Shown: positions 1 through 44,821 of the stretch, piece after piece
Numbering within the stretch: the stretch's first letter is position 1
Layout of the letters: every line of letters starts with the position of its first letter
Origin: Candidatus Gastranaerophilales bacterium
Lineage (GTDB): Bacteria > Cyanobacteriota > Vampirovibrionia > Gastranaerophilales > Gastranaerophilaceae
Length of the DNA stretch: 44,821 bases
Reading direction: 5' to 3'
Assembly: GCA_944325535.1 (NCBI GenBank)
Contig: CALVAL010000006.1
Span: 1-44,821 of the forward strand
Notes under the pieces: generated by a model
What the model saw: the letters and a program-made list of their open reading frames with translations, nothing else
Databases searched by the model: none
What the model was told of the DNA's origin: nothing
Made by a program: the position numbers and the translations under genes

Positions 1-47
1 TCTCATAGATGTAAGATTTTCCTTTTTAATCCCTTTTCCCTTTTTCC

Positions 48-77
48 GCTTGAGACTTCCCACTCAAGCTTTTTTTT
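48..77 (+). terminator. Rho-independent terminator of a gene left of the window
   Basis: A perfect 7-bp stem (GCTTGAG at 48-54, CTCAAGC at 63-69) with an 8-base loop is followed by eight T at 70-77. The T run is on the + strand, so it ends a rightward transcript from before position 1. Between here and 164 I see nothing else. Confidence 0.75.
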
Positions 78-163
78 GTATTGCGCACCTAGATAACTGG
101 TCGGTTGGTTTTAACAAACTTGAAATTTAGAAAAATTATTTGAGATTGTTTATAATATGTTAT

Positions 164-195
164 AAAAAGAAGCCCCCGCATAAATCGGGGGCTTC
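164..195 (-). terminator. Terminator of flagellin A
   Basis: The 10-bp stem GAAGCCCCCG (169-178) pairs with CGGGGGCTTC (186-195) around a 7-base loop. It is followed on the minus strand by TTTTT (168-164). It lies 20 bases past the flagellin stop. Confidence 0.9.
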
Positions 196-214
196 AATCA
201 CTATTTAAGAAATT

Positions 215-1306
215 TTATATTAAATTCAACGCAATACTAGGAGTCTGGTTTGCTGTTGATAGCAATGTAGCAGTTGATTGTTGAAGTATTTGATATTTTA
301 TGAAATTTGAAGATTCTGTTGCGACATCTGCATCTTTGATAGAAGAGTTCGCAGCTACAATATTCTCCTTTTGTACCCCAATAGCATCAACAGCTGATTC
401 GACTCTATTCATATAAGCACCAATTAAGGTTCTTCTATCTGAAACGTTTTCAATAGCTTCATCTATAAATTGTAAAAATTCTCTAGCAGTTGCATCGTCT
501 GTGTATACAGCATCGCAAATGGCAGTAATGCAAGATACACTTTTAACAGAAGAGCCATCATTGTTAGGGTCATAGTTATTGTCTTTTATAGCAGTATAGC
601 CTAAGCTAGAATAATCATATACAGTACCATTACTTAGTTCAACCCTCTGTCCTGTTATTCTAGCATATAAAGCTGATGTCGCATAATCAATAGAACCATC
701 TGCAGGACCCTGTCCTTTTTCATACCAATTACTACCAGTTCTTCCCGGTTCACCAGTGATAAAAAGTGCTGTACATTTTGCTGATGCAAATAGTGAGCTA
801 TCTAAATTTATTATATTAGGTCTTCCAGAGTTATTACTTACTTGAAGATTAACACCAGAACCTGAAATGCAAGCTGAGCTTGTACCATCTAATAATTGAA
901 TACCATTAAAATCGATTACTTCGCATAGACGGTTTATTTCTTCCATTCTTTGTTGAACTTCTGTTCTTATTGCATTCATAGAAGATGTACCATAAGTTCC
1001 GTTAGCTGCTTGTTCAGTTAAGTCTCTAATACGTTGTAAATAATCTCCAACTATATCTAGAACACCTTCTGATGTATCTAGTAATGAAAGACCCATTGTA
1101 GCATTAGATTCTGCAACATCATAGCCTGAAATTTGGGCTTCCATCAATGTTGATACAGCTGAACCTGCAGCATCATCAGCACCAGAGTTTATTTTAAACC
1201 CTGTTGATAATCTTTCCATTGCAGTATTCATGCCTGTAGTTGCAGCAGATAAATTCCTTTGTGCCGTCAAAGAGGCTAGGTTTGTGTTAATTGTGATTGT
1301 CGCCAT
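215..1306 (-). CDS. Flagellin A (363 aa)
   Basis: This is the filament subunit of the flagellum, exported by the flagellar type III system and polymerised outside the cell. The conserved flagellin N-terminus (residues 1 to about 145, starting MATITINTNL) and C-terminus (about 270-363, ending NQTPSIALNLI) form the D0/D1 coiled core; the middle is the variable surface domain. LQRIRDLTEQAAN at 90-102 matches the conserved D1 stretch that TLR5 recognises in Salmonella FliC, so immune recognition is plausible (inference). It carries five cysteines (128, 146, 178, 259, 264), unusual for a flagellin. A strong AAGGAGA sits 8 bases before the ATG. The gene is monocistronic with its own promoter and terminator. 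A paralogue lies at 3069-4064. Confidence 0.95.
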   Translation of the reverse strand: MATITINTNLASLTAQRNLSAATTGMNTAMERLSTGFKINSGADDAAGSAVSTLMEAQISGYDVAESNATMGLSLLDTSEGVLDIVGDYLQRIRDLTEQAANGTYGTSSMNAIRTEVQQRMEEINRLCEVIDFNGIQLLDGTSSACISGSGVNLQVSNNSGRPNIINLDSSLFASAKCTALFITGEPGRTGSNWYEKGQGPADGSIDYATSALYARITGQRVELSNGTVYDYSSLGYTAIKDNNYDPNNDGSSVKSVSCITAICDAVYTDDATAREFLQFIDEAIENVSDRRTLIGAYMNRVESAVDAIGVQKENIVAANSSIKDADVATESSNFIKYQILQQSTATLLSTANQTPSIALNLI

Positions 1307-1313
1307 AGTGTGA

Positions 1314-1400
1314 TCTCCTTTTCTTATTTTTCATCCTTGAGAACTAAGTAAATAAAAATTACTATATGTTCACTAAGACTTGAAATTGCTTACAAGTCTT
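1314..1400 (-). promoter_or_regulatory. Flagellin A 5' leader: 5' stem-loop and two candidate CsrA (GGA) sites
   Basis: An 8-bp perfect inverted repeat (AAGACTTG/CAAGTCTT at 1375-1382 and 1393-1400) would lie at the very 5' end of the mRNA if the promoter at 1405-1433 is used. Downstream, minus-strand TCAAGGATGA (1340-1331) is close to the CsrA consensus ARGGAUG. The Shine-Dalgarno AAAGGAGA (about 1321-1314) holds a second GGA 18 bases away. Paired sites, one masking the ribosome site, resemble the CsrA-controlled hag leader of Bacillus. Function is inferred. Confidence 0.4.
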
Positions 1401-1404
1401 GGGG

Positions 1405-1433
1405 TTTATATTCTTTCACACTAATATGGTAAA
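1405..1433 (-). promoter_or_regulatory. Candidate promoter of flagellin A
   Basis: On the minus strand, TTTACC (1433-1428), a 17-base spacer and TATAAA (1410-1405) form a sigma-70-like promoter. The predicted start near 1398 falls at the edge of the leader stem-loop. No sigma-28 motif is visible in this gap. Confidence 0.45.
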
Positions 1434-1487
1434 TGTTTTTTTATTAATTTTGTATTGATAAATGGTTAGATTTTTCTATAACTTAAG

Positions 1488-2126
1488 TTATAAAATTTTT
1501 ATGTGATTTAGCGGCCAAAAAAGAAAAATTGCCCTTCCGATGAATCTCTCTTTAGGTAATGTTCCCCAAAAACGGCTATCCATAGAATTCCCACGGTTAT
1601 CACCCATCATAAAATATTGTCCATCTGGAATTATAATAGGACCACAAAACATATCCTCTTTACATTTGTGAAAATCATATTCGCTCATAATATAATCTTC
1701 TTTTAGTGGCTGGTCATTGATGTAAACCTTATAAGCACCATTTGAACCTTGTTTTATTTCGATTTTTTCGCCAGGTAATCCAACAACTCTTTTTATGTAT
1801 GCAGTATCCGCGCAGAAAAATCCTGTAAGTCTGCTAAAAACTGCCCAAGGAGTTGTTTTTAATTTTACAAAAGGAGGATAAAAAATCATCACATCTCCAC
1901 GTTTAGGAGTGTTTTCAAATTTATGATATTTTATAAGATTTGGAAACTTAGTTAATTTTTCTACAACAATTCTATCTCCTTCAACAAGTGTTGGTTTCAT
2001 TGAACCAGAAGGAATCCAACGTAGTTCTGCAATAAAAAATCTTATTAAAATTACAGCAACTACAACAAAGACTACTGTATCAATTGTTTCTTTTAAATTA
2101 GCTTTTATTTTTTCTTTATCTATCAT
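1488..2126 (-). CDS. lepB: Signal peptidase I
   Basis: Membrane serine protease that removes Sec/Tat signal peptides on the outer face of the inner membrane. A single N-terminal membrane anchor spans about residues 17-33. The catalytic serine lies in SGSMKPTL (S42) and the general-base lysine in IKRVVGLPG (K112). The box E motif GDNRGNSMDSR is at 175-185. At 212 aa it is the usual length for short bacterial enzymes. Its ATG overlaps the upstream prenyl synthase stop by 4 bases (ATGA), so translation is probably coupled. A 16-base AT palindrome (1477-1492) spans its stop codon, but without a T run it is at best a weak terminator. Confidence 0.95.
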   Translation of the reverse strand: MIDKEKIKANLKETIDTVVFVVVAVILIRFFIAELRWIPSGSMKPTLVEGDRIVVEKLTKFPNLIKYHKFENTPKRGDVMIFYPPFVKLKTTPWAVFSRLTGFFCADTAYIKRVVGLPGEKIEIKQGSNGAYKVYINDQPLKEDYIMSEYDFHKCKEDMFCGPIIIPDGQYFMMGDNRGNSMDSRFWGTLPKERFIGRAIFLFWPLNHIKIL

Positions 2127-2923
2127 AATTTTTCCAATAGCTCTTTTAAAGTGTTTTTATATACACTATTCGGTAATTCTACAATATCTCTCCTTAATCT
2201 ACTTTGATAATTATCTATTAAAATGAGTGTTTTTTCAAGACCTATTATATTTTTTAAGGTATAGATTTTATTTTTTTTATCTTGAAAAGCGGAAATCTTT
2301 TCTATGTCATTTTTGAGTTGAAATAAAATCCCAAAATCTCTAGCATATTTTTCTATATTTTTAAAATTTAAATTTTCAATATAAAAAGCACTTTTTAAAA
2401 TTGCAATGAATAATGCAGAAGTTTTTCCTTCACAAATATCAATATATTCATTTTCATTTATAACTTTGCCTCTTGAAAGAAATTGTTGAACTTCTGCAAG
2501 GCTCATTTTTTTTATGCAAGTTTGAAAATTTTTAATAATGATGTTATCTGTGCTTATTAAATTTTCAACGGCATATGATACTAATAAATCTCCTAGTAAT
2601 ATAGAAATTTTTGGAGAAAAAATATTACTAATAGTACTACACTCTCTTCGTTTATCTGCTTCATCTATAACATCGTCATGTAGTAATGAAGCATTATGGA
2701 TTAGTTCTCCAGCTAATAAGATGTTATATGTTTCTTTTTTTAAATTATTTACTCCTAACGATTTCAAAAATAATATGGTAATTATACTGCGAATACGCTT
2801 TTTAGGGCTCATTAGAAATTTATTAAGTTCAATAAATACCTCATTATCCAAGGGAAATAATGAATTAATCTTATCATTGATAAAATTAAGCTCGTTAAAG
2901 AGTAACTTATTAATATTTTCCAT
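2123..2923 (-). CDS. Polyprenyl synthetase family protein with degenerate second Asp motif
   Basis: Trans-isoprenyl diphosphate synthase fold, which normally elongates allylic diphosphates with IPP. The first aspartate-rich motif is intact (LLHDDVIDEADKRR, residues 81-93). The KRIR near residue 42 matches the usual substrate-binding GGKRxRP region loosely. The second motif, normally DDxxD, reads NDIEK (205-209), losing two of three Mg-binding acids. At 266 aa it is shorter than the usual 300-330. It could be a low-activity enzyme, a partner subunit, or a lineage variant. It forms a two-gene unit with lepB (4-base overlap). AGGA lies 8 bases before the ATG. Confidence 0.8.
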   Translation of the reverse strand: MENINKLLFNELNFINDKINSLFPLDNEVFIELNKFLMSPKKRIRSIITILFLKSLGVNNLKKETYNILLAGELIHNASLLHDDVIDEADKRRECSTISNIFSPKISILLGDLLVSYAVENLISTDNIIIKNFQTCIKKMSLAEVQQFLSRGKVINENEYIDICEGKTSALFIAILKSAFYIENLNFKNIEKYARDFGILFQLKNDIEKISAFQDKKNKIYTLKNIIGLEKTLILIDNYQSRLRRDIVELPNSVYKNTLKELLEKL

Positions 2924-2975
2924 AAGAAAATCCTATCATAAAAATTTTGTGAAAAAATTAGTCGCTTGATTTATA

Positions 2976-3008
2976 AAAATGACAGAGCCAATTACTATTG
3001 ACTCTGTC
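2976..3008 (-). terminator. Terminator of flagellin B
   Basis: A 12-bp stem with one G-U pair (2981-2992 with 2997-3008) closes a 4-base loop. On the minus strand it is followed by ATTTTTAT. It sits 60 bases after the flagellin B stop and just upstream of the prenyl synthase gene. Confidence 0.9.
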
Positions 3009-3068
3009 TAGAACACTCCCTAATCAACAAACTAGCAAGATTTATTTTGTTGCTTCATTTGCTACCTC

Positions 3069-4064
3069 TTATACCAAGTTCAATGCTATACTTGGAGTTT
3101 GGTTAGCTGTTGATAATAATGTAGCTGAAGCTTGTTGAAGAATTTGTGCTTGAATGTAGTTAGAAGATTCTTCTGCGACGTCAGTATCTCTAAGAGTAGA
3201 TAATGAAGATGTTAAGTTCTGTGACTGGACATCTAAAGCAGTAATAGCTGATTCTACTCTATTTTGAGCAGCACCGATTTTTGTTACTCTTGATGAGATA
3301 TCATTAATTGCTGAATCTAGATATTGTAACATTTCATTAGCTCCTTTTGAATCAGGTACTCCTGATGCTAATACATAATTACCATCTTTTAATACTAGAC
3401 CGCTACATGCTGCAGCGAAAATGTCACTGATGTTATCATCTGTAAGTTGTGCTGCAGATCCATTATTAGCTTGTTGTAACATTGCTTCTAAACCTGCCCC
3501 CATATTCCCAAAAAGACCACTTACTGTTGCACTTTTAAATAGTTCAATATTTAAATTGATAACACTTTCATCGTCTCCATATAAACCAACTTGAAGATTT
3601 ATACCATTCTTTGTGATACCAGTTACATCTCCATTAGTACCATCAAACGACATTAATTTAATACCGTTAAATTCAGCATTTTTAGCAACACGAGTAATTT
3701 CATCTAATCTTGCTGATATTTCTGACTGAATTGCTTTAAGTGATGCTGATGCATAAGTTCCGTTTGCAGCTTGTTCGGTCAAGTCTCTGATACGTTGCAA
3801 GTGGTCTGATAATAATGCATAACTTTGTTCTGCTGATGTTAATAAGTCAGAACCTGTAGCTGCGTTATCAGCTGCTACGTCTAATGAACCTAATTGAGTT
3901 TCCCACATATTTGCGATTGAATATCCTGCTGCATTGTCTTTTGCATGGTTAATTTTGTACCCGGTAGACATTCTTTCGATTGATGTGTTTAATTGACTGG
4001 TCGCACTATTTAAGCTTCTTTGAGCAATAATAGACGAAATGTTTGTGTTGATTGTGAGTGCCAT
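3069..4064 (-). CDS. Flagellin B (331 aa)
   Basis: Second flagellin. Conserved D0/D1 ends are present: MALTINTNIS at the N-terminus and the C-terminus NQTPSIALNLV, nearly identical to flagellin A. The D1 motif LQRIRDLTEQAAN is at 89-101. The variable domain (about 140-240) differs from flagellin A, and there is only one cysteine (220). A strong AAAGGAGAA sits 8 bases before the ATG. It is monocistronic, with a long upstream region (4065-4674) that holds a GGA-loop hairpin and two dyads. Two divergent flagellins imply a mixed or switchable filament (inference). Confidence 0.95.
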   Translation of the reverse strand: MALTINTNISSIIAQRSLNSATSQLNTSIERMSTGYKINHAKDNAAGYSIANMWETQLGSLDVAADNAATGSDLLTSAEQSYALLSDHLQRIRDLTEQAANGTYASASLKAIQSEISARLDEITRVAKNAEFNGIKLMSFDGTNGDVTGITKNGINLQVGLYGDDESVINLNIELFKSATVSGLFGNMGAGLEAMLQQANNGSAAQLTDDNISDIFAAACSGLVLKDGNYVLASGVPDSKGANEMLQYLDSAINDISSRVTKIGAAQNRVESAITALDVQSQNLTSSLSTLRDTDVAEESSNYIQAQILQQASATLLSTANQTPSIALNLV

Positions 4065-4072
4065 AGTTGATT

Positions 4073-4122
4073 CTCCTTTCTCTCGATACGTACTCTAATC
4101 TTGCTACGCAGTCCTTGCGTAG
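4073..4122 (-). promoter_or_regulatory. Flagellin B leader hairpin with GGA in its loop plus GGA in the Shine-Dalgarno
   Basis: On the minus strand, a perfect 7-bp stem CTACGCA/TGCGTAG (4122-4104) presents the loop AGGAC. This is the classic form of a high-affinity CsrA site. The Shine-Dalgarno AAAGGAGAA (4079-4071) gives a second GGA 38 bases downstream. The arrangement parallels CsrA/FliW-controlled flagellin leaders. No csrA or fliW is in this window, so the role is inferred. Confidence 0.45.
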
Positions 4123-4626
4123 TCTCTTCTATCACTCTCTATTTCTAGATTTTTTGCACAGCTTTCCCCGTGACTGTTTAAATTCGCAACATTTAACAGC
4201 CTAACTTAAGTCGTGTATTACACAACTTCTTATTACGGGTAATAAAATATACTCTCTCTTTCTTTTTGATATGTACTTATTGCATATATCTAATAATAAG
4301 CATTCACCCTTGACTAAATTAAACGATTCTCTACACATTTTTCATAAGCTTGTATGCATCCATTGCTTACACCACTTATGTAAAACGTACATTCCATGTA
4401 CCTTCAAACTTTTTTTCAAGAATGTATTCCCTCTTTGTATAGTATTACAAATCTTATGCAATGTTCCTTGAGAAAATATTCTTCCTGAAATACTTGTTCT
4501 CTACTTATTAAATTTGTGATATATACTTCTTAACTACATTATTGCTACACAATATAACAAAAGTAAACTGTTTTATCTGATTTTTTTACAAATCTTTAAA
4601 GAAATTTAAATTTCTTTACAAAAAAG
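4123..4626. other. Non-coding upstream region of flagellin B and gene 4675; two adjacent dyads
   Basis: I see no convincing gene here. A 66-codon open frame at 4271-4471 has no ribosome site and low-complexity content. Two adjacent dyads stand out. An imperfect one at 4208-4228 has arms AAGTCGTGTA and TACACAACTT with one mismatch and a 1-base spacer. A perfect one at 4230-4245 is TTATTAC-GG-GTAATAA. They lie about 145-180 bases upstream of flagellin B and look like operators rather than terminators. I could not place the flagellin B promoter with confidence. Confidence 0.4.
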
Positions 4627-4657
4627 GCAATTATTTTCTATTTATTTACTTTATATA
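4627..4657 (+). promoter_or_regulatory. Shared element GCAATT-N16-CTTTATATA (copy 1)
   Basis: GCAATT (4627-4632), 16 bases, then CTTTATATA (4649-4657), 17 bases before the ATG of gene 4675. The same pair with identical spacing occurs upstream of four other small unknown genes in the window. Confidence 0.6.
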
Positions 4658-4674
4658 TATAAGAGGATAATATT

Positions 4675-5160
4675 ATGTCTACATTTAATCTAACAACAAA
4701 TGCTAATGGGCAAAAAGAAACTTATATAAATGGTAAAAAATATTCAGTACAAACTGATAGATTCGGTGATGAGTTTGTTGTTATAGATGGAAAAAGAGTA
4801 AATTTAAAAGCTTCATTATTTGAAAATTTGTATTCAGAGAAAATTGATAAGGCAACCCAAGAATTAAATAAAGCAAAAGAGAATGCTTTTAAATGGGGTG
4901 AAATATTTGATATGAACTTAGAAGGAGTTCGAAAAAATCGAAAAGAAAGAATAGCTTTTAAAAGAGAATATGGTAATAATATAAATTCATTAAATCCAGA
5001 AGAACAAGAACAGTATAAAGCATTATTAGCAGAAGGCAGTGAGTATTCTACTAATAAAAATACCGCTTTAGGTAGACAGCTCTCTTATACAAACTTGGTT
5101 ATAAGCCTAGCTGGAAATAAAAGACAAATATTAAATCAAGCTTCTGTTTTTGGAGTGTAA
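4675..5160 (+). CDS. Unknown protein, 161 aa, member of the shared-promoter set
   Basis: I do not recognise a family. It is hydrophilic with no signal peptide or membrane segment. Residues 1-45 look like short beta strands with two NGK/DGK turns (YINGKKY, VIDGKRV). Residues 50-140 are charged and probably helical. GAGGA precedes the ATG by 8 bases. It ends 3 bases before the stop of the convergent glycosyltransferase with no terminator between. Its promoter element groups it with the genes at 10235, 31397, 40104 and 44089. Confidence 0.75.
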   Translation: MSTFNLTTNANGQKETYINGKKYSVQTDRFGDEFVVIDGKRVNLKASLFENLYSEKIDKATQELNKAKENAFKWGEIFDMNLEGVRKNRKERIAFKREYGNNINSLNPEEQEQYKALLAEGSEYSTNKNTALGRQLSYTNLVISLAGNKRQILNQASVFGV

Positions 5161-5163
5161 GAT

Positions 5164-6093
5164 TTAAAAGTTGATTCTCTCTTTTTCTATTACAAGAGGC
5201 TTATTTTCTGCAAACCTGCATAGCATAAGTAAGTATTCTCCAATTAGTCCAACGCTGAATATTTGGATAAATATTAGAAAATACAGAGATAACATTTTTT
5301 TGGGAATTATAAAATTTGCATAACCTACATAAAAAATTAGACTTAGAATTATTAGTAATAAAGTAATTATTGAGCCAAAAAATCCAAATATTGTAATTAA
5401 ATGAACAGGGATTTGGGTTGTTCGAGTGAGTCCGAGCATTCCTTTATCCCAAAGCGTAATAAGATTGGTCTTATCTTCTCCAAATTTTCTTTCAGGTTGT
5501 TCAAAATTTATTATTTTCATTTGATAGCCCAAATCTGCTAGAGCTCCTTTAAAATATGGATATGGGTCTTTTATAGAGTTGATTTTTTCAATAACTTTTT
5601 TATCGTATAGACCAAATCCTGTATAATTACGGATGATAGTACTTCCTTCATATTTAAAAAGATTTATTGCAAAATAATAAAATTTTCTCATTAATTCATA
5701 AAAAGAGAAGCTTTTTTTATCATAATATCTAGCGATTACAATTTCACAACCTTTTTCCCAATTTTCTATAAACTCGCTAATTAGCTCAGGTGGATCTTGC
5801 AAATCCGATGCTAAATAGATAATAGCATCTCCTGTCGCTTGACTTATTACATAATATGAAGATTTTATTTCTCCAAAATTTCTAGAATTAAAAATAAGTT
5901 TAACTCTATTATCTATAGAGGCAATATTTCTAAGCTCATCTTGTGTAAAATCAGTAGAGTCGTTGTCTATAAATATAATTTCAAATTCGTATTTTGTCTC
6001 AAGGTTTGAGATAGTCTCTTTAATTTTTTGGTAGAATTCTTTGATATTATCTTCTTCATTAAAACAAGATGTTACAATACTTATTTTTTTCAT
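5164..6093 (-). CDS. Family 2 glycosyltransferase, DPM1/GtrB-like, with two membrane segments
   Basis: Probably transfers a sugar from a nucleotide donor to undecaprenyl phosphate at the inner membrane, supplying glycan building. The GT-A domain starts SIVTSCFNEEDNI. It has the IDNDSTD nucleotide-binding stretch and DLQDPPE as the catalytic/metal motif (near residue 100). Two C-terminal hydrophobic segments (about 230-260 and 270-298) are typical of the polyisoprenyl-phosphate hexosyltransferases. At 309 aa the length is normal. GAGG lies 8 bases before the ATG. It is divergent from gene 6198 and abuts gene 4675 tail to tail. The sugar cannot be told from sequence. Confidence 0.88.
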   Translation of the reverse strand: MKKISIVTSCFNEEDNIKEFYQKIKETISNLETKYEFEIIFIDNDSTDFTQDELRNIASIDNRVKLIFNSRNFGEIKSSYYVISQATGDAIIYLASDLQDPPELISEFIENWEKGCEIVIARYYDKKSFSFYELMRKFYYFAINLFKYEGSTIIRNYTGFGLYDKKVIEKINSIKDPYPYFKGALADLGYQMKIINFEQPERKFGEDKTNLITLWDKGMLGLTRTTQIPVHLITIFGFFGSIITLLLIILSLIFYVGYANFIIPKKMLSLYFLIFIQIFSVGLIGEYLLMLCRFAENKPLVIEKERINF

Positions 6094-6197
6094 ATTTACC
6101 TCATTTCACGAATTCATACTAACATAAATTGCCTTAATGTAGAATAGATTATTTTTTATTAGTCAAGATACTAAAGCTAATAGGAGATATTTATAAA

Positions 6198-7202
6198 ATG
6201 AAGATGTTGATGTTTGATTTTCGAGATACTGAGAAGGGATTTTTTGAAACTAATGAACTAAGGGATTTTCAAATAAAATTTTTTAAAGAATCTTTGAGTG
6301 AAAAAACTGAGCTAAGCGAGGATGATTATAATAATACTGATATAATTAGTGTTTTTACTCTTTCACAGCTAAAATCTGGTGTACTATCTAAGTTTAAAAA
6401 TCTTCGAGTTATAGCTACTCGCTCCACTGCATATAGTCATATTGATACAGAGTATTGTATAAATAAAAATATTGCAGTATTAAATGTTGAAAATTACGGT
6501 TCAACATCAGTCGCTCAGTATACTATTGGACTTATGTTTGCATTGGTAAGAAATATTTTTCCTGCATATATTGGTATAAAAAGGCATGAAGTTAATTTAT
6601 CTGAATATGAAGGTCGTAATCTTAATAGTTTGACCATTGGTATTATAGGTTGTGGTGCAATAGGCAGTACTGTTGCAAAAATTTGTAAGTTTTTTGGAAT
6701 GAGAGTTTTAATTTATTCAATAAATAAAAAGAAGGAATTGGAAGATAGTTGTGAATTTGTCAGTTTTGAAAAATTACTAGAAGAATCTGATATTATTTCT
6801 TTGCATATACCTTATACAGAAGAAAATTATTATTTAATAAGTCAAGAAGAAATAGATAAAATGAAAGACGGAGTAATTTTAATAAACACTGCTCGCGGAG
6901 AATTAGTAGATATAAAAGCTCTTTATGAAAATTTAAAAAATAGAAAAATAAGAGCTGTTGGACTTGATGTTTTAGAATGCGAATTTAGTAATACGATGGA
7001 GTTATCAGAATTTATTGATAATTCGGATTCTCAATGTATGGAGACTGCATTATTTACTCAAAAATTACTAGAGATGAAAAATGTAATCATTACTCCTCAT
7101 ATAGCATATAATACGACAGAGTCTGTGAATTATATTTTAAAAACAACGATTAACAATATTCGCGATTATATGAAAGGCATGAATTCAAATAGAGTTTGTT
7201 AG
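6198..7202 (+). CDS. D-isomer-specific 2-hydroxyacid dehydrogenase (D-lactate dehydrogenase-like)
   Basis: NAD-dependent reduction of a 2-keto acid to a D-2-hydroxyacid, most likely pyruvate to D-lactate, in the cytoplasm. The Rossmann motif GIIGCGAIGSTVAK is followed by the signature INTARGELVD, which holds the catalytic arginine. The acid-base histidine is in TPHIAYNT. At 334 aa it is standard length. TAGGAG sits about 11 bases before the ATG. It is followed by ruvB after 22 bases, but ruvB has its own promoter. Substrate assignment to lactate is likely but not proven; other members act on glycerate or phosphoglycerate. Confidence 0.88.
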   Translation: MKMLMFDFRDTEKGFFETNELRDFQIKFFKESLSEKTELSEDDYNNTDIISVFTLSQLKSGVLSKFKNLRVIATRSTAYSHIDTEYCINKNIAVLNVENYGSTSVAQYTIGLMFALVRNIFPAYIGIKRHEVNLSEYEGRNLNSLTIGIIGCGAIGSTVAKICKFFGMRVLIYSINKKKELEDSCEFVSFEKLLEESDIISLHIPYTEENYYLISQEEIDKMKDGVILINTARGELVDIKALYENLKNRKIRAVGLDVLECEFSNTMELSEFIDNSDSQCMETALFTQKLLEMKNVIITPHIAYNTTESVNYILKTTINNIRDYMKGMNSNRVC

Positions 7203-7209
7203 AAATTTG

Positions 7210-7218
7210 TGATAAAAT
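7210..7218 (+). promoter_or_regulatory. Extended -10 promoter giving a leaderless ruvB mRNA
   Basis: TGaTAAAAT ends 6 bases before the ruvB ATG at 7225, and no Shine-Dalgarno is present. With the usual -10 to start distance, transcription would begin at the A of ATG. Confidence 0.55.
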
Positions 7219-7224
7219 TTCTAT

Positions 7225-8298
7225 ATGGCAATAATTTCGGATGATAATCAATTAGGATTGGGGATAAAAAATAAAAATCCTATTATAAAGGCGGAGACAA
7301 TAGAATACGATAACACATTTGAAAATTCTATTCGCCCTAAGGATTTTGATAGTTATATAGGTCAGTCAGCTTTAAAAGAGACTCTTAAAATTACATTAGA
7401 GGCAGCTAAAAAAAGAGGAAAGCCGCTTGACCATTTGTTATTTTATGGCCCGCCAGGTCTTGGGAAAACAACTATAGCAGGTGTAATAGCTTCTCAAATG
7501 GGTGTTGAGATTAGAATTACCTCAGCTCCAGCTTTAGAAAGACCAAGAGATATAATTGGTATTTTAATGTCTTTAAAAGGTGGCGAGATTCTTTTTATAG
7601 ATGAAATTCATAGATTGAATAAAGTGGCAGAAGAAATTTTGTATCCAGCAATGGAAGATTTTACTCTTGATATGACAACTGGTAAGAGCCAAACTGCTAA
7701 GACTCTTAGAATACCATTACCTAAATTTACTCTAATTGGGGCAACTACAAAAGCCGGCGAACTCTCTAGCCCCTTAAGAGATAGATTTGGGATAATTCAC
7801 AGACTTGAATTTTACACAATAGAAGAACTAGCACAGGTCGTAAAAAGAACTGCAAAGATTCTTGAATTAGAAATTACTGAAGAAGGAGCAGAAGCAATTG
7901 CAAGAAGATCTCGCGGAACTCCTAGAATAGCAAATAGACTTGTAAAAAGGGTATCTGATTTTGCAATAGTAAAATATGATGGAATAATTGATAAAAAAGT
8001 CGCAAATGAATCTTTAGATATATTAAAAATTGATGAATTTGGTCTCGACACAACAGATAGAGCTCTTTTGAATTTAATCATAAATAAGTATGATGGTGGT
8101 CCTGTAGGAATTGAGACAATAGCAGCTGCTTTGAGTGAAGATGTAAGAACTATTGAGGATGTCTGTGAACCTTATTTATTACAGGCTGGACTGTTACAAA
8201 GAACTCCAAGAGGTCGAAAAGTCTCTCCTGAGGGCTACAGACATTTAGGAATTAGTATGCCTTCAGCTCAAACAAAACTTTTTGAGGATTATTTATGA
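7225..8298 (+). CDS. ruvB: Holliday junction branch-migration helicase RuvB
   Basis: Hexameric AAA+ motor that drives Holliday junction branch migration with RuvA during recombinational repair. Walker A is GPPGLGKT (75-82) and Walker B ILFIDE (122-127). The sensor/arginine-finger stretch [18 protein letters not shown] follows, then the RuvB-specific winged helix ([18 protein letters not shown]). At 357 aa it is normal length. The start is fixed by the leaderless promoter and family alignment. Its stop overlaps the next gene by 4 bases (ATGA). ruvA and ruvC are not in the window. Confidence 0.97.
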
Positions 8299-9404
8299 TA
8301 AAAAGATTCTTTTTGTGTCTGTTATTACTATTTTTTTCTATTCCGGTATTTAGTATGGATGAGACTAAAATACTGCCTTCTCAAACTGGAATCGTGCAAA
8401 GTTTAAAATATGTAGATTTGGATGAAAATGGTATAAGTCAGGTCAAACAAGTTGTAGATGTAAAACTTCTTTCTGGAGAATTTAAAGACCAAGTCGTTCA
8501 GTTAGATAATATGCTTACGGGGAATCCTTATTACGATATTAAATTAAGCAAAAATTCTAAAGTAATTTTACATGCAGAAGATAACGGTAATGGTGTAGAA
8601 TATTCAATTGAAGATATTAAAAGGTCCGGTACTCTTAATTGGCTATGTTTGATTTTTTGTGGATTATTGATTTATGTAGGAAGAAAAAAAGGGCTTGCAA
8701 GTCTTATTTCGATAGGTTTTACAGTTTTATTAATTACTCATGTTCTATCTCCATTAATACTACATGGAATAGAGCCTGTATTAGCATCTATTTTGATTTG
8801 TGTTTTATCAACTTCAATTACAATGTATTTAGTTGGAGGATTTAATGCAAAGAGTACATCTGCGTTATTAGGTACTATGCTAAGTCTTATATTTGCAGGA
8901 ATTCTTTCATTCATTACTATGAAAACAGCAAACTTAACAGGTTTTTCTGATGAAAATACTGTTTTTCTATATACAGCACATCCTGAATTAAACTTCATTG
9001 GGATCACAATTGCTACGATGATTCTAGCTACATTAGGTGCAGTAATGGATGTTGCAATGTCAATAGCAAGTACCATAAATGAAATTTATTCTATAGATTC
9101 TAAAAAAACAATAAAAGAACTCTTTAATTCTGGCATGAATGTTGGAAAAGATATTATTGGTACTATGGCAAATACATTGATTTTAGTTTATATCGGCGGA
9201 GCATTGCCTCTACTTTTGTTAGCTGAAAATATAGATTTGCAAAAATTTATAAATTTAAATCAAGTTGTAACAGAAATTGCATCAGCTTTAATCGGAAGTA
9301 TTGCTCTTGTTATTTGTGTTCCATTTACTGCAATTGTAGCAGCAGAAATGATTACTCATTTCTCAAAAAAGGATGATATTAGTATTAATTTGGATTGCAA
9401 ATAG
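8295..9404 (+). CDS. YibE/F-like integral membrane protein
   Basis: Matches the YibE/F family of multispanning membrane proteins, whose function is unknown. It has a cleavable-looking N-terminus (residues 1-20), an extracytoplasmic beta-rich domain to about residue 110, then seven to eight hydrophobic segments. Family-like stretches include [14 protein letters not shown] and [16 protein letters not shown]. At 369 aa it is typical. It overlaps ruvB by 4 bases, so it is probably translated by coupling. The promoter of the next gene lies within its last codons. Confidence 0.8.
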
Positions 9405-9423
9405 TGCTAAAATGTGCTACAAT
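9395..9423 (+). promoter_or_regulatory. Promoter of the exported protein at 9450
   Basis: TTGCAA (9395-9400), a 17-base spacer and TACAAT (9418-9423) with an upstream TGc extended -10. It overlaps the end of the YibE/F gene. Confidence 0.65.
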
Positions 9424-9449
9424 TTTACAAAATTTGGAGGAGAGATTTT

Positions 9450-10127
9450 ATGAAAAAGCTTTTTATATCAATACTTAGTATGTTGTTTTTAATATCAAGT
9501 GCATCTGCTGCCTCGTTTAAAGCTGATGCTAGAACTAAAAGAATACCTGCAGGAACTGTGTTTGAGTTGGAATTTCTGCAGCCAATCAGTACTTTTTCTG
9601 GTTGTGAGGGGGACTCATTTGTTGCGACTCTAAAAAATGAAGTTGCAACGGATAGTAACATTATAATTCCTCTAGGTTCTGTAGTAAGAGGAAGTGTTTC
9701 AAAAGTAAACACAGCTAAAAGATTTTCAAGAGGAGCTAAATTGTATTTAGATTTTGATCATGTTGTAACTCCAAATGGTAGACAAATTCCTTTAGATATG
9801 GCAGTATGTCAGTTTGATAAAATTGATTTAGATGGTTCTTTATATAAAAATCTTGGCTATGGTGAAGCTGTAAAAAATAATTACGATAAAGCTGTAGATA
9901 TTACTAAAAATGCAACTGAATATGGAATGAAGGCAGGTGAATCAGCACCTGGAATTCAATATTTGACAGCTCCAATTTGTGCTGTAGGCGGGTTTATTGG
10001 AGGTGTAGGATACGTTATTGGAGATAGCGTTGCTGATATGTTTAGAAAAGGACAAGATGTGTATATAAATAAAGGTGATGTGTTGAATGTAAAACTTTTA
10101 AATCCTATTGATATTCCAGTTTACTAA
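9450..10127 (+). CDS. Exported protein of unknown function, 225 aa
   Basis: I chose the ATG at 9450 because GGAGGAGA lies just upstream and the protein then opens with a classic Sec signal peptide (MKKLFISILSMLFLISSASA, cleavage near residue 20). The mature part begins with a beta-rich domain (IPAGTVFELEFLQPIS, then IIPLGSVVRGSVSKV) resembling the SH3-like folds seen in some envelope proteins. Next comes a Gly-rich hydrophobic stretch (GGFIGGVGYVIGDSVADMF, about 178-196) and a final GDVLNVKLLNPI strand. Probably periplasmic or outer-membrane associated. No specific family is recognised. Confidence 0.8.
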   Translation: MKKLFISILSMLFLISSASAASFKADARTKRIPAGTVFELEFLQPISTFSGCEGDSFVATLKNEVATDSNIIIPLGSVVRGSVSKVNTAKRFSRGAKLYLDFDHVVTPNGRQIPLDMAVCQFDKIDLDGSLYKNLGYGEAVKNNYDKAVDITKNATEYGMKAGESAPGIQYLTAPICAVGGFIGGVGYVIGDSVADMFRKGQDVYINKGDVLNVKLLNPIDIPVY

Positions 10128-10129
10128 GT

Positions 10130-10155
10130 AAAAAAAAGCCTCTATTTAGAGAGGC
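10130..10155 (-). terminator. Terminator of gene 10235-10750
   Basis: The 6-bp stem GCCTCT/AGAGGC (10138-10143 with 10150-10155) is followed on the minus strand by eight T (10137-10130). It lies 80 bases past that gene's stop. On the + strand no T run follows, so it serves mainly the leftward transcript. Confidence 0.8.
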
Positions 10156-10234
10156 GAGGGGAATTTAAGTTAATAGGTATACACTTCACATTTTTTACTA
10201 CACACTTTTAAGTTTTTAGAGTTAAATTTTTAGA

Positions 10235-10750
10235 TTATCCGAGACCGAACTTAGGTGCACTTTCTCGGGCTTGTTCGCTAGCCAGTTGTTTTACTGATTC
10301 TAACATAGCTCGTTTCATCTTGATTTGTTGTTCTATATCATTCATTTCAAGTTGAATTTCTTTTTCTTTTTCATTTAATACTTGGATTTCTTGTTGTTTT
10401 AATGCCTTCATTGATTCTTCTTTGAATTTAGAGAATGCACTCATTTCAATTTGGAATTGCATCATAGGGTTTCCAGTGAATGGAACCATTCCCATCATTT
10501 TCATACTCTGTAAGTTTTGCATAGCACTCATAGAGCTTGCTTGATTAGAGAATTGAGCAAACATAGTCGCTCTAGGTAAAAGCTCTGCTGAAATTCCTGC
10601 TATGTTATTCATAGTAAGGATAGAAGATCCGCCTAAGACTCCTGAGTACTTTTGATAATTTGAAAGTCTGTTTCGAGTCTCAATAGCTCGTCTTTCTAGA
10701 GCATTTATTTCACGTGTTAATCTCTGGACTTCCCAGAATGCCATTAACAT
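10235..10750 (-). CDS. Unknown coiled-coil protein, 171 aa, member of the shared-promoter set
   Basis: No known family recognised. The N-terminus (residues 5-33, AFWEVQRLTREINALERRAIETRNRL) and C-terminus (about 100-160, rich in E, K and Q) are strong coiled-coil candidates. They flank a Met/Gln-rich middle (NLQSMKMMGMVPFTGNPMM). No signal peptide. Start alternatives are 10750 (MLMAF) and 10744 (MAF); AGGT lies about 8 bases before the first. It carries the GCAATT-N16-CTTTATATA element and its own terminator. Confidence 0.78.
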   Translation of the reverse strand: MLMAFWEVQRLTREINALERRAIETRNRLSNYQKYSGVLGGSSILTMNNIAGISAELLPRATMFAQFSNQASSMSAMQNLQSMKMMGMVPFTGNPMMQFQIEMSAFSKFKEESMKALKQQEIQVLNEKEKEIQLEMNDIEQQIKMKRAMLESVKQLASEQARESAPKFGLG

Positions 10751-10790
10751 AGTAAACCTACCTAACTTTCTAACCTTTTAACCTTACATT

Positions 10791-10821
10791 TATATAAAGT
10801 ATTTTTATTTTTATAAATTGC
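10791..10821 (-). promoter_or_regulatory. Shared element GCAATT-N16-CTTTATATA (copy 2)
   Basis: On the minus strand, GCAATT (10821-10816), exactly 16 bases, CTTTATATA (10799-10791). It ends 40 bases before the ATG of the coiled-coil gene. The GCAATT box overlaps the -35 of the divergent promoter at 10818-10846. Confidence 0.6.
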
Positions 10822-10846
10822 CTTTTTGTTATAATTTTGTTAAGAT
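10818..10846 (+). promoter_or_regulatory. Promoter of the YhcH-like gene
   Basis: TTGCCT (10818-10823), a 17-base spacer and TGtTAAGAT (-10 at 10841-10846). An alternative -10 TATAAT lies at 10830-10835. Its -35 shares bases with the leftward shared element. Confidence 0.5.
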
Positions 10847-10878
10847 TTGTAAATAAGAGTTTGTAAAGGAGGTATAAA

Positions 10879-11328
10879 ATGATAAAAGATAAGCTTAGTA
10901 ATGCTCAATGTTATTATGCAATTTCAGAAAGATTAAAAAAGGGGTTTGAGTGGTTAATTAGTAGTAATTTAGAAGCTTTAGAAGATGGAAAATATTTAAT
11001 AGATGGAGAAAATATTTTTGCAAATGTACAAAGTTATATTACTAAAGATGATGCTCCATATGAAACTCATAAAAAATATATCGATATACAATATATGATA
11101 AAAGGAGTTGAAAAAGTTGGTGTTGCAGAAAAAAATGATTGTATGATAATGGAAAATTATAGTGAAGCTAAAGATGTTACTTTTTTGGAATGCAACAAAA
11201 ATAATAGTGTACAAATATTAAAAGAAGGAGAATTCTTAGTATTTTTCCCTCAAGATGCTCATCAGCCAGCATTAAAATTAGATAAAAATAATCCGGTAAA
11301 AAAAGTCATTGTGAAAGTTGCTGTATAA
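10879..11328 (+). CDS. YhcH/YjgK/YiaL family protein
   Basis: Cupin-like beta-barrel family (DUF386) linked to sugar and sialic-acid catabolism and to the EbgC subunit of evolved beta-galactosidase; the exact reaction is not established. Family features are ETHKKYIDIQYMIKGVEKV in the middle and FPQDAHQPALKL near the end; the His and Asp/Glu in these resemble the metal site. At 149 aa it is full length. AAAGGAGG lies 8 bases before the ATG. It stands alone between its promoter and a terminator at 11336. Confidence 0.88.
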   Translation: MIKDKLSNAQCYYAISERLKKGFEWLISSNLEALEDGKYLIDGENIFANVQSYITKDDAPYETHKKYIDIQYMIKGVEKVGVAEKNDCMIMENYSEAKDVTFLECNKNNSVQILKEGEFLVFFPQDAHQPALKLDKNNPVKKVIVKVAV

Positions 11329-11335
11329 AAGAGGT

Positions 11336-11366
11336 GGCGGATATAAAAAACTTTATATCCGCCTTT
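11336..11366 (+). terminator. Terminator between convergent genes
   Basis: A perfect 12-bp stem (11336-11347 with 11352-11363), AAAC loop, then TTT. It ends the YhcH-like gene. The leftward gene at 11378 runs into it from the other side, where no T run follows directly. Confidence 0.75.
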
Positions 11367-11377
11367 AGAGGAGAATC

Positions 11378-11782
11378 TTATGCTGCAAAGATGTTCTTTG
11401 CATTTCTATCTATTTCATATTCATATAATTCGTTTTTTTCATTGTTTTCAGAACTATTTTTAGTTTCAATGATTTTCCATAAATCACCAAGTCTAGGTGC
11501 TTTAGATTTTTCGGAATATTTTGCGTGTGTTTTTAAGTATTTTAATGTTTCTTTTAAACTGTTATTTAAAGTAATTTGTGTAGATGCTTTTAATACAGAA
11601 AGCTGTGGATTAGTATATAGATCTTTCATTTGCTTATCTGCTAAGAATACACTTTTTTCAATAATTTTTTGAGTAGCTTCTGAAGTTGCACCAGTGTTGT
11701 TAAGTATATTTTTTGCGATATTTCTTAAATTTTCTTTATTTTCATATTGATATGAATTTCCAATTGATACGTCAAATCCCAT
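11378..11782 (-). CDS. Unknown 134-aa protein under a sigma-28 promoter
   Basis: No family recognised. It is hydrophilic and mostly helical, with no signal peptide. The N-terminus reads MGFDVSIGNSYQYE; the middle has an amphipathic stretch rich in L, K and T (about 55-85), and the tail is acidic (NSSENNEKNELYEYEIDRN). AAAGGGA lies about 8 bases before the ATG. The promoter is a letter-perfect FliA site, so the product probably belongs to the flagellar or motility regulon, perhaps as a chaperone or filament-related factor (inference). It does not resemble FlgM, FliS or FlgN in the residues I can compare. Confidence 0.78.
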   Translation of the reverse strand: MGFDVSIGNSYQYENKENLRNIAKNILNNTGATSEATQKIIEKSVFLADKQMKDLYTNPQLSVLKASTQITLNNSLKETLKYLKTHAKYSEKSKAPRLGDLWKIIETKNSSENNEKNELYEYEIDRNAKNIFAA

Positions 11783-11818
11783 AATCCGATCCCTTTAATT
11801 ATCCCTTTAGTATTATAG

Positions 11819-11845
11819 TTATCGGCAAAATTTTGGAAAACTTTA
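11819..11845 (-). promoter_or_regulatory. Perfect sigma-28 (FliA) promoter
   Basis: On the minus strand, TAAAGTTT (11845-11838), 11 bases, then GCCGATAA (11826-11819). This is an exact match to the FliA consensus TAAAGTTT-N11-GCCGATAA of enterobacteria. It lies 36 bases upstream of the 134-aa gene. Confidence 0.75.
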
Positions 11846-11899
11846 GGGTTTGTGAATAAAAATTTACAAAAGTTAATATAAAATTTGTTTTACAAATTG

Positions 11900-12040
11900 A
11901 GTTTACGGAAAAATTGTCATTTTTCTCGCAAACTGCTGGAAACGGTTTCGCATCAAGTTGTGTGCTATCCCACACACAACCTGATGCACACACACCTAAG
12001 GTCGGATTTGAAAAATCTCAAAAATTTGTCATTTTTGGAT
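11900..12040. other. Non-coding structured segment with three hairpins
   Basis: Between genes 11378 and 12058. A 7-bp hairpin lies at 11908-11925 (GAAAAAT-TGTC-ATTTTTC). A strong one at 11950-11987 has 6 bp, one mismatch, then 8 bp (GCATCA...GTTGTGTG with CACACAAC...TGATGC). A third at 12019-12037 (CAAAAAT-TTGTC-ATTTTTG) is nearly a copy of the first. Short open frames here lack ribosome sites. It could be a small RNA, a repeat element, or the end structure of the rqcH transcript. Confidence 0.35.
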
Positions 12041-12057
12041 TTTTCTGTACCCTCAAT

Positions 12058-12888
12058 TTATACCAAAATTTCTTTTTCGTTTTTGTAAGTTACATATCCT
12101 AGTGGTGCTGCTGGAGGCTTTTTTAGATACTTAGCTTTTGTATAAATTACTCCTACTTTAGATGGTTGCGAGGCAGAAGAATATTTTCTAGCAAGCTTAC
12201 AGCATTCAAAAATAATTTCATCGCTTGGCTCTTTTTCACTTCTTTTTAGTAGTACATGTGAGCCTGCGCATAATCTGGTATGAAACCAAATATCATCGTC
12301 TTTTGCAAGATTTGATACAATATAATCATTTTGTTTATTATTTTTACCGATATAAATATCAAAGCCTTGTATATTTATTTTGGTAATTTCAGATTTATCT
12401 TGTTTTTTCTTATTTGTATTTTCAATATTTAGTTCAGATTTAATATCTTCTAAGTCTTTTATATTTTTTGCAAAATTAATACTGTATAAAATATTTTCTA
12501 AATATTCTTTTTCTATTTTTAATCCAGTTAACATAAGTTCGGATTTTTCTTTAGTAGTTTTTGCTTTTGTGTATAATTTGAAATACCTTTGAGCATTTTC
12601 TTTTAAATTTTTTGTTTCATCTAATTCGATGATTATATTTTTATTGTTTATGTAATCAAAAATTTCTATTTCTTTTTTGTAGTCTTGTTTGAGATATAAA
12701 TTTGCTGTAAGTAATTCTCCATATAATTTGTATTTTTCTGTATTATCTCTTTTTTTTAATAGTGTAGAGATTTTACTTATAGAGTTATTAATTTTATTTA
12801 TTTTAGGGTTAATTATGGAAATTAATCGATGTTTTTCTGAATTTAAGTTTATTTGTTCTTGTATTTCAGAATAATATTTATCAAGCAT
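12058..12888 (-). CDS. rqcH: C-terminal part of an interrupted NFACT protein (RqcH-like)
   Basis: Carries the coiled-coil (about residues 1-165) and the NFACT-R domain (about 168-276), including IYIGKNNKQNDYIV, DDDIWFHTRLCAGSHVLLK and KKPPAAPLGYVTYK, all well kept. It lies in the same reading frame as the N-terminal part at 12931-13578, separated by 14 codons. The frame is broken by TAA, then five sense codons, then TGA. No Shine-Dalgarno precedes its first ATG, so independent translation is doubtful. In the family, RqcH binds 60S-like 50S-nascent chain complexes and adds alanine tails to stalled peptides. Either a recent pseudogene or a split protein. Confidence 0.75.
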   Translation of the reverse strand: MLDKYYSEIQEQINLNSEKHRLISIINPKINKINNSISKISTLLKKRDNTEKYKLYGELLTANLYLKQDYKKEIEIFDYINNKNIIIELDETKNLKENAQRYFKLYTKAKTTKEKSELMLTGLKIEKEYLENILYSINFAKNIKDLEDIKSELNIENTNKKKQDKSEITKINIQGFDIYIGKNNKQNDYIVSNLAKDDDIWFHTRLCAGSHVLLKRSEKEPSDEIIFECCKLARKYSSASQPSKVGVIYTKAKYLKKPPAAPLGYVTYKNEKEILV

Positions 12889-12930
12889 TTTATTTACAGA
12901 ATTTTTAGTTTTTCAATTATGTAATAATTC

Positions 12931-13578
12931 TTAGATTAGTTTATATCTTTCGTTTAAAATCGCTGGTCTGAAAGTTTCAGTTGTAATATATTGGTTGATT
13001 TCATCTACTGATAGACCTTTAAACTGTAATTTTAATTCATTGGATAAACTATTAGATGCTGGAGGGTAAATGTATCGCAATCCGCCTTGAAGTTCTCTAT
13101 ACCTACTTTTTTCTGCTCCTACATTATGCGCACAGCCAATAATTATAGATGATTCTCTGTCATATAAAATGACATTTGAATGTTTTCCCATAAGTTCGAT
13201 ACATAAACAAAGAGAACGTTTTTGAGAAAATTCATCCATTGTTTCAAAATGGAATTCTAAGATTCTTTCATTTTCAATTACTTTTGCATCAGAAATTCTA
13301 CAACCTTCTAAATATTTTCTTAAAAGCATACAAAACATTGGTGGCTTTTGAGGAATAACCAGATTCCTTTTTTCAAGATTTTCAGTTGATGCAAAACAAA
13401 TATGATAAATTTGAGGATTAATATTGATATAAAGTTTTCGACTTTCAGCATTATTTCTAAGAGAAAAAATAAAATCTTTTCTTGTAGGTTGTTGAATTTT
13501 TTGAAGTCTTGCTCCAATAAAAAAATCAATGTTCTCAATAAAAAAAGCTTTTAATGTTAAAAAATCAATATTTATCAT
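12931..13578 (-). CDS. rqcH: N-terminal part of an interrupted NFACT protein (RqcH-like)
   Basis: Holds the NFACT-N domain: it starts MINIDFLTLKAFF, has GARLQKIQQPTRKDFIFSLRN and the family signature FCMLLRKYLEGCRI, then the IELMGKHSNVILYD strand (all intact). Translation ends at TAA at 12931-12933, just where the coiled-coil linker should begin; a full-length protein would be about 506 residues, near the short end for RqcH. The ATG shares one base with the upstream stop (TAATG), and GAGG lies 8 bases before it, so it is coupled to the small exported protein gene. See the C-terminal part at 12058-12888. Confidence 0.8.
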   Translation of the reverse strand: MINIDFLTLKAFFIENIDFFIGARLQKIQQPTRKDFIFSLRNNAESRKLYININPQIYHICFASTENLEKRNLVIPQKPPMFCMLLRKYLEGCRISDAKVIENERILEFHFETMDEFSQKRSLCLCIELMGKHSNVILYDRESSIIIGCAHNVGAEKSRYRELQGGLRYIYPPASNSLSNELKLQFKGLSVDEINQYITTETFRPAILNERYKLI

Positions 13579-13838
13579 TATTGACCTCTATAATATTGAT
13601 TATAATTAGATTGATTGTTAACATAGTTTGAATAATTTGTATAGACTCTATTTCTTGTAGAATAATTAGATTGAGCTTGCCAGTATGGAATTTGTCTTGT
13701 CTGTTGTCTTTGTCTATATAAATTTTGTTGATAAGCTTGAATTTGGTTTGCTCTATAAGCAACAGGATTTATTGATGTTGCAAATGAGAAGTTATTAATA
13801 AATAGTAGAATTGATATTACAAATAAATATTTTTTCAT
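13578..13838 (-). CDS. Small exported Tyr/Asn/Gln-rich protein, 86 aa
   Basis: I place the start at 13838. This ATG gives a clear signal peptide (MKKYLFVISILLFINNFSFA, cleavage near residue 20) and lies exactly 6 bases after a consensus -10 TATAAT, so the mRNA would be leaderless; there is no Shine-Dalgarno. The mature part is low-complexity, rich in Y, N, Q and R (for example QNLYRQRQQTRQIPYWQAQ). No family recognised. It leads the interrupted rqcH gene by a TAATG overlap. Confidence 0.72.
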   Translation of the reverse strand: MKKYLFVISILLFINNFSFATSINPVAYRANQIQAYQQNLYRQRQQTRQIPYWQAQSNYSTRNRVYTNYSNYVNNQSNYNQYYRGQ

Positions 13839-13844
13839 ATTAGC

Positions 13845-13850
13845 ATTATA
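13845..13850 (-). promoter_or_regulatory. -10 of a leaderless promoter
   Basis: TATAAT on the minus strand (13850-13845) ends 6 bases before the ATG at 13838. No clear -35 or TG extension is seen. Confidence 0.5.
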
Positions 13851-13888
13851 CAATATAAATTAAAAAACAGTATTTTAAGAATTTTAAA

Positions 13889-14446
13889 TTAGTATTTGAA
13901 GCAAGTTATTTCATGGTCGTTAACTATGCCGATTGCTTGTAGATAAGAGTAAGTTATTACTGTTCCTACATATTTCATACCACGTTTTTTTAAATCTTTT
14001 GATATTAAATCTGATAAGTCAGTTTTAGTAGGAATATTGGCAGAATAATTTTTTATCACTTTATTTTCTGAAAAGCTCCAAATATAATTAGAAAAAGAGC
14101 CTCTTTCTTTTTGTATTTCTATAAAAATTTTTGCATTATTAATTGCAGCTAAAATTTTTCCACGACTTCTTATTATTTTTTCGTTATTAAGTAATTCACT
14201 TATTTTCTTTTCGTCATAATTTGAAACCTTATTTACATCAAAATTGTCAAAAGCTTTTCTAAAAGCTTCTCTTTTTTTTAGAACTGTAATCCAAGCTAGA
14301 CCCGCTTGAAACGATTCTAATACTAGGAGCTCAAACAAATCTCTATCATCATATTTAGGGACTCCCCATTCCTCATCGTGATATTTTACATAAATATCTG
14401 ATTTTAAATCTACCCAGCTACATCTTTTAATCATTTGGGAGCTCAT
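13889..14446 (-). CDS. tag: DNA-3-methyladenine glycosylase I
   Basis: Excises 3-methyladenine from alkylated DNA, opening base-excision repair. Close to E. coli Tag throughout: RCSWV, YHDEEWGVP, FELLVLESFQAGLAWITVLKKRE, and NDHEITCF at the end. The zinc ligands of the family (Cys in RCSW, His in YHDEEWG, His and Cys in DHEITC) are all present. Two starts are possible: 14446 (MSSQMIKRC) or 14434 (MIKRC), overlapping rbgA by 20 or 8 bases; family alignment slightly favours the second. Last gene of the rplS-rbgA-tag unit. Confidence 0.93.
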   Translation of the reverse strand: MSSQMIKRCSWVDLKSDIYVKYHDEEWGVPKYDDRDLFELLVLESFQAGLAWITVLKKREAFRKAFDNFDVNKVSNYDEKKISELLNNEKIIRSRGKILAAINNAKIFIEIQKERGSFSNYIWSFSENKVIKNYSANIPTKTDLSDLISKDLKKRGMKYVGTVITYSYLQAIGIVNDHEITCFKY

Positions 14447-15263
14447 CTAGTATAAATTTTCCTAATCGACCTTCTCGAAAATCCTTAAGTATATAAATTG
14501 CAGTTCTTTCAGTATCAGGAGTTTCCGATTTAATAATCCAATTTCTTTTTAGTGCAATTTCTTCTAAAGTCAAAGTTTCAACTTTATAATATTCACACAG
14601 ATAATCATTACATATCTTTGAAAGTATATCTAACAGTGCTTTTGCAACAGGCTCTGGAGAATAAGCATTTTCTGAAACAGAACTTACAAAAGCTAATTTA
14701 ACAGCTTGTTCTTGATCATCTTGTTTAGTCGGAATAATCCCAGGAGTATCTAACAATTCAAGTTTAGGATTAATTCTTACCCACTGTTGTTGGCGAGTAA
14801 CTCCAGCTTTTGCTCCAATTTTTGTTTTAGATGATTTTGTTAATTTATTTATAACACTTGATTTTCCGACATTTGGCATTCCAACAACCATTGCTCTAGC
14901 CGGACGTCTTAAAAGACCTTTTGCCATCAAAGCCTGTATCTTAGGTTCACTTAATTCAATTGCGGCTTTTACGACTTGTGCTAAATCTTTATTTCCTTTA
15001 GCTTCTGTTATAATTACAGGACATTGAGTAGTTTCTTTTAAATAATCTACCCATACTTTTAATTTGTTTTTGTCAACTAAATCAGCCTTATTCAACAAAA
15101 GAAGCCTTGGTTTTTCTCCCAAAAGCTTCTTTATGTTTGAATAACTACTACTCAAAGGTATTCTGCTATCACGTACCTCAATTACCACATCAACTAAATT
15201 TAACTTATCTTTAAGCTGACGTTCAGCTTTTGCAATGTGCCCAGGGTACCAGTGAATATGCAA
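14427..15263 (-). CDS. rbgA: Ribosome biogenesis GTPase RbgA (YlqF), TTG start
   Basis: Circularly permuted GTPase needed for late 50S assembly. The motif order is G4 (NKAD), G1 (GMPNVGKSS), G2 (GVTRQQQW), G3 (DTPGIIP), as expected for the YlqF/YawG group. It begins MHIHWYPGHIAKAERQ, matching the family's WFPGHMAKA start. The start codon is TTG at 15263 with AAGGGG about 10 bases upstream; no ATG fits. It follows rplS by 14 bases, which is the common neighbour of ylqF, and overlaps tag. At 278 aa it is full length. Confidence 0.95.
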   Translation of the reverse strand: MHIHWYPGHIAKAERQLKDKLNLVDVVIEVRDSRIPLSSSYSNIKKLLGEKPRLLLLNKADLVDKNKLKVWVDYLKETTQCPVIITEAKGNKDLAQVVKAAIELSEPKIQALMAKGLLRRPARAMVVGMPNVGKSSVINKLTKSSKTKIGAKAGVTRQQQWVRINPKLELLDTPGIIPTKQDDQEQAVKLAFVSSVSENAYSPEPVAKALLDILSKICNDYLCEYYKVETLTLEEIALKRNWIIKSETPDTERTAIYILKDFREGRLGKFILDELPND

Positions 15264-15277
15264 TTTGTATTTACCCC

Positions 15278-15631
15278 TTATCTTTTTTCAATTTTTTCCT
15301 TAATACGAGTTGCTTTACCAGAACGTTCTCTTAAGTAGTACAATTTAGCACGTTTAACATCACCACGTCTTTGAACTGTGATTTTATCAATACGTGGAGA
15401 GTGTACTAAGAATACACGTTCTACACCAACACCTTGGAATACTTTTCTTACAGTAATTGTCTTATTAATACCTGAACCGTGTTCAGCAATAATAGTACCT
15501 TCGTAAGCTTGTAATCTTTCTTTGTTACCTTCAACGATTTTTACAGAAACTCTAACAGTATCACCAGGATTCATTTCTGGTAATTCTCTTGTTGTATATT
15601 CTGCTTCTAAATTTTTAATAATAGGATTCAT
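15278..15631 (-). CDS. rplS: 50S ribosomal protein L19
   Basis: Large-subunit protein at the 30S-50S interface. Typical features: [28 protein letters not shown], then [15 protein letters not shown], and a basic tail [16 protein letters not shown]. At 117 aa it is the usual length. AAAGGGA lies 8 bases before the ATG. First gene of an operon with rbgA and tag. The 200-base gap upstream is AT-rich and divergent from gene 15829. Confidence 0.97.
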
Positions 15632-15828
15632 TTTGCTATTCCCTTTATATTTTGACTACGTATACATTTAATTAAATCATAATTAAAACATATTATAATT
15701 ACAAGTAGAGATTTTATTTTTTAAAATTTTGTAAAGTTTTTTTTACTTTTGTAACATTTTACTCTAGAATTGTCAAAAATAATTATTTACAAATTTTGAT
15801 GCTGGAGTAAAAGGAGAAAGGTTTTATT

Positions 15829-17274
15829 TTGAATCCGATATCTGGTAATAAAGTAACTCTATCAAAAGTTATAACATCAATGACAAAAGCTGATGCAATG
15901 GCTCCAATTGCAGCTTTAGAAGCAACTGTTGTCCTTGGTAGAACCTATCAAGCACATAAGCGTGGCGGTATTGATGAAGCAAGAGAGCGTTTTATAGAGG
16001 AATCGTCAGGATCAATAGTTTGGCTTTGCGGTGTTACTGCAATGAACGCTCTTGGGGATAAATTAGTTAATAAAATTTTAAAAACTACTAAGAATTTTGA
16101 TGTAGGAACAGATAAAATTTTAAGAACTCCTTTTGAAAACTTTATGAAAAATATTGCACATAAAGGTTTTAGTGCTAAACAAGTTGCTCTTATTAAAGGA
16201 GCTAAAGTCCTTACTAGTGTTATTATTACTAACTTATTTATAGGTTTTGTTGTTCCTAAATTGAACCAAGGACTAACAAATAGACTAAAAGGAAGAAGGG
16301 AGCAATTAGAAGAATTAAAAGCACAACATAATCCTTCTTTTAAAGGTGCTGGAATAAATGCAATAAATGTTTTCACAAATGCAATTGAAAATACAAACAC
16401 CGGAAAATTATTATCAAGTGATGCTGGTATCGCTGGTGGTAGAATGTATAATGCTCGTACGAAGGAAGAAAGAAGAGAAATTGCAATTCGGGATATAGGT
16501 TCAATTTATTTCTATATGTGGGCTCAAGGTCATGTAAGAAATCTTTTAAATTTTGTGGAATGTGGAAATGCTAATAGACTAAATCCTGCAACCTCAGAAA
16601 TATTAAATAAACATCTTTTAGACTATATAAAAGATAATAAGATGAATGTCAATGAATTTAAAAATGCGGTTTTAGGTAAAAATATAGAACTTCCTAAGGA
16701 AATAAGTTTTGAAACAGCTAAGCCATCCGCTTTTGATAAATTATTTAAAAGAAAACCTCTTGAGGTTGTCAAATTAAGTGAAGCTGAAAAACATATAACC
16801 GATTCTAAGATTCTTGAAAGAGCAAGAGAAATGGCGAATTTGCAGCCTAAACGAATGGATGATTTAATGTTAACTAAACAACAATTAATTGATGCATTTA
16901 ATATTGCAGAAATAAATGATCCTAAACTTTTGGATAAAGTATTCTCTGATTTTACTCAAAATGCTAATAAAGATGAATATAAATATGTATCTAATAAGAG
17001 CCTTTATAATTTAAAAGATGAAATGATAAAATATGTCGAATATCTTTGCAAACAATCTAAAGATGGAAAAATTGATAAAGCATTAATTGAAAAAGTACAA
17101 AAAAGAAATTTAATTTTAAGCGGTGTTAATTTTGCTGCAGGATTTGCTGTTGCATCTATTTTCCTATCCACAATAATCCCAAAAATACAATATTATGTAA
17201 CGAAAAAAACTACCGGAGTTGATGCTTTTCCAGGTCTATATGATTATAGTAAAGACAAAAAAAAGACAAACTAA
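15829..17274 (+). CDS. Unknown membrane-associated protein, 481 aa, TTG start
   Basis: No known family recognised. The TTG at 15829 is the best start: AAAGGAGAAAGG lies upstream and no ATG is near. Hydrophobic stretches occur at about 48-62, 118-135 (VLTSVIITNLFIGFVVPKL) and 430-450 (FAAGFAVASIFLSTIIPKI), separated by long charged helical regions. The closing block YYVTKKTTG echoes NYFTKKRYE at the end of the protein at 19860-21071, and both have the same hydrophobic/charged layout, so they look like distant paralogues. Probably a lineage-specific envelope protein (inference). Confidence 0.75.
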   Translation: MNPISGNKVTLSKVITSMTKADAMAPIAALEATVVLGRTYQAHKRGGIDEARERFIEESSGSIVWLCGVTAMNALGDKLVNKILKTTKNFDVGTDKILRTPFENFMKNIAHKGFSAKQVALIKGAKVLTSVIITNLFIGFVVPKLNQGLTNRLKGRREQLEELKAQHNPSFKGAGINAINVFTNAIENTNTGKLLSSDAGIAGGRMYNARTKEERREIAIRDIGSIYFYMWAQGHVRNLLNFVECGNANRLNPATSEILNKHLLDYIKDNKMNVNEFKNAVLGKNIELPKEISFETAKPSAFDKLFKRKPLEVVKLSEAEKHITDSKILERAREMANLQPKRMDDLMLTKQQLIDAFNIAEINDPKLLDKVFSDFTQNANKDEYKYVSNKSLYNLKDEMIKYVEYLCKQSKDGKIDKALIEKVQKRNLILSGVNFAAGFAVASIFLSTIIPKIQYYVTKKTTGVDAFPGLYDYSKDKKKTN

Positions 17275-17290
17275 TAAATTGTTACATTTA

Positions 17291-17318
17291 TTTACCCTAA
17301 ATAAGCCTTATTTATAAT
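17291..17318 (+). promoter_or_regulatory. Candidate promoter of the transporter gene
   Basis: TTTACC (17291-17296), a 16-base spacer and TATAAT (17313-17318). It lies about 75 bases before the ATG. Confidence 0.4.
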
Positions 17319-17392
17319 ATGATTAGAATATCAGTCGAAATTATAGTAAGCATAAGCTTATTAATATTGTATAAGAAATAAAAGGAGGAAAA

Positions 17393-18718
17393 ATGGAAGG
17401 TTTAATGAGCTTGATACATTCGCATGCGATTCCAGTATCAGCTACAATTCTTCTTGTAGCATATATTTTTATTGCTACGGAAAAAATCCCTAAAGTAACT
17501 GTAGCCCTAATTGGTGCAGCATTAACTTTAATTTTAGGTCTATTAGGTCAGGATAAATTAGTAAATGGTGTTTTTGACCATGGTTATTTTATCAATTTTG
17601 TAGATTTTAATGTAATTTTTTTACTAGTATCAATGATGATTATAGTAAGTATTGCAACAAAAAGTGGAATGTTCAATTGGATAGCTAATGAAATGCTAAA
17701 AATGACAAAGGGACAACCTAAGTTGATATTAATATCACTTGCATTTTTTACTGCAATTGTATCAGCATTTTTAGATAATGTTACAACTGTAATTTTGATT
17801 ATGCCTGTTACATTTGTTATCGCTAAAGAATTGGATATAAATCCAATTCCATTTTTAATTACAGAAATTTTAGCTTCTAATATTGGTGGTACTGCAACTT
17901 TAATTGGGGACCCTCCAAATATTATTATAGGAAGTGCTGCAGGACTTTCTTTTATGGATTTCATAAAAGAATTAACTGGAATAGTACTTGCAATATTAAT
18001 TGTAAATGTCGGTATTTTAACATTTATTTTCAGAAAACAACTAGTTGCAGATGCTGATAAAATGGCAAAAGTTGCTAATTTAGACAATTCACATACAATT
18101 ACTGATAAAGCACTAATGATAAGATCTGGAATTGTATTAGGTCTTGTTATTTTAGGTTTTATGTTACACGATATTACTCATATTCAGACTTGTGTAACAG
18201 CAATGGCAGGTGCGGCTTTCTTATTATTATTTGAAAAACCTCACCATATTTTTAATGAAGTTGAATGGAATACTATTTTCTTTTTCATTGGTTTATTCAT
18301 TATTATAGGTGGTCTAGAACATGCTGGCGGTATTAAATTAATGTCTGAATGGTTATTAAACGTAACTAACGGTTCACAAAAAGCTACTGCTATGATTATT
18401 TTGTGGGCATCAGGTATTCTATCTGGAATTATTGACAATATTCCATATACAGCAACTATGTCACCATTATTAGTAGAAGTACAAAAAGTTATGGGTGGTG
18501 ATTACACATTCCCGCTTTGGTGGTGCCTATCTCTAGGTGCTTGTTTAGGTGGAAATATGACAATTATCGGTGCAGCTGCTAATGTTATTGTTTCAGAAAC
18601 TGCTGCATCTACAGGACATCCAATTAAGTTTATGTATTTCTTAAAATACGGTGTTCTAGTAACATCAATATCTCTAGTAATGAGTACAGTTTATATCTGG
18701 CTAAGATTTTTAACATAA
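17393..18718 (+). CDS. ArsB/NhaD-type ion transporter
   Basis: Integral inner-membrane secondary transporter of the ion-transporter superfamily, with about 11-12 hydrophobic segments. Two half-repeats each carry the family hairpin: AFLDNVTTVILIMP with NIGGTATLIGDPPNIIIG in the first half, and IDNIPYTATMSPL with GGNMTIIGAAANVIV in the second. This is the pattern of the ArsB/NhaD/P-protein group. Substrate (Na+/H+, arsenite, dicarboxylate) cannot be decided; no arsenic genes are near. AAAGGAGG lies 7 bases before the ATG. Monocistronic. Confidence 0.85.
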   Translation: MEGLMSLIHSHAIPVSATILLVAYIFIATEKIPKVTVALIGAALTLILGLLGQDKLVNGVFDHGYFINFVDFNVIFLLVSMMIIVSIATKSGMFNWIANEMLKMTKGQPKLILISLAFFTAIVSAFLDNVTTVILIMPVTFVIAKELDINPIPFLITEILASNIGGTATLIGDPPNIIIGSAAGLSFMDFIKELTGIVLAILIVNVGILTFIFRKQLVADADKMAKVANLDNSHTITDKALMIRSGIVLGLVILGFMLHDITHIQTCVTAMAGAAFLLLFEKPHHIFNEVEWNTIFFFIGLFIIIGGLEHAGGIKLMSEWLLNVTNGSQKATAMIILWASGILSGIIDNIPYTATMSPLLVEVQKVMGGDYTFPLWWCLSLGACLGGNMTIIGAAANVIVSETAASTGHPIKFMYFLKYGVLVTSISLVMSTVYIWLRFLT

Positions 18719-18739
18719 TTTATTAGAGTAATATACAGA

Positions 18740-18772
18740 AGAGCCTAAAACATATTTGTTTTAGGCTCTTTT
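18740..18772 (+). terminator. Terminator of the transporter gene
   Basis: A perfect 13-bp stem (18740-18752 with 18757-18769), loop TATT, then TTT. The udp promoter -35 begins two bases further on, so stop and restart signals are packed together. Confidence 0.9.
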
Positions 18773-18773
18773 A

Positions 18774-18802
18774 TTGACAGAAAGTTTTATTATTGATAAA
18801 AT
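18774..18802 (+). promoter_or_regulatory. Consensus promoter of udp
   Basis: Perfect -35 TTGACA (18774-18779), 17-base spacer ending in TGa, and TAAAAT (18797-18802). It is the best sigma-70-type promoter in the window. Confidence 0.85.
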
Positions 18803-18828
18803 GTACCTTTCAAAAGAGGAGATTTTAT

Positions 18829-19587
18829 ATGAAATATTCAACAGATGGAACTCAATATCACATCGGATTAAAAGAAGGTGATGTTGGAGAGTATGTTATT
18901 TTACCAGGAGACCCAAAAAGGTGTGAAAAAATTGCAGCATATTTTGATGATGCTAAATTAGTAGCTGATAGAAGAGAATTTACAACTTATACAGGTTACT
19001 TAAACGGAGTTAAGGTGAGTGTAACTTCTACAGGAATTGGTGGTCCTTCTGCTGCGATTGCATTGGAAGAGTTAGTAAAAGTTGGTGCTAAAAAATTCAT
19101 AAGAGTTGGAACTTGTGGCGGTATGGATTTAAACGTTAAAAGTGGAGATTTAGTAATAGCAACAGGTGCTATTAGAATGGAAGGAACTACGAAAGAATAT
19201 GCTCCGATTGAATTTCCTGCGGTAGCTGATTATGAAATAGTAACATCATTAATACAGGCTGCAAAGAAACTAAATCAAAATTATCATGTTGGAGTTGTAG
19301 AGTGTAAAGATTCGTTTTATGGTCAGCATAGTCCGCATCTAATGCCTGTGAATTATGAACTTGAAAATAAATGGAATGCTTGGCTAAAACTGGGCTGTTT
19401 AGCTTCTGAAATGGAATCTGCAGCATTATTTATAGTTGGTAGCTATTTAAAAGTTCAAGTAGGCTCTATCTTTTTAGTTGTAGCTAATCAAGAACGAGAA
19501 AAACAAAATTTGGAAAATCCTGTAGTTCATGATACTGAATCTGCAATTAAAACTGCAGTAGAAGCAATAAAAACTTTGATTGCTTGA
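18829..19587 (+). CDS. udp: Uridine phosphorylase
   Basis: Phosphorolysis of uridine to uracil and ribose-1-phosphate in pyrimidine salvage. It belongs to the PNP/UDP family: [22 protein letters not shown] at the start, VRVGTCGG-like [18 protein letters not shown] and EMESAALF (ribose-binding Met-Glu-Ser). I chose the ATG at 18829 because GAGGAG lies 8 bases upstream and the start matches E. coli Udp; an upstream in-frame start at 18793 overlaps the promoter. 252 aa, standard. A pyrimidine phosphorylase at 34368 complements it. Confidence 0.93.
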
Positions 19588-19614
19588 CAATAAATTGTAA
19601 ATGATTTATACTTT

Positions 19615-19640
19615 CCTTGTATCGATATATCGATACAAGG
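19615..19640 (+). terminator. 26-base perfect palindrome after udp
   Basis: CCTTGTATCGAT and its complement meet around AT, forming a 26-base perfect inverted repeat 27 bases past udp. The following AATTTTAATT is a poor T run, so it may be a weak terminator or an operator. Its AAGGA also serves as the ribosome site of the small leader frame at 19651. Confidence 0.5.
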
Positions 19641-19650
19641 AATTTTAATT

Positions 19651-19704
19651 ATGAAAAATTTTTGTTTAAATCTAAATAAAAATTGGTGGCGCGGGTTAGT
19701 TTAA
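19651..19704 (+). CDS. trpL-like leader peptide, 17 codons
   Basis: Encodes MKNFCLNLNKNWWRGLV. AAGGA lies 10 bases before the ATG. The tandem Trp followed by Arg, and the DNA TTGGTGGCGC, are the same as in the E. coli trp leader peptide (GWWRTS). It overlaps a set of alternative hairpins (19668-19747), as attenuator leaders do. The downstream gene is not a recognised Trp gene and encodes no Trp at all, so the regulatory target is unclear. Could be chance, but the combination is striking. Confidence 0.45.
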   Translation: MKNFCLNLNKNWWRGLV

Positions 19705-19814
19705 CTGCCCTTTATTTGCTGTTTATTTAGATTTTTATTTAGGGTAGTAGAATCAAGTGGTTTTGTTGCTCTAATAAAGGATGTTTTATTTAAAATTTGT
19801 AAACAAAATCACTT
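19668..19814 (+). promoter_or_regulatory. Attenuator-like leader with competing hairpins
   Basis: Segment 19668-19680 pairs perfectly with 19722-19734 (13 bp, AT-rich) and is followed by TTTTTATTT-type sequence. A competing pairing joins CTGCCC (19705-19710) with GGGTAG (19742-19747), and GTTA/TAAC inside 19690-19710 forms a small stem. Further on, 19755-19767 pairs with 19802-19814 (13 bp, one G-U) and encloses a small hairpin whose loop is GGATGT. These lie between the WW leader and the gene at 19860. Confidence 0.4.
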
Positions 19815-19859
19815 ATTAAAGCAAATTTTTAGTTTTACAAGTTTTAAGGAAATTGAATT

Positions 19860-21071
19860 ATGTCATCAAATAACAATAAAATTTTAATAGATTCTTTGCC
19901 AAAATATCTGAAGCCTGCCGCAAAATTTGTTCGTCATAAGGAGCAAGCTTCAGGACTTTCTACTACAAGATTTATACAAGATGCTACAACTTGTCTTATT
20001 CCAAAAGTTGTATTTTCAAGAAGTCTAGCTGATTTAACAGAGAATACTTTTTTAGAGACAACAGAAGAAGCTTTAATCTATTTTGTACCAACTATTCTTG
20101 GAGAAAGAATTGCAAGAAAAGCTTTTTCAAAAGGACTATCTAATAATCTAAAAAAAGAAGTTGCAACAAAAGGTGTAGATTTAGTAGAAAAAGCCAAATA
20201 TAATCCTATTGTAAAATCTAATAATAAAAAGATACTACCTGTGAAAGCAGCTATAGCACTTGCAGCTATGGCTATACCTCTTACGGAGTTTTCGCTTAAT
20301 TATATTAAAAATTTGATGACATTAAAAATCTTTAATAAAAGTGATTTTAAAAATATAGCGTCTTTAGAAAATAATAAAGAGGATAAAGAACATCAAGAGA
20401 AGGTTAGAAAAAGTGCTAAAAATCATATAAAATTAGCTGCCGGTTTATATGCGGGGTGTTTAGGACTTGCAACATTGCTTGCGACAAAAGGCAAAAATTC
20501 AAAAGTTCTACAAAATATTTCTGAATTTATTGTAGCTCCAGGTAGTAAATTATTTAAAAAGAATGAAAAAGCAAAAAACTTTTTTAACAAGTATTTATGT
20601 ATGGATTTTAATAGTCAAAATGGGAAGTTATGTCTTAGTAAAGGGCAGCTGACAACTTGTGTACTAGTAGGAGGTGCTGGATATTTTGGAGCATCTGCTG
20701 ATAGAGGTAAAGAAAATTTAAAAGAGACTGCTACTAGATTTCCATTGGTTGCGTTATATGTAATTACTGGTAGTGAATTTGTAGAACATGCATTTAAAAA
20801 AATTCTTCATAAAATGGGAAAATGCAAAGATACAATTGATAAAGATTTAAATGTTCCAAAATTTGATGATTTGGGCAAGCTAGCAGAAAAACTGGCAAAA
20901 AAAAGAAAAACGAATGTAAAAGATGAATATAAGTCTTTAGTAAAACAAAAGGTTCTTATAACAGGTCTACCTTATCTGTTTTCTATTGGAATAATGGGAT
21001 TTTTTGTAGCAGGTATGACTAATTATTTTACGAAAAAAAGATACGAAAATTCATTAAAAAAGGAGGCTTAA
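19860..21071 (+). CDS. Unknown membrane-associated protein, 403 aa
   Basis: No known family recognised. Basic overall, without a signal peptide. Hydrophobic stretches lie near 75-85, 130-150 (VKAAIALAAMAIPLTEF), 190-210, 270-285 (CVLVGGAGYFGAS) and 370-392 (LPYLFSIGIMGFFVAGM), with charged helices between. It contains no tryptophan. The end NYFTKKRYE resembles the closing YYVTKKTTG of the 481-aa protein at 15829, suggesting distant paralogy. TAAGGA lies about 10 bases before the ATG. It follows the trpL-like leader and ends inside a bidirectional terminator. Confidence 0.75.
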   Translation: MSSNNNKILIDSLPKYLKPAAKFVRHKEQASGLSTTRFIQDATTCLIPKVVFSRSLADLTENTFLETTEEALIYFVPTILGERIARKAFSKGLSNNLKKEVATKGVDLVEKAKYNPIVKSNNKKILPVKAAIALAAMAIPLTEFSLNYIKNLMTLKIFNKSDFKNIASLENNKEDKEHQEKVRKSAKNHIKLAAGLYAGCLGLATLLATKGKNSKVLQNISEFIVAPGSKLFKKNEKAKNFFNKYLCMDFNSQNGKLCLSKGQLTTCVLVGGAGYFGASADRGKENLKETATRFPLVALYVITGSEFVEHAFKKILHKMGKCKDTIDKDLNVPKFDDLGKLAEKLAKKRKTNVKDEYKSLVKQKVLITGLPYLFSIGIMGFFVAGMTNYFTKKRYENSLKKEA

Positions 21072-21082
21072 GCCTCCTTTTT
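21056..21082. terminator. Bidirectional terminator between 19860-21071 and rubrerythrin
   Basis: A 26-base perfect palindrome (21057-21082): AAAAAGGAGGCT followed by its complement, giving A and T runs on both sides. The stop codon of the left gene is inside it. Confidence 0.9.
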
Positions 21083-21083
21083 A

Positions 21084-21623
21084 TTAATAGTTTTTAGCTT
21101 TTACCATAAAATAACTTTTAGGATGTTTACATACAGGGCATAGTTCTACTGCGGAGTCTCCATTATATGAAAATCCACAATTTGCACATTCCCAAGTTAC
21201 TGATTCTTTTTTATTGAATACTTCATTATTTTTAATATTTTCTAAAAGTTTTCTATATCTTTCTTCGTGGTCTTTTTCTATTTTAGCTACATTTTCAAAT
21301 AATAATGCTATTTCATCAAAACCTTCTTCTCTAGCTTCTTTAGCGAATGTTGCATACATATCAGTCCATTCATAATTTTCACCATTTGCAGCATCTTCTA
21401 GATTTTCTATAGTTGAAGCAATTGAGCCTCCATGTAATAATTTGAACCAAATTTTAGCATGCTCCTTTTCGTTATTAGCGGTCTCTTCAAACAGCTTTGC
21501 TATATGTACATAGCCGTCTTTTTTTGCTTTAGATGCATAATATGTGTATTTATTTCTTGCTTGTGATTCTCCAGCAAAAGCTTCCATTAAATTTTTTTCA
21601 GTTTTACTTCCTTTTAATTCCAT
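21084..21623 (-). CDS. Rubrerythrin
   Basis: Cytoplasmic non-haem di-iron peroxidase that detoxifies hydrogen peroxide in anaerobes. The four-helix ferritin-like domain (1 to about 135) supplies the di-iron ligands in [25 protein letters not shown] and [16 protein letters not shown]-terminal rubredoxin domain has CxxC pairs ECANCGF and LCPVCKHP. 179 aa is typical. AAAGGAG lies about 7 bases before the ATG, and an extended -10 sits upstream. Its presence fits an anaerobic, gut-type life. Confidence 0.95.
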
Positions 21624-21647
21624 ATAAATCTCCTTTCTTGAAAGATT

Positions 21648-21656
21648 ATTATAGCA
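21648..21656 (-). promoter_or_regulatory. Extended -10 promoter of rubrerythrin
   Basis: TGcTATAAT on the minus strand (21656-21648), 24 bases before the ATG. Perfect -10 hexamer; no strong -35. Confidence 0.6.
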
Positions 21657-21702
21657 TATTTATTTATAAATTAGAATCTTTTTAGTATTGTAATTTAAAT
21701 TG

Positions 21703-21711
21703 TGCTAACAT
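21703..21711 (+). promoter_or_regulatory. Extended -10 giving a leaderless rarA mRNA
   Basis: TGcTAACAT (-10 at 21706-21711) ends 6 bases before the rarA ATG at 21718. There is no Shine-Dalgarno. Confidence 0.5.
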
Positions 21712-21717
21712 ATTCTT

Positions 21718-22950
21718 ATGGATTTATTTACACAATTGGAAGAAAGTAATAAACAAACGCCTTTAGCAGAAATTTTAAGACCTAAAACTTTAGAGGATTT
21801 TTTAGGACAGTCTAATGTTGTTGCTCCTAATTCACCTTTACTTAATTTATTAAAAACTCAACGGTTGTTTTCTTTAATTCTATGGGGCACTCCGGGGTGT
21901 GGAAAAACTACTTTAGCTAGGCTGATTGCAACAAAAGTTAATGCCCAGTTTATTGAATTATCAGCAGTTACTTCTGGTATAAAAGAGATTAAAGAAACTG
22001 TTGAGCAAGCAAGACAAGCTTTAAGGTCTGGACAAAAAACAATTTTATTTATAGATGAAATTCATAGATATTCTAAAACTCAACAGGATGCGCTGCTTCC
22101 TCATGTTGAAAACGGTACGATATTTTTAATAGGTTCAACAACAGAAAATCCATCTTTTCAAGTAGTACCGGCTCTTCTTTCACGTGTCCAAGTCATAAGA
22201 CTTAATCCCATTAATGATTATAGTATGGAAAAAATTATAAATCGTGGTTTTGAGTATTTAGAAAAAAATTATCAGCCAATTCAGTATGAAGATGATGTTA
22301 TAAAGTTTATTATAAATAATGCTAGAGGTGATGCAAGAGCAGCTTTAAATTTGGTTGAAAATTCGTATTTTGCAAGTAATTTTTCAAATGATACAAGACT
22401 GTTATCAGTAGAAATTCTAGAGAGTATTACTCAAAGAAGAAATACCAGATATTCTACTCAAGAACATTATGATTGTGCATCAGCCTTCCAAAAAAGCCTA
22501 AGGGGTTCTGATCCTGATGCAGCAATTTATTATCTTGCTAAAATGATAGCTGCAGGCGAAGACCCTAGATTTATAGCAAGAAGACTTATTGTATGTGCCG
22601 CAGAAGATGTCGGAATTGCAGATCCAAATGCGATGAATATTGCAGTAAATGCTTATAAAGCAGTAGAGTTAATAGGCTTGCCTGAAGGGAGAATCCCACT
22701 TGCTAATGCGGTTGTATATGTAGCGAAAGCTCCTAAATCCAATAAAGCTTGTATTGCAATCGATAAAGCTCTTGGCGATATAGCTTCGGGTTTGGATTTT
22801 CCTCCTCCTATGCATTTAAGGGACGCTCATTATAAAGATGCTAAAAAATATGGTTTTGGTGAGGGTTATATTTATACTCATGATGCTCCAGATATTGAAC
22901 AACAATTTTTGCCGGATGAACTTATAGGTAAAAAATATTTAGTAGATTAA
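21718..22950 (+). CDS. rarA: Replication-associated recombination protein A (RarA/MgsA)
   Basis: AAA+ ATPase acting at stalled replication forks, related to clamp-loader and RuvB-type motors. Walker A is GTPGCGKTT, Walker [13 protein letters not shown], and the sensor stretch IGSTTENPSFQVVPALLSR carries the arginine finger. The C-terminal tetramerisation part has FQKSLRGSDPDAAIYYLAKMIAAGEDPRFIARR, a RarA hallmark, and LDFPPPMHLRDAHY. 410 aa, slightly short of the E. coli protein but complete. The start is set by the leaderless promoter and family alignment. Confidence 0.95.
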   Translation: MDLFTQLEESNKQTPLAEILRPKTLEDFLGQSNVVAPNSPLLNLLKTQRLFSLILWGTPGCGKTTLARLIATKVNAQFIELSAVTSGIKEIKETVEQARQALRSGQKTILFIDEIHRYSKTQQDALLPHVENGTIFLIGSTTENPSFQVVPALLSRVQVIRLNPINDYSMEKIINRGFEYLEKNYQPIQYEDDVIKFIINNARGDARAALNLVENSYFASNFSNDTRLLSVEILESITQRRNTRYSTQEHYDCASAFQKSLRGSDPDAAIYYLAKMIAAGEDPRFIARRLIVCAAEDVGIADPNAMNIAVNAYKAVELIGLPEGRIPLANAVVYVAKAPKSNKACIAIDKALGDIASGLDFPPPMHLRDAHYKDAKKYGFGEGYIYTHDAPDIEQQFLPDELIGKKYLVD

Positions 22951-22951
22951 A

Positions 22952-22990
22952 AAAAATAGACTTGTAAATAACATTTACAAGTCTATTTTT
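22952..22990. terminator. Bidirectional terminator between rarA and rpsT
   Basis: An 18-bp perfect stem (22952-22969 with 22973-22990) around AAC, with A and T runs at its ends. It serves both convergent genes. Confidence 0.9.
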
Positions 22991-23006
22991 AATTTTTGCA
23001 TTTAGC

Positions 23007-23273
23007 TTATTTTGCTAATTTTTTAATAGCTAAAACAAGTCTAGATTTCTTTCTTGCAGCAGTATTTTTGTGTAAAATACCTTTAGATACAGCTTTATCA
23101 CATAATTGATAAACTTTAGAAATAGCTGAGTTTAATTCATCTTTATTTTCAGCAGTAGCTAAAGCTAAAGCTTTTTTTACTGCAGTTTTGATAGATGTTT
23201 TAAAAGCTACGTTTCTTTGTCTGTTTGCTTCTGCAATTAGAACTCTTTTCTTTGCTGACTTAATGTTTGCCAT
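23007..23273 (-). CDS. rpsT: 30S ribosomal protein S20
   Basis: Small-subunit primary binding protein made of three helices. Begins MANIKSAKKRVLIAEANRQRN and contains HKNTAARKKSRLVLAIKKL, both typical. 88 aa, normal. AAAGGAA lies about 9 bases before the ATG. Monocistronic. In E. coli S20 limits its own translation; a hairpin in this leader (23297-23332) could have a similar role. Confidence 0.97.
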   Translation of the reverse strand: MANIKSAKKRVLIAEANRQRNVAFKTSIKTAVKKALALATAENKDELNSAISKVYQLCDKAVSKGILHKNTAARKKSRLVLAIKKLAK

Positions 23274-23296
23274 TTTTTTTATTTCCTTTCACTTGC

Positions 23297-23332
23297 GCAT
23301 CAGATATTAGTTAATGACTCTAATATTGATGC
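23297..23332 (-). promoter_or_regulatory. Hairpin in the rpsT leader
   Basis: GCATCA-ATATTAG arms pair across a 9-base loop (13 bp with one bulge). It lies in the 5' leader about 10 bases above the Shine-Dalgarno. No T run, so it is not a terminator. Candidate autoregulation site. Confidence 0.4.
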
Positions 23333-23417
23333 TTATCACTTGAGGATAGTGAGTACTCTAATTCTAATAATAAAATAACTTTTTGTAAAGAATATTATAT
23401 ATTTAACTTAAAATATA

Positions 23418-26054
23418 TTAACTTTTCTTAATTTCAGTTAAAGTTGGATCAAGCAAACGTCTTCCAATATTGTCAAAATTTATTGAATATAGAGTTTTAT
23501 TTCCATATTTAATCATTTTTTCAACAACTCCGGAACCATACTTAGCATGAGTAACAGAATCACCTTGTTGAATAGGGTCACTTTCTACCAAATCTTCTTG
23601 TGGAATATCCGCATCATAAACAGGAACGATTGGTGTAGAGGAACTTCTTGTTTCTAAAATATCTAAATCGTTATCATTTTCTTCCTCAAGAGGTGCCGGT
23701 TCGATATTTTCTAATATCCCAGAATTTTCTTCTTCTGATTCAGCGATTTCTTCTAATAAGTTGTCTTCTGCGGGTATTTCTTCTAAAATTTCGCTTTCGT
23801 CATTATTCATTTCATCTATAAAATCTAAATCTGAATCAGAAATTTCATCATCTTTTCTTGTTGTAAATACTTTATCAACATCTTTAACAATTTGCTCATC
23901 GATATTATCAGGAAGTGGCAGCTCATCGTCTGTCATATCAACTATAATATCATTTTCGTCAATATCATCTGGATTTAATTCTACGAAATCGTCTAGCTCT
24001 CCAATATTATCTTCAGAAAGTGGCATTACACTAATTTCATCATCAATAGGAAGTTGCTCCAGCGGAGATTGTTCTTGTGAATCATCTTCTGGGGAGAACA
24101 TCATATCCTCATTAGTGTCATCTATATCTAAATCAATATCATTATCTAGTATTATAGCGCTATTTTCTTCTTCAGATTCAGAATTTAGTTCATCAATACT
24201 ATTTGAATCTAGTTCTTCTAAACTAGTTTCATTTATTTCATTAGAGTCTAATTCTTCATTAATTGTTATTTCTTCTGGAATATTATTTTCATAATCAGAA
24301 ACATAATCTTCTATTATTTCTTCAGAATGGATTTCAGTAGAAAAGTTTTCAGTTAGTGGGATTTCTAGAATATCTTCTTCAAAATCTGTAGAACTATTGT
24401 TTTCATTTAGTGAATTTAATAATTCATGCTCTATTTCAGGACTAATTTGGTTATTATCCTCTTCTATTATAACATTTTGCTCATTAAATTCATTGTTATC
24501 TTCAAGATTAGAGATAGAATCTTCTGATATGGATTCTTCATCATCAAACATATTTATTTTTTCAGGAATTTCGATATTTTCTGTAACTTTAGAGATTATA
24601 TCCTGAGATTTTTCGTCTATAGTAGATATAATTTCTTCCTCTGTTAGTGAAGGTTGATTTAGCTCTTCTTGTTGACTTTCTATTTCAGTAATTTCGTCAA
24701 ACTCTTCTGATTGTTCGTTGTTTTCTGTTGTAGAAATATCAGAATCATCTATTGCAATTTCTTCAAGTGCGTCATCAGTGTCCACTTTTTCTTCATCAAT
24801 TTCTTGAATATCTTCTGTTTCAGTATTTTCGTTTTCTTCATTAAAACTAGAGTCTTCTATTAAATCAGTTTTTTGAGGAACAATAAAATCATCAATTTTC
24901 TCTAATGGTGATACTATTGGGATATAATTTGTTCCTTCGCCTGCAATTAAGAACGAATCATTAGACATAGATTTTAGAAAAGAATTAAAAACTGTAAAAA
25001 TTTGATTTATTGCAATAGAGGGAGTCAATATAAAATTATCAAAAATGTTTTTGATATCATTTAAATATTTAAATTTTGAATGAGTTATGAAAGTCGTTGA
25101 AACATTCGATGATAGAACGTTTTTAAGACATTTTTTATTTACAGTATTTGACAGTTCAAAAATTACTTGTATATTTTCATTCTTAGCTAGCTTCTCATAA
25201 ATAAAATCAAGATATCTGTTTTGGAATGCGACATCTAATTTTGAAAAATCAATTATAACGTTTTGAGAACTCAAGATTTTATCTACATTGTCTAGTTCAG
25301 TTTTATCTTTAGCAAAGTAGCCTAGTCTATCAAATTTAGCTAACTTATTTTTTAAGACCAAAAGCTTGAATACATGAGACTTGTCAACCATATCATCTAT
25401 AATATTTTTTAGAGCTGAAAATGGTAAAAATTCTACAGTTTTTGAATATTCTGCAAGGTCTTTGAATATTTCAATGATTAAAGATTTACTATCTCCGGTT
25501 GCATCATTGAGACAATCTTTGTACATAAATGCTAAAGAATTTGTATCAAGAGGAAGTTTAAAATCTACACCGGCAATTACTTTTTTTGCAGATAAAATCC
25601 CCAAAGTATCTATTATAATGACTCTTTTATTAAGGTTATTAAACTGTTTTGATAAATTCCTAGTAAGTAAATTATTTGCATTTTTATCATCAGTACAAAT
25701 AAGTGTTTTTTTATTAAATACTGATTCATCAACAATGACTTTAGAGTCTGTACCAATTGCTTTTCCTGCAATTATAGGTTGGTCATAATTAATAGAATTT
25801 AACAAGATATTTATGTCAAATTCATTTATAATAGATTCTTTCGAAGGTAAGGTCTTATCGTAGCTTTGAAGTTCTCCATTATATAGAAAGAGAATTTTAG
25901 CATATCCAATTGGCTTTTCTCCAGATCTTTTAAGCTGAAGTACTTGTGCGATGTACTTCTTTTCTATGCCATCAATCTGTATAAAAGATGATAGTTGTGT
26001 ATTACTCTCTGCTTCAAATTTTATAAAATCGTCTCTTACTTCTAAAATTCTCAT
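23418..26054 (-). CDS. Large acidic protein: HerA-like start, long Asp/Glu-rich region, SH3-like tail (878 aa)
   Basis: No full-length match is recognised. Residues 1-80 resemble the HAS-barrel that opens HerA-type ATPases. About 95-385 follows as an ATPase-like alpha/beta region, but the expected P-loop reads LICTDDKNANN (118-128), with no GKS/GKT, so nucleotide hydrolysis is unlikely; VIIIDT (145-150) may be a leftover strand. Residues about 390-815 are low-complexity, dominated by E, D, N, S and I, and probably disordered. The last 55 residues (GDSVTHAKYGSGVVEKM, LYSINFDNIGRRLL) look like the RNA-polymerase-binding tail of UvrD/PcrA or a CarD-type Tudor fold. AGAGGA lies 8 bases before the ATG. 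A role near DNA or transcription is an inference. Confidence 0.75.
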   Translation of the reverse strand: MRILEVRDDFIKFEAESNTQLSSFIQIDGIEKKYIAQVLQLKRSGEKPIGYAKILFLYNGELQSYDKTLPSKESIINEFDINILLNSINYDQPIIAGKAIGTDSKVIVDESVFNKKTLICTDDKNANNLLTRNLSKQFNNLNKRVIIIDTLGILSAKKVIAGVDFKLPLDTNSLAFMYKDCLNDATGDSKSLIIEIFKDLAEYSKTVEFLPFSALKNIIDDMVDKSHVFKLLVLKNKLAKFDRLGYFAKDKTELDNVDKILSSQNVIIDFSKLDVAFQNRYLDFIYEKLAKNENIQVIFELSNTVNKKCLKNVLSSNVSTTFITHSKFKYLNDIKNIFDNFILTPSIAINQIFTVFNSFLKSMSNDSFLIAGEGTNYIPIVSPLEKIDDFIVPQKTDLIEDSSFNEENENTETEDIQEIDEEKVDTDDALEEIAIDDSDISTTENNEQSEEFDEITEIESQQEELNQPSLTEEEIISTIDEKSQDIISKVTENIEIPEKINMFDDEESISEDSISNLEDNNEFNEQNVIIEEDNNQISPEIEHELLNSLNENNSSTDFEEDILEIPLTENFSTEIHSEEIIEDYVSDYENNIPEEITINEELDSNEINETSLEELDSNSIDELNSESEEENSAIILDNDIDLDIDDTNEDMMFSPEDDSQEQSPLEQLPIDDEISVMPLSEDNIGELDDFVELNPDDIDENDIIVDMTDDELPLPDNIDEQIVKDVDKVFTTRKDDEISDSDLDFIDEMNNDESEILEEIPAEDNLLEEIAESEEENSGILENIEPAPLEEENDNDLDILETRSSSTPIVPVYDADIPQEDLVESDPIQQGDSVTHAKYGSGVVEKMIKYGNKTLYSINFDNIGRRLLDPTLTEIKKS

Positions 26055-26072
26055 TAAGATTCCTCTAAATTT

Positions 26073-26081
26073 ATTCTATCA
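26073..26081 (-). promoter_or_regulatory. Extended -10 promoter of the acidic protein gene
   Basis: TGaTAGAAT on the minus strand (26081-26073), 18 bases before the ATG, with a ribosome site between. Confidence 0.5.
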
Positions 26082-26144
26082 TAGACATGCCCATTTTTAT
26101 ACAATAATTTACAATTTGAAACTAAAAATAAAAACACTTTTTTT

Positions 26145-26150
26145 TATAAT
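26145..26150 (+). promoter_or_regulatory. -10 box of the M16-M14-uppS operon
   Basis: Perfect TATAAT ending 6 bases before the ATG of a six-codon frame at 26157. A TTGAAA lies at 26116-26121 but at 23 bases is too far for a normal spacer. Confidence 0.5.
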
Positions 26151-26156
26151 CTGTTT

Positions 26157-26177
26157 ATGTTTAAATCATTAGTATGA
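26157..26177 (+). CDS. Six-codon leader frame coupled to the M16 gene
   Basis: ATG at 26157 encodes MFKSLV and stops at TGA (26175-26177), which overlaps the M16 start as ATGA. The ATG sits at the predicted transcription start. The M16 gene has no Shine-Dalgarno, so ribosomes loading on this leaderless mini-frame could reinitiate at the next ATG. Inferred; no family evidence. Confidence 0.4.
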   Translation: MFKSLV

Positions 26178-27370
26178 GAGAATTTATTTTAAATAATAAG
26201 ATAAAAGCTTGCTTTAAGCAAAATAAAAATACTCCAAGGATTGGGCTTACATTAAATTTTTTAATTGAAAACGCAGAAAAATATGCTGGAGAGTATTCTT
26301 TAATGAACCGTCTTTTATTGAAGGGTACATCAAAGTATACTTCTGAAGAATTGGCAAGTATTCTTGATGAGAATGCAATTGAATTATATACAGAAATGAA
26401 GTCTGATTATTTAAAATTTAAATTTGTTTGCTTGAATGAAGATTTTGAATTGGCTTTATCAATTTTGAAAGAAATAATAATGAACCCAACTTTTGATGAG
26501 TTTGATAAAGAAAAAATAAAATTAAAAGGTGAGTTAACAGCAGAATTGGATTCTGCAAAAGTTAAAGTTTCAGATCTTTTTACAAAGACTATTTATAAGA
26601 ATCATTATTATGGGCATTCTTATACTGAAATTCTAGCAAATGTTGATAATGTTACAAAAGAAGATGTTATAAATTCTTATACTCAGATTTTAAATAATAG
26701 CAAAAAGTCTCTAGCTCTTGTCGGAGATGTTGATTACACATTAGTAGAAAAATATTTAGCAGATATTCCAGAGTCAAAAGATGTCGAAAGCCGGATATCT
26801 GAGCCAACAAAAATTAAAAATGAATATGTAGAAATAATAAAAGAGGATGCAAATCAAGCTCAGATACTTCAAGGTTGGTTGGTACCAACTATTAGAGAAA
26901 AGGATTATCCAGTAATTATGCTTTTAAATGTAATATTAGGGGCTAGTGGATTATCTTCTAGATTGTTTTTAGAGCTAAGAGAGAAAAAAGGGTTAGCATA
27001 TACGGTGCGTTCTGCATATGAGACTCATTTAAAGTCAGCAGTCTTTAGTATTTATATAGGTACAGAACCTTCTAATATAGAGACTTCTATACAAGGTTTC
27101 AAAGAAGAAATAGAAAAAATAAAGAATGTTTTAGTCAGTGAAGAAGAACTTCATAATGCAAAAAATAATCTTATAGGAAAGCAACAGTTTATAAGTGAGA
27201 CAAATTCTCAACAAGCTAATATAATGGCATATTATTCAATTATGGGTAAGCCTTTTAATTACCGAGATGAAATAGTAAAAAAACTTTGGGAAGTAACTCC
27301 TGAACAGATAAAAGAATGTGCTAATAGATATTTTACAGAGGATTTTATTCTTGCAATAATAAAGCCGTAG
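26174..27370 (+). CDS. M16-family protein lacking the zinc motif
   Basis: Two-lobed M16 (insulinase/processing peptidase) fold. The first lobe has no HxxEH; where it should be is EYSLMNRLLLKGTSKYTSEELASIL, so this is a non-catalytic subunit type, like the partner chain of bacterial M16B heterodimers. The second-lobe R/Y signature is kept (SSRLFLELREKKGLAYTVRSAYE), as is FQRFISETN-type QQFISETNSQQANIMAYY. 398 aa, full length. No signal peptide. No active partner is in the window. Starts within the leader frame overlap; 10 bases before the M14 gene. Confidence 0.85.
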   Translation: MREFILNNKIKACFKQNKNTPRIGLTLNFLIENAEKYAGEYSLMNRLLLKGTSKYTSEELASILDENAIELYTEMKSDYLKFKFVCLNEDFELALSILKEIIMNPTFDEFDKEKIKLKGELTAELDSAKVKVSDLFTKTIYKNHYYGHSYTEILANVDNVTKEDVINSYTQILNNSKKSLALVGDVDYTLVEKYLADIPESKDVESRISEPTKIKNEYVEIIKEDANQAQILQGWLVPTIREKDYPVIMLLNVILGASGLSSRLFLELREKKGLAYTVRSAYETHLKSAVFSIYIGTEPSNIETSIQGFKEEIEKIKNVLVSEEELHNAKNNLIGKQQFISETNSQQANIMAYYSIMGKPFNYRDEIVKKLWEVTPEQIKECANRYFTEDFILAIIKP

Positions 27371-27380
27371 GTGCTATAAA

Positions 27381-27989
27381 ATGGTAAGAACATCACAGGG
27401 AAATTTTATAGGTTTAGTTAAAAATGAAGATTTTATTCCTGTTCTTGTAATAGGCTGTATGCATGGAGATGAGCCTCAAGGTAAATTTTTGATTGAAAAA
27501 TATTTTGAAACACATCCTAGTACAAAACTTTTATTGATTTCTTGTTTAAATCCGGATGGTGTTTTTAATAAGACAAGAGTAAATTCAAATGGCGTTGATA
27601 TTAATAGAAATTTCCCAACAAAGAATTGGATATTGAGTGAAAAAGGTAATTTCTATGGAGGAGACGCTCCAGCTAGTGAGATAGAGACTCAATTTCTAAT
27701 AAATATTATTGAAGAATTTAAACCAAAATTAATATTGACACTTCATGCTCCATATAAAGTTGTGAATTATGATGGTGATGCAGAAGCTATATCACAAAAA
27801 ATTTCGAAGATTATAGGATATCCTGTTGAAGAAAGTATAGGCTATCCTACTCCAGGTAGTTTTGGGACTTGGGCTGGTATAGAAAAGAATATTCCTACTA
27901 TTACTTTAGAGTTGGATGAGGATATAGAAGTAGAAGCTTTAGAAAAGCCTATTTTTGAAATTTTTGAAATGTTAGAAAATTATATTTAA
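27381..27989 (+). CDS. M14 zinc carboxypeptidase, MpaA-like
   Basis: Short M14 peptidase resembling murein-peptide amidase MpaA. Zinc ligands are H28 and E31 (MHGDEP) and H122 (LHAPY); the substrate arginine is in NRNFP (R76) and the catalytic glutamate in TLELDE (E177). No signal peptide, so it acts in the cytoplasm, probably trimming recycled murein peptides; ldcA at 40471 would fit the same path. 202 aa is compact. AGGTG lies 7 bases before the ATG. Middle gene of the operon. Confidence 0.85.
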   Translation: MVRTSQGNFIGLVKNEDFIPVLVIGCMHGDEPQGKFLIEKYFETHPSTKLLLISCLNPDGVFNKTRVNSNGVDINRNFPTKNWILSEKGNFYGGDAPASEIETQFLINIIEEFKPKLILTLHAPYKVVNYDGDAEAISQKISKIIGYPVEESIGYPTPGSFGTWAGIEKNIPTITLELDEDIEVEALEKPIFEIFEMLENYI

Positions 27990-28010
27990 ATTTATTTAAG
28001 GAATTAAGAA

Positions 28011-28715
28011 ATGGAAGATATAAAAAAAATAGTAGAAGAATGTAATTTAAAGCATATTGCAATAATAATGGATGGCAACAGACGTTGGGCAAAAAATAAA
28101 AATTTGCCGTCAGCTATAGGCCATAAAAAAGGTGTAGATTCTTTAAAAGCTACGATGAGAGCTTGTGACGATTTTGGAATAAAATACTTAACGGTATATG
28201 CTTTTTCTACTGAGAACTGGAATAGAAAGCCAGAGGAAGTTAATTTTTTAATGGATCTTCTTGGGCAGACTCTAAAAAATGAGTTGAAAGAAATGCATGA
28301 AAATAATGTAGTAATTTCCTTTATAGGTGATACAACAAAGTTAAGCGTAAAATTACAAGAGATTTTAAATAATGCTGTAGAAACTACTAAAAACAATACT
28401 GGTGTAAATTTACAAATAGCTTTTAATTACGGCTCTAGAGATGAAATTGTTCATGCAGTAAATGAAATTATAGCTTCTGGAGAAAAAAATATAACAGAGG
28501 AAACTATTTCTAAGCATTTATATACAAAGAACATTCCAGATCCTGATTTATTAATAAGAACTGGTGGTGAAATGAGAATTTCAAATTATTTATTATGGCA
28601 AATTGCATATTCTGAAATAATCATTCGCCAAGAGTTTTGGCCAGAGTTTGATAAAAACAAACTTGCAGAATGTGTATTAGAATATAATAAACGAAATAGA
28701 CGGTTTGGTAAGTAA
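28011..28715 (+). CDS. uppS: Undecaprenyl diphosphate synthase
   Basis: cis-Prenyltransferase that makes C55-PP, the lipid carrier for peptidoglycan and glycans. Catalytic motif HIAIIMDGNRRWAK (Asp26 equivalent), GHKKGVDSL, LTVYAFSTENWNRP-type FSTENWNRKPEEV, DLLIRTGGEMRISNYLLWQ and the C-terminal FWPEF. 234 aa, slightly short but complete. AAGGA lies 10 bases before the ATG. It ends 2 bases from the convergent gatD stop without a terminator. Confidence 0.97.
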   Translation: MEDIKKIVEECNLKHIAIIMDGNRRWAKNKNLPSAIGHKKGVDSLKATMRACDDFGIKYLTVYAFSTENWNRKPEEVNFLMDLLGQTLKNELKEMHENNVVISFIGDTTKLSVKLQEILNNAVETTKNNTGVNLQIAFNYGSRDEIVHAVNEIIASGEKNITEETISKHLYTKNIPDPDLLIRTGGEMRISNYLLWQIAYSEIIIRQEFWPEFDKNKLAECVLEYNKRNRRFGK

Positions 28716-28717
28716 TT

Positions 28718-29422
28718 TTAATAGGCTTTATTGATTAAAGAATTGTGTGTGCCAAACTCAATCCTATCATCTATAGGTTCTGGTTTTGTGCCTAAAGCTA
28801 ATTCAATTAGGTAGTCTGCAAAATGTGGGTTTTTAGGTAAGAATGAACCATGTAAGTATGTGCCGAAAACATTTTTATATCTTGCACCTTCGAAAGAATC
28901 TTTTCCATTATTACCATTTCCGATAATAACTTTGCCGATAGGTTGAGTATCTCCTCTTAGATATGTTAGTCCGCTATGGTTTTCAAATCCAACGAGTGTA
29001 TTTGGTTCAACTAAGTCCGTTTTGATTGTTACATTTCCGATAAATCTTTTATCTCCAGCTATTGTATAAGCATCTAAAAGCCCTATTCCTAGTAAACGCT
29101 CTCCATTATTAGGCTGATAGTATTCTCCGAATAACTGGTATCCTCCACATATTCCTAAAAACACGGACATTCTGTCTCGTTCTGCTAAGAGAAATTCTTT
29201 ATGTTTTTGTAGCTCTTTTGAAACTTCAATTTGTTGTTTATCCTGACCTCCACCTATAAAATAAATATCATGCTCATCTATAGAATCGCCAATGTTTATT
29301 TCATCAATTTCAATATGAATACCGCGCCATTCACATCTTTTTTTTAGAGTAAGAATATTTCCACCATCTCCGTATATATTTAGTAGTTTAGGGTATAAGT
29401 GAGCAAGACGTATTTTTTTCAT
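28718..29422 (-). CDS. gatD: Lipid II isoglutaminyl synthase, glutaminase subunit GatD
   Basis: Class I glutamine amidotransferase that supplies ammonia to MurT for amidating D-Glu of the peptidoglycan stem. Features: IRLAHLYPKLLNIYGDGGN, the GGGQDKQQ stretch, nucleophile Cys in GICGGYQLFG and catalytic His in TYLHGSFLPKNP. CobB/CobQ-like amidotransferases are the main alternative, but the stand-alone 234-aa form with this N-terminus is GatD. murT is not in the window. It overlaps recO by 4 bases (ATGA). Confidence 0.9.
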   Translation of the reverse strand: MKKIRLAHLYPKLLNIYGDGGNILTLKKRCEWRGIHIEIDEINIGDSIDEHDIYFIGGGQDKQQIEVSKELQKHKEFLLAERDRMSVFLGICGGYQLFGEYYQPNNGERLLGIGLLDAYTIAGDKRFIGNVTIKTDLVEPNTLVGFENHSGLTYLRGDTQPIGKVIIGNGNNGKDSFEGARYKNVFGTYLHGSFLPKNPHFADYLIELALGTKPEPIDDRIEFGTHNSLINKAY

Positions 29423-30183
29423 ACACCTAGCTCCTTTAATAATTTTACAGATTTTTGTTTTTTATTGGTGTGAGTTTTTATATATTCATCTAATAAGTCA
29501 AAGCATACTTGGCAGACTTTTTCAGTTGCCTTTTTATCATAGTCACTCTCATAATCAAAGTCGAATTGAAGCATTGCTTGTAAGAAATCTCTGATTTTAT
29601 AATGCATTTTAAGCTTAACGCCTAAGTGTTCATTGCATTCTTTACAAATAATTCCTCCCATAGATGATGAAAAATACATTTCTTCGTCTAATACTTGCTC
29701 TCTGCAACAAAGACAAGTATCTAATTCTACGCAGAACCCCATAATTAATAAAATTTTTAGCTGGAATTTGATAGCGGCAATAAGCATGTCTTTTTTTTGT
29801 GTGGAATTAGAGATTCTGTTCAAAGCTTTATAGAGAAGCTCATAAATTTCTTCTGAGGCTGATTCAGAACCTTCCCCAAAATTCATAACAACTTCAGATA
29901 TATAAGATGATAACATTAATTTATCCATATCTTCGCGTGTTTTTCTAAAATGATTAACAGTTTGTGCTTGAACTATCGTATCCATTGAACGTCCTTTTAA
30001 AAGTTGAAGAGAATTAGCAACAAGTAAATCCATTCTTGCTCCCAGCTTACTTTTAGGCTTTTTAATCCCCTTTGCAACCCCTTTAATTAAGCCATTTTCT
30101 TTTGAATACATTACAATTATTTTATCGGCATCATTTAAATTGTATGATTTTAAATTTATTGCTTCAGTAACATAATTATTCAT
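29419..30183 (-). CDS. recO: DNA repair protein RecO
   Basis: Recombination mediator that anneals strands and helps RecR load RecA on SSB-coated DNA. OB-fold N-terminus (EAINLKSYNLNDADKIIVMYSKENGLIKGVAKGIKKPKS) followed by the helical domain and a zinc site with two CxxC pairs (CLCC and CKEC). 254 aa, typical. Overlaps pilT by 8 bases and gatD by 4, so it lies in the middle of a tightly packed operon. Confidence 0.95.
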   Translation of the reverse strand: MNNYVTEAINLKSYNLNDADKIIVMYSKENGLIKGVAKGIKKPKSKLGARMDLLVANSLQLLKGRSMDTIVQAQTVNHFRKTREDMDKLMLSSYISEVVMNFGEGSESASEEIYELLYKALNRISNSTQKKDMLIAAIKFQLKILLIMGFCVELDTCLCCREQVLDEEMYFSSSMGGIICKECNEHLGVKLKMHYKIRDFLQAMLQFDFDYESDYDKKATEKVCQVCFDLLDEYIKTHTNKKQKSVKLLKELGV

Positions 30184-31273
30184 AATAAGCTTTTGTCCCT
30201 TGATATACTCCTCTGAAGACTTTTTCTAATTCGTTTTCGTCATTTGAATTTTCTAAAGCTTCTTGTTGAGATATGCAACCTCTTTCGGCTAAGATTGCTA
30301 AAGATGTATTTAAAGATATCATATCGTCAATGTTATTTTCTCTTAATAATTCATAAATTTCTTCAGTGTTATCTTTTACAATGTAATCTTTTATTGTAGA
30401 TGTAACAACCATTATTTCACATGCAGGGTATCGAGTTTGGTCTTTCTCTGAGTAAACAAGTTTTTGAGCGATTGTAGCTCTTAGAGTTTCTCCGAGTTGT
30501 TTTCTTATTAAATGACGATTAGCTTCTTCAAACATATTGACAATTCTATTAATAGTTTGAACGGCATCATTAGTATGTAGTGTTGAAAAGACTAAATGGC
30601 CAGTCTCTGAAGCTTTTAATGCGGCAGCCATCGTTTCTTTATCTCGAATTTCCCCTATAAAAATAACATCAGGATCTTGTCTAAGTGCATATTTTATTCC
30701 GTCTGAAAACGACTTTGTATCAACTCCGATTTGTCGTTGTGAGACTATACTTTTTTTACATTCAAAAACGTATTCTATAGGATCTTCAATAGTAACAATA
30801 TGCTTAGAGTCATTTTCGTTTATTTGGTTAATAAGTGATGCTATTGTAGTAGATTTACCACTTCCTGTTGGTCCAGTAACAAGTATAATTCCGTTTTGAT
30901 ATCCAGAAAAACTTTCTAAAATATCAGGAAGAGATAAATCTTTTAATTTTGGTATATTATAAGAAATATTTCTTATAACTAAACCTGGTAACCCGATTTG
31001 TCGATTATAATTTACTCTGAATCTTGAACAACCTTTTATTTCGTACATAAAATCGACATCACATTTTGTTAAAATTTCATCTCTAATTGCAGTTGGGGCT
31101 ATTTCTAAAATAGCATTATCTAACTCTTCTTTTGAAAGAGCTGGCATATTAGTTTTTTTTATAAATCCATTTTTTCTTATGTATGGAGGATGACCAACTT
31201 TTAAATGTTCATCAGATGCACCTGCAGAAACTGCACTTCTTAAAAATTGTATTATATTAAACTTCTCTTCCAT
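30176..31273 (-). CDS. pilT: Type IV pilus retraction ATPase PilT
   Basis: Hexameric motor that depolymerises type IV pili and powers twitching or DNA uptake. Walker A GPTGSGKS (134-141), the Asp box near IEDPIEYVF, and Walker B/His box FIGEIRDKETMAAALKASETGHLVFSTLHTNDA. 365 aa, typical. GGGAG lies 9 bases before the ATG, and a good promoter is at 31295-31323. First gene of the pilT-recO-gatD operon. Other pilus genes are not in the window. Confidence 0.95.
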   Translation of the reverse strand: MEEKFNIIQFLRSAVSAGASDEHLKVGHPPYIRKNGFIKKTNMPALSKEELDNAILEIAPTAIRDEILTKCDVDFMYEIKGCSRFRVNYNRQIGLPGLVIRNISYNIPKLKDLSLPDILESFSGYQNGIILVTGPTGSGKSTTIASLINQINENDSKHIVTIEDPIEYVFECKKSIVSQRQIGVDTKSFSDGIKYALRQDPDVIFIGEIRDKETMAAALKASETGHLVFSTLHTNDAVQTINRIVNMFEEANRHLIRKQLGETLRATIAQKLVYSEKDQTRYPACEIMVVTSTIKDYIVKDNTEEIYELLRENNIDDMISLNTSLAILAERGCISQQEALENSNDENELEKVFRGVYQGTKAYYE

Positions 31274-31294
31274 AACAATCTCCCAATAAAACTA

Positions 31295-31323
31295 TCGTAT
31301 CATTATTGAAATTTTTTGACAAT
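31295..31323 (-). promoter_or_regulatory. Promoter of pilT-recO-gatD
   Basis: On the minus strand, TTGTCA (31323-31318), a 17-base spacer ending TGa, and TACGAT (31300-31295), 21 bases before the ATG. Confidence 0.7.
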
Positions 31324-31335
31324 AACTAAACAATA

Positions 31336-31362
31336 AAGTCGGCAAAATATTTGTCGACTTTA
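31336..31362 (-). terminator. Terminator of the Cys-repeat gene
   Basis: A 12-bp stem with one G-U pair (31336-31347 with 31351-31362), 3-base loop. On the minus strand it is followed by ATTGTTTAG, a poor T run, but position fits the end of gene 31397. Confidence 0.6.
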
Positions 31363-31396
31363 TAATAAATTTTGTTACATTTTATAAATTCAATGA

Positions 31397-31753
31397 TTAG
31401 CAAGAATAACTGCAGCTACCACCTACAGATACAGAAGAAGAGAAGCCTCCACCGCTAAAAGATGAAGCTATAGAACCACAAGATTCACTAGCGCCAGAAT
31501 ATGCAATACTTCCACAAGATTCACTCATTCCAGAATATGCAATAGAACCGCTAGTTTCACAGCTTTCTCCAAAAGCAACAATTGTTGCGTCGCTTGGACC
31601 AGAGTAAAAGCTGCAAGTGTCTGTTCCACCACCAACATTGTTAGAAATTAAACTTGTATTGTTTGAAATAAGATGAGTGGTTTTTTGTGGAGCTTCAGAA
31701 CCAATAAATTTAAAGCATGTAGATTTATTATCATCAGTTGTTAGTGTTAGCAT
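31397..31753 (-). CDS. Cys/Ser/Gly-rich repeat protein, 118 aa, member of the shared-promoter set
   Basis: Not a known family. An N-terminal part (1-45) is ordinary and soluble; the rest is built of S, G, C and A, with copies of a 12-residue unit (SESCGSIAYSGM, SESCGSIAYSGA, SESCGSIASS) and a tail VGGSCSYSC. There are eight cysteines. No signal peptide. The leader-plus-repeat layout recalls precursors of modified peptides or metal-binding proteins, but no modifying enzyme is near. AAGGATAAGG precedes the ATG. It carries the shared upstream element. Confidence 0.72.
   Translation of the reverse strand: MLTLTTDDNKSTCFKFIGSEAPQKTTHLISNNTSLISNNVGGGTDTCSFYSGPSDATIVAFGESCETSGSIAYSGMSESCGSIAYSGASESCGSIASSFSGGGFSSSVSVGGSCSYSC
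31467..31563 (-). repeat. 36-bp tandem repeat within the Cys-rich gene
   Basis: Two full copies (31467-31502 and 31503-31538) and a partial third encode the SGxSESCGSIAY unit. The copies differ at several bases, mostly keeping the protein. Confidence 0.8.
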
Positions 31754-31785
31754 AACCTTATCCTTACTCTTAATATGTTTACATA

Positions 31786-31816
31786 TATATAAAGTAAATA
31801 TAAAAAGCTCAATTTC
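31786..31816 (-). promoter_or_regulatory. Shared element (copy 3): GAAATT-N16-CTTTATATA
   Basis: On the minus strand, GAAATT (31816-31811), 16 bases, CTTTATATA (31794-31786), ending 32 bases before the ATG of gene 31397. One mismatch in the first box. Confidence 0.55.
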
Positions 31817-31933
31817 AAAAAACTTTTATTTCTTAACATTTGTTTACAAAAAAAATAAAAAAACTGTCTATTAACGGAAAAGCGTAAATATTTCGTAAAA
31901 AATAATTGTTTTATTTTTTTAATTATATATTTG

Positions 31934-31942
31934 TGATATTAT
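31934..31942 (+). promoter_or_regulatory. Extended -10 promoter of bamA
   Basis: TGaTATTAT (-10 at 31937-31942). The predicted start near 31949 leaves a 20-base leader with GGAG before the TTG start. Confidence 0.5.
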
Positions 31943-31969
31943 GTTGAAGTAACGCTGTGGAGTAGATAG

Positions 31970-33874
31970 TTGATTAATCTATCATCTTTATATAAAAACT
32001 TAATAATTTTTAGTTTGGTACTTGGGAGTATTGTGGTACCATCGTGTGTTGCATTAGCTGATGATGTTCCTGTTGATGATGAGTTAGATTATATGGAAGA
32101 ATCATCTTATGACAGTAATACCGCATATATTAATGATATTGAAATTCTTGGGTCTAATATTATTAAGCCTGAATACATTTTATCAAAAATGTCACTTCAA
32201 AAGGGTGACTTGTATGATAAAGATGCTATGCAGCAAGACTTAAAAACAATATATAGAATGGGATATTTTACAGAAAAAATGAAAGCTATTCCTGTAAAAA
32301 ATTCTAATGGTACTATTTCGTTAAAAATTATAGTTGAAGAAAATATACCGGTAACAGATTTTACAATAGAAGGTAATACAGTAGTTTCTGATGACGAAAT
32401 TATGCAGTATTTACTGCCTTTAAAAGGGAAACCACAGAATATAACTGCGATTAATCAGGCAATGGAGCAAATAAATCAGTGTTATTATTCAAAGGGATAT
32501 ATCCTTTCTAAAATAGATTCTATTTATGACGATCCTGATGGTACTCTTAATTTAAGTATTACAGAAGGTAAAATAAATAAAATAATGATTACGGGTAATG
32601 AAAAGACTAAAGAATACGTAATCGAAAGAAATATTATGACAGAACCTGGTACCGTATATAATGAAAATCAGGTAAAGCAAGATTTAGTAAGATTATATTC
32701 AACTCAGGCTTTTAAAGATGTTAATAGAACTATAGAAGTTTCAGAAGAAGATCCGGATAAATTTGATGTAACGATTGAATTAAAAGAGCAAAGAACAGCT
32801 TCCGTATCAATTGGGGGTGGCTTAGATTCCGCAACAGGTGCGTTTGGTTCTGTTGGTATCTCTGATAATAACTTTCGTGGTATGAACCAAAGAGTTTCTC
32901 TTACTGGTATGGTCGGTTCTGGTATCTTAATGAGTGATTCTTCAATAAAAAGTCATATGAATTATCAAGCAGAATTAAGCTTTTTTGAACCACATTTTTT
33001 AAATGCTGATAATTCATTGATGAGTAAAATTTATTTTAGAGATTTAGGTAGTTACCAAATTCCACTAGCAATAGAAAGAAGAATTGGTATAGAAGGTACT
33101 GTAGCTCATAGAATGAAGTATAATAGACACTTATCATCTACATTTACAACTGGTGTAGAATATATTCATTTAAGCGAAGGTGATATCAATAACATAACAA
33201 ATCTTTATAACAGTCATGGCTTGAATATTGCAGACAGAGCTAAACAGTTAGAAGGAGGGTTCTTCTTAAGATTAGCACCTGGTTTAGCTTATGATTCCCG
33301 TGATTCTTCTGTAAATCCTAGAAATGGTGTTTTAGCATCTGTTCGTTATGAAGAAGCTTTCGGCTTAGATGGTTTTGGTAAAACTAACGGTCGTTTGACT
33401 GGTATGGCAAAAAAATATATACCAATAGCTAAAAAATCATCATTAACATTTACTGGAAGAGGTGGTATTAGAGTGCATGGTGATGATATGCCAGAAGTTA
33501 TGGCTTATCGTTTAGGTGGCCCTTATACTATTAGAGGTTATAAAGTAAACGGTGTTGGTACTGGTACAGCATTTATAATGGGTTCAGCGGAACTTGCTAC
33601 ACCTATTCCTTTTGTTGATAGGTTGAAAGTGAATTTCTTACAGAATTTGAGATTAACATTCTGGGTTGATGCTGGTAGAGTATTTGATCCTACGATTTCG
33701 AGTGTCTTATATGACAGACCAATTCAGGCAATTACAGCAGGTATCGGTTTAAAAATCAATATGCCAGGTATCGGTCCGCTATCTGTAGATTATGGTTTCC
33801 CATTAACAAATCCTGGACCTAATGGTTCACCAAATGGTTACTTTACATTTGGTGTAGGTGACATGATGTACTAA
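31970..33874 (+). CDS. bamA: Outer-membrane assembly factor BamA/Omp85 with three POTRA domains, TTG start
   Basis: Inserts beta-barrel proteins into the outer membrane. TTG at 31970 with GGAG 8 bases before is the only fitting start; a signal peptide spans residues 1-31. Three POTRA domains follow: about 50-130 (INDIEILGSNIIKPEYIL), 130-208 (VTDFTIEGNTVVSDDEI) and 208-285 (INKIMITGNEKTKEYVI). The 16-strand barrel begins ASVSIGGGLD and holds the RGY motif of the barrel lid loop (YTIRGYKVNG). E. coli BamA has five POTRAs; three is the cyanobacterial form. 634 aa. First gene of an operon with skp. Confidence 0.93.
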   Translation: MINLSSLYKNLIIFSLVLGSIVVPSCVALADDVPVDDELDYMEESSYDSNTAYINDIEILGSNIIKPEYILSKMSLQKGDLYDKDAMQQDLKTIYRMGYFTEKMKAIPVKNSNGTISLKIIVEENIPVTDFTIEGNTVVSDDEIMQYLLPLKGKPQNITAINQAMEQINQCYYSKGYILSKIDSIYDDPDGTLNLSITEGKINKIMITGNEKTKEYVIERNIMTEPGTVYNENQVKQDLVRLYSTQAFKDVNRTIEVSEEDPDKFDVTIELKEQRTASVSIGGGLDSATGAFGSVGISDNNFRGMNQRVSLTGMVGSGILMSDSSIKSHMNYQAELSFFEPHFLNADNSLMSKIYFRDLGSYQIPLAIERRIGIEGTVAHRMKYNRHLSSTFTTGVEYIHLSEGDINNITNLYNSHGLNIADRAKQLEGGFFLRLAPGLAYDSRDSSVNPRNGVLASVRYEEAFGLDGFGKTNGRLTGMAKKYIPIAKKSSLTFTGRGGIRVHGDDMPEVMAYRLGGPYTIRGYKVNGVGTGTAFIMGSAELATPIPFVDRLKVNFLQNLRLTFWVDAGRVFDPTISSVLYDRPIQAITAGIGLKINMPGIGPLSVDYGFPLTNPGPNGSPNGYFTFGVGDMMY

Positions 33875-33918
33875 TATAGTGTATAATATTTTAATAAAAG
33901 TAGTTTAGGAGGTTATAT

Positions 33919-34368
33919 ATGAAGAATTTGAAATTAGGAATAGTATTATTAGCAATGGCTGTAACTACTTGTATAGCAAATGCTGGTGGTGTTGGATACA
34001 TAGATTATGCGAAAGTTATTGATAACTATGATTATGCAAAACAAGTTACAAAAGAAGTTGATGCTAAGGGCTTAGAAATGCAACAATTTTTAGTAGATAA
34101 AGAAAAAGAATATAAGTCTTTAGATACTCCATTAAAAAAGCAAACTTTTGAAGAAAAAGTAGCACAAGAATTTAAAGCTAAAGAAGCTGCTTATGTTTCT
34201 TTAAAAACAAAAAGAGAGCAAGAAGTTTTTACAAAAATTAAAGATGCAGCAAAAGCAGTTATGGTTGAGCAAAAATTAGATGCTGTAATGGATGTTCGTG
34301 GTGTCTTCGTTGGTGGTGTAGATATTACAGATAGCGTTATTGCAAAGCTCAAAGGTGCTAGGAAGTAG
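33919..34368 (+). CDS. skp: OmpH/Skp-like periplasmic chaperone
   Basis: Holds unfolded outer-membrane proteins on their way to BamA. Signal peptide (1 to about 22, LLAMAVTTCIANA), then the OmpH core: VGYIDYAKVIDNYDYAKQ, a long charged coiled coil (about 45-110), and LDAVMDVRGVFVGGVDITDSVIAKL at the end. 149 aa, typical. AGGAGG lies 8 bases before the ATG, and the gene follows bamA by 44 bases, the classic pairing. Its TAG overlaps the next GTG start by one base. Confidence 0.88.
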   Translation: MKNLKLGIVLLAMAVTTCIANAGGVGYIDYAKVIDNYDYAKQVTKEVDAKGLEMQQFLVDKEKEYKSLDTPLKKQTFEEKVAQEFKAKEAAYVSLKTKREQEVFTKIKDAAKAVMVEQKLDAVMDVRGVFVGGVDITDSVIAKLKGARK

Positions 34369-35699
34369 TGAAAATTATTGAATTAATAGAGAAGAAGAAA
34401 AAAGGAAAGCAACATTCAGAAGAAGAAATTAAGTTTTTAATTAATTCTTTTGTTGATGGTTCGGCTTCTGATGCTCAAATGGCAGCTTGGCTAATGGCAG
34501 TATCTTTTAGCGGGCTAACAGAAAAAGAGACTGCTTTTCTAACAGAAGCATTAGCTTATTCCGGTAAGGTTATCGATTTTGAAGAGTTAAAAGATGCAAT
34601 AGTTGATAAGCATTCTACAGGTGGTGTTGGAGATAAAGTAACAATTACTCTAATTCCACTTCTTGCTGCTGCAGGGGTGCCAATAGCTAAAATTTCTGAT
34701 AGAGGAATTGGACATGCTGCAGGTACTGTTGATAAATTAGAATCAATACCTCATATGAATACAATCTTTTCTATTGATGAAATTTCTCATCAAGTAAAGG
34801 AACATAATGCTATTATAGCTTCACAAGATGAAAATTTGGCGCCTGCTGATAAAAAGTTACAAGCTCTTAGAAATATTACTGCAACAACTGATAATATTTC
34901 TTTAATTGCATCGTCAATTTTATCAAAGAAATTTGCTTCTGGAGCAAGTAAGATAGTGCTTGATGTAAAATATGGTTCAGGAGCTTTTATGAAAACTCCC
35001 GAAGAGGCAATAAATCTTTCTAGATTGATGGTTAATGTTGGTAAGATTTTAAATAAGAGAGTTTTGGCGATTGTAACTTCAATGGATGAACCATTAGGGC
35101 GTGCAATTGGAAATTCTATAGAAGTAATAGAATCTATGGAGTTCTTGAAAGGTCATATTGTAGATGGTGACTTGGCTGAACTTACATATTCTATAGCTGA
35201 GACTATTTTAGTTAACTTGGGGCTATATGATGATAGAAAAGAAGCAGGACTGTTCTTAAAAAATCTTATTGATTCCGGTAAAGCTATTGAAAAATGTAGA
35301 GAGCTTGTCATTGCCCAAGGCGGTGATGTAGAAATAGTAGATAACTATGACAAGTTTGAGCTGCCACATTTCAAAATAGAATGTGAATCTAAAAAAAGTG
35401 GATATGTTCAAAAAATTAATGCTTTTAATATTGCTAAAGCTTCAAAAATATTAGGAGCAAGTAGAGAAAATTCTTCAGATATTATTGATTATAGTGTAGG
35501 AATTTATTTGAATAAGAAAAGTGGAGAATATGTGAAAAAAGGTGAGATTCTTTATACTATTTATTCTAATGATGAAGATAAGACTAGAGTTGCTCAAAAA
35601 CTTTGTGATGATGCTTTTTCTATAAATGAAAATAAGCCTATTCATAATAGTTTAATCTATAAAATAATAAAGACAGAATATGAGGACGATGATGTTTAA
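34368..35699 (+). CDS. pdp: Pyrimidine-nucleoside phosphorylase, GTG start
   Basis: Splits thymidine, deoxyuridine or uridine with phosphate. Family signature DKHSTGGVGDK (80-90) binds phosphate. The usual GHTGGTLDKLESIPG reads GHAAGTVDKLESIPH (115-129), changing part of the substrate loop. Catalytic lysine and serine region ASSILSKKFASGASKIVLDVKYGSGAFMK is intact. 443 aa, standard. GTG at 34368 overlaps the skp stop (TAGTG) with AGGAAG just before it. Probably cotranscribed with bamA-skp. deoA is the other common name. Confidence 0.93.
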   Translation: MKIIELIEKKKKGKQHSEEEIKFLINSFVDGSASDAQMAAWLMAVSFSGLTEKETAFLTEALAYSGKVIDFEELKDAIVDKHSTGGVGDKVTITLIPLLAAAGVPIAKISDRGIGHAAGTVDKLESIPHMNTIFSIDEISHQVKEHNAIIASQDENLAPADKKLQALRNITATTDNISLIASSILSKKFASGASKIVLDVKYGSGAFMKTPEEAINLSRLMVNVGKILNKRVLAIVTSMDEPLGRAIGNSIEVIESMEFLKGHIVDGDLAELTYSIAETILVNLGLYDDRKEAGLFLKNLIDSGKAIEKCRELVIAQGGDVEIVDNYDKFELPHFKIECESKKSGYVQKINAFNIAKASKILGASRENSSDIIDYSVGIYLNKKSGEYVKKGEILYTIYSNDEDKTRVAQKLCDDAFSINENKPIHNSLIYKIIKTEYEDDDV

Positions 35700-37167
35700 T
35701 AAAAAAATGCAGTATGTAATAAAGTCAGTTCCAACAGATGATAAACAGGCTTTGGAAAATTTATTAAATGAAATGTCTGACGCAGGTTGGGATTTATATA
35801 CAATGCATGAAGTAGAAACAGATACTTCTTTTGATTTTAACTGTATTTTTATGAGAGAAAAGCAGGATGAAGATTCTACAGATTTAGATGATATTGTTAA
35901 TATAACAAGTTTTAAGTATCGAATGGAAAAAATGCTTGCAGCTCCATCTAGTCCATATGCTTCTTGTAAAGAAATTCAATTAAAAATTTCTAATCAAAAA
36001 GAAAGAATAAAAAAGATAAAGTCTCAGCTTGAGAATGAGAACCTTTCTCCTGAGAAAAAGAATCAACTTAATAATCAAATGTCTGATGAATTAAAGCAAT
36101 TATCTATTCTAAAGCAACAGTTGATTAATGAAATTTCTCCAGAATCTATGTATTCAAATATAAAAGAGGAGAAGTTTGTAGTAAATCTTTCTGAGGAAAT
36201 TTTAGAGGTGATTTCTATGGAAGCAAGTGATGATAATTTACTTGCTGAGACTGTAAAAATACGTCAAGATTTAGCAGAAAAGTTAGGTTATGTAATACCG
36301 CATATACATTTTCATAATAGTGATGAGCTTATGCAAAATGAATTTTGTATAAAAATTCATGATATTGAATCTTTTCGTTCTGTAGTTTTTCCTGATTGTA
36401 TAGCTTTTTACAAGGATGATATTAAAGGCTATAAACCAACAAATGAAGATTATATAGTTGATGATTATATAACAGGTAAAAAACTAATATGGATTTCAAA
36501 AGATAAGGTAAAAGATTTTTGGGCTCAAGGCTATACAGCTTCAGAATATATAGGTAAAGCAATAGAATACATTGCAAAAAAAGAAGTTTCAGATATTATG
36601 GATTATAATGATGTCAATAAATATGTAGAAAAGGTCATTGAAACGAATTCTTTTCTTGTAGATAACATAATTCCTGATTTTATTACAGCTTCTGATTTGA
36701 AGTATTTACTTACTTGTCTTATTCGAGAAAATGTTTCTGTAAAAAATATAGTCTATATTTTCGAAAAAATTAATGATTATGCTAATGAACCTACAAAAGA
36801 AGATTTACTTGATAAAGTAAGGCTTGCTCTTTCTAAGCATATAATTAAAGATTTAGCTGTCGATGGCGAACTAAAAGTTATAGAATTAAGTGAAGATATC
36901 TTAGATAAGGTCTATTCATTCTTTAAAGAAGATGAAGAAGATAATGATATGATAATAAGGATAGAAGCAACAGAAGTACAAGATATTGCAGCTAAAATTG
37001 CAAAATTTGCTAAATCTAAAAAGATTACTAATCCAACAATAGTTGTTCCTATGGATATTAGACATATGATGTTTGTAATCTTATCTGAGTTTGTACAAAA
37101 CTTAACAGTATTAGCTTATGAAGAGTTGGTAAGTAATGCAAATATAAAATTTATTGGTAAAATTTAA
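35692..37167 (+). CDS. Soluble FlhA C-domain-like (FHIPEP) protein with DUF4177-like start, 491 aa
   Basis: Residues about 1-50 (MQYVIKSVPTDDKQALENLLNEMSDAGWDLYTM) resemble the small DUF4177 domain; about 70-135 is coiled coil. From about 180 to the end the order matches the cytoplasmic domain of the export-gate protein FlhA: IRQDLAEKLGYVIPHIHFHN, CIKIHDIE, FLVDNIIPDFITASDLKYLLTCLIRENVSVKNIVYIFEKINDYA, and a final VLAYEEL...KFIGKI. There is no membrane domain, which FlhA needs. So it is a soluble paralogue, perhaps docking export substrates. I prefer ATG 35692 (GAGG 6 bases before) over 35680. Overlaps pdp by 8 bases. Confidence 0.85.
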   Translation: MFNKKMQYVIKSVPTDDKQALENLLNEMSDAGWDLYTMHEVETDTSFDFNCIFMREKQDEDSTDLDDIVNITSFKYRMEKMLAAPSSPYASCKEIQLKISNQKERIKKIKSQLENENLSPEKKNQLNNQMSDELKQLSILKQQLINEISPESMYSNIKEEKFVVNLSEEILEVISMEASDDNLLAETVKIRQDLAEKLGYVIPHIHFHNSDELMQNEFCIKIHDIESFRSVVFPDCIAFYKDDIKGYKPTNEDYIVDDYITGKKLIWISKDKVKDFWAQGYTASEYIGKAIEYIAKKEVSDIMDYNDVNKYVEKVIETNSFLVDNIIPDFITASDLKYLLTCLIRENVSVKNIVYIFEKINDYANEPTKEDLLDKVRLALSKHIIKDLAVDGELKVIELSEDILDKVYSFFKEDEEDNDMIIRIEATEVQDIAAKIAKFAKSKKITNPTIVVPMDIRHMMFVILSEFVQNLTVLAYEELVSNANIKFIGKI

Positions 37168-37194
37168 AGTTAATTTAGTTTATTTTATTTAATA

Positions 37195-37233
37195 AAAAAA
37201 GAAGCGGAACACTTTGCGTTCCGCTTCTTTTTT
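37195..37233. terminator. Bidirectional terminator between the FlhA-like gene and ppdK
   Basis: A 16-bp perfect stem (37195-37210 with 37218-37233), 7-base loop, with A and T runs at the stem ends. Confidence 0.92.
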
Positions 37234-37244
37234 ATTTATCCAAT

Positions 37245-39893
37245 TTATTTTCCTTCAACAACTGCTTGTGCTGCAGCAAGTTTAGCTTGAGGAATTCTGA
37301 ATGGAGAGCAAGATACGTAATCTAGTCCGATTTTGTGAGAGAATTTCACAGAATCAGGATCACCACCGTGTTCACCACAAACACCACCTAATAATTTAGG
37401 GTTTACCTTCTTACCTCTTTCCATAGCGATTTCCATTAATTGACCAACACCTTTTGTATCAAGTGTTTCGAATGGGTTACTTGGAAGGATTTTTTGTTCA
37501 ACGTATCGTTTTAAGAATTTACCTTCAGCATCATCTCTAGAGTAGCCAAATGTCATTTGAGTTAAGTCATTTGTACCGAATGAGAAGAATTCTGCATATT
37601 CAGCGATTTCGTCAGCTGTTAATGCTGCACGAGGAATTTCTATCATAGTACCGAATTTGTAATCAACTTTTACACCTTTTTCGTTCATTACATCTTCAGC
37701 AACTCTTTCAAGAATTTCTTTAGCAACTCTTAATTCGTTAACGTGACCGATAAGAGGAATCATAACGTAAGGTTTTACATTAACACCTTCTTTTTTAGCG
37801 TCACAAGCTGCTTCAAAGATTGCTCTTACTTGCATTTCATTGATTTCAGGATAAGTAAGACCTAATCTGCATCCTCTTAAGCCCATCATAGGGTTTGATT
37901 CAGATAAGCCTTCTACGATATGAAGCATTTCTTCTTTTTCTTTATAGTCTTCACCTTTAGCTTTTAATGTAGCAACTTCTGCAATTAAAGCTTCTTTAGA
38001 AGGTAAGAATTCATGAAGAGGTGGGTCTAAAAGTCTAATTGTCATAGGCTTATCAGATCCTAATGCTTTGAACATAGCATAGAAATCTGAATATTGCATA
38101 GGTAATAATTTAGCTAATGCTTCTTTTCTAGCTTCTGCAGTACCAGCAATAATCATTTTTTGAACCCAAGGAAGTCTGTCCGGATCCATAAACATATGTT
38201 CTGTACGACATAGACCAACGCCTTCTGCACCGAATTTTAAAGCATTTTCGATATCTTTTGGAGTATCAGCGTTAGCTTCTACTGTTAGAGTTTTGATTTC
38301 ATCTACCCAGTTGAAGAAAGTAGTGAAATTTTCATCAATTTTAGCATCTGCTAATTTAACAGCACCAGCCATAACGATACCTTTACCACCATCTAGAGAT
38401 ATTACATCATCTTTGTGGTAAACAGAACCATCTGCACCAGTTAGAGTTCCGTTTGCTAAGTCTATTTTCATATCTTCACAACCAGAAACGCAAGGAATAC
38501 CCATACCTTTTGCAACAACAGCTGCGTGAGATGTAGCTCCGCCTCTAAGTGTTAAGATACCTTGAGAAACAGCCATACCGTGAATATCATCAGGACAAGT
38601 TTCTACACGAACTAAGATAACTTTTTCACCTGCTTCGCCTCTTTTTGCTGCTTCTTCTGTATCGAATACGATTTTACCAACAGCAGCACCAGGAGATGCG
38701 TTTACACCGTGAGCAATTTTCTTAGCTTCTTCCATTGCTTTTACATCAAAGCAAGGTAATAAAATTTGGTTTACAGAATAAGGATCTACTAATTGAATAG
38801 CTCTTTCTTTAGTAATAATACCTTCTTTGCACATATCAACAGCAATTTTTACAGCAGCTGCTGCAGTTCTTTTACCGTTACGAGTTTGAAGAATGTATAA
38901 TTTACCTTTTTCTATAGTAAATTCCATATCTTGTACGTCTTTATAGCCTAATTCTAATTTTTTAGCAATATCAACATATTGTTTATATAATTCAGGCATT
39001 TCTGTTTCTAATTCGCAAATAGGCTTAGGAGTTCTAATACCTGCAACAACGTCTTCACCTTGAGCGTTTGTTAAGTATTCACCGTAGAATTTGTTTTCAC
39101 CAGTAGCTGGATTACGAGTGAATGAAACACCTGTAGCACAATCATCACCCATGTTTCCGAATACCATTGTTTGAACGTTTACAGCAGTACCGAAGTTATG
39201 GTCGATTTTGTTCATATTTCTATAAGCAACTGCACGAGGAATGTTCCAAGAACGGAATACTGCTTCGATTGCTTCTTGTAATTGAACATATGGATCTTGT
39301 GGGAATTCTTTACCTGTTACTTCTTTAATTACGCTTTTATATACAGGAATTAAAGATTTCCAACCTTCTGCAGATACCTCTGTATCAGATTTTACGCCTT
39401 CTCTTTCTTTTACTTTTTCAACTTCAGCTTCGAAATATTTTTGTCTGTCCATTTCCCAAGCTACTGAGCCGAACATAGTTAAGAATCTTCTATATGAATC
39501 GTAGCAGAAACGAGGGTTGTTAGTTAATTTAACCATTGCTTCTACTGTTTCATCGTTTAATCCTAAGTTAAGAATAGTTTCCATCATACCAGGCATTGAT
39601 ACTCTAGCTCCTGAACGAACAGAAACTAATAGAGGATTTGTTGTATCACCGAACTTTTTACCGATTTGATTTTCTACATCAGCTAAAGCTTTTTTTACTT
39701 CATCCATTAAACCTTCAGGCATTTTGTTGCCGTTATTAATGTAATCCATACAAGTTTCAGTTGTGATAGTTAATCCAGGAGGAACAGGCAAACCTAAATT
39801 AGTCATTTCTGCTAAGTTTGCGCCTTTACCACCTAGTAGGTTACGCATATCAGCGTTACCTTCTCTAAATAGCCATACTCTTTTATCAGCCAT
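37245..39893 (-). CDS. ppdK: Pyruvate, phosphate dikinase
   Basis: Interconverts pyruvate, ATP and phosphate with PEP, AMP and pyrophosphate in the cytoplasm; in anaerobes it often runs towards pyruvate. Features in order: ATP-grasp start (GGKGANLAEMTNLGLPVPPG), SVRSGARVSMPGMMETILNLG, the phosphohistidine loop GGATSHAAVVAKGMGIPCV, and the TIM-barrel PEP site GLCRTEHMF, GCRLGLTYPEI and the closing GGVCGEHGGDPDSVKF. 882 aa, full length. AAAGGAG is just before the ATG. Monocistronic and probably highly expressed, as its codons look more selected than those of neighbours. Confidence 0.97.
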   Translation of the reverse strand: MADKRVWLFREGNADMRNLLGGKGANLAEMTNLGLPVPPGLTITTETCMDYINNGNKMPEGLMDEVKKALADVENQIGKKFGDTTNPLLVSVRSGARVSMPGMMETILNLGLNDETVEAMVKLTNNPRFCYDSYRRFLTMFGSVAWEMDRQKYFEAEVEKVKEREGVKSDTEVSAEGWKSLIPVYKSVIKEVTGKEFPQDPYVQLQEAIEAVFRSWNIPRAVAYRNMNKIDHNFGTAVNVQTMVFGNMGDDCATGVSFTRNPATGENKFYGEYLTNAQGEDVVAGIRTPKPICELETEMPELYKQYVDIAKKLELGYKDVQDMEFTIEKGKLYILQTRNGKRTAAAAVKIAVDMCKEGIITKERAIQLVDPYSVNQILLPCFDVKAMEEAKKIAHGVNASPGAAVGKIVFDTEEAAKRGEAGEKVILVRVETCPDDIHGMAVSQGILTLRGGATSHAAVVAKGMGIPCVSGCEDMKIDLANGTLTGADGSVYHKDDVISLDGGKGIVMAGAVKLADAKIDENFTTFFNWVDEIKTLTVEANADTPKDIENALKFGAEGVGLCRTEHMFMDPDRLPWVQKMIIAGTAEARKEALAKLLPMQYSDFYAMFKALGSDKPMTIRLLDPPLHEFLPSKEALIAEVATLKAKGEDYKEKEEMLHIVEGLSESNPMMGLRGCRLGLTYPEINEMQVRAIFEAACDAKKEGVNVKPYVMIPLIGHVNELRVAKEILERVAEDVMNEKGVKVDYKFGTMIEIPRAALTADEIAEYAEFFSFGTNDLTQMTFGYSRDDAEGKFLKRYVEQKILPSNPFETLDTKGVGQLMEIAMERGKKVNPKLLGGVCGEHGGDPDSVKFSHKIGLDYVSCSPFRIPQAKLAAAQAVVEGK

Positions 39894-40045
39894 TTGTTTC
39901 TCCTTTTTGAATAATAGTAATACGCTCTTAAATTTTATAATTTCAAGTAATATAAGCTTATCATGAAGATAACTTGATGTATAGGAAATTTTGTAACGGA
40001 TTGTTACAATGAAAAGTTAAATATAAAATTACGTAAAAATAAATA

Positions 40046-40089
40046 AAAACAAAGAAAACGGACAAAACATTGTCCGTTTTCTTTGTTTT
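40046..40089 (-). terminator. Terminator of gene 40104-40361
   Basis: A 19-bp perfect stem (40046-40064 with 40071-40089), 6-base loop; on the minus strand it is followed by ATTTATTTTTA. It shields ppdK from upstream read-through. Confidence 0.88.
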
Positions 40090-40103
40090 CTAACTAAAAA
40101 ATC

Positions 40104-40361
40104 TTATGCTACAAGCATAAATCCATAGTCTTTAGCATCACGATGAGCTAAACCTACGCCGTCCTGACCGAGTGATATTTTATTACCGCTTTCGTCATTC
40201 ACATATCCGATTTGACCTGGCATTGAAATTCCAGTTGTAGGCTCAACTGTCGTTGCAGGGGTAACTCTTGGTCCGACCGTTAGTCCACCAAAAGGAACTT
40301 TGTTACCTTGTCCGTAAAGACCATATTGATAATTTTGTTCTAATCCTGGTACGCCACCCAT
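40104..40361 (-). CDS. Unknown small protein, 85 aa, member of the shared-promoter set
   Basis: No family recognised. Gly/Pro/Thr/Val-rich and without charged clusters, signal peptide or membrane segment: MGGVPGLEQNYQYGLYGQG at the start, VGPRVTPATTVEPTTG in the middle, SLGQDGVGLAHRDAKDYGFML at the end. Likely extended or partly disordered. GAGGA lies 8 bases before the ATG. It has its own terminator and the shared element upstream, so it is a complete single-gene unit. Confidence 0.72.
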   Translation of the reverse strand: MGGVPGLEQNYQYGLYGQGNKVPFGGLTVGPRVTPATTVEPTTGISMPGQIGYVNDESGNKISLGQDGVGLAHRDAKDYGFMLVA

Positions 40362-40388
40362 AGCATTGTCCTCTTTTATGTATACATT

Positions 40389-40419
40389 ATTATAAACGTT
40401 TCTAATTAAAAAAAATTGC
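40389..40419 (-). promoter_or_regulatory. Shared element (copy 4): GCAATT-N16-GTTTATAAT
   Basis: On the minus strand, GCAATT (40419-40414), exactly 16 bases, then GTTTATAAT (40397-40389), ending 27 bases before the ATG of gene 40104. The second box is a looser match than in other copies. Confidence 0.5.
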
Positions 40420-40455
40420 TAGAAAAATATAAATTGTTACAAAAGTTTAAAAATG

Positions 40456-40464
40456 TGTTACAAT
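40456..40464 (+). promoter_or_regulatory. Extended -10 giving a leaderless ldcA mRNA
   Basis: TGtTACAAT (-10 at 40459-40464) ends 6 bases before the ATG at 40471; no Shine-Dalgarno. The same TGtTACAAT is used by the SRP RNA gene at 41356-41364. Confidence 0.6.
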
Positions 40465-40470
40465 CGGATT

Positions 40471-41349
40471 ATGAAAACTATTGGAATTATTGCTCCTTCA
40501 GGCGGAGTTGATGAAAATAAAATGAATAGTGCTATAGCTTTTTTTGAAAATAAGGGCTATAAAGTAAAGCTTGCTAAAAATATTTTTGATAAAAAAAGGT
40601 ATTTGGCAGGTAGTGATAAAGATAAAATTGATGAATTACAAAAATTCTTTGAAGATTCTGAAATTGATATGATAATTTCAGCTCGTGGAGGATATGGTGC
40701 AATTAGATTAGTTAATCAAATTGATTACGATTTAATCAAAAAAAATCCTAAGCCAATTATTGGATTTTCTGATGTTACAGCACTACTTTTAATGATTTAT
40801 AAAAAAACAGGTATTATAACTTATCATGGTCCGATGGCTTGTTCAGATTTTGGAGAGTTTATATCTCACCCTAGCCCTCTCCCTGACGGTGATGGAATGA
40901 TGTTTTCTTGGAATAATTTAATAAAGGCAATCAATAATGAAAAATTAGAATTTGAAGGGAATAAACTCTATCGAAGTGGAAAAGCGAATGGTATAATTTG
41001 GGGAGGAAATCTTGCTATAGTTGTTTCACTATGCGGGCTTGATTTTATTCCCAATGAGGATTTTATATTTTTTGCAGAAGATTTGAATGAGCCTGTATAT
41101 AAAATTGATAAAATGTTTCAGCAGCTACTTAATATCAATCAATTCAAGAATAATTGCAAGGCTATAGTATTAGGTGATTTTTTGAATGTAGATAATCCAA
41201 AATGGCTGGAAGAATATTTTTGTGAATTAGCAGAGAATTTAAAAATACCTGTAGTTGGCGGTTTTAAAATTACACATAATCAAGAAAAAATAACAATTCC
41301 TATTGGAAAAATTTGTTATTTACAAGATAGCAAGCTTGTAATCAATTAA
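40471..41349 (+). CDS. ldcA: LD-carboxypeptidase (S66, LdcA-type)
   Basis: Cleaves the terminal D-Ala from cytoplasmic murein tetrapeptides in cell-wall recycling (MccF-like immunity proteins share the fold). I use ATG 40471, as an upstream in-frame ATG at 40453 lies inside the promoter, and the protein then begins KTIGIIAPSGG as the family does. Nucleophile Ser is in GFSD (S100), preceded by ARGGYGA; the triad Glu is in FFAEDLNEPVYKIDKMF and His in FKITHNQEKI. 292 aa, normal. Monocistronic. Confidence 0.92.
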   Translation: MKTIGIIAPSGGVDENKMNSAIAFFENKGYKVKLAKNIFDKKRYLAGSDKDKIDELQKFFEDSEIDMIISARGGYGAIRLVNQIDYDLIKKNPKPIIGFSDVTALLLMIYKKTGIITYHGPMACSDFGEFISHPSPLPDGDGMMFSWNNLIKAINNEKLEFEGNKLYRSGKANGIIWGGNLAIVVSLCGLDFIPNEDFIFFAEDLNEPVYKIDKMFQQLLNINQFKNNCKAIVLGDFLNVDNPKWLEEYFCELAENLKIPVVGGFKITHNQEKITIPIGKICYLQDSKLVIN

Positions 41350-41364
41350 TATTTATGTTACAAT
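41336..41364 (+). promoter_or_regulatory. Promoter of the SRP RNA gene
   Basis: TTGTAA (41336-41341), a 17-base spacer and TGtTACAAT (-10 at 41359-41364). The RNA 5' end predicted from structure (41371) is 6 bases further on. The -35 overlaps the end of ldcA. Confidence 0.75.
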
Positions 41365-41370
41365 TACCCC

Positions 41371-41632
41371 TGCCGTACTCCACGGGGACGTAGCGGATCT
41401 CTCGACTCGAACGCTTAGCGAGGTGCAGAGCCTACTGTGAGGGGTATGGATAGATTGCCTATGTTTATAGGATTGTTGATAATTTAGATTATAATGGCGT
41501 AAGATATCGAACCGTGTCAGGATGGAGACATAGCAGCACTAAGGTAACCCTTGCGGGTGTTATATTTCTAAAAAGGAGATTTTATAAGCAAAATCAATTT
41601 ATCTCTATTTCGATAGGTAGTGGTACGGTTTT
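41371..41632 (+). ncRNA. ffs: Signal recognition particle RNA, large (Bacillus-like) type
   Basis: About 262 nt between ldcA and gene 41649. The start TGCCGTAC pairs with GTACGG at 41623-41628, closing the long helix. The Alu domain block (GGGGACGTAGCGG, then a stem ending GAGCC) parallels the Bacillus subtilis scRNA. The Ffh-binding helix 8 is at 41514-41539: GTGTCAGG, tetraloop GGAG, then TAGCAGCAC, matching the universal GTCAGG...AGCAGC with GGAG in place of the usual GGAA. TTTTA follows the closing stem. It pairs with Ffh for membrane protein targeting. Confidence 0.92.
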
Positions 41633-41648
41633 ATTTAGGGAATAAAAA

Positions 41649-41957
41649 ATGAAAGTATCTCAAATCAATACAATACAGCCTAATTTTAATGGATTTATTT
41701 CTATTAAGAATGTTGAAAAAATAGAAAAAGATGCGAATATAAAAATATCACGCTTACTTTTGAATACTAATGATATATATAAAGTTCAACCTTTAAAAAC
41801 TGAAGATTCAAAAGATTTAGGCGCTATAATTACTACAAAATTTATGGAAGTATTTCAGATCCCTGAAAAAGAAGAAAACGGAATAAATAGATTATTTAAT
41901 ACATTTATAACTGCGCTATCTAAAGCTGAAAAAGAAGGATATAGCAATTATATTTAG
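41649..41957 (+). CDS. Unknown protein, 102 aa
   Basis: No family recognised. Hydrophilic, no signal peptide. Begins MKVSQINTIQPNFNGFISI, a start seen in many short proteins of unknown role; the remainder is mixed helix/strand with KTEDSKDLGAIITTKF and a helical tail. TTAGGGA lies about 8 bases before the ATG, so it begins right after the SRP RNA and might share its read-through transcript. Its stop abuts the stop of the convergent HAD gene with no base between. Confidence 0.65.
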   Translation: MKVSQINTIQPNFNGFISIKNVEKIEKDANIKISRLLLNTNDIYKVQPLKTEDSKDLGAIITTKFMEVFQIPEKEENGINRLFNTFITALSKAEKEGYSNYI

Positions 41958-42746
41958 TTAAATATTACAAAATTTTTCCATAGCTTTTACAAAGCCATTT
42001 TCTGTTACAGAAACTGTAATATAATTGGCTGTTGCTTTTAATTCATCTGTAGCATTTCCCATTGCAACCTTTATTCCACCAGCTTCAAGCAAAGCTAAAT
42101 CGTTATTATGATCGCCTATCGTGAGAGTCTCTTCTTGAGAAATTCCCCAGTAGTTTTGTAAAAATTTTACCGCACAATATTTGGAAGCCTCTTTGTTAGA
42201 AAATTCTATAAAATAAGGGGTAGACCTTACGATATATAGTTCAGGAAAGATTTTAGGCAATTCTTTTTCAAGTTTTGTTAGTCTTTCAGGTGAACTATAA
42301 TCAATCGCTAACATTTTATTTACTTTGTTTTTTTCTACATCTGCAAAAGATTTTCTAGTATATTCAGTATGTAAATTATTACAATATCTTTTGACTTCAT
42401 AGCAATCTTTTTCAGAATATAAAATATCATCATTGTATAAATTCAAATGAATATTTTCTTCTTTTCCCCAGGCTATTATTTTTTCTGCTTGTTCTTTTGT
42501 TAAATATCTTTCATATAATGTTTTGTCACCATCTTTTATTAGGCCTCCCTGATAAGATATTACAGGAGTTGTAAGACCTAAATCTTGAGCAATAAGTTTG
42601 GCAGCTGCATGCATTCTTCCTGTTACTAATACAACTTTTATTCCATTATTATCAAGTCTTGTTATGCAATCTCTGACTTCTTTTGTGAAAGTTTTCTCAG
42701 GAATAATTATTGTTCCATCTACATCAGTTGCAACAAGCTTTATCAT
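41958..42746 (-). CDS. Cof-type HAD phosphatase
   Basis: HAD superfamily, class IIB cap (Cof/YidA group), which dephosphorylates sugar phosphates or nucleotides such as FMN or PLP. Motif I DVDGTI (Asp nucleophile near residue 8), motif II VTGRM, motif III lysine region, motif IV GDHNNDLALLEAGGIKVAMGNA. 262 aa, typical. Start ATG overlaps the TolC-like gene stop by 4 bases (ATGA), so translation is coupled. Exact substrate unknown. Confidence 0.92.
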   Translation of the reverse strand: MIKLVATDVDGTIIIPEKTFTKEVRDCITRLDNNGIKVVLVTGRMHAAAKLIAQDLGLTTPVISYQGGLIKDGDKTLYERYLTKEQAEKIIAWGKEENIHLNLYNDDILYSEKDCYEVKRYCNNLHTEYTRKSFADVEKNKVNKMLAIDYSSPERLTKLEKELPKIFPELYIVRSTPYFIEFSNKEASKYCAVKFLQNYWGISQEETLTIGDHNNDLALLEAGGIKVAMGNATDELKATANYITVSVTENGFVKAMEKFCNI

Positions 42747-44011
42747 AACAGCTCCTCTTCGATTAAAATATCATGTCCAATATCTTGCATTAGTTCTAAA
42801 TAAGAATAAAAATGTCTAGACATTGCTTCTAGATATTGGCTTATGACTTCTTGATGACCATTTTCATTAATTACCAAATCTGTATAGCTATTTTTTCCGC
42901 TAATATATCCGCTAGTAGATAATTTTACAATTCTATTAGATTCTTCAAGAATCTTTTTAGAATATGCCATATTCTCAGCAGAGTATTTGAAAATATTATA
43001 ATCTTTTTTTAGCTCATATTTTAATTGATATTCATAAGCTTTTTTAGAGGCCTTACTGCGTTCTAAAAAGATTTCAGCTTTTTGGATTTCAGGAGTAAAA
43101 TTATATAGTATCGGCAAATTCATACCACCACCAACATATGCACCTCCTAGTTTATTAGGGACATTTGGGTGAGTCTGCCAAGCGTATCCGCCTCCGATTG
43201 TGATATCTGGAATTCTATTACGTTTTGCTAATGTAACTTCAAGTTCAGATTGTGCAATATTTTTTTCAGAGAGCTTTATCATATAGCTATACTGAAGAGC
43301 AATATTTTCCAAAAATTCATATTCAGGAATTTTTATATTCAAAAAAGCCCAATTTCCAAGCAACGATGATTCTTTTGTATCGTACATAATATCATCATTT
43401 CCCGTATTTAATATTTTATTAAGTTCAAATTGTTTCGCAAGCATATTTGCTCTTGCTCTATTTACTTCAATTTTTTGTTGAGCATATTGAATATCAGCTT
43501 TTAAGTTATCTATTTCATAAGCAGGATATTTTGGTTTATCAGTTGTTATTTGAACTAAATCTTTGAATAATTTTAAACGTTGTTCTTGGATATTATAGAC
43601 AGATTTTGCATATAATACGTCAAAGTATGCTTGCATGATTTGTAATTTAAAGTTATGTTCAAATTGTTTTAATTCAGTCTCTTTAATAGAGTAAGCTTCT
43701 GTTGCTATTTTTTTTCTTACTCCTCTTTTAAGAACTTCTATTGGCAAAGCAACGCCCGCTTGAGAGGAATTACCTAAAGCAACATTGCCTAATACTACAT
43801 TGGACTGAATTTCTGGGTTTTGTAAGCGGTTTGCTATTTTAATATCTTTTTTTGCAGCTTCTAAATCCATCCTTTTTATTTTTATTTCGCAGTTGTTTTT
43901 TAAGCCAATATCAATCATTTCATCTAAATCTACATTGACTACATTAGCAAAACAACCAGAAGTTGCTGCTGTTACTATAAAAAGGGTTAGTGTTAATAAA
44001 AATCTCTTCAT
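42743..44011 (-). CDS. TolC-like outer-membrane efflux protein
   Basis: Outer-membrane channel component of a tripartite efflux or type I secretion system. N-terminal signal sequence (1 to about 22) ending TSGCFANV; a Cys there could be lipidated, though the lipobox lacks the usual Leu. The mature part has two long helical repeats: DLEAAKKDIKIANRLQNPEI...LGNVALGN...SIKETELKQFEHNFKLQIMQAYFDVLYAKS, then a second LSEKNIAQSELEVTLAKRNRIPDITIGGGY. This is the OEP/CzcC pattern. 422 aa. No RND or membrane-fusion partner is in view. Only 3 bases of leader would precede its ATG. Confidence 0.85.
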   Translation of the reverse strand: MKRFLLTLTLFIVTAATSGCFANVVNVDLDEMIDIGLKNNCEIKIKRMDLEAAKKDIKIANRLQNPEIQSNVVLGNVALGNSSQAGVALPIEVLKRGVRKKIATEAYSIKETELKQFEHNFKLQIMQAYFDVLYAKSVYNIQEQRLKLFKDLVQITTDKPKYPAYEIDNLKADIQYAQQKIEVNRARANMLAKQFELNKILNTGNDDIMYDTKESSLLGNWAFLNIKIPEYEFLENIALQYSYMIKLSEKNIAQSELEVTLAKRNRIPDITIGGGYAWQTHPNVPNKLGGAYVGGGMNLPILYNFTPEIQKAEIFLERSKASKKAYEYQLKYELKKDYNIFKYSAENMAYSKKILEESNRIVKLSTSGYISGKNSYTDLVINENGHQEVISQYLEAMSRHFYSYLELMQDIGHDILIEEELL

Positions 44012-44020
44012 ACAATTTAT

Positions 44021-44031
44021 ATTTTAGCACA
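44021..44031 (-). promoter_or_regulatory. Extended -10 of the TolC-like gene
   Basis: TGTGCTAAAAT on the minus strand (44031-44021), 9 bases before the ATG, so the leader would be about 3 bases. No Shine-Dalgarno. It directly follows the T run of the upstream terminator. Confidence 0.5.
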
Positions 44032-44052
44032 AAAAAAAACGCCTTTCGGCGT
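44031..44052 (-). terminator. Terminator of gene 44089-44634
   Basis: Minus-strand ACGCC-GAAA-GGCGT, a GNRA-loop hairpin (44052-44039), followed by eight or nine T (44038-44031). The next promoter starts at its last T. Confidence 0.9.
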
Positions 44053-44088
44053 AAAAATTTTGGTTAATTAATAAGGTATTTTATAAGG

Positions 44089-44634
44089 TTAATAATGTTG
44101 GTTTTTATTTTTAATTCCAAAGAAATTTTTAAATTTATCTATAAAACTTTTGTTTTGTTGAACAGGAGGCTTTTTCCCTTTTTTAAGACAATGAACCGCA
44201 GTCCCTACAATTAAACCTCCAGCAAGCAGACCTTTTATTGTTGTTGGAATGCTTTGGAAAAAGTTCCAAGTCTTCATCCCAAATTCTTTAACTCCTCCTC
44301 CATATGCGTTCATGCCGGCATTTGAATGAGTACCAATTCCACTAACTCCAAAAGCGTTCATTCCTGCTTGAGAATAAGTGCCAATACCTTGCGTTCCAAA
44401 TGCATTCATGCCAGCGTTAGAAAACTGTCCAATGTTATTATATCCCATTGGGGTAAATGAATCTCCATACATTCCATAATTTTGGTACATCGCTCCACTC
44501 ATAGCCATATTCATATAAGGATTTTGCATTGCATTAAGGGATGAAACATTCATGCCACCTGCTAAATCATAAGGAGCATAATCTATAATTCCTTGATTAT
44601 ACAAATTATTTAATGTATAAGGACTTACTGACAT
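44089..44634 (-). CDS. Unknown repeat protein with one membrane segment, 181 aa, member of the shared-promoter set
   Basis: No family recognised. Residues 1-66 are rich in N, M, Y and G. Residues 67-114 are three 16-residue units (GIGTYSQAGMNAFGVS type). Residues about 131-150 (TTIKGLLAGGLIVGTAVHCL) form a single membrane segment, followed by a basic tail (KKGKKPPVQQNKSFIDKFKNFF). Without a signal peptide the tail would stay in the cytoplasm by the positive-inside rule. GGAAGG lies about 9 bases before the ATG. Shared element upstream, own terminator. Confidence 0.75.
   Translation of the reverse strand: MSVSPYTLNNLYNQGIIDYAPYDLAGGMNVSSLNAMQNPYMNMAMSGAMYQNYGMYGDSFTPMGYNNIGQFSNAGMNAFGTQGIGTYSQAGMNAFGVSGIGTHSNAGMNAYGGGVKEFGMKTWNFFQSIPTTIKGLLAGGLIVGTAVHCLKKGKKPPVQQNKSFIDKFKNFFGIKNKNQHY
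44293..44436 (-). repeat. Three 48-bp tandem repeats
   Basis: Codes for three 16-residue units ending AGMNAFG or AGMNAYG. The core GCxGGxATGAAxGC-type sequence is well kept between copies. Confidence 0.8.
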
Positions 44635-44663
44635 TTTTTAATACCTTCCACTAACCACACACT

Positions 44664-44694
44664 TATATAAAGTTTTTTTTTGTAAAAAAATTGC
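44664..44694 (-). promoter_or_regulatory. Shared element GCAATT-N16-CTTTATATA (copy 5)
   Basis: On the minus strand, GCAATT (44694-44689), 16 bases, CTTTATATA (44672-44664), ending 29 bases before the ATG of gene 44089. Its first box overlaps the -35 of the divergent promoter at 44691. Confidence 0.6.
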
Positions 44695-44719
44695 TTTATT
44701 TGTAAAGCTTTGTTAAGAT
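44691..44719 (+). promoter_or_regulatory. Promoter of the right-edge gene, leaderless type
   Basis: TTGCTT (44691-44696), a 17-base spacer and TGtTAAGAT (-10 at 44714-44719), ending 7 bases before the ATG at 44727. No Shine-Dalgarno. Nearly identical to the promoter at 10818-10846. Confidence 0.55.
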
Positions 44720-44726
44720 GTTTTTC

Positions 44727-44821
44727 ATGGACAAGACTTTTATTAAGAATAATGCTTTTTGTATTATTTATAATTTATTAGCAATATTAATATTTATTAT
44801 TGGATATGGTCATTTTGGAGA
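44727..44821 (+). CDS. Partial membrane protein cut by the window end
   Basis: Opens MDKTFIKNNAFCIIYNLLA and continues with a strong hydrophobic segment (LLAILIFIIGYGHFG) to the edge. Only 31 codons are visible. The start is supported by a promoter with its -10 7 bases upstream, not by a ribosome site. Family cannot be named. Confidence 0.5.
   Translation, partial: MDKTFIKNNAFCIIYNLLAILIFIIGYGHFG

Follow-up and report, generated by a model that had tools for sequence, protein, structure and literature searches.

In Escherichia coli, promoters read by the sigma-28 factor FliA follow the consensus TAAAGTTT-n11-GCCGATAA, and at one of them, that of aer, sigma-28 transcription is activator-dependent and sensitive to the helical face (PMC2859248). 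Genes under sigma-28 control need not encode flagellar parts, as illustrated by the Fed proteins (flagellar co-expressed determinants) of Campylobacter jejuni, which depend on sigma-28 for both production and secretion (PMC5223770). In Chlamydia trachomatis, the factor is retained without a motile flagellum, together with flagellum-type secretion genes, and its regulon has been reported as two genes, hctB and tsp (PMC10597470). Gut non-photosynthetic Cyanobacteriota, to which Gastranaerophilales and Melainabacteria belong, include members with flagella and members that have lost them (PMC3787301; PMC4040986).

In this paper, we describe a sigma-28 element in the draft genome (2.0 Mb, here G000) of a Candidatus Gastranaerophilales bacterium. 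The sequence analysed was contig C6 of this genome, a stretch of 44,821 nucleotides with a G+C content of 30%, referred to hereafter as the window. The element precedes the gene of a 134-aa protein, P0001, which is most likely an accessory, genus-specific member of a FliA regulon.

A sigma-28 element with a phased upstream box

The features of the locus, all on the minus strand, are as follows.

11863..11870 (-): main half-site TTTGTAAA of the upstream box, a putative activator site, read directly
11872..11878 (-): degenerate first half-site of the box, TATTAAC, from direct reading and orthologue comparison
11838..11845 (-): sigma-28 -35 element TAAAGTTT, an exact match kept in all orthologues examined
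11819..11826 (-): sigma-28 -10 element GCCGATAA, an exact match
11808..11814 (-): predicted transcription start region, from a conserved TA 7-8 nt past the -10 element
11378..11782 (-): gene of P0001, 134 aa, with aligned homologues in the genus
10235..10750 (-): gene of a 171-aa protein, a conserved neighbour in the gene order P0001-YhcH-171aa

Read on the minus strand, the 27-bp element at 11819-11845 is TAAAGTTTTCCAAAATTTTGCCGATAA; its two octamers are separated by an A/T-rich spacer of 11 bp and it ends 36 bp before the ATG of the ORF at 11378-11782 (-). The initial annotation had described a perfect sigma-28 consensus, and the element does equal that of E. coli at 16 of 16 positions, with no mismatch (PMC2859248). 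Exact matches are expected by chance 6e-5 times per window and 0.003 times per genome under base or dinucleotide composition; the genome holds six. The search for further copies of the motif and for fliA, proposed together with the annotation, bore it out. Besides the six exact matches, G000 contains 25 sites of the relaxed pattern TAAAGTTT-N11-GCCGWWAW, against one for a reversed-pattern control, and a gene for a FliA-family sigma factor (G000:C31:12692-13354) that scores 231 bits against a cut-off of 189.6. Since the 16-base motif with three mismatches is found at control level, only tight sites were used. At the paralogous sites, GCCG is kept in the -10 element and followed by W W A W, and the TA on which the predicted start region is based is conserved in columns 33-34. 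With -35 and -10 elements ahead of a start codon and a FliA-family sigma factor encoded in the same genome, the element is predicted to be an Esigma28 (FliA) promoter, the class being assigned from sequence.

The relaxed pattern occurs 8-37 times per genome in all 34 genus members searched, against 0-1 for the control, and FliA is present in all genus members searched except one incomplete genome. In other genera of the order FliA is encoded as well, and such sites are few or absent. Compared with the FliA promoters of E. coli (PMC2859248), the octamers and their spacing are identical and FliA is likewise encoded, whereas here about 25 single promoters are scattered, mostly ahead of uncharacterised genes, and most of them carry an upstream TGTAA box.

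At the P0001 gene this box, TGTAAA-N4-TTTGTAAC, lies in helical phase with the sigma-28 element. The half-site TTTGTAAA starts 25 bp upstream of the -35 element, and the first half-site reads TGTAAAG, TATTAAG or TGTTAAG in relatives. An alignment of the 27 tight sites of G000 alone gave TGTAAA-N4-TTTGTAA(A/C) upstream of the element, the second repeat being conserved at G (89%), T (96%) and AA (93%). Among 144 distinct sites, which come from several genomes and are not independent, as many are orthologous (the 27 paralogous promoters of G000 being the independent evidence), 93 have a box that starts at -25 and 14 one that starts a helical turn away, at -35/-36, together 107 of 144; no clear box was seen in 30, and one of 144 shuffled upstream regions passed the same threshold. 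Such phasing is what an activator touching RNA polymerase would need, and the box is most likely the binding site of a putative activator. The aer and trg promoters of E. coli, sigma-28 promoters activated by CRP (PMC2859248), are comparable in having an upstream activator site for which the helical face matters, the activator here being putative. Their site, however, is a CRP palindrome at -49.5, whereas in the present box TGTAA(A/C) is repeated directly every 10 bp, its centre lying near -59 (or -69) relative to the predicted start, and the box is found at most promoters of the regulon rather than at two.

The box is also found ahead of genes that have no sigma-28 site, TGTAA-N5-TGTAA occurring 58 times against 16 in the control, and is therefore not specific to the regulon. 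The same repeat was seen upstream of three flagellin genes (G000:C7:13302, C19:9078 and C37:9840) and ahead of many surface-type genes with a sigma-70-like promoter that often ends in ACTTTATATATA (L198-L227).

P0001 and its neighbours

P0001 contains no cysteine and no signal peptide, is predicted to be helical and has a nearly invariant C-terminal NIFAA. Homologues were found, one copy each, in 55 of 65 genus members, mostly metagenome genomes named Candidatus Gastranaerophilales or Melainabacteria, with a single weak match in a sister genus; P0001 was undetected in the other ten congeners, as it was in every further flagellated genus searched. Assembly gaps may explain some of these ten absences, yet G017 (97% complete) and G075 (99%) are without P0001 and have rod/hook and MotB genes. 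The promoter is kept at all 47 distinct orthologues examined, 39 sites being recovered automatically (at most two mismatches) and eight by eye, at loci where an ATG inside ATGCCGATA, in the -10 region, had been taken for the start codon. At the first 28 orthologous loci, 27 sites have 0-3 mismatches at 11-bp spacing and one is spaced at 12 bp; the two examinations concur wherever they overlap.

Sequence searches of Pfam, NCBIfam and PDB returned no relative of known function. Weak Pfam matches to DsrC and MapZ_EC1 fell under the cut-off and were treated as chance, and PDB profile matches of short helical stretches to V-ATPase subunit E and to affimers were read in the same way. The structure prediction suggested at the outset gave a helical model of low confidence: AlphaFold2 reached pLDDT 57.9 and pTM 0.26 with 28 orthologues, and pLDDT 63.3 and pTM 0.24 with 47. 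A Foldseek search with the model gave no match below E 3.9.

The order P0001-YhcH-171aa is kept in nearly all orthologous loci, and the region upstream of the 171-aa gene itself has no sigma-28 site. The gene on the other side of P0001, encoding an NFACT (Rqc2/FbpA-like) protein, was dismissed as a functional neighbour because its adjacency is not conserved, whereas that of YhcH and the 171-aa gene is. The NFACT reading frame (window 12058-13578, minus strand) consists of two same-frame ORFs with two in-frame stops between them; the gene may be broken or split, or the assembly may be at fault.

The regulon and the flagellar genes

Besides FliA, G000 encodes a canonical FlhA (854.6 bits, above the 772.1 cut-off), eight flagellin-type matches, seven rod/hook C-terminal matches and MotB, and is therefore flagellated by gene content. 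FliA, FlhA, flagellin, rod/hook and MotB were found throughout the order, and every well-assembled congener carries flagellar genes. FlgM (PF04316) was found in none of 28 genomes. The window also encodes, at 35680-37167 (+), a 495-aa protein that corresponds to only the C-terminal cytosolic part of FlhA (159 bits against FHIPEP 314-656), without the membrane part; a similar third FHIPEP match is present in most relatives.

The sigma-28 sites lie mostly 15-66 bp ahead of single unrelated genes scattered over the contigs. From sequence they would define a regulon of about 25 genes; roughly a dozen of its families, grouped by reading rather than by a clustering run, recur between species. Those seen behind sites in two or more of the genomes G000, G009 and G013 include P0001, the MSNFTVNGVY, MAETFNLNNF and MTDGIGRLSGYG families, EF-hand-like and LysM proteins, an HD-GYP protein, small proteins of the MYxMWPGCYSF and MxxDEHEMLIEYSEM types, and MG(L/M)(A/S)xxQ(A/I)R proteins, which have helices at both termini. 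Few of the regulon members are motility genes: the HD-GYP protein in three genomes, flagellins in three species and, behind a site in G013, a protein read from its sequence as FliD-like. Most promoter-mates are soluble and lack signal peptides, with EF-hand-like, LysM and coiled-coil proteins among them; one member has a Sec-type N-terminus (L069), and in ten of the longer ones Pfam recognises little besides LysM. Among the 23 regulon proteins that reach 80 aa or more, two have a hydrophobic segment, compared with 59 of 163 background ORFs; cysteine makes up 0.61% of the regulon set and 1.17% of the background, which includes some spurious ORFs. Few hydrophobic segments and low cysteine fit export without Sec, short of proof; the absence of signal peptides is also typical of any cytoplasmic protein, and the HD-GYP and small members may be cytoplasmic. 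Two long coiled-coil-like proteins (L140 7947-10520 and L144 6294-8738) share the C-terminal ending GILGDLEDALG, and only the latter was found behind a sigma-28 site.

It had further been noted that neither flagellin gene in the window has the motif, and the best upstream matches indeed carry 4-5 mismatches. That this reverses the usual arrangement is true of the window and not of the genome, in which one of the eight flagellin-type genes has a site. The C31 flagellin gene, about 1.7 kb from fliA, has TAAAGTTC-N11-ACCGTAAT 46 bp ahead of its start, and the flagellin genes of G006, G008 and G020 have exact sigma-28 sites. At sigma-28-type flagellin promoters the TGTAA box is absent and a second TAAAGTTG stands instead, directly upstream of the -35 element (AACTAAAGTTGTAAAGTT; L172, L173, L174, L131).

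In G046, a relative from a different family whose genome is 87% complete, FliA is encoded (243.7 bits) and eight exact sigma-28 sites are present. In this incomplete genome no flagellin, MotB or canonical FlhA was found; there are only two weak rod/hook matches, and the best FHIPEP match is of a second, divergent type. Three of its sites were found in 331 kb, each with the box in its usual position: two precede signal-less proteins of 2331 aa (RTX-like repeats) and 688 aa (EF-hand-like), and the third precedes a protein with a pilin-like N-terminus. To judge from its gene content, G046 appears to have lost the flagellum and kept the promoter class. Since FliA promoters are kept there without flagellin, MotB or canonical FlhA, the class is not a dependable mark of motility genes in this group. 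G046 has no P0001 gene, and neither have the flagellated genera outside the P0001 genus. The resemblance to C. trachomatis (PMC10597470) lies in a sigma-28 kept without a motile flagellum alongside flagellum-type secretion genes, as seems to be the case in G046; the chlamydial regulon of two genes differs from the 8 sites of G046 and the up to 37 found in the genus.

A second, divergent operon, fliE-fliF-x-fliH-flhA2, was observed at three loci in addition to the genes for canonical flagellar export; one of these loci is in G046, the relative that appears to have lost the flagellum.

L158 3941-9930 (G009:C1): second fliE-fliF-x-fliH-flhA2 operon
L284 3128-10380 (G046:C22): second fliE-fliF-x-fliH-flhA2 operon
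L140 2-1195 (G000:C34): second fliE-fliF-x-fliH-flhA2 operon

Its flhA2-like protein scores 681-698 bits, below the flagellar FlhA and SctV cut-offs.

The role of P0001

P0001 had been put forward as a strong candidate for a new flagellar or chemotaxis component. The regulatory half of that proposal is supported, in that FliA is present and the promoter class is real and conserved at every orthologue examined; a flagellar or chemotaxis role is not supported. A core component would be present wherever the lineage has a flagellum and would resemble a known family, whereas P0001 is confined to one genus, though FliA, FlhA, flagellin, rod/hook and MotB are order-wide, and matched no such family in Pfam, NCBIfam or PDB. 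Most of its promoter-mates are not motility genes, and G046 keeps FliA and the promoter class. Across the order, P0001 would appear to track FliA promoters and not flagella. With a sigma-28 promoter, no identity with a known flagellar part and no Sec signal, it resembles in regulation the Fed proteins of C. jejuni (PMC5223770), to which no homology was seen; Fed secretion is sigma-28-dependent, whereas secretion here is putative.

We favour, with a probability of roughly 0.6, the reading that P0001 serves as an accessory in a FliA-driven regulon linked to secretion of the flagellar type, its own export being putative. The Esigma28 (FliA) promoter and the phased TGTAAA-N4-TTTGTAAC box with its putative activator would together drive the P0001 gene as one unit of the scattered regulon of about 25 genes. 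Once FliA is active, the regulon would provide flagellar-type (type III) export with cargo and helpers, among which P0001 would be a small soluble accessory, either cargo or a chaperone-like helper, and not a structural flagellar or chemotaxis part. A broader version, which we hold only tentatively, is that FliA is the sigma factor of a secretion programme in the order, in which FliA and an activator at the TGTAA box would switch on dozens of export substrates through the canonical machine and/or one built from the second fliE-fliF-fliH-flhA2 set; this programme would outlive the motile flagellum, as in G046, and P0001 would be a genus-specific helper or substrate.

Late flagellar genes often encode small helical proteins, FlgN, FliT and FliS among them, and P0001 might instead belong to the motile flagellum or the chemotaxis apparatus itself, as an accessory protein that arose within the genus, for instance a filament chaperone or a hook-associated or motor-modulating protein. 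Its FliA promoter, the flagellin genes within 2-10 kb of it in several genomes and the rod/hook, MotB, FlhA and flagellin genes of all carriers of adequate completeness speak for this role. We nevertheless consider it rather unlikely, given that several of the ten congeners missing P0001 have FliA sites and flagellar genes, that no other flagellated genus searched has a detectable copy, that searches of Pfam, NCBIfam and PDB sequences showed no resemblance to a flagellar family and that the promoter class persists in G046, where the flagellum is seemingly lost. The want of FlgM in the 28 genomes leaves a slot for a lineage-specific anti-sigma-28 factor, exported and feeding back on FliA, which a small, signal-less, FliA-controlled protein with a conserved C-terminus ending in NIFAA might fill. 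P0001 showed no FlgM family match in Pfam or PDB searches, however; genomes without it (e.g. G017, G018, G021) retain FliA and 11-25 sites, and other genera with FliA have neither P0001 nor FlgM, so that we regard an anti-sigma role as very improbable.

The promoter assignment itself has a competitor, in which another sigma factor or regulator has converged on the sequence and FliA does not read it. The scarcity of such sites in other FliA-bearing genera would agree with this, and the conserved TA-rich stretch after the -10 element could be a second -10. Against it stand the full consensus at the correct 11-bp spacing, the near-universal presence of FliA in the genus, the same element ahead of flagellin genes and fliD in congeners and the conserved GCCG, which sigma-70 promoters do not need; we give this explanation a small chance.

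The composite sigma-28 promoter constitutes a readable regulatory code for uncultured gut Gastranaerophilales, by which otherwise anonymous proteins can be catalogued and studied together. Should their products be exported, the flagellar sigma factor would control secretion in part independently of motility, a point that would bear on the repurposing of flagella and secretion systems and on the effects of these bacteria on their hosts or neighbours.
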